Of a stretch of 29,078 bases of DNA, positions 1 through 29,078 are shown piece after piece. The DNA is from a virus. Where the stretch lies: positions 93,514-122,591 of IMG/VR virus record IMGVR_UViG_3300042879_005260. One strand, written 5' to 3'. The notes under the pieces are model-generated. The model made no database searches. It saw nothing but the letters and a program-made list of their open reading frames with translations, and had not been told where the DNA came from. Numbering within the stretch: the first letter of the stretch is position 1; every line of letters starts with the position of its first letter. The position numbers were made by a program, and so were the translations under genes.

Positions 1-18
1 CAATTAATAAATATATCA

Positions 19-48
19 CAAAGATACAAAGTTTTTTTTAATTGTCAA
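19..48 (-). promoter_or_regulatory. Bacteroidetes-type promoter reading leftward
   Basis: On the minus strand TTG, a 19-nt spacer and TATCTTTG match the -33/-7 consensus of Bacteroidetes sigma factors. It would drive a gene to the left of the window. Confidence 0.55.
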
Positions 49-67
49 TACCTTGGTTAAATTAATG

Positions 68-328
68 TTAATTTTTTTTCTTACAAGTTTTACAGTTTGA
101 TATTTTTTTAACTTCTTGTGCGACATTTTGAACGGTTGATTTCATAATAAACCTATTTACGGCTATAGTCCCAAATGCCCATAAAAAACTAGTAGCAAAA
201 ATTGTTTTGCTTATATTTGGATTAACATCAATAAATATGCCAACAAAAAAAACTATTGACAAGTAAAATGCGGTAAAAAACCAAACCATTAAAGATAGAA
301 TCAAAGAGATATTAAAAAAGTTTTTCAT
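68..328 (-). CDS. small two-TM membrane protein
   Basis: An 86-aa protein starting MKNFFNISLI. Two hydrophobic segments (about residues 4-30 and 42-60) suggest a small inner-membrane protein, followed by a charged C-terminus with CKTC and a KKKN end. A longer reading frame exists upstream, but it runs antisense into the gene at 384, so I chose the internal ATG at 328. It points away from the neighbouring plus-strand genes. No family is recognised; holin-like or superinfection-exclusion roles are possible but unsupported. Confidence 0.55.
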   Translation of the reverse strand: MKNFFNISLILSLMVWFFTAFYLSIVFFVGIFIDVNPNISKTIFATSFLWAFGTIAVNRFIMKSTVQNVAQEVKKISNCKTCKKKN

Positions 329-370
329 ATAACAATAAATACCAAAATAAAAGTTTTTGTCAATATTGAA

Positions 371-380
371 ATATTTATAA
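371..380 (+). promoter_or_regulatory. putative phage late promoter element (ATATTTATAA)
   Basis: ATATTTATAA lies just before the ATG at 384. The same element precedes the paralogue at 823 and the protease at 1395, and recurs before other CTS genes. It contains the reverse complement of the T4 late box TATAAATA. Confidence 0.45.
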
Positions 381-383
381 AAT

Positions 384-791
384 ATGAAAAATCTTATAAG
401 AAAAATATTAAAAGAAGAATTTGATGATTTTGATTGGGCTGAAGAATTGGTTGGTAACACCAAACAATTTTCACCTGCTGAAGGATTTCTTTATGACATT
501 ATGCCCAATTTAAAGATGATTCCTTCAAAAAATAACCCAGGTTGGATGTTTTATAAGGATAAAAGCGGGGTTACTTTAATGGCGGATGATGTGGATAGAG
601 ATAAAAAAAATCCGATTTTATTAGTTGATTATGATGAAATTTGGTTAAAATTACGTCAAGAATTTGGCCTTAATGAACAAGAAATCAGTAATTTATGCGT
701 GCGTATGCTGGAAATAACCCATAAACGAAAGGTATTGACAGCTATTCACCGTTCCTGGAATAGATCCTGGAAGGCTGGAAATAACCCATAA
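384..791 (+). CDS. CTS-bearing putative virion protein, paralogue A
   Basis: 135 aa, no recognised function. The N-terminus MKNLIRKILKEE is a short basic amphipathic helix ending in L-K-E, like T4 capsid-targeting sequences cleaved after [L/I]-x-E. It is followed by FDDFDWAEEL, a motif echoed inside the gene at 5268. The body is about 75% identical to the next gene (823). The last shared residues are RMLEITHKRKVLTA; that DNA is the first copy of a 33-nt repeat, and the C-terminal tail beyond it is encoded by a unique spacer plus part of the second repeat. The true C-terminus is therefore uncertain. A late-type element sits at 371. Confidence 0.7.
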   Translation: MKNLIRKILKEEFDDFDWAEELVGNTKQFSPAEGFLYDIMPNLKMIPSKNNPGWMFYKDKSGVTLMADDVDRDKKNPILLVDYDEIWLKLRQEFGLNEQEISNLCVRMLEITHKRKVLTAIHRSWNRSWKAGNNP

Positions 792-806
792 ACGAAAGGT
801 ATTGAC
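707..806 (+). repeat. CRISPR-like repeat pair A (2 repeats, 1 spacer)
   Basis: Two identical 33-nt copies at 707-739 and 774-806 (GCTGGAAATAACCC ... GGTATTGAC) flank a unique 34-nt spacer at 740-773. The first copy is also the 3' coding end of the gene at 384. The second runs straight into the late element of the next gene. No cas gene is in the window. Confidence 0.6.
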
Positions 807-808
807 CT

Positions 809-818
809 GATATTTATA
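809..818 (+). promoter_or_regulatory. putative phage late promoter element (GATATTTATA)
   Basis: Directly follows the second repeat copy and precedes the ATG at 823. The stretch TGATATTTATAAAATATG is identical to that before the gene at 1395. Confidence 0.45.
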
Positions 819-822
819 AAAT

Positions 823-1224
823 ATGAAAAATCTTATAAGAAAAATATTAAAAGAAGAATTTGATGATTTTGGTTGGGCTGAAGAATTGATTGGTAACACC
901 AAACAATTTTCACCCGCTGAAGAATTTTTGTATGAAATTATGTCCAATTTAAAAATGGTTCCTTCTGAAAATTATCCAGGTTGGATGTTGTATAAAGATG
1001 AAAGTGGACTAAATTTAATGGCGGATAATGTGGATAGAGATAAAGAAAATTCGATTTTATGGGTTGATTATCACCGCATTTGGTCAAAATTAAATCAAGA
1101 ATTTGCTCTTAATACTCAGGAAATCAAAGACTTATGTATGCGTATGCTGGAAATGACCCATAAACGAAAGGTATTTACAGCTCATCATTGCAACACGACT
1201 TCAATCATCAGGAACTGGAAATGA
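823..1224 (+). CDS. CTS-bearing putative virion protein, paralogue B
   Basis: 133 aa, a tandem duplicate of the gene at 384. It has the same MKNLIRKILKEE leader with an L-K-E site, then FDDFGWAEEL and about 75% identity through RMLEMTHKRKVFTA. After that the paralogues diverge because the sequence enters spacer DNA of the repeat array. The residues after FTA (HHCNTTSIIRNWK) are therefore probably not ancestral. It is likely a packaged internal head protein by analogy with T4 IP proteins. Function unknown. Confidence 0.7.
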   Translation: MKNLIRKILKEEFDDFGWAEELIGNTKQFSPAEEFLYEIMSNLKMVPSENYPGWMLYKDESGLNLMADNVDRDKENSILWVDYHRIWSKLNQEFALNTQEIKDLCMRMLEMTHKRKVFTAHHCNTTSIIRNWK

Positions 1225-1378
1225 CCCATAAACGAAAGGTATTTACAGCCAAAGAGGGGTTTGTGAGCGCTCAACGGCAGCTGGAGATGACCCATAAACG
1301 AAAGGTGTTGACAGTCCATGACGCCTCGTTTTCATCTTGAACGCGGCTGGAGATGACCCATAAACGAAAGGTGTTGAC
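1146..1378 (+). CRISPR. CRISPR-like mini-array B (4 repeats, 3 spacers)
   Basis: 33-nt repeats start at 1146, 1214, 1280 and 1346 (GCTGGAAATGACCC ... GAAAGGTATTTAC, later copies GGTGTTGAC). Spacers are 1179-1213 (35 nt), 1247-1279 (33) and 1313-1345 (33). They are unrelated to each other and visibly richer in G+C than the surrounding genome. Every spacer starts with AG, so the repeat may be 35 nt. The first repeat overlaps the 3' end of the gene at 823, and the last abuts a late promoter element. There is no convincing internal palindrome and no cas gene here, so this is CRISPR-like in geometry only. Confidence 0.4.
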
Positions 1379-1380
1379 CT

Positions 1381-1390
1381 GATATTTATA
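1381..1390 (+). promoter_or_regulatory. putative phage late promoter element (GATATTTATA)
   Basis: Lies between the last repeat of the mini-array and the ATG at 1395. Same sequence and spacing as the element at 809. Confidence 0.45.
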
Positions 1391-1394
1391 AAAT

Positions 1395-2462
1395 ATGAAA
1401 AACCTTATAAGAAAAATATTACTTCAAGAAAACGTAGGAATTTCTTTTGCTGTTAGGAATTGGGCAAAGGTTATTTATGAACTTTTATCGAATTTACCAA
1501 TTTCTGAAAAAAGACTTATTGTCAATTCTGAAGAATATCCTGAACTATTTGAAGACTTTTCTTTTGATTATGCGGTTATCGATTTTAATGATTGGAGTAA
1601 TGGTTATCTTACAAAAACTTCTGGTTATGATTCAAACGGTTATTATGTTGTTCATATCATGGTTTTGAATAAATTTAGGAACAATCCTTATATGTTAACA
1701 ATTTTAAATCACGAATTAAAACATGCATACCAAGATTGGCAACGTCAAAGTAAAGGATACCCAAGTATTGATCAAAATAGAGAAAACATTAATATCTACA
1801 CTGAAGATTTTATTAAAGTTTTAAAAAATAGAATTAAGATAAATCCGATTTTCAAAGAAGTTTTGAAAGGTTACTATATACTTTCAGATTTAGAACTAAA
1901 TGCTTTTTTAGAAAATGTTTATGATGGTGATAAATTAAGTCCTTATAAGAAAATGGTTTTTGATTTAATAAATTATGATGCCGTTAGGGCAACTTATTAT
2001 GAGAACCCAGGGATTCTACAAAAAGATTGGGAAACTTTGTTGTCCCTGAACATTCCTTTTTTAAAAAAATATAAAAAATATGAAGACTTTTTAGTTGCAT
2101 CTACAAAATATTTTAACAACAGGAGTCAAGAAATACTTCGTAAAATAAATAAAATGGAATATGTTCACCGTGATAAAGGTTTAAATGAACAATTATTAGG
2201 GGAACAGATAGCTTGTCATTTAATATCACCCAAAGGTGATGGTAATGGCGGATATATTGACAATCAAAAAGCTTTAGAAATCGTTAAAAAAATTGAATCT
2301 GATACTAAAAGTTACCAAAGATTAAGTGACAAAGAAAAAGAAATGTTTAGAAGTACAATTAAAAATTTTAAAAATGATATTCTAAGAGCAGACACTAATT
2401 TAGACACTATAGATACATATCTCCATAAATTGGCAAATTTATTTAAATGTTATCCGTTATAA
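1395..2462 (+). CDS. CTS-bearing zincin-type metalloprotease candidate
   Basis: 355 aa. The leader MKNLIRKILLQEN is the same CTS seen at 384 and 823, ending L-Q-E. Residues 106-110 read HELKH in the context LTILNHELKHAYQDW, a good HExxH zinc/catalytic motif. A Glu in SDLELNAFLE (about residue 167) could be the third ligand. The C-terminal half is Lys-rich and helical, with no recognised domain. I infer a metalloprotease packaged in the head, either acting in maturation or injected. The family is not identified beyond the motif. It has its own late element and no overlap with its neighbours. Confidence 0.65.
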   Translation: MKNLIRKILLQENVGISFAVRNWAKVIYELLSNLPISEKRLIVNSEEYPELFEDFSFDYAVIDFNDWSNGYLTKTSGYDSNGYYVVHIMVLNKFRNNPYMLTILNHELKHAYQDWQRQSKGYPSIDQNRENINIYTEDFIKVLKNRIKINPIFKEVLKGYYILSDLELNAFLENVYDGDKLSPYKKMVFDLINYDAVRATYYENPGILQKDWETLLSLNIPFLKKYKKYEDFLVASTKYFNNRSQEILRKINKMEYVHRDKGLNEQLLGEQIACHLISPKGDGNGGYIDNQKALEIVKKIESDTKSYQRLSDKEKEMFRSTIKNFKNDILRADTNLDTIDTYLHKLANLFKCYPL

Positions 2463-2464
2463 AT

Positions 2465-2495
2465 TTTGATATTTGTTAAAATTTTATTACATTTG
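2465..2495 (+). promoter_or_regulatory. Bacteroidetes-type promoter
   Basis: TTTG, a 19-nt spacer and TACATTTG. The ATG at 2500 starts only 5 nt after the -7 element, so the transcript would be leaderless or nearly so. Confidence 0.55.
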
Positions 2496-2499
2496 TGAC

Positions 2500-3048
2500 A
2501 TGAAAAAAATCAAACTTTGGTGGAAATTTGAAGGTCGGTACTATTATAGTGATTTTATCAAAGGCATTAAAAACTTATGGAAATGGTTTCCTGTTATTTG
2601 GAAAGATCGTGATTGGGACGACCACTTCATTTGGGAAATACTAATGTTTAAAATCAAAAATCAAGCGAAGTATATTGGTGATAGAGATTTTCACACCAGA
2701 GCAAAACGTGATGCTGAAATCATGATGACATGTGTTCGTTTAATGGAAAAAGTAAAAGAAGAACATTATCAAATGGAATACATGAACTATTGTGAAGATG
2801 AGTTTGATTTTATTGATGCTGACACTCCAGGTTACAAACAACTTCAGATAACTGAAATCTCAGAAAATTTTGATGAGTACTTTAAGAAAAGACAAACCGC
2901 TTATCGTAAAGTAATGAAAAATGGAGGTTCATTTGGTAATGATAGTAAAAAACACATCGCCATGAGTATGGGACACCTACAACATGATAGGGCTAATAAA
3001 ATATTATTCACTCTTTTGGAAAGAAATATCGCCTGTTGGTGGGATTAA
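2500..3048 (+). CDS. conserved phage protein of unknown function
   Basis: 182 aa, rich in Trp and aromatic residues (KLWWKFEGRYYY; DRDWDDHFIWEILMFKIKNQAKYI). The type is familiar from large phages of Bacteroidetes, though I cannot name a function. The C-terminal half is charged and helical and ends ACWWD. I chose the ATG at 2500 because an upstream ATG would lie within the promoter; this start sits just behind a host-type promoter, which suggests early expression. Confidence 0.65.
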   Translation: MKKIKLWWKFEGRYYYSDFIKGIKNLWKWFPVIWKDRDWDDHFIWEILMFKIKNQAKYIGDRDFHTRAKRDAEIMMTCVRLMEKVKEEHYQMEYMNYCEDEFDFIDADTPGYKQLQITEISENFDEYFKKRQTAYRKVMKNGGSFGNDSKKHIAMSMGHLQHDRANKILFTLLERNIACWWD

Positions 3049-3071
3049 CCCACTTAATTAATAAACTTAAA

Positions 3072-3081
3072 GATATTTATC
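3072..3081 (+). promoter_or_regulatory. putative late promoter element (GATATTTATC)
   Basis: Variant of the recurrent element, 17 nt before the ATG at 3099. Confidence 0.3.
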
Positions 3082-3098
3082 ATAAATTATTTTTTTGT

Positions 3099-3431
3099 AT
3101 GAATACCCAACTTTTTATTGAAATTAAAAACTCAAAAATTTTTAAATTTTATAATTCTTTATTAAAATTATATAGACATATTAAAGTTTTTAAAACCGTC
3201 GCTTTTATCGCTTTTTTTGTTGGTTTTTTAAGTTTATTTATTGAGAGTTTACATGATTTTGCCGGTTTTTTACTAGTACCGATTTATTTTGTCGGTATAA
3301 TTTTTACTTTTGTTGGTGTCATAGCCAATATATTGGTTAATATCAAAATCAAAAAACTTATTAAAAAATACACAACATCAAAAAATGAAATAACCAAAAT
3401 AATTAGCGAATTGTATGAAAACAAAAAATGA
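3099..3431 (+). CDS. small two-TM membrane protein
   Basis: 110 aa from the ATG at 3099 (MNTQLFIEIKN). Two hydrophobic spans, around residues 31-50 and 57-82, are separated by a short loop, and a Lys-rich cytosolic tail follows. An in-frame upstream ATG at 3036 would overlap the previous gene and swallow the element at 3072, so the internal start is preferred. Its 3' end overlaps the next small gene by 17 nt. Function unknown. Confidence 0.55.
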   Translation: MNTQLFIEIKNSKIFKFYNSLLKLYRHIKVFKTVAFIAFFVGFLSLFIESLHDFAGFLLVPIYFVGIIFTFVGVIANILVNIKIKKLIKKYTTSKNEITKIISELYENKK

Positions 3432-3582
3432 AATTATCATTAGACTTTTAAATGAAAAAAAAATAGACAATTCGGAGGCTTCTATTTTGTTGGGTGTTAA
3501 AGAAGAGGATTTAAAGAAATTTTTATATACTAAACAAGAAACTAAACCAAAAGAAAATTTTTATCCTGTTTACGGTTGTTGA
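3415..3582 (+). CDS. small basic protein, possible HTH
   Basis: 55 aa, MKTKNEIIIRLLNEKKIDNS onward, ending NFYPVYGC. Residues 5-37 could form a helix-turn-helix (IIIRLLNEKKI, SEASILLGV, KEEDLKKFL). It overlaps the preceding gene by 17 nt in another frame, consistent with translational coupling. Codon use and composition resemble the neighbours. The DNA-binding role is a guess. Confidence 0.45.
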   Translation: MKTKNEIIIRLLNEKKIDNSEASILLGVKEEDLKKFLYTKQETKPKENFYPVYGC

Positions 3583-3600
3583 TTTTTTTTCTCTTTTTGT

Positions 3601-3610
3601 AATATTTATA
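3601..3610 (+). promoter_or_regulatory. putative phage late promoter element (AATATTTATA)
   Basis: AATATTTATATATTGATAAA precedes the ATG at 3630, matching the longer form seen before the CTS cassettes (AATATTTATATATAAAGATA). Confidence 0.5.
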
Positions 3611-3629
3611 TATTGATAAACAATATTTT

Positions 3630-5252
3630 ATGAAATCAATGTATAACCTATTAAAAGAATACGTACTAATTGAAGGACGTAAAGAAGATGTAATAAAGAA
3701 ATACCCTAATGTACCTGTTGAAATAATTGATGCTTTTGTTGAAGGTGAAGGTTTAGATGCTGAAAGTATTTCCGTCTGGAAAAGTAAAGATAACAAATAT
3801 CTTGATTGGATGGTTAATGAATACAATAAAAGAGGTCTTCAACCTTCATACATCATAGAATTAGTTAAAAACTTCTATGAGAGAGAATCAATGATGACAT
3901 CTGAAAATTTAAAAGAATTTTTTGATTCAAATGAGTATGATTTTAGTGAATCCGTAAAAAATGCAATAAAAAATGCACCAAGAGATATTAGAAATTATCC
4001 AGATTTAGACTCTTTACGAGTGGTTGTTACGTTTTTAATTGAAAAAAAATCAAAATCACAAAAAGAAAAAGAAGTTAAACAACAAGGTATTAGAATAGCT
4101 AAAGGTGAATATAAAGGTGCTAAATTTATTGTTATTTCACCTACCACACATGCGGCTTCTTGTCAATACGGTAAACACAGTCAATGGTGTGTTGCAACAG
4201 AGAATACATCCCATTTTGCTAATTACACCAAAAAAGGAACTCTTTATTTCTTTATTCAAACAACAGAAGATCTACCACCAATAACACCGAGGTGGGCTGA
4301 TAAAACAAGAAATCAAGTGGCCGGTGAACCACCTTTTAAAACTGCTTTATTAATTGAAGACGATGGTGATAGAAGTTGGTGGACAAAAGCCGACACTAAG
4401 TATGAAGGTTGGGTTGGTGATTACGGTTTTGAATGGTTCACGCAAGATATTGCTGACGCTATATTAAATTACAATAGAATTTCAATCACTAAACGTCTTG
4501 AAAGAGAAATTAACTTGATTAAAAATACTAAAGGATTTACTCAAAAAGAAAATAAAGATACTTCTTTGATACAAGGGTTTACTGAGTTATTAAAAAATAA
4601 CGTTTTAACCGAAGACGAATTAATTACTATTATTAAAAATGATAATTGGCCAATATTGTATCAAAATGATTATAAAGAAGTTTATAATGTTATAAGTGAT
4701 GAAAATTTTTATAAGCTTTTAATTGATCTTATGCGAAGCTTACCAACCGGTAGTAATGAATCATCGGAAACATTAAAGGATATGGACTCTAGACGATTTT
4801 TTTACACAATAGTAGATAAAAAACTAAGTGAAACCGAAAATAAAAAAGTCGCGGAAATTATTATTAATAAAGTAGGTAGTAAAGTAATTTTAAAAGATTT
4901 TGGTTCTGACGTTAGAATGTTTGTTGACAAATGGACAATGACACCTGAAAAAATGGAAGAATACATGAAAACTTCTGATTATTTCTTTATTGGTACTAAA
5001 ATCGGTGCTGAAATGAGAATTGAAGATATTACAAAAATTGATAGATTTGATCCAAACACACATGACTCATTAACTTTAATGTTATATACAATTAATAAAA
5101 AAACACAAAGAACTACGTCAACCGGTCTTTACGCGGTAAGAACTGATAAAGATTTATTAGATCCTTACATTGGTGATGATGATGATGAAATTCCTGAAGA
5201 GATTATTAAAACTTTAATTCCTAAATCAACATTAATTTGGCCAAAAAAATAA
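3630..5252 (+). CDS. large CTS-bearing phage protein with W-C motif domain
   Basis: 540 aa. The N-terminus MKSMYNLLKEYVLIEG has two possible prohead-protease sites (L-K-E, L-I-E). Residues 172-208 contain THAASCQY, GKHSQWCVAT and HFANYTKKGTLYFFI. This resembles a domain recurring in T4-like marine phage proteins of unknown role, in which a Gly-x-x-x-x-W-C motif is followed by a hydrophobic strand. The remainder is charged, with no recognised fold, and ends PKSTLIWPKK. I infer a virion or internal head protein from the leader and the late element. Substrate and activity are unknown. Confidence 0.65.
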   Translation: MKSMYNLLKEYVLIEGRKEDVIKKYPNVPVEIIDAFVEGEGLDAESISVWKSKDNKYLDWMVNEYNKRGLQPSYIIELVKNFYERESMMTSENLKEFFDSNEYDFSESVKNAIKNAPRDIRNYPDLDSLRVVVTFLIEKKSKSQKEKEVKQQGIRIAKGEYKGAKFIVISPTTHAASCQYGKHSQWCVATENTSHFANYTKKGTLYFFIQTTEDLPPITPRWADKTRNQVAGEPPFKTALLIEDDGDRSWWTKADTKYEGWVGDYGFEWFTQDIADAILNYNRISITKRLEREINLIKNTKGFTQKENKDTSLIQGFTELLKNNVLTEDELITIIKNDNWPILYQNDYKEVYNVISDENFYKLLIDLMRSLPTGSNESSETLKDMDSRRFFYTIVDKKLSETENKKVAEIIINKVGSKVILKDFGSDVRMFVDKWTMTPEKMEEYMKTSDYFFIGTKIGAEMRIEDITKIDRFDPNTHDSLTLMLYTINKKTQRTTSTGLYAVRTDKDLLDPYIGDDDDEIPEEIIKTLIPKSTLIWPKK

Positions 5253-5267
5253 AAAAAACACACACAA

Positions 5268-5987
5268 GTGAAAAATTATTTAAATGAAGATAATGAATGG
5301 TATGATGAAATTATTGACAATTTTATTGATTTACCTTTAGTTGTAGTTGTCGACAGTGGTGAATATTATCCTGTATATCTTGATGCGATGTATGAATTAG
5401 AAATCACAGGGTTAAATAAAGAAACATATAATTATATCGAAATGCAGGGGCCTGGTACTTATATTGAAGATTTATTACATCAAGAGTTACCTATTTTAGG
5501 AATTCCTGAAAATGGTGATATTTGTTATCTCTACCCTAAAAAGAAAAAATCACCCAGATATTCTACTTACATTTATAAATTAAAAAATATTAAAACAAAA
5601 AAAGAATTTATAATAAATGAAAAAGGGTTTAAACCCTACCAAATAAAAAACCGAATAATTGAAAATAATAATTTTGATTGGGTTGATGAACTTTTAATAA
5701 AAGATGACCCATTTTTACCTAATAAATTATATATCATTAGAGAACACAATATTTTAATTAAAATTGTTGGCGTTTTTAAAGAAAATAAAAAAATTAATGA
5801 CGCCGAAGATGATGGTTGGCGAGCTACTTTTCGAGCATTCAACCATAGGCCAAAAAAATGGGAACCTGAAGAAAGAATAGAAAGAAATTGGGCAAAAAAA
5901 TTAATTCAAGAAGGACATTGGGAACTTATTTCCGAAGAAGAAGCTAAAGAAATATTTGGTCATATGCGTGGTTATCACGAATTTTAA
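5268..5987 (+). CDS. phage protein of unknown function, GTG start
   Basis: 239 aa starting at GTG 5268, because no ATG nearby is in this frame. The start MKNYLNEDNEW again offers an L-N-E site close to the N-terminus. Residues 130-142 (NNNFDWVDELL) echo the FDW-x-x-EL motif that follows the CTS in the genes at 384 and 823, so a small shared module may be reused. No enzyme motif is visible. It ends 4 nt inside the convergent aminotransferase gene. Confidence 0.6.
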   Translation: MKNYLNEDNEWYDEIIDNFIDLPLVVVVDSGEYYPVYLDAMYELEITGLNKETYNYIEMQGPGTYIEDLLHQELPILGIPENGDICYLYPKKKKSPRYSTYIYKLKNIKTKKEFIINEKGFKPYQIKNRIIENNNFDWVDELLIKDDPFLPNKLYIIREHNILIKIVGVFKENKKINDAEDDGWRATFRAFNHRPKKWEPEERIERNWAKKLIQEGHWELISEEEAKEIFGHMRGYHEF

Positions 5988-7051
5988 ATTCTATCAAAAT
6001 AATCCACAAAATCTTCATGCTTAACAGCAACCGAAATTCTTGAATACTTATCAGAAACATCGGAATCCAATGAAAATTTATTTAAAGGAACTGATGATAT
6101 TTTATGTTCTAATAATTGTTCATAACTCAACGTAACAATACAAAAAGGTCCCACAGGTTTTGATGGATATTCCTCAAACAAAAAACCTCTTTTTTCCAGA
6201 TAATCAATATTTTTTTGAATATCGGACGTTGTTTTCTCTTTATATTTTTTAACAAACCTGTACCCCGTATTTAAAACTTCATCAACAACCAGTTGTGGTA
6301 AGTTGGAAATAGAATTGTACTTATAGAGGGAACGAATTTTCATTGCTTCAAATAAACTGGTGTTTTTGGTTGCAACATAACCAACACGAAAACCCGATAA
6401 ACCCAAAGATTTTGAAAACGAAGAAACAATAATTACATTATCGTAAAATAATTCATAAATTTTATCATCTTCAGAATTAAAAAGATAATAATAAGGTAAA
6501 TCCAATATAATAGTTGTACCTATTTTTTTAGCTCTTTCAACAAATTCCTTTAACTCCTGTAATTTTGGTGCCCAACCTGTTGGATTCGAAGGTATACATA
6601 ACATATAAACATCGTTAGGATGTAAAAAAACATCTTTTAAATTAAAATCATTAAAAGATTTTATTTCTTTGTTATGAGTTTTTAAAATTTTATTCCAAGA
6701 ACCCCAGTGATATCTTGGTATTCTAAATGTTTCGTTATAAATCGAGTTTATAGTTAAATCAAGGGCTGCCATCCCACCTGGTGTTATTAAAACATGGTGT
6801 TCGGGTAAATGAAATTTACTTTTGATAGTTTTTATTAAATCTGTATCGCCGTTATTGGGACCGTAATGTTGTAAAGATTTTAAATTAAAATCAAAATCAC
6901 CAACAACAGAATTAAGGTCAATTGTGGTAACATCCATAACTCCACGATGGAGTTTTAAATATTTGCCACCACTTTCGACTTCTAATTTATTAATATCTTC
7001 ACCAATTTTAACTATAGAAGAATAAGTAACGGGTGGTCTGGAAACTATCAT
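5984..7051 (-). CDS. PLP-dependent class I/II aminotransferase
   Basis: 355 aa, fold-type I aminotransferase. Visible motifs: PGGMAAL (cofactor phosphate region, about 91-97), SNPTG (155-159), D184 in LDLPYYY (pyridine N contact), SFSKSLGLSGFRVGY with Schiff-base Lys 214 and Arg 222. The length fits HisC/AspAT-like enzymes, but the substrate cannot be read from sequence. It is leftward, tail-to-tail with the gene at 5268 (4-nt overlap), and has a late-type element upstream on its own strand. An amino-acid aminotransferase is unusual phage cargo and may be an auxiliary metabolic gene. Confidence 0.85.
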   Translation of the reverse strand: MIVSRPPVTYSSIVKIGEDINKLEVESGGKYLKLHRGVMDVTTIDLNSVVGDFDFNLKSLQHYGPNNGDTDLIKTIKSKFHLPEHHVLITPGGMAALDLTINSIYNETFRIPRYHWGSWNKILKTHNKEIKSFNDFNLKDVFLHPNDVYMLCIPSNPTGWAPKLQELKEFVERAKKIGTTIILDLPYYYLFNSEDDKIYELFYDNVIIVSSFSKSLGLSGFRVGYVATKNTSLFEAMKIRSLYKYNSISNLPQLVVDEVLNTGYRFVKKYKEKTTSDIQKNIDYLEKRGFLFEEYPSKPVGPFCIVTLSYEQLLEHKISSVPLNKFSLDSDVSDKYSRISVAVKHEDFVDYFDRI

Positions 7052-7070
7052 AATTTCTTTTTTTTTATAA

Positions 7071-7080
7071 TTATAAATAT
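7071..7080 (-). promoter_or_regulatory. putative phage late promoter element (minus strand)
   Basis: The reverse complement reads ATATTTATAA, about 20 nt before the aminotransferase ATG at 7051. Confidence 0.4.
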
Positions 7081-7085
7081 TTTTC

Positions 7086-7115
7086 TTGAGAAAAGAAATT
7101 TTTTCTTTACATTTG
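7086..7115 (+). promoter_or_regulatory. Bacteroidetes-type promoter for RNA ligase
   Basis: TTG, a 19-nt spacer and TACATTTG, with the ATG at 7138 about 22 nt further on. Confidence 0.6.
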
Positions 7116-7137
7116 TAACATAAAATTAAAAAGAACT

Positions 7138-7839
7138 ATGGAAAAAATGGAAAACTTTAATAGTGTATGTTATGTAGCACGTATTAATGAAATCAAACCA
7201 ATACCAGGTGCTGACAACATTGAACAAGCAGTTGTTGGTGGGTGGAATGCTATCATACAAAAAGGACAATATGCTGAAGGTGGGTTGGTAGTTGTTGCTA
7301 CTACTGATGCTGTTATCCCTCAAGAACTTTCAGATGCAATAAATGTCACTAACTACTTGCGTAAAGGTCAAAGAGTGCGTACTGTTAAGTTGAGAGGAGT
7401 TTATTCTGAGTGTTTAATCATGCCTTTATCACTACTCGTTGGTAGATCTAAGGTTATTAAAACCACAAAGGAAGGTGATGACATGATGGAAAATCTTGGT
7501 GTTTACAAGTACGAACCACCAATTAAACAAATAACATTATCTTCAGGTAAAAGAATTCGTTTTACTGAAAATGAGGCATTTAGAGTTTATTATAAGTTTC
7601 CAAATGTTAAAAATGTACCTGGTATTTTTAATGAAGAAGATAATGTACAAATCACTCGTAAAATACACGGTACCAACGCCAGATTTGGCATTGTTAAAAA
7701 AGTAAAATTAACATACTTAGATAATGTTAAACTATTTTTAAATCACAAATTTGGGTTAGGTGGTGACAAATGGAAATGGTGTGAATACGAATTTTATATT
7801 GGTAGTCATAATGTTGTTAAAGATATTCAATCTTTGTGA
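7138..7839 (+). CDS. RNA ligase, N-terminal part (split gene)
   Basis: 233 aa. Residues 8-110 match the OB-like N-terminal domain of the Deinococcus Rnl5-type ligases (YVARINEIKPIPGADNIEQA). Motif I is at 174-180 (RKIHGTN) with nucleotidyl Lys 175. The frame stops after EFYIGSHNVVKDIQSL, just where the family continues with motifs III-V. Those motifs are found in the gene at 8731, beyond an HNH endonuclease gene. Either the two parts form a two-subunit ligase or an intron is removed. ATG 7138 is chosen; Met 4 is an alternative. It probably repairs RNA such as host-cleaved tRNA. Confidence 0.8.
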   Translation: MEKMENFNSVCYVARINEIKPIPGADNIEQAVVGGWNAIIQKGQYAEGGLVVVATTDAVIPQELSDAINVTNYLRKGQRVRTVKLRGVYSECLIMPLSLLVGRSKVIKTTKEGDDMMENLGVYKYEPPIKQITLSSGKRIRFTENEAFRVYYKFPNVKNVPGIFNEEDNVQITRKIHGTNARFGIVKKVKLTYLDNVKLFLNHKFGLGGDKWKWCEYEFYIGSHNVVKDIQSL

Positions 7840-7854
7840 TATTTATTATATTAT

Positions 7855-7918
7855 AGGTTGTACGAGAACCTAAATAAATAAGATATTAGAGCCCCTATTG
7901 GGACATAATTACTCGTAC
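7855..7918 (+). other. potential RNA pseudoknot upstream of HNH gene
   Basis: AGGTT (7855-7859) pairs with AACCT (7867-7871). The 7-nt loop GTACGAG (7860-7866) is perfectly complementary to CTCGTAC (7912-7918). A small CCC/GGG hairpin (7893-7902) lies between them. This is an H-type pseudoknot on paper. It is too short for a complete group I core. Confidence 0.4.
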
Positions 7919-7948
7919 TAATTGTGTTTCTTTGGGGGATTCTTTTTT

Positions 7949-8668
7949 ATGGATTACAATAGAATATACAAACAACTGATTAGTAAAGCTAAAAGTGAGA
8001 AAAGAGTTAAAAATAACGGAATTTATTATGAATCACACCACATCATCCCAAAATGTTTAGGTGGTGATGGCAAGACTACACAATGGAGAACACATAATAA
8101 TATAGTTCTTTTAACAGCAAAAGAACATTTTATTGCTCACCTTTTATTATGTGAAATTTATCCTGAAAATAAAAAATTAATATATGCATTATGGTATATG
8201 ATAAATGGTTCAAATAATGGCCCAAATACTGGTTCAAGAGAGCTTAATGTGTCATCAAGAACTTATGAAAGAGTTAGACAAAAACATTCACAAGTAGTGT
8301 CTAAAACACATAAAGGTATAATTAGAAGTCTTGAATTTAAAAATAAATTATCTATATCTAGAAAAGGTGTTGCAAGTCCTTTAAAAGGAAAAAAGAGACC
8401 CAATTTATCAAAATCAAAATTAGGGAAACCAAGACCTGAATTAAAAGGGAAAAAACAATCGTTAACACATATTATAAATAGAACAAAATCAAAAAGTAAC
8501 CCAATAATTCAATGTTCCTTGGATGGTGAAGTTATAAAAGAATGGAATTCACAAATAGAGGTTGCAAAAAATTTTAATATACTACCATCAACATTAAGTA
8601 GATGTATCAAAGGTAGTCTTACTAAATCTTGTAAAGGGTTTGTATGGAAAAAAAAGAAAAAATATTAG
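7949..8668 (+). CDS. HNH homing endonuclease with NUMOD repeats
   Basis: 239 aa. Residues 29-63 (SHHIIPKCLGGDG ... NIVLLTAKEHFIAHLLL) form the HNH nuclease core seen in T4-like Seg/Mob enzymes. A Lys/Pro-rich stretch near 145-175 (KGKKRPNLSKSKLGKPRPEL) is NUMOD3-like. The last 45 residues (CSLDGEVIKEW ... ILPSTLSRCIKG) are a NUMOD1-like DNA-binding helix-turn-helix. ATG 7949 is preferred over an upstream TTG; a G-rich stretch (GGGGGAT) lies 10 nt before it. It sits between the halves of the RNA ligase and probably mobilises that insertion by homing into uninterrupted alleles. Confidence 0.85.
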   Translation: MDYNRIYKQLISKAKSEKRVKNNGIYYESHHIIPKCLGGDGKTTQWRTHNNIVLLTAKEHFIAHLLLCEIYPENKKLIYALWYMINGSNNGPNTGSRELNVSSRTYERVRQKHSQVVSKTHKGIIRSLEFKNKLSISRKGVASPLKGKKRPNLSKSKLGKPRPELKGKKQSLTHIINRTKSKSNPIIQCSLDGEVIKEWNSQIEVAKNFNILPSTLSRCIKGSLTKSCKGFVWKKKKKY

Positions 8669-8730
8669 ATATTTAAAAATTATTTTTATATATTTACACA
8701 TGTATTCAAAAACAAAATTGTATTTAAAAT

Positions 8731-9249
8731 ATGAAAAAAATATTAAGCAAATTCTTCAAGAAAAAAGAAAAAAAACATTATTACCCAACAGATGTCTGGT
8801 CAGAAGTCACTGATAAATACAAGTTAAAAGAAAAACTTTGGCATTATGTTAAGGTAAGAGCGAGCGTTGATAAAATAGAGGCAGGTATTGTAATATACGG
8901 AGAGATTTATGGTCCTGGCATTCAACAGAATTATGATTACGGATTAAAAGAGTTAGAATTTGCTGTGTTTGATATAACTTATAATAACAAGTATGATAGT
9001 GTTATTCACACTGAGTATGTTGTTAAAAATGTTTTAAGATTACCTCACGTACCTATTTTATATATCGGTCCTTGGTCTCAAAAAGTACAAGACAAACATG
9101 TATTCAACAATATGATTGAAGGAACTAAAGTACCTCATGAAGGGATTGTGATTAAGCATGTAAGTGGTGAAAGACAAAAAGTGGCAAAAGTGATCAATCC
9201 TGATTACTTAATAGCAAGTGAAAAACATGATTATGGTGATTCCCATTAA
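8731..9249 (+). CDS. RNA ligase, C-terminal part (split gene)
   Basis: 172 aa. Residues 52-70 (GIVIYGEIYGPGIQQNYDYG) match ligase motif III and its flank, about 136-143 (HEGIVIKH) motif IV, and KVAKVINPDYL motif V. With the gene at 7138 it makes a complete Rnl5-type ligase. An in-frame TAA precedes the ATG, so as a free-standing gene translation starts at 8731. The first 15 residues (MKKILSKFFKKKEKK) are Lys-rich and probably new. It may associate with the N-terminal part as a gene-in-pieces enzyme. Confidence 0.75.
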   Translation: MKKILSKFFKKKEKKHYYPTDVWSEVTDKYKLKEKLWHYVKVRASVDKIEAGIVIYGEIYGPGIQQNYDYGLKELEFAVFDITYNNKYDSVIHTEYVVKNVLRLPHVPILYIGPWSQKVQDKHVFNNMIEGTKVPHEGIVIKHVSGERQKVAKVINPDYLIASEKHDYGDSH

Positions 9250-9253
9250 TTTT

Positions 9254-9284
9254 TTTGTAAAATTAAAAAATTGTAGTATCTTTG
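9254..9284 (+). promoter_or_regulatory. Bacteroidetes-type promoter
   Basis: TTTG, a 19-nt spacer and TATCTTTG; the ATG at 9306 follows at 22 nt. Confidence 0.65.
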
Positions 9285-9305
9285 TTCTCACAAAAATTAA
9301 AAACT

Positions 9306-9575
9306 ATGTTTATAATAAATTACGTATTTGTCGCAATACTGGACGGTAGCCCAATTGCGGCTGCTCACACAAAAGCCGATATCGAAGAAATGTTGGATGA
9401 ATATAATGGTGTTAAAACTGGACATGCTGAACTTGTAAAATATGAACCTTATAACAGTAAGTACCCAAGTATAAACGACCTTGAAGGTGTTTACACTTAT
9501 AAAGATAAAGACGGTGAGTATGAAATAAAAGTTTACGGTACTGAATATAAAAGAGAAAAACAAATTAATGATTGA
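9306..9575 (+). CDS. small protein at left edge of cassette array 1
   Basis: 89 aa (MFIINYVFVAILDGSPIAAA onward), no recognised family. ATG 9306 is chosen over an in-frame TTG that lies in the promoter. Its 3' end runs into the first attC-like site (9579), and the bases before TAACG look like a cassette right end. The matching left end is missing upstream, so this gene marks the eroded boundary of the array. It has its own strong host-type promoter. Confidence 0.55.
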   Translation: MFIINYVFVAILDGSPIAAAHTKADIEEMLDEYNGVKTGHAELVKYEPYNSKYPSINDLEGVYTYKDKDGEYEIKVYGTEYKREKQIND

Positions 9576-9578
9576 ACC

Positions 9579-9666
9579 TAACGGTTGGGTGTATATGTAG
9601 TTTTTTTTGTAGAAAGTTTCAAATTAATTTTTTTGTTTGATAAAAATGTTGTATATTTGTTGTTAT
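9579..9666. repeat. attC-like site (hybrid arms)
   Basis: The left arm TAACGGTTGGGTGTATATG belongs to one stem type. The right end TATATTTGTTGTTAT belongs to another, so the arms do not pair well. It may be a deletion scar between two sites. Confidence 0.5.
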
Positions 9667-9774
9667 AAATATGTGATGGTGAAATAGCGACACAGCAACT
9701 GCCACGTGATTTGTGGAACAACAGTAAGACACGTAGTTGGTTAAATACCGAGCATCCTTCACCATCATTATTTA
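9667..9774 (+). ncRNA. ORF-less mini-cassette with bulged hairpin, possible ncRNA
   Basis: About 108 nt between two sites with no ORF. The ends are the cassette inverted repeat (GATGGTGAA at 9675-9683 versus TTCACCATC). Inside, CAACT-gcc-ACGTG pairs with CACGT-AGTTG around a 21-nt loop. A TAnnTTTG-like element (TATATTTG) lies in the preceding site. The stretches TGGTGAAATAG and GGTTAAATACC look like tRNA A and B boxes, but no cloverleaf with a proper acceptor and anticodon arm can be drawn. Function unknown. Confidence 0.3.
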
Positions 9775-9898
9775 TAACGGTTGGGTGTATATGTAGTGTG
9801 AGATTAGAACCACTACACTTGATTTAACCACAAATGTTTATTAGAAATAGAAATTTGAATATATCACTTAACCTCACATTACATATACACCTTGTTAT
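9775..9898. repeat. attC-like site (long, TGTGAG type)
   Basis: TAACGGTTGGGTGTATATG with TGTGAG pairs with CTCACA plus TACATATACACC before TTGTTAT. There is one extra base between the paired blocks. Closely related to the site at 27512. Confidence 0.75.
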
Positions 9899-9944
9899 GT
9901 GTAGTAATTTTGTGGGTGGGATTTGGGCTAAAATTTAATTTCTG

Positions 9945-9954
9945 AATATTTATA
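9945..9954 (+). promoter_or_regulatory. putative phage late promoter element (AATATTTATA)
   Basis: TTTCTGAATATTTATATATA precedes the CTS gene at 9970; nearly identical to the leader before 27684. Confidence 0.5.
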
Positions 9955-9969
9955 TATAAAGATAAAACT

Positions 9970-10452
9970 ATGAGTAAAGAAATGAGAAACCATATAGATA
10001 AGTTTAAGAATTTTTTGTTGAAGGAACAAGATGAAAATTCAAATTTTGAGGATTTTGAAGGTGTTAATGAACATACTTTTATTCTTTACTTTGATGTAAG
10101 TGCTGGAAACATACCACAATCTGAATATGATGATGTTCTTCATCGTGCTTTGATTGAAGAATTTGATGGGTTTGGAAACACTTTTTACTTAAAAGATTAC
10201 TTTACTTCTACTAATCCAAGTTTTGAAGTTAAAATAATTAAAAACGAGTGGATTGGTAATAAAAACCACGTTTTTGATTATATAAAAACTACAATAAAGG
10301 TGGAGATACCAAAATATGAAGATTTTACTATTGAAGATGTTGAAGAAACTATCAAAAATAAGTTAGGTAGTTTTTATCATCGTTGGAATATATCATACGA
10401 TGAAACAGAAAAAGTTCATATATGGTTGAAGAAATTAGAAAGGGTCGGGTAA
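9970..10452 (+). CDS. cassette protein with CTS leader
   Basis: 160 aa. The leader MSKEMRNHIDKFKNFLLKEQ is basic and helical and ends L-K-E. The MSKEMRxxID form is shared with the genes at 26918 and 27684. The body (FILYFDVSAGNIPQSEYDDV onward) is acidic/aromatic with no recognised fold. It is the only gene of its cassette and follows a late element. I infer a protein packaged in the capsid and cleaved by the prohead protease; what it does in the host is unknown. Confidence 0.6.
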   Translation: MSKEMRNHIDKFKNFLLKEQDENSNFEDFEGVNEHTFILYFDVSAGNIPQSEYDDVLHRALIEEFDGFGNTFYLKDYFTSTNPSFEVKIIKNEWIGNKNHVFDYIKTTIKVEIPKYEDFTIEDVEETIKNKLGSFYHRWNISYDETEKVHIWLKKLERVG

Positions 10453-10466
10453 AAAATTATTACACA

Positions 10467-10546
10467 TAACGGTTACAAATATGAGAAGTAAATTTTATCT
10501 ATAAAAATTAGATAAATCAAAATTTATTTCTTATATTTGTTGTTAT
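10467..10546. repeat. attC-like site (AAGTAAATTTT loop type)
   Basis: TAACGGTTACAAATATGAG pairs with the right arm ending TTATATTTGTTGTTAT. Same loop family as 14042 and 26179. Confidence 0.75.
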
Positions 10547-10589
10547 ATTTAGTTTTGATTTTGTTTTACCTTATAAAAAAATAAATAAT

Positions 10590-10916
10590 ATGGAAAATAT
10601 AGTAAGTCACACTGTTCATTATCTTAAAAGAGTTGGTGAACCTAAAACAACAGATTTTAATTCTGAAATGAAAGAACAGAAATTAGAAATTGAAGCAAGA
10701 ATATCAATAAAACAGTCTTTAGAATTTTGTTCTTTTTTAAGCAGTATTGCAAATAACAAAGGGAGAAATGATGGAACTATTAACGGTAAAACTTTATCAA
10801 TAATTTCCAACTGGTATGATGTAAATGGTGGTTCAATTACAATAAACCATATCTATGGAAAAAGTGTAAGCAATAAAACAAGTTACTACACAATAACTTG
10901 GAGTAAAGAATTATAG
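10590..10916 (+). CDS. cassette protein, unknown function
   Basis: 108 aa, MENIVSHTVHYLKRVGEPKT onward. It may be a small alpha/beta protein; the C-terminus (GGSITINHIYGKSVSNK, then TSYYTITW) suggests strands. No motif is recognised. The cassette leader TTATATTTAGTTTTGATTTT is of the same type as before 23108 and 28703. The expected matching right end is missing, so this cassette is fused to the following small gene. Confidence 0.55.
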   Translation: MENIVSHTVHYLKRVGEPKTTDFNSEMKEQKLEIEARISIKQSLEFCSFLSSIANNKGRNDGTINGKTLSIISNWYDVNGGSITINHIYGKSVSNKTSYYTITWSKEL

Positions 10917-10932
10917 TCAAATAATACGATAA

Positions 10933-11118
10933 ATGAAAAATATAGTATCAACATACGATAAGAGTAAAAATACAAGGGGAGGCACTCGGCAAGGGTCGGG
11001 TGCTAAACCTAAATACAATGAGCAAACTAAAACGGTTGCTTTTCGCTGTCCGCTGTCAAAAGTTGATGAACTGAAATTTATTGTCAAGTCTAAACTTTCG
11101 GAGTGGTCGGTAAAATAG
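10933..11118 (+). CDS. small basic protein, possible ribbon-helix-helix
   Basis: 61 aa. Residues 15-30 (GGTRQGSGAKPKYNEQ) form a Gly/Lys-rich flexible arm. TKTVAFRCPLSKVDELKFIV then resembles the beta-strand plus helix of small ribbon-helix-helix DNA-binding proteins. It lies 16 nt after the previous gene with no attC between them, and its cassette end (GCAGCTAACG) does not match the upstream left end. It was probably a separate cassette before a deletion. Confidence 0.5.
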   Translation: MKNIVSTYDKSKNTRGGTRQGSGAKPKYNEQTKTVAFRCPLSKVDELKFIVKSKLSEWSVK

Positions 11119-11122
11119 CAGC

Positions 11123-11247
11123 TAACGTCTGATGATAAACAATCGTTTTAATGTTGTTTATCGGTTGGGTGTATGAGAAGGTTTGCTTGTAGAAACTTTC
11201 AAATTACCACAACTATTGATAGCAAACTTTCTTATACACCTTGTTAT
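11123..11247. repeat. compound attC-like site (deletion scar)
   Basis: 11123-11162 is the short GATGATAAACA type with its final ATTTGTTAT missing. It is fused directly to GGTTGGGTGTATGAG of a second site lacking its TAAC. The second site ends CTTATACACCTTGTTAT. A cassette was probably lost between the two. Confidence 0.65.
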
Positions 11248-11335
11248 ACACAGTACGGTTTAATTAGGTAGAATGTTGATACGAAGAACGAATAAAAACT
11301 TTTTAAAAAAGTGAGGTGGGGAAATTTAATTTCTG

Positions 11336-11350
11336 AATATTTCTATATAA
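11336..11350 (+). promoter_or_regulatory. putative late promoter element (AATATTTCTATATAA)
   Basis: One-base variant of the late element, in a leader shared with the cassette at 23660. Confidence 0.4.
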
Positions 11351-11368
11351 GATAAACTATTTATAAAT

Positions 11369-11938
11369 ATGAAACAAGATAGAAGAATACATAATTTCAT
11401 TAAAACTACTATAAGAGAGTTTGTAAATGAACAACCTAATAATAATGATATGGAAAATTTATTGAAAAAAGCGTTAGATGATGCTTTTATAAAACTTGAA
11501 AATCAAGTACCACAAACAAAAAAGAAAACTGAAACTATCAGTATTCAAGATGTAAAACCATCACAATTATTATCATTTATGAAATCAAATGATATACCAA
11601 ATGATGCTTATTTTACTGGGACAGATAATGGATATGATGGTTGGAATGATATTGTATTGGCTTGGGAAGTCGATGTACCAACCACAGAAAAGGAAAAGTT
11701 GGAATATAAAAATAGACGTTTCCACGATATTGCTTTTAAAAGTGTATATGATTTATTGACACCAAATGGTTATAAAAGAACTTCAGGACAGGATAGAGGT
11801 AGAATAAGTTATAGAAAATCAAGTTATGCTTCACATATTATTATGTTTGATAATAAAACGGTATATGAAATGTATATGGATAAAGATTTCAACTCGTTAT
11901 TAGAATATTATTCTATGTATTTTAAAAAAGAAGGGTAG
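11369..11938 (+). CDS. cassette protein with CTS leader
   Basis: 189 aa. The leader MKQDRRIHNFIKTTIREFVN ends V-N-E and is nearly the same as that of 23660 (MEQDKKIKNFIKTTIREFLN). A Lys-rich linker follows, then a globular part from about residue 60 (PSQLLSFMKSNDIPNDAYF ... GYDGWNDIVLAWEVD), unrecognised. About 100 nt of leader and 60 nt of 3' tail are shared with the 23660 cassette, but the protein bodies differ. Probably a packaged, injected protein; function unknown. Confidence 0.6.
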   Translation: MKQDRRIHNFIKTTIREFVNEQPNNNDMENLLKKALDDAFIKLENQVPQTKKKTETISIQDVKPSQLLSFMKSNDIPNDAYFTGTDNGYDGWNDIVLAWEVDVPTTEKEKLEYKNRRFHDIAFKSVYDLLTPNGYKRTSGQDRGRISYRKSSYASHIIMFDNKTVYEMYMDKDFNSLLEYYSMYFKKEG

Positions 11939-11999
11939 GGAAATTTTAAAAAGTTTTTCTCACTAAACTTAATTTGAAACGATAATGTAGTATTGTGTA

Positions 12000-12125
12000 T
12001 AACGGCTGACGATATGTGAAGGTGGGGATTATAAGTGCTAAACCCAGACTTACCAACAAAAGTAAATTAGATGCACAAATCTATGGATTTGGAACAAGCC
12101 CCCACTTTCATATATTGTTTGTTAT
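12000..12125. repeat. attC-like site (long, GTGGGG type)
   Basis: TAACGGCTGACGATATGTGA plus AGGTGGGG pairs with CCCCCACTTTCATATATTG before TTTGTTAT. Confidence 0.7.
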
Positions 12126-12147
12126 AGGGCGTTTAAATCAATAAATT

Positions 12148-12363
12148 ATGAGTGATGCAATGAGTGAAATTTACAAAGCTGAAAGAGAATATGAAAGAGA
12201 ATATTCTAAATGGAAGGAACAATTAGGTAAATCAGAAAAATTAGCGGATGAATACCAAAATATTTCTGATGAAATAGATGAAACTAATAGAGAATATAAA
12301 AGAAAATTGAACGATTTAATATCTAAATTAGAATTTGTTAAAGAGCAAATAAATGCCCTATAA
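12148..12363 (+). CDS. cassette coiled-coil protein
   Basis: 71 aa, almost entirely helical with heptad-like spacing of hydrophobic residues (AEREYEREYSKWKEQLGKSE ... KLNDLISKLEFVKEQINAL). The stop codon TAA is the first three bases of the next attC-like site. A likely dimeric coiled coil of unknown role. The cassette ends are TTATAGGGC and its complement GCCCTATAA. Confidence 0.55.
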   Translation: MSDAMSEIYKAEREYEREYSKWKEQLGKSEKLADEYQNISDEIDETNREYKRKLNDLISKLEFVKEQINAL

Positions 12364-12409
12364 CGTCCGATGATAAACAATCGTTTTAATGTTGTTTATC
12401 ATTTGTTAT
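12361..12409. repeat. attC-like site (short, ATCGTTTTAATG loop)
   Basis: GATGATAAACA pairs with TTGTTTATC around ATCGTTTTAATG; ends TTTGTTAT. Supplies the stop codon of the preceding gene. Confidence 0.8.
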
Positions 12410-12448
12410 AAGTATGTAAAATTTAATCATAGTAAAAACTTAAATAGA

Positions 12449-12709
12449 ATGGAAATAAAAGATTTAAACGAAGTCGTTAAATACTTCAAGGAATATACAA
12501 GCAGAGAAGATGGTAAATACTTCTTTCACAAAGAAAATGACAATTTTAAGATTATCATATCAACGGACAATGAATTATATCAATTAAATACTGACCACGA
12601 ACCTTGGGGTATTGAAATTGATACAATAGATAATCTTAAAATTAGGTTTAAATCTTTTACTGGTGAAAATATAGAAGACATTACAAATAGATTTTGGGAT
12701 GAAGATTAA
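12449..12709 (+). CDS. cassette protein, unknown function
   Basis: 86 aa from ATG 12449 (MEIKDLNEVVKYFKEYTSRE). Acidic, mixed alpha/beta, with HEPWGIEIDTIDNLKIRF near the centre. An upstream in-frame ATG lies inside the attC arm and is not preferred. The cassette begins TTATAAGTATGTAAAATTT and ends with the complementary AAATTTTATTACTTATAA. No family recognised. Confidence 0.55.
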   Translation: MEIKDLNEVVKYFKEYTSREDGKYFFHKENDNFKIIISTDNELYQLNTDHEPWGIEIDTIDNLKIRFKSFTGENIEDITNRFWDED

Positions 12710-12722
12710 ATTTTATTACTTA

Positions 12723-12850
12723 TAACGTTTTGCAGATAGGCGATGTGGCGGATTTTGAAACACAAAATTTGAAAATATGATACGAAGATTATTTGAAAAA
12801 CTAAAGCTGATTAAACCACGTCAGCCGCACTTGCCACAAACCAATGTTAG
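12723..12850. repeat. attC-like site with embedded start codon
   Basis: The left arm (GGCGATGTGGCGG) and right arm (CCGCACTTGCC, then CAATGTTAG) are far apart. The loop contains the ATG of the next gene (12777), whose frame runs through the right arm. Confidence 0.65.
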
Positions 12851-13055
12851 CGGTTCGGTTGTTTTAGTTAGTGATATTTTGTCTGAACAGCAAATAAATA
12901 GGGCAATTTTGTACTATACTAAACACAAAGAATACGTTGACGATATGGTTAAATTAACGAAAAATGCTTTTGAACCATCACAGATAGAGGACAAAAATGA
13001 CCCTATGTTATGGAAAGCTGAATATTGGAAGTGGTTTTTAACAACTGACCGCTAA
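12777..13055 (+). CDS. cassette protein translated from the upstream attC loop
   Basis: 92 aa. Residues 1-23 (MIRRLFEKLKLIKPRQPHLP then QTN) are encoded by the loop and right arm of the preceding site. The cassette proper starts within codon 24 (GTT). The start MI+.(F/I)EKLK resembles that of 27305. The body (LSEQQINRAILYYTKHKEYV) is helical and unrecognised. The stop TAA is part of the next TAACG. No other convincing start exists inside the cassette. Confidence 0.55.
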   Translation: MIRRLFEKLKLIKPRQPHLPQTNVSGSVVLVSDILSEQQINRAILYYTKHKEYVDDMVKLTKNAFEPSQIEDKNDPMLWKAEYWKWFLTTDR

Positions 13056-13141
13056 CGGTTGCAAATATATGTAGGTTTTTATTTGGAAATCTCAAATATT
13101 TGTACTACCTTTGTAAAAAACTTACATATATTTGTTGTTAT
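13053..13141. repeat. attC-like site with promoter loop
   Basis: TAACGGTTGCAAATATATG pairs with CATATATTTGTTGTTAT. The loop holds a TTTG-N20-TACCTTTG promoter. Confidence 0.8.
13082..13113 (+). promoter_or_regulatory. promoter inside attC loop
   Basis: TTTG (13082-13085), 20 nt, TACCTTTG (13106-13113). The downstream gene starts at 13156. The same arrangement occurs at 22745 and 24760. Confidence 0.55.
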
Positions 13142-13155
13142 AAAACGTTTTTATT

Positions 13156-13455
13156 ATGGAAAATTTAGAATTTCAAATTAAAAAATTAGGGACACTTAAT
13201 TATTCGAGATTAGAATCTTTGAGTATTTTAAGGAAAGAAATAAACTCTTATGACTATAATTATACTATGTCAGAAGTGAAAGAATTGTTAGATTCTATCT
13301 TGAATAATAACTTTGAAGAACGTTTTAATTTGGAATTCAAGGTGTGTTTCGATAAAATATTTAATTGTAATGAATATACTGAATATGATAATTATCCAAC
13401 TGAACAAAATTTTCCAGAAGATTGGATTCCACCAATTGGGCAAAATGTTTTATAA
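13156..13455 (+). CDS. cassette protein, unknown function
   Basis: 99 aa, MENLEFQIKKLGTLNYSRLE onward. The N-terminal two thirds are helical and the C-terminus is Pro-rich (NFPEDWIPPIGQNVL). The stop codon overlaps the next attC-like site. Its ends are TTATAAAAC and GTTTTATAA. Probably expressed from the promoter in the preceding site. No family recognised. Confidence 0.55.
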   Translation: MENLEFQIKKLGTLNYSRLESLSILRKEINSYDYNYTMSEVKELLDSILNNNFEERFNLEFKVCFDKIFNCNEYTEYDNYPTEQNFPEDWIPPIGQNVL

Positions 13456-13539
13456 CGGTTGGGTATATGTGAAGTACCTTACCACAAACTTTAAAATTTA
13501 GTAGAAACTTTATGAGGTATTTCACATATACCTTGTTAT
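13453..13539. repeat. attC-like site
   Basis: TAACGGTTGGGTATATGTGA pairs with TTCACATATACCTTGTTAT; inner GAAGTACCTTA/TATGAGGTATTTC arms continue the stem. Confidence 0.75.
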
Positions 13540-13552
13540 AAACTGTAAAATT

Positions 13553-13720
13553 ATGACTGTACAAGATTTGATTGAAACACTATCCAAAATGGATAAAGAT
13601 AAGATTGTTATAATAACTGAACCAAGTGGAATAGGTTGGACTAACATTGGTAAAGTAGTAGAAGGTGAATGTGATGTTAAAATAATAGAAGATGATAATG
13701 GACTATTCCACGAGTCATAA
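13553..13720 (+). CDS. small cassette protein
   Basis: 55 aa, MTVQDLIETLSKMDKDKIVI then ITEPSGIGWTNIGKVVEGEC, ending GLFHES. The pattern of a helix followed by a KIVI strand and a G-x-G-W turn is common in small phage hypothetical proteins. No function can be given. Its ends are TTATAAACTGTAAAATTATG and the near-complement before TAACGG at 13733, so it is a complete single-gene cassette. Confidence 0.55.
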   Translation: MTVQDLIETLSKMDKDKIVIITEPSGIGWTNIGKVVEGECDVKIIEDDNGLFHES

Positions 13721-13732
13721 TTTTATTGTTTA

Positions 13733-13859
13733 TAACGGTTCACAGATTGCTTTAGTTGCGAATTTAAAAACGAAAAATTATGATAACACAGAGAGAATAT
13801 TTAGAAGCACAAAAGATTGTTGATGCGTACCACTCGCAATTGAAGCAATCTGTTGTTAG
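13733..13859. repeat. attC-like site with embedded start codon
   Basis: ACAGATTGCTTTAGTTGCGA pairs with TCGCAATTGAAGCAATCTGT. The loop holds the ATG of the gene at 13780. The crossover GTTAG is read as codon GTT. Confidence 0.7.
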
Positions 13860-14031
13860 CACCAGTGATTTATCGCTTAATCAAAAAGTAAAACGTAATT
13901 ATCCTGAAAGTTGGGATTATTGGGTTACTGAAATACAAGGCGAAGATGTGCTAATACGAACTACCGAAAGTGAAGATGACCCCAAGTATGATGATTTTTG
14001 GGTGAATATCGCTGAACTTCGCCTTGTTTAA
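13780..14031 (+). CDS. cassette protein translated from the upstream attC loop
   Basis: 83 aa. Residues 1-25 (MITQREYLEAQKIVDAYHSQ then LKQSV) come from the attC loop and right arm; the cassette starts in codon 26 (GTT). The body (LNQKVKRNYPESWDYWVTEI) resembles a small beta-barrel-like regulator with a W-x-V pattern, unrecognised. Cassette ends TTAGCACCA and TGGTGCTAA match. Confidence 0.6.
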   Translation: MITQREYLEAQKIVDAYHSQLKQSVVSTSDLSLNQKVKRNYPESWDYWVTEIQGEDVLIRTTESEDDPKYDDFWVNIAELRLV

Positions 14032-14041
14032 TCATTGGTGC

Positions 14042-14121
14042 TAACGTTTGCAAATATGAGAAGTAAATTTTACCTCTGAAAATTTTTTATTTCAAAATTT
14101 ATTTCTCATATTTGTTGTTAT
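14042..14121. repeat. attC-like site (AAGTAAATTTT loop type)
   Basis: TAACGTTTGCAAATATGAG pairs with CTCATATTTGTTGTTAT; loop arms AAGTAAATTTT/AAAATTTATTT. Confidence 0.8.
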
Positions 14122-14146
14122 ATTTAGTATCAAAAATTATTAACAC

Positions 14147-14386
14147 ATGGAAAATATAAAAAAATCATTAGAAGTATTAGCTAAGGTTGCTAATCATAGA
14201 GCAGTAGTAAATGACTTTGCTCGTAGTAAGTATATTGAAAGATTTGGTAATAAAGAAAAACCGATTGGAACATATCACGCTTATGATGGATATGATATAA
14301 TATCTGAAACAAAACTGAAAGTGAAATATACTTACGGTGCTGGTGATATGGACTTCAATGATTTTTTTATTATAGAATTTGAATAA
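14147..14386 (+). CDS. last cassette gene before the recombinase, unknown
   Basis: 79 aa, MENIKKSLEVLAKVANHRAV onward; a helical N-terminus and a strand-rich end (LKVKYTYGAGDMDFNDFFII). Its cassette ends (TTATATTTAGTATCAAAAA and TTTTTGATATTGAATATAA) match those of the 26294 cassette, but the encoded proteins are unrelated. Its own attC is reduced to TAAC at 14403. Confidence 0.55.
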   Translation: MENIKKSLEVLAKVANHRAVVNDFARSKYIERFGNKEKPIGTYHAYDGYDIISETKLKVKYTYGAGDMDFNDFFIIEFE

Positions 14387-14402
14387 TTTTTGATATTGAA
14401 TA

Positions 14403-14442
14403 TAACTAGATTATATATGTAATAACCCTTAACTTATTATAA
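14403..14442. other. half attC or candidate attI before the recombinase gene
   Basis: The right end of the last cassette (GAATATAAC) is followed by TAGATTATATATGTAATAAC instead of an attC arm. It runs straight into the recombinase start. It could be a decayed site or an attI-type primary site; nothing in the sequence decides. Confidence 0.3.
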
Positions 14443-15249
14443 ATGAACGCAAAAGGAGTTTCAACTTTAAAGATTTGTGAGCAAAAGCTTAATTATCTAA
14501 ACTATTCAATTCGAACAAGGAATAACTATCTTTCACACATAGGTAAATTTTTAAAATCGCAAGAAAAATCTGCCTTACATTTGAATTCACAAGACTTCCA
14601 GTCCTATTTAGATAATTATCAATTCACCTCAGTTTCACAACAAAATCAAGTAATAAACGCAATCAGATTCCTCTACAAATTTGGTCTTAATAAAAAATAT
14701 GATAAAGTCAGTTTCAAAAGACCTAAATCAGAAAAGAAACTACCAAAAGTAGTTGATGGGGAATTTATTAAGACTCAACTATCTAAGATTGAAAATCTCA
14801 AACATAAAGCTATACTCACCTTAACCTTTTCAGTCGGACTCAGAGTATCTGAACTAGTTAGTCTCAAAATCGAAGATGTTGATTCAAAGAGAATGCTTAT
14901 CCATATCAAAAATGGAAAAGGTAGAAAAGATAGAATTGTTCCACTTTCTGAAACTGTATTAACTCTATTAAGAGAATACTTCAAACGACATAGGCCAAAG
15001 GAATATTTGTTTAATGGTCAAAACTCAACACAGTATTCAATAGGTTCCTGTCAGAAGCTATATAAAAAATATATTGATCCTACTGGACACATTCACACTC
15101 TGAGGCATTCGTGTTTTACAAACTTATTGGAGAATGGAACAGATTTAAGGATAATACAAAAAATAGCAGGCCATTCTAATGTAAAAACCACAGAGATTTA
15201 TACACATGTAAGTACTCAGTTATTAAACAAAATTTTACCACCAATTTAA
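14443..15249 (+). CDS. XerC/D-like tyrosine recombinase, candidate cassette integrase
   Basis: 268 aa. Residues 1-95 form a SAM-like core-binding domain. The catalytic domain has R134 (GLRVSEL), K159 (NGKGRKDR), H218-x-x-R221 (HTLRHS), H244 (AGHSNV) and nucleophile Y253 (EIYTHV), so the active site is complete. The length and the absence of an evident insertion between motif II and the HxxR box argue against a classical IntI. It lies directly after array 1 and is the only recombinase in the window, on the same strand as all cassettes. That it acts on the attC-like sites is inference; phage genome integration or resolution is the alternative. Confidence 0.85.
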   Translation: MNAKGVSTLKICEQKLNYLNYSIRTRNNYLSHIGKFLKSQEKSALHLNSQDFQSYLDNYQFTSVSQQNQVINAIRFLYKFGLNKKYDKVSFKRPKSEKKLPKVVDGEFIKTQLSKIENLKHKAILTLTFSVGLRVSELVSLKIEDVDSKRMLIHIKNGKGRKDRIVPLSETVLTLLREYFKRHRPKEYLFNGQNSTQYSIGSCQKLYKKYIDPTGHIHTLRHSCFTNLLENGTDLRIIQKIAGHSNVKTTEIYTHVSTQLLNKILPPI

Positions 15250-15268
15250 TTTTTACTATTTTTGTTAT

Positions 15269-15805
15269 ATGAAATCAAACTGTTGTAACCAAAAAGTGGT
15301 AAAATATACCAACGATGATAATTTATTTTATTGCCCCAAATGCTTATGTCTTGTTGCTTTTAAAAAGAAAAGTTATAACATAGTAGTTACCATTATCTTA
15401 TTTATCTTTTTTTCTTTTATTTCACTGGAAGTATTAGCTCCAAAAAATTTAAATAAAAAATTAAAAGGAATTGTTAATACCGATCTTGAATTAAACGATT
15501 CTTGTTTAATGGCTTACATGAATGAAATTGATATTTTATTTCCTGAATTGGTTTTACAACAAATACACTGGGAGTCTGCTCATTTTAAATCAAAAATATG
15601 TCTAGAAAATCATAATTTGTTGGGTATTAAATATATTAAACAAAAAGAATCTATCGGTGAAAATCGTGGTCATGCAGTTTTTCCAACCTATAAATCTTGT
15701 TTACGTGATTACAAACGTTTACAACAGTATTATATCGGCAATCTAGTTGGGAAGTATGCGGAAGATCCAACTTACGGTAAAAAATTATTTAACTATGGAA
15801 AATAA
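15269..15805 (+). CDS. membrane-anchored glucosaminidase-type lysin
   Basis: 178 aa. The N-terminus has paired cysteines (CC at 5-6, YCPKCLC at 21-27), a possible zinc ribbon. One TM segment follows (about 37-57), then an N-acetylglucosaminidase-like domain from about 80. There, PELVLQQIHWESAHFKSKIC carries the likely catalytic Glu 102, followed by HNLLGIKYI and HAVFPTYKSCLRDYKRLQQY. The domain is short but retains family landmarks. It probably cleaves peptidoglycan during lysis or assembly. It overlaps the next gene by 11 nt. Confidence 0.75.
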   Translation: MKSNCCNQKVVKYTNDDNLFYCPKCLCLVAFKKKSYNIVVTIILFIFFSFISLEVLAPKNLNKKLKGIVNTDLELNDSCLMAYMNEIDILFPELVLQQIHWESAHFKSKICLENHNLLGIKYIKQKESIGENRGHAVFPTYKSCLRDYKRLQQYYIGNLVGKYAEDPTYGKKLFNYGK

Positions 15806-16067
15806 AATAAACGAAAACGACAAAAAAAATCAGTATGATTCGTATTGTCCTGTTTGTTCAGGATGTGGTGAAGAAGGCTGTTGTCCGCCTTTAGTATGTA
15901 AACAGTCACCTGATGGGCATTATTGTCAGACCTACCTTGACCATTTAAAATTTGTTTATTTAATGTATAATTCAGTTTACGAATTAATACCCAAGGACGA
16001 AGAAACGCAAAAAAAGTTAGATGAGATTTGGAAAAAAAATTACGATTTAATTTATATAACAAAATAA
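15795..16067 (+). CDS. Cys-rich small phage protein
   Basis: 90 aa from ATG 15795. CPVCSGCGEEGCCPPLVC (about residues 17-34) and a later HYC give a cluster of eight cysteines likely to bind zinc. A helical C-terminus follows (LDHLKFVYLMYNSVYELI). Proteins with this cluster are familiar in large phages, but I know no function. An upstream ATG in the same frame would overlap the lysin more deeply and is not preferred. Confidence 0.6.
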   Translation: MENKINENDKKNQYDSYCPVCSGCGEEGCCPPLVCKQSPDGHYCQTYLDHLKFVYLMYNSVYELIPKDEETQKKLDEIWKKNYDLIYITK

Positions 16068-16083
16068 AATATTATAAAAAAAC

Positions 16084-16467
16084 ATGTCTGGAATTTTAAA
16101 AAATAAATTTGTTGTGGGTGTGGATTTTGACGGCACTTGTGTCACACACGAATACCCAAAAGTTGGTAGAGATATTGGGGCAGTTCCTATTTTAAAAGAA
16201 TTAGTTAACAGTGGGCATAAATTAACTGAAAAAGGCGTTGATACACTACAAGATGCAATTGATTGGTTTCAAAAAAACGAAATACCATTATGGGGAATTA
16301 ATGAAAATCCAGAACAAAAAAGTTGGACCGATGGCAATAAACAATACGCGAATCTCTATATTGATGACGCCGCTTTGGGTTGTCCCTTAATTTATAATGA
16401 AATTGAAAGGCCTTTTGTTGATTGGATAGAAATACAAAAATTTTTAAAAGAATCTAATATTATTTAA
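16084..16467 (+). CDS. HAD-superfamily hydrolase-like protein lacking motif II
   Basis: 127 aa. Motif I is DFDGT at 14-18; the acidic motif IV is YIDDAALG (about 92-99). It matches the small phage/Bacteroides HAD-like hydrolases with KSWT...YANLYIDDAALG. In relatives GHKL is followed by a strand ending in T-M-R (motif II) before the helix EKGVDTLQDAIDWF. Here GHKLT runs straight into EKGVD, so motif II is absent. It is probably an internal deletion; activity is doubtful. Confidence 0.7.
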   Translation: MSGILKNKFVVGVDFDGTCVTHEYPKVGRDIGAVPILKELVNSGHKLTEKGVDTLQDAIDWFQKNEIPLWGINENPEQKSWTDGNKQYANLYIDDAALGCPLIYNEIERPFVDWIEIQKFLKESNII

Positions 16468-16479
16468 TAGTAAGAATCG

Positions 16480-16489
16480 AATATTTATG
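16480..16489 (+). promoter_or_regulatory. putative late promoter element (AATATTTATG)
   Basis: Variant of the recurrent element, just before the ATG at 16493. It argues against an ATG at 16487 that lies within it. Confidence 0.35.
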
Positions 16490-16492
16490 GTT

Positions 16493-17197
16493 ATGAATTT
16501 ATCTGAAAAAATAACCATAGTTATACCGTGTAAAAATGAAGGTTTTACAATAAAAAAAAGTTTAGATTTATTAAATTTACAGAATAATATAGAAAATGTT
16601 TTAGTTGTAGTAAGTGATTTTTCTGATGATTTTACTAAAAATTTATTATCAGAAAGAAAATCAGATAAATTTAACTTAAAATTAACATTGGGTGGATTAC
16701 CTTCTATTGCTAGAAATAAAGGCGCGAAATATTGTAAAACACCTTATATTTTGTTTTTGGATGCTGATATGTTTATTTTAGATGAAAATTTTTTATCTGA
16801 AGTTATATCAGAAATGGAGAATAAAGATTTTGATCTTTTAACTTGTAAGTTTAATACAAAAAATGGTAAATATAATAATTTGTATAACTCTTTTTTTGTT
16901 TTTCAAAAATTAACAAAAAGGTTTTCACCTTTTGCTTTAGGTGGATTTATGTTATTCAAAACAACTAAATTTAAAGAGCTAGGCGGTTTTGATGAAAATA
17001 TAAAAGTCGCCGAAGATTATCAACTATCCAGAAAAATAAAACCAAAAAAATTTGGTTTGTATAAAAAAAATATATTTACCGAAACTAGAAGATTCGATAA
17101 AAAAGGTTTGTTTTACATGTTAAAATTATTTATTAATTCTTTTTTACATAGAAATAATAAAAAATATTTCGTTGATGATCATTGTTATTGGATATGA
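16493..17197 (+). CDS. family 2 glycosyltransferase
   Basis: 234 aa. GT-A fold signature: ITIVIPCKNEG at 7-17, GLPSIARNKGA near 68-78, and the metal-binding DAD at 90-92 (LFLDADMFIL). GGFDENIKVAEDYQLSRKI gives the ED acceptor/base motif. There are no predicted TM helices. It probably transfers a sugar from a nucleotide donor, perhaps modifying host surface or phage DNA/virion. It is ATGA-coupled to the metallophosphoesterase at 17194, which suggests a shared pathway. Confidence 0.85.
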   Translation: MNLSEKITIVIPCKNEGFTIKKSLDLLNLQNNIENVLVVVSDFSDDFTKNLLSERKSDKFNLKLTLGGLPSIARNKGAKYCKTPYILFLDADMFILDENFLSEVISEMENKDFDLLTCKFNTKNGKYNNLYNSFFVFQKLTKRFSPFALGGFMLFKTTKFKELGGFDENIKVAEDYQLSRKIKPKKFGLYKKNIFTETRRFDKKGLFYMLKLFINSFLHRNNKKYFVDDHCYWI

Positions 17198-17907
17198 AAT
17201 GGAAAACTATTATAATGAGCGACCTTCATTTAGGCGCAAGACAATCACAAACCGATAAAATTTTAAAGTTTTTAAAAGAAAATACTGCGGAAACTTTAAT
17301 TTTAAATGGTGATATAATAGATGGTTGGGCCTTAAAAAAAGGCGGTTCTTGGAAATCTGAATCTACTAAGATAGTTAGGAAGTTTATGAAACTTTCTGAA
17401 AAAAAAACTAAAGTTATTTGGATAAGGGGTAACCATGATGATTTTTTAAAACCTTTTGTGCCTTTTAAATTAAACAATATTGAGATTGTTAGGAAATATG
17501 TTTATACTGGTTTAGACGGTAGAACCTATAATTGTTTTCATGGTGACGTTTTAGATTTTGTAATCATGGAAGTTAGATGGCTAGCAATTATTGGTGGGTA
17601 TTCCTATGATTTTGTTATTCGTTTAAATACTTTTTATAATAAAATAAGAAAATTATTTAATTTACCATATCATTCTTTGGCTAACACAATAAAACAAAGT
17701 GTTAAAGGTGTTATAAATTTTGTTTCCGATTTTGAGGAAAATGCAAAAGCTTTAACAAAACAAAAAGGTTATGATGTCGCAGTTTGTGGGCATATACATC
17801 AACCGAAATTAGAAAATGATTACATGAATTCTGGTGATTTTTGTGAAAATTCAACTTGTCTGGTAGAAGATTACAATGGTAATTGGCAAATAATAAATGT
17901 TATATGA
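17194..17907 (+). CDS. LpxH-like metallophosphoesterase
   Basis: 238 aa from ATG 17194, which overlaps the stop of the glycosyltransferase (ATGA). Metal ligands visible: D10 and H12 (SDLHLG), D40 (NGDIID), N80-H81-D82 (RGNHDD), H116 (FHGD), and CGHIHQP near the C-terminus. It resembles UDP-2,3-diacylglucosamine hydrolase and related Bacteroidetes phosphoesterases acting on envelope precursors, which fits its coupling to a glycosyltransferase. The substrate is not established. Confidence 0.8.
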   Translation: MKWKTIIMSDLHLGARQSQTDKILKFLKENTAETLILNGDIIDGWALKKGGSWKSESTKIVRKFMKLSEKKTKVIWIRGNHDDFLKPFVPFKLNNIEIVRKYVYTGLDGRTYNCFHGDVLDFVIMEVRWLAIIGGYSYDFVIRLNTFYNKIRKLFNLPYHSLANTIKQSVKGVINFVSDFEENAKALTKQKGYDVAVCGHIHQPKLENDYMNSGDFCENSTCLVEDYNGNWQIINVI

Positions 17908-18227
17908 AAGGCAAAAAATTTAAATCCGCATTAAATACAAAATTAAATATTATGGGTGCAATCACAACGCCCGCGGAATTAATCCGAGAAACTTTAATTA
18001 ATTTTTTTTGGGGGTTTACCGGCAATTCGATAGTTCTTTTTATCTCCAAAGAAATGGATATTGCAATTTTAATAAATTTTATTGTTTATTATTTACTTAT
18101 TTCTTATATCGTAAATCGAGCGAAATATGAAACACGCTTAGGTAAATTTATTATCCTTCCAGGTTCAGCGGCCATTGGTGCTTTTACCGGGTATAAAGTC
18201 GCTCAATGGATTTCATATTTCATATAA
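17904..18227 (+). CDS. membrane protein, two TM segments
   Basis: 107 aa from ATG 17904, overlapping the preceding stop by ATGA. Hydrophobic spans lie near residues 33-65 (two close segments around SIVLFISKEMDIAILINFIV) and at 83-106 (ILPGSAAIGAFTGYKVAQWI). Third gene of the glycosyltransferase-phosphoesterase operon. Unknown role; a membrane partner for envelope modification is possible. Confidence 0.6.
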   Translation: MKGKKFKSALNTKLNIMGAITTPAELIRETLINFFWGFTGNSIVLFISKEMDIAILINFIVYYLLISYIVNRAKYETRLGKFIILPGSAAIGAFTGYKVAQWISYFI

Positions 18228-18261
18228 TAAATAAAAGCTTTTTTATTTCGTAAAAAAAGAT

Positions 18262-18269
18262 TATCTTTG
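18262..18269 (+). promoter_or_regulatory. TATCTTTG -7 element, weak promoter
   Basis: A good -7 element 18 nt before the ATG at 18287, but only a T-run where the -33 TTTG is expected. Confidence 0.4.
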
Positions 18270-18286
18270 TTTTAAGCAAAAATAAG

Positions 18287-18991
18287 ATGAAAAAGTATAA
18301 AATCACTTTAATTAGTGATACACATAACAAACACAAACAAATAACTCAAGACTTACCTGGAGGAGATATTCTTATTCACTCTGGAGATTTTTCCAGTATG
18401 GGTTATGAGCATGAGATACGGGAGTTTTGTAAGTGGTTTAATGGTCTTCATAATTACACCCACAAAATCTTTATTGCTGGTAATCATGATTGGGGGTTTC
18501 AAGATAATCCAACTAAAGTGAAAGAGATATTAGAATTATACCCTAACATAACATACTTACAGGATGATTTTATTTATATTGGTGAAGATAGTCAGGATAT
18601 CATTAAAATTTATGGTAGTCCTTGGCAACCAAGATTTCACAATTGGGCTTTCAACGCTGACCCAGGAGAAGATATTCAACAACATTGGAATAAGATACCA
18701 AATGATACTGATATTCTTATCACGCACGGTCCTGCCTTTGGTTATTTAGACACTGTAGTTGGCAGAGGTTATGATAATCTAGGTTGCAAAGATCTTAACG
18801 ATAAGATTGCCGAAATTAAACCTAAAATTCATGTTTGCGGTCATATCCACTCTGGTCATGGCCACAAAATAAGTGCTGATGGCAGTGTACATTTTTTCAA
18901 TGCGTCAGTTCTTAGTGAAGAATATACATATAAGTATAAGCCTATTACTTTTGAGTGGAGTAAAGAAAACAACGAAATCGTTTTTATGTAA
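18287..18991 (+). CDS. calcineurin-like metallophosphoesterase (MPPED-like)
   Basis: 234 aa. Metal ligands: D11 and H13 (SDTHN), D34 (HSGDFS), N66-H67-D68 (AGNHDW), THGP in the second half and CGHIHSGHG near residue 185. PWQPRFHNWAFN and the spacing of the boxes fit the MPPED/239AB-type phosphodiesterases found in Bacteroidetes and their phages. Probably a small-nucleotide or nucleic-acid phosphodiesterase. It is a single gene with its own -7 element, ended by the terminator at 18999. Confidence 0.85.
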   Translation: MKKYKITLISDTHNKHKQITQDLPGGDILIHSGDFSSMGYEHEIREFCKWFNGLHNYTHKIFIAGNHDWGFQDNPTKVKEILELYPNITYLQDDFIYIGEDSQDIIKIYGSPWQPRFHNWAFNADPGEDIQQHWNKIPNDTDILITHGPAFGYLDTVVGRGYDNLGCKDLNDKIAEIKPKIHVCGHIHSGHGHKISADGSVHFFNASVLSEEYTYKYKPITFEWSKENNEIVFM

Positions 18992-18998
18992 TAAAATA

Positions 18999-19028
18999 CC
19001 ATCATTAAAAAAAATGATGGTTTTTTTT
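18999..19028 (+). terminator. rho-independent terminator
   Basis: CCATCATT pairs with AATGATGG across a 6-nt A-loop and is followed by eight T. It lies 8 nt after the phosphoesterase stop. Confidence 0.85.
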
Positions 19029-19064
19029 GGATTTAAAAATTAATTGCATTTTTAAAAAAATAAA

Positions 19065-19074
19065 GATATTTATT
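19065..19074 (+). promoter_or_regulatory. putative late promoter element (GATATTTATT)
   Basis: Variant element 35 nt upstream of the ATG at 19109, after the terminator. Confidence 0.3.
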
Positions 19075-19108
19075 AATTAAAAAGAATAAAATTTTTATTT
19101 TTAATAAA

Positions 19109-19402
19109 ATGGAAATAAATAAAATAAAAAGTTTAAAAATGCATAATTTTAATTTTGACCCTATGAATATTGATTTAATAACAAGACCAGGTGAAGCTTT
19201 TCTTAAATGTATGGGATTTCTTACATTAGGAACGGTAATGGAAGTTAATATTAACGACATACATCTACCACCAATTTTTATTGAGGTTGCGAGGTTCTTA
19301 GCTTATATGGGTGCGAGTGTCGCATTTTTTAAATTTATAATTAACCTTTTTAGGGGTAAAAAAGAAATTAAAGAAGATAAAAACCCAGAAGAAAAAGAAT
19401 GA
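19109..19402 (+). CDS. small membrane protein, holin-like
   Basis: 97 aa. One clear hydrophobic span (about 59-81: FIEVARFLAYMGASVAFFKF) and a second moderately hydrophobic region (33-45). The tail is highly charged (GKKEIKEDKNPEEKE). Its size and layout recall a holin or spanin-like protein, but the lysin is over 3 kb away, so the role is uncertain. It is ATGA-coupled to the next gene. Confidence 0.5.
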   Translation: MEINKIKSLKMHNFNFDPMNIDLITRPGEAFLKCMGFLTLGTVMEVNINDIHLPPIFIEVARFLAYMGASVAFFKFIINLFRGKKEIKEDKNPEEKE

Positions 19403-19626
19403 ATATTTTCTTATTTTTAATAATAATAATTTTAATAATTATTATTGTTATTGATTGGTTTATGTTAAGAAAATGGGAAAAACAGATTGTTAAAAATCTT
19501 AATGATATTTTTGACGGTATAAAAGCTTTTTTTATTGTTTATGTTATTGATAGAGTGTTCGGAGCTTTGGAAACAAAAGAAGAAGAGGGCACTAATGATG
19601 ATGAAAATTCTGAGGAGATAGTTTAA
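19399..19626 (+). CDS. single-TM small membrane protein
   Basis: 75 aa. Residues 2-22 are an uninterrupted Ile/Leu/Phe membrane segment, followed by a basic amphipathic helix (RKWEKQIVKNLNDIFDGI) and an acidic tail ending DDENSEEIV. Translationally coupled (ATGA) to the gene at 19109, so the two may work as a membrane pair. Confidence 0.5.
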   Translation: MNIFLFLIIIILIIIIVIDWFMLRKWEKQIVKNLNDIFDGIKAFFIVYVIDRVFGALETKEEEGTNDDENSEEIV

Positions 19627-19707
19627 TTTTTTTTGTAATATAAAAAAGCGTTACAATTTGATAAGTTAGAATTATTCAATCACATATTGGGCATTTTCTA
19701 ATAAATG

Positions 19708-19738
19708 TTGTAATATTCATTTTTTTTACTTATATTTG
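19708..19738 (+). promoter_or_regulatory. Bacteroidetes-type promoter
   Basis: TTG, a 20-nt spacer and TATATTTG upstream of the broken kinase gene at 19774. Confidence 0.5.
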
Positions 19739-19773
19739 TATTCGGTATCAAGAATACCTCTTATAATAAAGAT

Positions 19774-20214
19774 ATGGGAACAATTAAAAACACTGCACTC
19801 CCCAATAAGGTTTTATACCTTGTAAGGGGAGTGCCTTAACTAGGGTGTGGTAAGTCAAAATTCGCAAAATCTTTAAATTGTATACATTTTGAAGCTGACA
19901 TGTATTTTACCGATACAGAAGGTGATTATAATTTTGTACCCGAAAAAATAAAAGATGCACATGCTTGGTGTCAAAATGAAGTTGATAACGCAATGATTTT
20001 AAATCATACCACCGGTATCAACAATACCATAGTTGTCTCTAACACCTTTACTCAAGAGTGGGAAATGGAGCCTTATTTTAAGCTGGCAGAAAAGTGGGGT
20101 TATACGGTGTTTTCAATTATTGTTGAAAACCGACATGGTGGTGTTAATCAACACGGTGTTCCTGCGGAAAAATTAAAAATAATGGAAAACAGATTTCAAA
20201 TTAAATTAATATAA
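19774..20214 (+). pseudogene. N4BP2-like P-loop kinase with in-frame stop in Walker A
   Basis: Read through the stop, the frame is MGTIKNTALPNKVLYLVRGV-P, TAA, L, GCGKSKFAKSLNCIHFEADM, then YNFVPEKIKDAHAWCQNEVD and SNTFTQEWEMEPYFKLAEKW. This is the AAA_33/N4BP2-like ATP-binding fold. Removing six bases (TAACTA, 19837-19842) restores the Walker A GVPGCGKS exactly. Both halves are in the same frame. The downstream part (from ATG 19900) lacks the P-loop. A hairpin (GCACTCCCC 19795-19803 with GGGGAGTGC 19826-19834) ends 2 nt before the stop. Either a recent inactivation or a recoding site. Confidence 0.65.
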
Positions 20215-20228
20215 TATAATATATTTTT

Positions 20229-20390
20229 ATGAACCAAACAACAAAAATTGTTTTTGAAGAGGCAACAAAAACTTTAACAAAATCAAATGGTGATGAGTGG
20301 ATTACAATAACCGCAGTAATTGCGGTTGTAGCTTTAGCTTTTTGGTTAAGTTTTAAAAAAGAAAAAATCAAAGAAGTAAGTGTTAGATGA
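20229..20390 (+). CDS. small single-TM protein
   Basis: 53 aa, MNQTTKIVFEEATKTLTKSN then GDEWITITAVIAVVALAFWL. One TM helix (about 25-42) and a Lys-rich cytosolic tail (SFKKEKIKEVSVR). It ends in an ATGA overlap with the next gene, which supports it being real. Function unknown. Confidence 0.55.
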   Translation: MNQTTKIVFEEATKTLTKSNGDEWITITAVIAVVALAFWLSFKKEKIKEVSVR

Positions 20391-20602
20391 TTCAGTGGGA
20401 AGAATTAAAAGATTTTCACGTTTTCGGATATTTTGAGGATCACACTTTTTGTATTAGAATTAATCGTGAAAAAGAAGTTACTGCTCTTTATTATTTAGGT
20501 GAAGAAAAATATAAATGGGTTCCCAGTGATGAAACCGAAAAAAAATTAGATATGATGCAATTAGTTGCAGAATTTATTTTAATGGAAAAAATTAAAAAAT
20601 AA
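20387..20602 (+). CDS. small acidic protein, unknown
   Basis: 71 aa, MIQWEELKDFHVFGYFEDHT then FCIRINREKEVTALYYLGEE. Probably a short beta sheet followed by a C-terminal helix (DMMQLVAEFILMEKIKK). Coupled by ATGA to the membrane protein at 20229. No family recognised. Confidence 0.5.
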   Translation: MIQWEELKDFHVFGYFEDHTFCIRINREKEVTALYYLGEEKYKWVPSDETEKKLDMMQLVAEFILMEKIKK

Positions 20603-20614
20603 AAACATTTTTTT

Positions 20615-20645
20615 TTTGCAATGTAACAAATTTAACCTATATTTG
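20615..20645 (+). promoter_or_regulatory. Bacteroidetes-type promoter
   Basis: TTTG, a 19-nt spacer and TATATTTG; the ATG at 20666 follows after 20 nt. Confidence 0.65.
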
Positions 20646-20665
20646 TTACAACAAAATAAGACACA

Positions 20666-21187
20666 ATGGAACTAATTGAAATTTTAAGAACTGAAACACA
20701 GTCTTTAAAAGAACAATACCTTGAGATGACCCAAAAATGGGCAGAAAACCATTTTAACCTGGTTGTTAACCGAAGCAAATGGAACGAAGAAACCTGGTGT
20801 CAATTTTTTGGTTTAACGCCTGAACTTAAAAACCCTGGTACCAGTAGGGAATTTTATTCTTTTCCTCGTGGTTTTTATAACACCAAAAATGCCAGAAATT
20901 ACGATAGAATGAAAACTGAAATTAGAAAAGTCTTGGCTGACGGTTTGGAAAAAACAATTCAAAAAGAATTAAAAAAGGCAGAACTTCATTATGAATTTTC
21001 ACTTCTAAAATTAGAAGCAAGAATCAAACTTAAAAATTTAAACATTGAAAATTTAAAAATCGTTACCGGTCATGTAGGTGTTAATATTGATATGACTTTA
21101 AGCGACGGTCAAAAAACGGTAAAAGCTTTTACCATCATCGCGGAAGGAGTTATTCAAAGACCACATTACCGATATCTTGTAAAGTAA
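20666..21187 (+). CDS. conserved phage-type protein, unknown function
   Basis: 173 aa. A helical N-terminus (MELIEILRTETQSLKEQYLE) is followed by KWNEETWCQFFGLTPELK, then FPRGFYNTKNARNYDRMKTE and a long Lys/Glu helix. The C-terminus is strand-rich (VTGHVGVNIDMTLSDGQKTV). Looks like a single-domain soluble protein typical of phage early regions; no activity can be assigned. It has its own host-type promoter and faces the leftward amidase. Confidence 0.55.
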   Translation: MELIEILRTETQSLKEQYLEMTQKWAENHFNLVVNRSKWNEETWCQFFGLTPELKNPGTSREFYSFPRGFYNTKNARNYDRMKTEIRKVLADGLEKTIQKELKKAELHYEFSLLKLEARIKLKNLNIENLKIVTGHVGVNIDMTLSDGQKTVKAFTIIAEGVIQRPHYRYLVK

Positions 21188-21188
21188 A

Positions 21189-21998
21189 TTATGTTGGTAA
21201 AAAATCAAAATTGTCAGCATCTTCAAAAAGAGGAAAATTTTTTCGATATTCTGTTAAACTTTCTAAATCCAAAGTGTAATTTAAAATAGAATTTTTATTA
21301 TCTTCCGCTTTTAATAACCAAGTTGCGTCAGGAAAAATAATACCACTATCACCAAGATAAGAAAGCCCAGCACCATCGGAACCAACACGATTAACCGCAA
21401 CAACATAACTTAAATTTTCAATTGATCTTGCCGTTAAAAGTGTTTTCCAGGCTGCTGCACGTTTTTCTGGCCAATTCGCAGTGCATAATAAAACATCGTA
21501 AACAGGTGTTTTAAGTTTTGAACCTGGTTCCAGATTTCGACTCCAAATCGGAAAACGAAGATCATAACAAATTAAAGGACAAATTCGCCAACCTCTATAT
21601 TTAATAATAATTCTTTCTTGACCTGGAGTGTAATATTCATTTTCTTTTGCGATTCTAAATAAATGTTTTTTATCATATTTTGAATATTGACCTTCAGGGG
21701 TTACAAAATAAAACCGATTAAAAAAATTATTATCTTCATGTACCATGACGGTAGTTGCTATCGCAAAGTTTTTTTTGGTTGCAATATCTTGTAACCAATA
21801 CAAAACTTTTTTTTCTTTGTCAGCATTTTTTGTTAACATACTAAAACCTGTGGTGAACATTTCAGGTAAAACAACAACATCAACATTATTTAGATTGTTT
21901 AGTAACGAACCAAATCTTTTAAGATTTGCATCAACATCCTGCCAAATAATTTCTTGTTGTAACAAGGAAAATGTAAGCGTCTTTTTGTTTTTTTCCAT
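21189..21998 (-). CDS. omega-amidase / nitrilase-superfamily hydrolase (YafV-like)
   Basis: 269 aa. The catalytic triad is visible: E46 (VLPEMFTTGF), K110 (KYDKKHLF) and C144 (PLICYDLRFP). Full family length and the TGFSM and SIENLSYVVAVNRVG contexts fit the YafV/Nit2 omega-amidase branch. These enzymes hydrolyse alpha-ketoglutaramate or alpha-ketosuccinamate produced by glutamine-type transaminases. An aminotransferase lies at 5984-7051 on the same strand, so the phage may carry both steps. A TATTTAT-containing element precedes the gene on its own strand. Confidence 0.85.
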   Translation of the reverse strand: MEKNKKTLTFSLLQQEIIWQDVDANLKRFGSLLNNLNNVDVVVLPEMFTTGFSMLTKNADKEKKVLYWLQDIATKKNFAIATTVMVHEDNNFFNRFYFVTPEGQYSKYDKKHLFRIAKENEYYTPGQERIIIKYRGWRICPLICYDLRFPIWSRNLEPGSKLKTPVYDVLLCTANWPEKRAAAWKTLLTARSIENLSYVVAVNRVGSDGAGLSYLGDSGIIFPDATWLLKAEDNKNSILNYTLDLESLTEYRKNFPLFEDADNFDFLPT

Positions 21999-22044
21999 AC
22001 TTAATGATAAATAATACTTTTAATTAAAAAAAGAATTTTTTAAT

Positions 22045-22054
22045 AATATTTATA
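22045..22054 (+). promoter_or_regulatory. putative phage late promoter element (AATATTTATA)
   Basis: AATATTTATATG overlaps a possible ATG at 22054, so I place the start of the following gene at 22060. Confidence 0.4.
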
Positions 22055-22059
22055 TGATT

Positions 22060-22488
22060 ATGGGTAAAAAAGTAATAAAAAAAATTTTAAATCAATTAAA
22101 AGAAAATCATGACGAATGGTTAGAGTCTTTAGTTAATAACTTAAAAGACCCAGATGAAATACAAATATTAAATTATTACCAAGATTTACATAACAAAAAA
22201 ATCTTGCAAGATGGTGATAACATTCATATCAAAATTGATCAAGATGGTATTAATATAGATAGTGACGCGGTTATTGTTAGATACGTTGATGATGATCAAT
22301 ATTTAATTAAACTACCTGGAATTTTAGATAATAGTTACACTCATACACATTGTGGAATGAAAGCTGACAATAAGATATGTGAGTGTTATGATTATATGGA
22401 AGATATCGGCAAATGTTGGTTTGTAAATTTTTCAAATGCGTATGAACTAGACCTATACCCTAATAGAAAAGGATTTAAATACGTTTAA
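22060..22488 (+). CDS. CTS-like phage protein, unknown function
   Basis: 142 aa. The leader MGKKVIKKILNQLKENHDEW has an L-K-E site and a following W, similar in plan to MKNLIRKILKEEFDDFDWAE. The middle (HIKIDQDGINIDSDAVIVRY) is strand-rich. A cluster CGMKADNKICECYDYMEDIG-KCW holds four cysteines. Probably another packaged protein. A frame shifted by +1 continues without a start codon at 22451-22675. Confidence 0.55.
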   Translation: MGKKVIKKILNQLKENHDEWLESLVNNLKDPDEIQILNYYQDLHNKKILQDGDNIHIKIDQDGINIDSDAVIVRYVDDDQYLIKLPGILDNSYTHTHCGMKADNKICECYDYMEDIGKCWFVNFSNAYELDLYPNRKGFKYV

Positions 22489-22675
22489 ATTTAATCTAAA
22501 TCTTAGTAAAAGTGGTAAATATTATGTTGGTTCTACTTTTGAATTTGATTATTCTAAATTGGAAGAAGTTTCTGAATATTTGATAAATTTAGGTCTCGAA
22601 AGGAAAGATTTTGAAAAAAAAGGAGCGAAAGATATTTCTTTCAACGGTAAATTATCAATGGATGATTTGAAATAA
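22451..22675 (+). pseudogene. orphan coding fragment, +1 to the preceding gene
   Basis: 74 sense codons ending LSMDDLK, with protein-like composition (SKSGKYYVGSTFEFDYSKLE then EVSEYLINLGLERKDFEKK). It has no ATG/GTG/TTG near its 5' end. It overlaps the 3' end of the gene at 22060 in the +1 frame. Either the remains of a gene lost at the edge of array 2, or the product of a frameshift from the previous gene. Confidence 0.4.
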
Positions 22676-22715
22676 TTTTAATTTTTTAAGAAGGGTTGGA
22701 AATTTTTATTGTATA

Positions 22716-22805
22716 TAACGATTGGGTGTATATGTAGTTTTTTATTTGGAAATATCAAAACTTATTCGTACCTTTGTAAAAAAAATTACATATACACCTT
22801 GTTAT
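22716..22805. repeat. attC-like site with promoter loop
   Basis: TAACGATTGGGTGTATATG pairs with ACATATACACCTTGTTAT; same promoter loop as 13053 on a different stem. Confidence 0.8.
22745..22776 (+). promoter_or_regulatory. promoter inside attC loop
   Basis: TTTG (22745-22748), 20 nt, TACCTTTG (22769-22776); next gene at 22849. Confidence 0.55.
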
Positions 22806-22848
22806 AAGTATGTATTATTTTTGTTTTATTACTTATAAAAAATTAAAT

Positions 22849-23013
22849 ATGGAAAAGAATAAAGAAATTGTTTTAGATGGTGTTGAATACGTTTTAATAC
22901 CCAAAAGACAAAAAGATGATGTTAGGAATACATTACCAAAAAATATTGACCCATTGTATGGTCTTTGGAAGATTTTTGAAGAACCTAAATTAAAAAAATC
23001 AAAACAAAAATAA
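22849..23013 (+). CDS. small cassette protein
   Basis: 54 aa, MEKNKEIVLDGVEYVLIPKR onward. The N-terminal strand pattern (EIVLDGVEYVLIP) is common in small phage proteins. The C-terminus is Lys-rich (PKLKKSKQK). The cassette ends (TTATAAGTATGTATTATTTT and its near-complement) match over about 24 bases. The upstream ATG at 22810 is not preferred because it adds leader-encoded residues. Confidence 0.55.
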   Translation: MEKNKEIVLDGVEYVLIPKRQKDDVRNTLPKNIDPLYGLWKIFEEPKLKKSKQK

Positions 23014-23022
23014 TATTACTTA

Positions 23023-23071
23023 TAACGGTTGCAAATATATTATCGTTTTAATGTAATATATTTGTTGTTAT
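23023..23071. repeat. attC-like site (short, ATCGTTTTAATG loop)
   Basis: GCAAATATATT pairs with TAATATATTTG around the conserved ATCGTTTTAATG loop; ends TTGTTAT. Confidence 0.8.
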
Positions 23072-23107
23072 ATTTAGTTTTGATTTTGTAATCGTAAAAT
23101 ATTAAAA

Positions 23108-23449
23108 ATGGAAAAAGAAATAAATTTAATTGGAGAAATAGACTTCAAAGATGTAAAAGTTAAAGTGTATAACGACCCATACACAAAAGATGATACCGTT
23201 CAGTGTGTATGGAGAATGAGAAATCCAGATACGTGTTATGAAGGTATTATGTGGATGAATTTGGAAACTGGTAAAATTACATACCCTGAAGATGCGGTTA
23301 TACCAGAACAAACTGAAAGGGATAGGGAAATGTTACCACAATTCATAGTTACTGGTTATGATAAGATTGATGATAAATTTATTTCTTTTGTTAGTTCGTA
23401 TTTGGATAGTGATTATATACGAAGAAACCCTAAACAAAATCAAAATTGA
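23108..23449 (+). CDS. cassette protein, unknown function
   Basis: 113 aa, MEKEINLIGEIDFKDVKVKV then RMRNPDTCYEGIMWMNLETG. Mostly beta strands in the first half; acidic middle (PEDAVIPEQTERDREMLPQF) and a helical end. Unrecognised. The cassette ends TTATATTTAGTTTTGATTTT and its near-complement differ mainly at positions 8 and 10. Confidence 0.55.
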   Translation: MEKEINLIGEIDFKDVKVKVYNDPYTKDDTVQCVWRMRNPDTCYEGIMWMNLETGKITYPEDAVIPEQTERDREMLPQFIVTGYDKIDDKFISFVSSYLDSDYIRRNPKQNQN

Positions 23450-23452
23450 ATA

Positions 23453-23541
23453 TAACGGTTGGGTGTATGAGAAGGTTTGCTTGTAAAAACTTCAATTATA
23501 CCACCAATGCTGATAGCAAACTTTCTTATACACCTTGTTAC
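23453..23541. repeat. attC-like site (TTTGCT loop type)
   Basis: TAACGGTTGGGTGTATGAG pairs with CTTATACACCTTGTTAC; GGTTTGCT/AGCAAACTTT continue the stem. Shared with the second part of 11123 and with 25296. Confidence 0.75.
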
Positions 23542-23625
23542 ACACAGTACGGTTTATTAAGGTAGAATGTTGATACGAAGAACGAAAAAACTTTTTAAAA
23601 ATGTGCGGTGGAAAATTTAATTTCT

Positions 23626-23640
23626 AAATATTTATATATA
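23626..23640 (+). promoter_or_regulatory. putative late promoter element (AAATATTTATATATA)
   Basis: In the leader shared with the cassette at 11369; 20 nt before the ATG at 23660. Confidence 0.45.
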
Positions 23641-23659
23641 AGATAAACAATTTAAAAAT

Positions 23660-23950
23660 ATGGAACAAGATAAAAAAATAAAGAACTTCATTAAAACTAC
23701 AATAAGAGAGTTTTTGAATGAGAATAAAAATAATATAAAAGATTATTACAATTCAACCAATATTATATTGGTTGGTAAAAAAACAAATTTACTATCTGAT
23801 ATGAAAGAAAGATATGAATATGATATAAATGGTGATGAAATTTATTTTTTTGATGATGGTTATCATTTTGGAACGTTATATAAGGAAGGTAGATTTCTTG
23901 AATTGAGACATGATGGTTCAATAAATGAATATGGTTGGAGAAATTTTTAA
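23660..23950 (+). CDS. cassette protein with CTS leader
   Basis: 96 aa. The leader MEQDKKIKNFIKTTIREFLN ends L-N-E, paralogous to the leader of 11369. The remainder (NIILVGKKTNLLSDMKERYE then DGYHFGTLYKEGRFLELRHD) is a different small domain. Leader, late element and 3' tail DNA are shared with the 11369 cassette. The coding body has thus been swapped inside a constant frame, or diverged beyond recognition. Predicted packaged protein. Confidence 0.6.
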   Translation: MEQDKKIKNFIKTTIREFLNENKNNIKDYYNSTNIILVGKKTNLLSDMKERYEYDINGDEIYFFDDGYHFGTLYKEGRFLELRHDGSINEYGWRNF

Positions 23951-24000
23951 AAAGTTTTTCTCACTGAACTTAATTTGAAACACAAATGTAGTATTGTGTA

Positions 24001-24088
24001 TAACGATTGGCAATATGAAACGGTTGCCTTGTAGTTCGTTTCAAAATATAACTCAGTTTTCTGGCAACTGTTTTATATTGCTTGTTAT
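24001..24088. repeat. attC-like site
   Basis: TAACGATTGGCAATATGAAA plus CGGTTGCC pairs with GGCAACTGTTTTATATTGC before TTGTTAT. Confidence 0.75.
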
Positions 24089-24108
24089 AGCCAGTTAATT
24101 TTAACGAA

Positions 24109-24339
24109 ATGTACAAAATAGCAAAAGAAATTCACACTTACCAACAAGGTAGGATAAAATTTAGAATACACGAAAGATTTTTATGGAGATGGATACCAAG
24201 TAAAAGTTTTTCTGAATATGAAACCTATGAATTGGCAGAAAAAGCAATTATAGAAAAACTGAACGGTAAACACGGTGGTATTGTTGAATTGAAAAATGAT
24301 GTTTATAAATTTTATCCGTATTCATTACCGATGCCTTAA
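24109..24339 (+). CDS. small cassette protein
   Basis: 76 aa, MYKIAKEIHTYQQGRIKFRI then HERFLWRWIPSKSFSEYETY. Aromatic and basic in the first half, one helix (ELAEKAIIEKLNGK), and a C-terminus FYPYSLPMP. The layout of a two-stranded hairpin plus helix is common among phage hypotheticals. The ends TTATAGCCAG and TTGGCTATAA differ only by a G.T at position 10. Confidence 0.5.
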   Translation: MYKIAKEIHTYQQGRIKFRIHERFLWRWIPSKSFSEYETYELAEKAIIEKLNGKHGGIVELKNDVYKFYPYSLPMP

Positions 24340-24346
24340 TTGGCTA

Positions 24347-24439
24347 TAACGTGAGGCAGCTAACAGAAGTGGCTGCTTGTAAGAACTTCTGATTTAAAAA
24401 TAAATGCTTGTAGCAGCCATTTTTGTTAGGTGCTGTTAT
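24347..24439. repeat. attC-like site
   Basis: GCAGCTAACAGAAGTGGCTG pairs with GCAGCCATTTTTGTTAGGTG before CTGTTAT; a higher-GC stem than its neighbours. Confidence 0.7.
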
Positions 24440-24463
24440 AAGCTGTTAAAATAAAAATTAGCG

Positions 24464-24724
24464 ATGGCTTTGATTATAATAGGAACTGACAAAAGATGCA
24501 CTTGTAGTTGTGCAAGTAAATGTGTTGGTAAAGAATATAATAGCGGAATGGGAGCAAGATGCACAAAAGAAGAACTTGAAAATGCAGGACATCATACAGT
24601 TGAATTAAATAGTGAAAAAGACGATAAAATAATTCAAGATTTTTTGTGCATAGATGGCGATGAAAAAAAGATTAGACTTGACCTTGTTAGAAATGGTAAG
24701 GTGCGGAGGAAATTTTTATTTTAA
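24464..24724 (+). CDS. Cys-rich cassette protein
   Basis: 86 aa. The N-terminus holds five cysteines (KRCTCSCASKCVGK near 11-24, then ARC), likely a metal site. The rest (HHTVELNSEKDDKIIQDFLC) is mixed. Ends in basic RKFLF. No family recognised. The cassette ends pair over 8 bases, then two mismatches, then TTAAAA. Confidence 0.5.
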   Translation: MALIIIGTDKRCTCSCASKCVGKEYNSGMGARCTKEELENAGHHTVELNSEKDDKIIQDFLCIDGDEKKIRLDLVRNGKVRRKFLF

Positions 24725-24731
24725 TTGCTTA

Positions 24732-24819
24732 TAACGTTTACAAATATGTGTAGGTTTTATTTGGAAATCTCAGTTATTTGTATTACCTTTGTCTAAAACT
24801 TACACATATTTGTTGTTAT
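24732..24819. repeat. attC-like site with promoter loop
   Basis: TAACGTTTACAAATATGTG pairs with CACATATTTGTTGTTAT; third member with the promoter loop. Confidence 0.8.
24760..24791 (+). promoter_or_regulatory. promoter inside attC loop
   Basis: TTTG (24760-24763), 20 nt, TACCTTTG (24784-24791); next gene at 24841. Confidence 0.55.
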
Positions 24820-24840
24820 AAATAGTTAAAATAAAAAGAT

Positions 24841-24993
24841 ATGAAAGCATTTACAAGATTTTTACAAAAAGTTGATAGTATAGCACCAGACCCTTGGTAT
24901 GTAGATGGTGTTAAACAAGCAAGACCGACCTATCAACTTGGATTCTTATTTGGTGTAGTAGTTGGATTGATACTCTGCTACTTTTTATTTTAA
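24841..24993 (+). CDS. small C-terminal-anchored membrane protein
   Basis: 50 aa, MKAFTRFLQKVDSIAPDPWY then a TM helix (LGFLFGVVVGLILCYFLF, about 33-50) at the very C-terminus. It sits alone in a cassette whose ends pair at 22 of 24 positions, the clearest example of the long cassette inverted repeat. Likely transcribed from the promoter in the preceding site. Possible membrane-acting toxin or exclusion factor, unproven. Confidence 0.55.
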   Translation: MKAFTRFLQKVDSIAPDPWYVDGVKQARPTYQLGFLFGVVVGLILCYFLF

Positions 24994-25000
24994 TTGTTTA

Positions 25001-25049
25001 TAACGACTGATGATAAACAATCGTTTTAATGTTGTTTATCATTTGTTAT
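25001..25049. repeat. attC-like site (short, ATCGTTTTAATG loop)
   Basis: GATGATAAACA/TTGTTTATC around ATCGTTTTAATG; ends TTTGTTAT. Confidence 0.8.
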
Positions 25050-25076
25050 AAGTATGTAAAATTAAAAATATACAAT

Positions 25077-25274
25077 ATGAAAAACTTAATTAATAAAGAT
25101 GGAATTACAATTCGTGAATTAAAGAATTGGATAAAAGATTTACCCGAGGTTGATGAAGAATCTGGGGAAGAATTTGAGGTTTGGATAAATGGAACAAATT
25201 GTGAATATGGTTTATCCAATTCTTGTAAGTCAGTTATTAAACTAAACAAAGGTGATATTATATTAGAAATCTAA
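25077..25274 (+). CDS. small acidic cassette protein
   Basis: 65 aa from ATG 25077: MKNLINKDGITIRELKNWIK then DLPEVDEESGEEFEVWINGT. The arrangement of helix, LP-x-x-D and E-V-W strand is common in small phage proteins of unknown role. The upstream ATG at 25029 lies in the attC arm and is not preferred. Cassette ends pair over about 24 of 26 positions. Confidence 0.55.
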   Translation: MKNLINKDGITIRELKNWIKDLPEVDEESGEEFEVWINGTNCEYGLSNSCKSVIKLNKGDIILEI

Positions 25275-25295
25275 TATTTTTAATTTTATTACTTA

Positions 25296-25384
25296 TAACG
25301 GTTGGGTGTATGAGAAGGTTTGCTTAGATAAACTTTCAATTTACCGAAAATGTTGATAGCAAACTTTCTTATACACCTTGTTAT
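25296..25384. repeat. attC-like site (TTTGCT loop type)
   Basis: TAACGGTTGGGTGTATGAG pairs with CTTATACACCTTGTTAT; GGTTTGCT/AGCAAACTTT inner stem. Confidence 0.8.
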
Positions 25385-25423
25385 ATTTATGTTTGTTTTT
25401 GTTTTACCGATTAAAAAAATATT

Positions 25424-25792
25424 ATGAAAATAGAAAAAGTACACGAAAAAAATAGATACACACTATCTAACGAAAATCTTAAAGTTGGTGATGAAGTTTA
25501 TCCGATAGCAAGAGGAAGATGCTTAGATGATGGTGGATGGATACTACACGAATTAGATTTTCGTGATTTTATGAGTGGATTTCCAAATGAACCACATATC
25601 ATTGAGGATTTAAACTATGATAATGGCAGACAAGGTAAACCATATCAAGTAAGAACTAACAATGGGTATTCTCCAATAGAGAGTTATTTTAAAATAATAA
25701 AGATGGAAGAAAAAATAAAAGTAAAGGAAAGTATGTTCGGTGGTTCTTACGAATGGGTTGAAATAGATACCTCAAAACAAAAACAAACTTGA
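25424..25792 (+). CDS. cassette protein, unknown function
   Basis: 122 aa. Residues 14-30 (LSNENLKVGDEVYPIARGRC) and the V-GD-V-YPI strand suggest a small beta-barrel, then WILHELDFRDFMSGFPNEPH, and a C-terminal strand pair. Unrecognised. The ends TTATATTTATGTTTGTTTTT and near-complement differ at positions 8 and 10. Confidence 0.55.
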   Translation: MKIEKVHEKNRYTLSNENLKVGDEVYPIARGRCLDDGGWILHELDFRDFMSGFPNEPHIIEDLNYDNGRQGKPYQVRTNNGYSPIESYFKIIKMEEKIKVKESMFGGSYEWVEIDTSKQKQT

Positions 25793-25795
25793 ATA

Positions 25796-25844
25796 TAACG
25801 TCCAATGATAAACAATCGTTTTAATGTTGTTTATCATTTGTTAG
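25796..25844. repeat. attC-like site (short, ATCGTTTTAATG loop)
   Basis: AATGATAAACA/TTGTTTATCATT around ATCGTTTTAATG; ends TTGTTAG. Confidence 0.8.
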
Positions 25845-25884
25845 GTTTAGTTAAATTATTGTTTTACAAATTAAAAATATAAAT

Positions 25885-26166
25885 ATGAAATTATACGAGT
25901 CAGAAAATCAAATAGTGATTAGAGGAATAAATCACGAATTAATAAAGGAACACTTGGATAGTGATATACAGAAAGTTTTGTGTATTTATGACACTTCTGA
26001 TAATTTATTAAAGGATTTAAGAGAATATAACTCTGATAGATTAGCGTTATATCAAATTTATGAAGGTGTTGAAGATGAATGGATTATCGAAAAACACAAG
26101 AGGGTGGATGATAATAATAATTATACAAATAAACCTTGGGGAATATTGGGGAAATCAATACAATAA
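25885..26166 (+). CDS. cassette protein, unknown function
   Basis: 93 aa, MKLYESENQIVIRGINHELI then KVLCIYDTSDNLLKDLREYN and DRLALYQIYEGVEDEWIIEK. Alternating strands and helices give an alpha/beta fold. No catalytic motif. The cassette starts TTAGGTTTAG, unlike the common TTAT, and its right end GAACCTAACG changes accordingly. Confidence 0.55.
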   Translation: MKLYESENQIVIRGINHELIKEHLDSDIQKVLCIYDTSDNLLKDLREYNSDRLALYQIYEGVEDEWIIEKHKRVDDNNNYTNKPWGILGKSIQ

Positions 26167-26178
26167 TTTAATTGAACC

Positions 26179-26259
26179 TAACGGTTGCAAATATGAGAAG
26201 TAAATTTTTCCTATAAAAAAATAGATAAATCAAAATTTATTTCTTATATTTGTTGTTAT
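26179..26259. repeat. attC-like site (AAGTAAATTTT loop type)
   Basis: TAACGGTTGCAAATATGAG pairs with CTTATATTTGTTGTTAT. Confidence 0.8.
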
Positions 26260-26293
26260 ATTTAGTATCAAAAATTTTATACAATTAAAAAAT

Positions 26294-26533
26294 ATGGAAA
26301 ATACATTTGAACCAAGAAAATCCATCTCTGAAAGATATAGTTTGGAGAATATGGCTAAACAACGAGGAGTGACCGTTGAAGAGTTTAAGATTGAAATAGA
26401 CAAACAACTCAAAATGAAACAAGATATTATTGATAAACAACTATTAAAAGGATGGACACAGGAACAAGCTGAAACTCACGCTTTAAGGTGTTTGTATATT
26501 GATGGATTTTCTGGACCAACATTCAAAGATTAA
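26294..26533 (+). CDS. small helical cassette protein
   Basis: 79 aa, MENTFEPRKSISERYSLENM then AKQRGVTVEEFKIEIDKQLK. Two or three helices with a GVTVEEF turn typical of small DNA- or protein-binding bundles, then GWTQEQAETHALRCLYIDG. No family named. The cassette leader is the same type as before 14147. Its attC is a start-donor type. Confidence 0.55.
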   Translation: MENTFEPRKSISERYSLENMAKQRGVTVEEFKIEIDKQLKMKQDIIDKQLLKGWTQEQAETHALRCLYIDGFSGPTFKD

Positions 26534-26561
26534 AAACTCATAAAATTTTTGATATTGAATA

Positions 26562-26687
26562 TAACGTTATTTGGATTTACGCAGGTGGGGCTAAATAGCA
26601 CAAAACTTTCAACCTGCACAAAAGATTATTAAAAGCACGTAAGATGGGTTTAAACGCTAACCCCCACTTGCGTAAAACCAATGTTAG
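26562..26687. repeat. attC-like site with embedded start codon
   Basis: TTTACGCAGGTGGGG pairs with CCCCCACTTGCGTAAA; ends CAATGTTAG. An ATG at 26644 reads through the right arm in the same phase as at 12723 but stops two codons after the crossover codon. Confidence 0.7.
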
Positions 26688-26700
26688 CAGATAGTTAAAA

Positions 26701-26856
26701 ATGGATTTGCACGTAATAAAATCAAGAACAGTATGCACCAACAGCGAAAGATTTTTGCTTATGGTTGGACATAGACATTGGAACTTTGGAATACAGATAC
26801 AAAATTGGGGCATACGTTTTATGTTGATATGGTGGCACGTCTGCATCCATTTTTAA
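26701..26856 (+). CDS. small cassette protein, tentative
   Basis: 51 aa, MDLHVIKSRTVCTNSERFLL then MVGHRHWNFGIQIQNWGIRF, ending IWWHVCIHF. Trp/His-rich and hydrophobic; it could be membrane-interacting. The cassette ends (TTAGCAGA ... TTAAAAATGGAT and complement) support the cassette limits, and the start codon lies within the left inverted repeat. There is no other ORF in this cassette. Confidence 0.4.
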   Translation: MDLHVIKSRTVCTNSERFLLMVGHRHWNFGIQIQNWGIRFMLIWWHVCIHF

Positions 26857-26863
26857 TTTCTGC

Positions 26864-26868
26864 TAACG
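26864..26868. repeat. half attC-like site (TAACG only)
   Basis: The right end of the 26701 cassette is intact. Both attC arms beyond it and the next cassette's left end are replaced by a leader (ATATATTTAGGTTTTCTGAT) shared with 28236. Confidence 0.5.
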
Positions 26869-26893
26869 ATACTCAGATATATTTAGGTTTTCT

Positions 26894-26903
26894 GATATTT
26901 ATA
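26894..26903 (+). promoter_or_regulatory. putative phage late promoter element (GATATTTATA)
   Basis: GATATTTATATATAAAA, 15 nt before the ATG at 26918. Confidence 0.5.
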
Positions 26904-26917
26904 TATAAAATAAAATT

Positions 26918-27223
26918 ATGAGCAAAGAAATGAGACAACACATAGACAAATTTAACAAGTTTAAACTAACTGAATCAGAAAACTTGAATATATCTGATGT
27001 TAGTGATAGTGAAACAAAAATTATTCAAATTAAAAATGAATATTCTGAAATAGATAATCAATTAAAGGAATTACATAAAAAACAAAATCAATTAAGTAAA
27101 TCATTGAGAGAAGTTTTGGATAATGAAACAGATATTAACAAAAGAAAGGAAATCATTGATTTTGTTTTTGCTGATAAGGTTGAAGAAGTACATGAATATT
27201 CATTTAGAAAAATGTATTTATAA
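26918..27223 (+). CDS. cassette coiled-coil protein with CTS leader
   Basis: 101 aa. The leader MSKEMRQHIDKFNKFKLTES ends L-T-E, followed by ENLNISDV, a stretch also found in 28283. Residues 36-68 (IIQIKNEYSEIDNQLKELHK onward) form a coiled coil. The C-terminus (VHEYSFRKMYL) is short. Predicted to be packaged into the capsid; function unknown. Confidence 0.6.
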   Translation: MSKEMRQHIDKFNKFKLTESENLNISDVSDSETKIIQIKNEYSEIDNQLKELHKKQNQLSKSLREVLDNETDINKRKEIIDFVFADKVEEVHEYSFRKMYL

Positions 27224-27241
27224 TTTTTGTTTAATTATCAC

Positions 27242-27357
27242 TAACGGTTTGCGTATATACGCAGTGCGAAACTGAACTAAATTTGGAACACAAAACTTAA
27301 TATTATGATAAAAACTTGGATTGAAAAACTGAAAGCATTGCGTATATACGCTGTTAT
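27242..27357. repeat. attC-like site with embedded start codon
   Basis: Each arm contains the perfect palindrome GCGTATATACGC, so several folds are possible. The loop holds ATG 27305; the crossover is GTTAT. Confidence 0.7.
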
Positions 27358-27502
27358 GTGTGGTTTTATTACTCATAAGCAATACTTAGATGGTTATAAA
27401 AAATATGTAGAAAGCTCGACAGATGAAGAAGTAGGTACATTTGATTGGTTTGTTTACTATTGTAAGAAAAACAAAGAATTTAGAATCGAGCATCTTGCTT
27501 AA
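27305..27502 (+). CDS. cassette protein translated from the upstream attC loop
   Basis: 65 aa. Residues 1-16 (MIKTWIEKLKALRIYA) are encoded in the attC loop and right arm. The cassette begins in codon 17 (GTT). The start resembles that of 12777 (MIRRLFEKLKL). The body (HKQYLDGYKKYVESSTDEEV then GTFDWFVYYCKKNKEFRIEH) is helical and aromatic, unrecognised. Confidence 0.55.
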   Translation: MIKTWIEKLKALRIYAVMCGFITHKQYLDGYKKYVESSTDEEVGTFDWFVYYCKKNKEFRIEHLA

Positions 27503-27511
27503 AATCACACA

Positions 27512-27635
27512 TAACGGTTTGGTGTATATGTAGTATGAGATTTGAAACACTAAACTCCACTTAACCACAAATGTTGATTAGAAGTAGAAACTTGGATTCA
27601 CCACTGAACCTCACATTACATATACACCTTGTTAT
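27512..27635. repeat. attC-like site (long, TGTGAG type)
   Basis: Close relative of 9775: GGTGTATATGTAGTATGAG pairs with CTCACATTACATATACACC; ends TTGTTAT. It too is followed by a late-element leader and an MSKEMR gene. Confidence 0.75.
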
Positions 27636-27658
27636 GTTGAACTAAAATTTAATTTCTT

Positions 27659-27668
27659 AATATTTATA
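27659..27668 (+). promoter_or_regulatory. putative phage late promoter element (AATATTTATA)
   Basis: Leader nearly identical to that at 9945 (ATATATAAAGATAAAACTATG). Confidence 0.5.
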
Positions 27669-27683
27669 TATAAAGATAAAACT

Positions 27684-27989
27684 ATGAGTAAAGAAATGAG
27701 AGAACAAATAGACAGAGTAAAGAACTGGAAACAATTCTTGAATGAAGGTATAACATCAAAATACAATATTGGTGATGAAATTTTTTATCAGAATAGTAAA
27801 TGGAGTTATAAAGAAGGAAAAAACATTCTTACTAAAGAAAAAGCGACAATAGTTGATATGTATGATTATGATGATAAAAATTGGGGAACACTAAATGTTA
27901 GAGTTATACCTGAAAGAAAAGAATTGTGGGATAAAGACGGTGGTAGATGGATTAGCGAAACAGACATTATCTCAAAAGTGGGTGGGTAA
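27684..27989 (+). CDS. cassette protein with CTS leader
   Basis: 101 aa. The leader MSKEMREQIDRVKNWKQFLN ends L-N-E. The body from about residue 24 (SKYNIGDEIFYQNSKWSYKE) looks like a small SH3-like beta barrel (IGDEIFY ... KATIVDMYDYDDKNWGTLNV). Likely a packaged protein. Its cassette left end (TTATGTTGAAC) does not match the right end (CACATAACGG), so the leader has been recombined. Confidence 0.6.
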   Translation: MSKEMREQIDRVKNWKQFLNEGITSKYNIGDEIFYQNSKWSYKEGKNILTKEKATIVDMYDYDDKNWGTLNVRVIPERKELWDKDGGRWISETDIISKVGG

Positions 27990-28003
27990 AAAATTATTAC
28001 ACA

Positions 28004-28128
28004 TAACGGTTACAAATAAATACAGTACGAAATATGAAAAAATTAGATAAAATTTTAGAAGATGTTAAAATCGGAGCAATAAACACAATTGATGCAAAAG
28101 AGCAAGTATTGGATTTATTTGTTGTTAT
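28004..28128. repeat. attC-like site with embedded start codon
   Basis: TAACGGTTACAAATAAATAC pairs with GGATTTATTTGTTGTTAT. The loop holds ATG 28034, read in phase through GTTAT. Confidence 0.65.
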
Positions 28129-28231
28129 GTGTAGTGTTTGTAAAACTCCAATTAACTTGAAAGAAAATATTGTATATGACCCAAATTCTGAGCCATGTCA
28201 TAAAATATGTTACATAGAACATTACACATAA
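28034..28231 (+). CDS. cassette protein translated from the upstream attC loop
   Basis: 65 aa. Residues 1-30 (MKKLDKILEDVKIGAINTID then AKEQVLDLFV) come from the attC; the cassette starts in codon 31 (GTT). The cassette part has CSVCKTPINLKENI and later CHKIC, a CxxC...CxxxC zinc-like arrangement. The stop TAA is part of TAACG at 28229. A small zinc-binding protein of unknown role. Confidence 0.55.
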   Translation: MKKLDKILEDVKIGAINTIDAKEQVLDLFVVMCSVCKTPINLKENIVYDPNSEPCHKICYIEHYT

Positions 28232-28233
28232 CG
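28229..28233. repeat. half attC-like site (TAACG only)
   Basis: The right end of the 28034 cassette is intact. The arms are replaced by the same leader as after 26864. Confidence 0.5.
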
Positions 28234-28258
28234 TTTCTTAGATATATTTAGGTTTTCT

Positions 28259-28268
28259 GATATTTATA
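28259..28268 (+). promoter_or_regulatory. putative phage late promoter element (GATATTTATA)
   Basis: GATATTTATATATAAAA, as at 26894; 15 nt before the ATG at 28283. Confidence 0.5.
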
Positions 28269-28282
28269 TATAAAACAAAATT

Positions 28283-28612
28283 ATGGAACACGAAATGAGA
28301 AAATACATAGACACTTTCAAGGAACGACTGACAGAAAACTTGAATATATCTGATGTTATACAACGTTCAGTTTATCTATTGACAAACGATGGACATAGAG
28401 ATAGTGTAAATCTTCAACATTGTGCGATGGACGATGCGGGTTTGAAGAAAATCTTAATAGAGGAAATGTCTGAAATAGGACAATTTGTTATTGAGGATAC
28501 AATAGACATTAAACATAGTAGAACTGGTGGTTGGATTTTCTTCAAATACAAGGATTATGATGACGATGTTGAAGATGGGAAATGTGGGTTCTTCAAACTG
28601 AATGTTGTCTAA
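28283..28612 (+). CDS. cassette protein with CTS leader
   Basis: 109 aa. The leader MEHEMRKYIDTFKERLTENL has an L-T-E site and continues NISDV like 26918. The body (RSVYLLTNDGHRDSVNLQHC then DDAGLKKILIEEMSEIGQFV) is an alpha/beta domain ending CGFFKLNVV, unrecognised. The stop codon is part of the next TAACG. Predicted to be packaged and injected; activity unknown. Confidence 0.6.
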   Translation: MEHEMRKYIDTFKERLTENLNISDVIQRSVYLLTNDGHRDSVNLQHCAMDDAGLKKILIEEMSEIGQFVIEDTIDIKHSRTGGWIFFKYKDYDDDVEDGKCGFFKLNVV

Positions 28613-28658
28613 CGTCTGATGATAAACAATCGTTTTAATGTTGTTTATCATTTGTTAT
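28610..28658. repeat. attC-like site (short, ATCGTTTTAATG loop)
   Basis: GATGATAAACA/TTGTTTATC around ATCGTTTTAATG; ends TTTGTTAT. Confidence 0.8.
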
Positions 28659-28702
28659 ATTTAGTTTTGATAAAATTTTACCTATTTTTAAAACAAAAAA
28701 TT

Positions 28703-28915
28703 ATGAACGAATTAGATTACAAAAACGAGTATATTCTCGATAATAAAGAGGTTGATGTATCATTACCAGGTTGTGAATTATCTGATGTTGATAGTTTAAA
28801 GTATTTTTTCCAAAAATATCTATTTTCAGTTGAAAATGGAAAACCAAATCAAAATGCGGCAACTATATTAAAAACTTGGATTGATATTATACAACAACGA
28901 AGTATAAAATTATAA
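28703..28915 (+). CDS. small cassette protein
   Basis: 70 aa from ATG 28703: MNELDYKNEYILDNKEVDVS then LPGCELSDVDSLKYFFQKYL. Acidic N-terminal half, helical C-terminus (ATILKTWIDIIQQRSIKL). The upstream in-frame ATG at 28619 lies inside the attC and is not preferred. The cassette ends TTATATTTAGTTTTGATAAA and near-complement differ at positions 8 and 10. Confidence 0.55.
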   Translation: MNELDYKNEYILDNKEVDVSLPGCELSDVDSLKYFFQKYLFSVENGKPNQNAATILKTWIDIIQQRSIKL

Positions 28916-28944
28916 ATAAATCAAAATTTTATCAAAATTGAATA

Positions 28945-28993
28945 TAACGGCTGCAAATAAAACATCGTTTTAATGTGTTTTATTTGTTGTTAT
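28945..28993. repeat. attC-like site (short, ATCGTTTTAATG loop)
   Basis: GCAAATAAAAC pairs with TGTTTTATTTG around ATCGTTTTAATG; ends TTGTTAT. Confidence 0.8.
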
Positions 28994-29048
28994 ATGCTGT
29001 TTTCAGTTTTTTTTACCTATTAAAATTAATAATAAAAAATAAAAATAA

Positions 29049-29078
29049 ATGCAAATAATACAAGTAACATCTCCAATG
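29049..29078 (+). CDS. partial cassette gene at window end
   Basis: ATG plus nine codons (MQIIQVTSPM) run off the window. Position after the attC and an A-rich leader fits the start of the next cassette gene. Confidence 0.4.
   Translation, partial: MQIIQVTSPM

What the first reader, a model, noticed from the sequence alone, without database searches (positions are those of the whole stretch)
707..1378. CRISPR-like repeats grown from the end of a phage gene
33-nt repeats recur with 33-35-nt unique, relatively GC-rich spacers (periods 67, 68, 66 and 66) after both paralogues. The first repeat of each set is the coding end of the gene (MLEMTHKRKV), and the last abuts a late promoter. Either a phage mini-CRISPR array, or an unknown process that duplicates a gene end and inserts foreign 33-35-nt pieces.
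Basis: seen in the sequence. Interest (0 to 1): 0.78.

Follow-up and report, generated by a model that had tools for sequence, protein, structure and literature searches.

The report
Phage gene ends serving as CRISPR arrays
A large phage of Bacteroidota carries at least seven small CRISPR arrays without any CRISPR enzymes, each starting inside the 3' end of a copy of one phage gene, and near-identical relatives differ by exactly one repeat-spacer unit, so the phage appears to borrow its host's CRISPR machinery to add and keep spacers.

Summary
The repeat is exactly 36 nt (GCTGGARATRACCCATAAACGAAAGGTRTTKACAGC) with spacers of 28-32 nt (25 of 34 are 30). The 122.6-kb phage record has seven such arrays (22 repeats, 15 spacers). 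Each starts at the same codon in the 3' end of a copy of one paralogous gene module. Related IMG/VR contigs have more. The arrays behave like CRISPR: internal repeats copy the variant of their own first repeat (permutation p=0.0002), terminal repeats are degenerate, and near-identical loci differ by whole 66-bp units at the gene-proximal end. One spacer matches a Chitinophagales chromosomal gene 30/30; the other 33 have no significant match, and none matches this phage or its siblings. Repeat length, ends, hairpin and skeleton are those of type VI-B (Cas13b) repeats, but the conserved TTTG loop is missing and no Cas gene was found in the phage. An array-free paralog keeps the HKRxV end with other codons, so the gene end probably came first. 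Best explanation: VI-B-like mini-arrays seated in gene ends, extended in trans by host Cas1-Cas2 and read by a host effector. Array nature and turnover are shown; effector, purpose and targets are inferred.

The parts
384..791 (+). Leader gene 1: module paralog whose last codons are repeat 1 of array A; frame runs on through the spacer and stops in repeat 2
   Evidence: no Pfam or PHROG family; model of core pLDDT about 90, last helix enters the repeat-coded end
707..742 (+). Array A repeat 1 (36 nt, coding)
   Evidence: RNA hairpin -7.9 kcal/mol, z -2.8
743..773 (+). Array A spacer 1 (31 nt)
   Evidence: no match in phages, plasmids or sampled Bacteroidota genomes
774..809 (+). Array A terminal repeat, 3' end degenerate, merges into next gene's promoter
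807..817 (+). Promoter-like TGATATTTATA just before the next ATG
   Evidence: motif enriched upstream of ORFs
823..1224 (+). Leader gene 2: second module paralog; last conserved codons are repeat 1 of array B
1146..1181 (+). Array B repeat 1 (coding)
   Evidence: hairpin -7.3 kcal/mol
1182..1213 (+). Array B spacer 1 (32 nt)
   Evidence: no exact 20-nt match in viral contigs
1214..1249 (+). Array B repeat 2
1250..1279 (+). Array B spacer 2 (30 nt)
   Evidence: no exact 20-nt match in viral contigs
1280..1315 (+). Array B repeat 3
1316..1345 (+). Array B spacer 3 (30 nt)
1346..1381 (+). Array B terminal repeat, degenerate 3' end, merges into next promoter

Best explanation
Each block is a small CRISPR array carried by a phage. 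The leader is the 3' half of a phage protein gene and the first repeat is that gene's own coding end. During infection, host Cas1-Cas2 (of a type VI-B locus, or of a type II-C locus acting in trans) inserts about 30-nt spacers at the gene-repeat junction and copies the 36-nt repeat each time. The array lies in the 3' untranslated part of the gene's mRNA. Its repeat hairpins resemble Cas13b direct repeats, so the transcript could be processed by host Cas13b into guide RNAs. The likeliest benefit is guiding host Cas13b against transcripts of competing elements, or of the host, while sparing the phage. Shown: array anatomy, repeat copying within arrays, gain or loss of whole units at the gene end, absence of self-matching spacers, absence of recognised cas genes in the searched record. 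Inferred: Cas1-Cas2 as the actor, Cas13b as the effector, and the purpose.
For: Exact 36-nt repeat plus spacers of 30 (25), 29 (5), 31 (2), 28 (1), 32 (1) nt; 699 spacers counted in genomic arrays of the same skeleton are 30 (566), 29 (77), 31 (35) nt. A scan of 257 Gb of species genomes with the skeleton GNANGGTNNNNACARC-N30-GYTG-N16-GNANGGTNNNNACARC gave 98 stretches, the great majority in Bacteroidota; 8 of 8 tested neighbouring large ORFs are Cas13b, and 55 of 98 loci carry a Cas13b ORF by a stricter HMM. The phage repeat folds as the same type of hairpin. Internal repeats match their own array's first repeat (1.58 vs 4.16 differences, p=0.0002). L003 vs L008: flanks 97.5% and 99.6% identical, one extra 66-bp unit at the gene-proximal end; own 69-kb array vs G001/G002: two extra units in front of the shared spacer; L011 vs L006: flanks 96-99% identical, different spacers, 132 bp difference. 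No self or sibling protospacer. One spacer matches a Chitinophagales chromosomal SBBP/T9SS gene 30/30, E=9.6e-8 for that genome; that genome has cas9, cas1 and cas2. In F. columnare, VI-B arrays gain spacers through II-C Cas1 and gain many chromosomal spacers (PMC8092290). Spacers are not selected to stay open in frame (20/34 vs 19.7 expected).
Against: The conserved TTTG loop of VI-B repeats is AACG here, and outside the skeleton positions the match is weak (shuffle p about 0.02; weaker for some variants) and far below true VI-B repeats. The skeleton pattern was drawn partly from the phage repeat, so those positions are not an independent test. No host with this repeat was found among 84,980 species genomes. 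Leader similarity to VI-B leaders is inconclusive, and the leader-repeat hairpin reported for VI-B is absent or no better than shuffles. 33 of 34 spacers have no significant match. The one spacer with a match is in sense orientation to the gene's mRNA, so if read from the leader end it could not guide Cas13b to that mRNA. The genome holding it has II-C but no Cas13b was found there (it may be incomplete).
Confidence: 0.6

Rival explanations
1. Decoy: the repeats act as RNA anti-CRISPRs that occupy host Cas13b (or Cas9), and the spacers matter little.
For: Repeats are hairpins like those of VI-B and sit in gene ends with many copies per genome. Phage solitary repeats are known inhibitors for other types (PMC10651486). 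One relative has a lone degenerate repeat (L001).
Against: Decoys need no unique spacers, yet spacers turn over by whole units and none matches the phage or its siblings, as expected if spacers are read.
Confidence: 0.15
2. By-product: the gene end by chance resembles a leader-repeat junction, so host Cas1-Cas2 occasionally inserts spacers there; the arrays have no benefit to the phage.
For: An array-free paralog shows the protein end exists without the array; arrays are short; most spacers have no known target; a chromosomal spacer is what untargeted acquisition would give.
Against: Seven copies in one phage and many in relatives keep arrays; the complete lack of self-matching spacers in 34 suggests selection.
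Confidence: 0.2
3. The arrays serve a type II-C (Cas9) system instead of VI-B.
For: The genome matched by a spacer has a II-C locus with cas9-cas1-cas2, whose repeat ends GAAAGCAATTCACAAC, close to the phage's GAAAGGTATTGACAGC. F. columnare II-C repeats are also 36 bp (PMC8092290).
Against: That II-C repeat is 47 nt, the phage repeat is 36 nt, and the rest does not resemble it; the skeleton scan returned Cas13b loci.
Confidence: 0.1
4. Not CRISPR: unequal recombination or protein diversification repeats the gene end.
For: Periods of 66 keep the reading frame and paralogs recombine.
Against: Spacers are unique, higher in GC, not selected to be open (20/34 vs 19.7), unmatched in the phage, and one is a 30/30 match to a bacterial gene.
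Confidence: 0.03

Closest known systems
Virus-borne mini-CRISPR arrays of Sulfolobales viruses SPV1/SPV2 (PMC6858448) and phage mini-arrays (review PMC11656645)
   Same: Short arrays without cas genes in a virus, spacer turnover between close relatives at the same place, no self-targeting.
   Different: Those have 1-2 spacers in intergenic regions behind host-like leaders, and mostly target related viruses. Here there are seven arrays in one phage, 1-4 spacers each, seated in the coding end of a gene family, with VI-B-like repeats, and no sibling targets found.
Type VI-B CRISPR-Cas13b arrays of Bacteroidota
   Same: 36-nt repeat, GYTG...CARC ends, GNANGGT skeleton, hairpin, 30-nt spacers, growth at the leader end.
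   Different: No Cas13b in cis, TTTG loop replaced by AACG, leader is protein-coding, no leader-repeat hairpin.
RNA anti-CRISPRs / solitary repeat units (PMC10651486)
   Same: CRISPR-repeat mimics in phage genomes.
   Different: Arrays with real spacers; that survey found units for all types except type VI.
CRISPR arrays of huge phages (PMC7162821)
   Same: Compact phage-encoded arrays, some lacking Cas genes and using host-like repeats.
   Different: Not described, in the passages read, as seated in the 3' ends of a paralogous gene family.

Membership tests
CRISPR array (general) | Identical-length repeats separated by unique similar-length spacers | tested here: met
CRISPR array (general) | Polarised addition of repeat-spacer units next to the leader, first repeat duplicated | tested here: met
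   (comparative; direction of change inferred)
CRISPR array (general) | Spacers match other genomes (protospacers) | tested here: inconclusive
   one 30/30 match to a bacterial gene; others none; a 26/28 match of s25 is not significant after counting genomes
Type VI-B array | 36-nt repeat with GYTG...CARC ends and 30-nt spacers | tested here: met
Type VI-B array | Direct-repeat hairpin | tested here: met
Type VI-B array | Conserved U-rich TTTG loop | tested here: not met
   AACG (or GACG) in phage copies
Type VI-B system | cas13b in the same genome | tested here: not met
   no Cas13b among 124 ORFs or in the sibling contigs; the record may be incomplete
Type VI-B array | Leader-first-repeat hairpin | tested here: not met
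   no excess over shuffled leaders in 17 arrays
Viral mini-CRISPR array | Array without cas genes in a viral genome | tested here: met
Viral mini-CRISPR array | Repeat the same as the host's | tested here: inconclusive
   host unknown; no matching repeat in species genomes
Viral mini-CRISPR array | Spacers against related viruses | tested here: not met
   none among the sibling phage contigs; three spacers had no 20-nt match in IMG/VR, a fourth matched only its own arrays
[quoted passage not shown]
   2-5 repeats per array; one lone degenerate repeat, seen in L001 and the same locus in its near relatives
VI-B or II-C interference | Processed guide RNAs bound to a Cas effector | not testable with these tools
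   needs RNA data

The most novel reading that the evidence does not exclude
A phage gene family whose 3' coding end doubles as leader and CRISPR repeat: protein sequence and guide-RNA hairpin are written in the same bases, every gene copy is a ready adaptation site for host Cas1-Cas2, and its mRNA tail is a pre-crRNA. The arrays here arose from a gene and spread with it by paralogy, giving one phage many independent spacer memories.
Probability: 0.45. Interest if true: 0.88.

Novelty: new variant of a known kind. Interest (0 to 1): 0.77.

Why it matters
Phage mini-arrays are known, but not, in the papers read here, as a multi-copy set seated in protein-coding gene ends, nor with type VI-B-like repeats: the survey of phage repeat units found all types except VI (PMC10651486). 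If right, it shows how a CRISPR array can be born from an ordinary gene, makes in-trans spacer acquisition for RNA-targeting systems testable in a natural phage, and offers natural variants of a Cas13b-like repeat under a protein-coding constraint.

Tried and rejected
Self-origin of spacers: rejected. Protein diversification: spacers no more open than shuffled. Cas genes in the phage: none among 124 ORFs (a Cas2c hit at E=0.0025 is not credible). Leader-repeat hairpin as in VI-B: not seen. Leader motif match to 40 VI-B leaders: inconclusive. Known fold or family for the module protein: none. Rfam: no match. Host by repeat: none in species genomes. Host spacers against the phage: the nine spacers of the one candidate genome (G052) do not match. 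Spacers in named phages and plasmids: none. Direct-repeat strings recalled from memory were not found in open papers, so VI-B repeats were taken from genomes instead. A more distant module search found no new phage group.

Full report
What is there. Window 707-1381 holds two tandem arrays, with 2 and 4 copies of a repeat. The exact unit is 36 nt, from GCTG to CAGC, because the bases outside it vary between copies in all arrays. The window is the last 29 kb of a 122,591-base virus record. That record has 21 exact copies of the repeat core, which with one diverged copy form seven arrays (spacers 1, 4, 2, 3, 1, 1, 3), all in the direction of the gene in front of them.

Where the arrays sit. Each array starts at the same codon near the end of a paralogous gene module (...LCVRM-LEMTHKRKVLTA). 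The module is a small protein on its own or the C-terminal domain of larger proteins of 424, 425 and 562 aa. After the first repeat the frame runs into spacer sequence and stops anywhere. Spacers are open in that frame in 20 of 34 cases against 19.7 expected, so the arrays are not coding repeats. In several loci an array is followed by a terminator-like hairpin, in others by the promoter-like TGATATTTATA of the next gene. The arrays therefore lie in the 3' tails of these genes' transcripts (inference).

Gene or repeat first? A diverged paralog in the same phage (L024:2936-3316) has no array but ends ...KIFNLVHKRQVDAV, keeping HKRxV with other codons. In clade A the first repeats differ mainly at synonymous sites (dN/dS about 0.18, against 0.58 upstream); in the small clade B (four sequences) this did not hold (1.20). 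The predicted structure has its last helix running into the repeat-coded residues. These point to the gene end as the source of the repeat. The array-free copy is a single case, and array loss there cannot be excluded.

Do the arrays behave like CRISPR? Related IMG/VR contigs carry the same module with arrays. Across all there are 34 distinct spacers, with 25 of exactly 30 nt. Internal repeats follow the variant of their own first repeat (1.58 vs 4.16 mean differences, p=0.0002), and last repeats are usually degenerate. L003 and L008 are 97.5% and 99.6% identical on the two sides but L003 has one more 66-bp unit at the gene-proximal end. The own 69-kb array has two more units there than G001/G002, in front of a shared spacer. 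L011 and L006 share flanks at 96-99% but no spacer. Gain at the leader end is the simplest reading; loss would look the same pair by pair.

Which type? A scan of 257 Gb of species genomes with the skeleton of the repeat plus a 30-nt spacer returned 98 stretches, the great majority in Bacteroidota. Eight of eight large neighbouring ORFs tested are Cas13b, and 55 of 98 loci have one by a stricter HMM. Their spacers are 30 nt in 566 of 699 cases. The nearest repeat, from Parapedobacter indicus, shares 27 of 36 bases with one phage variant. Caveats: the skeleton was chosen partly from the phage repeat; outside it the match is weak (p about 0.02) and the VI-B loop TTTG is absent; the VI-B leader hairpin is absent; leader similarity is inconclusive. 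I therefore say 'works like a VI-B mini-array', not 'is a VI-B system'.

Whose machinery? No Cas gene was found in the phage. In F. columnare, VI-B arrays acquire spacers through II-C Cas1 in trans, including many from the chromosome (PMC8092290), which is a precedent for the mechanism proposed here.

Targets. No spacer matches the phage, its siblings, 50,697 phage records or 72,556 plasmids. Among about 1,950 Bacteroidota genome searches (samples overlap in part), spacer s15 of sibling phage G002 matches 30/30 a secreted beta-propeller (SBBP, T9SS) gene next to a PEPCK gene on a Chitinophagales chromosome, E=9.6e-8 in that genome. That genome has a complete II-C locus with 47-nt repeats and low GC like the phage (30-34% in two stretches vs 30%); no Cas13b was found in it. 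A lineage like it may be the host (inference). The spacer is sense to that gene, so it would not guide Cas13b to its mRNA if read from the leader. A 26/28 match of s25 in another genome is not significant after counting genomes.

Verdict. CRISPR arrays with unit-wise turnover at the gene end: about 0.9. VI-B-like repeat and ruler: about 0.75. Use by a host effector for the phage's benefit: about 0.5. Closest known are viral mini-CRISPR arrays (PMC6858448, PMC11656645), huge-phage arrays (PMC7162821) and RNA anti-CRISPRs (PMC10651486). The gene-end seat, the multi-copy set and the VI-B-like repeat are the new parts, as far as the papers read here show.

Noticed in passing
window 384, 823, 1395, 9970, 11369, 23660, 26918, 27684, 28283: Many otherwise unrelated proteins share short N-terminal tags (MKNLIRKIL.EE; MSKEMR.HIDKFK.FL), recalling capsid-targeting sequences of T4-like internal head proteins (from memory); the array leader genes carry the first tag.
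   Followed up: partly
whole record G000: TGATATTTATA motif strongly enriched upstream of ORFs, a likely late promoter.
   Followed up: partly
L001, minus strand, about 10202: A lone degenerate repeat with no spacer at the end of a fused 425-aa module protein: either an ancestral state or a decayed array.
   Followed up: partly
whole record G000: Phage encodes a translation initiation factor IF-3, DnaJ, two Mom-like DNA modification proteins, RNA ligases, a sigma factor and a CHU_C (type IX secretion) domain protein.
   Followed up: no
window 14443-15249: Tyrosine recombinase (integrase) in a large phage record.
   Followed up: no
L039 (380-kb IMG/VR contig): A much larger phage shares only the first 22 or so residues (N-terminal tag) of the leader protein, in several proteins.
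   Followed up: no
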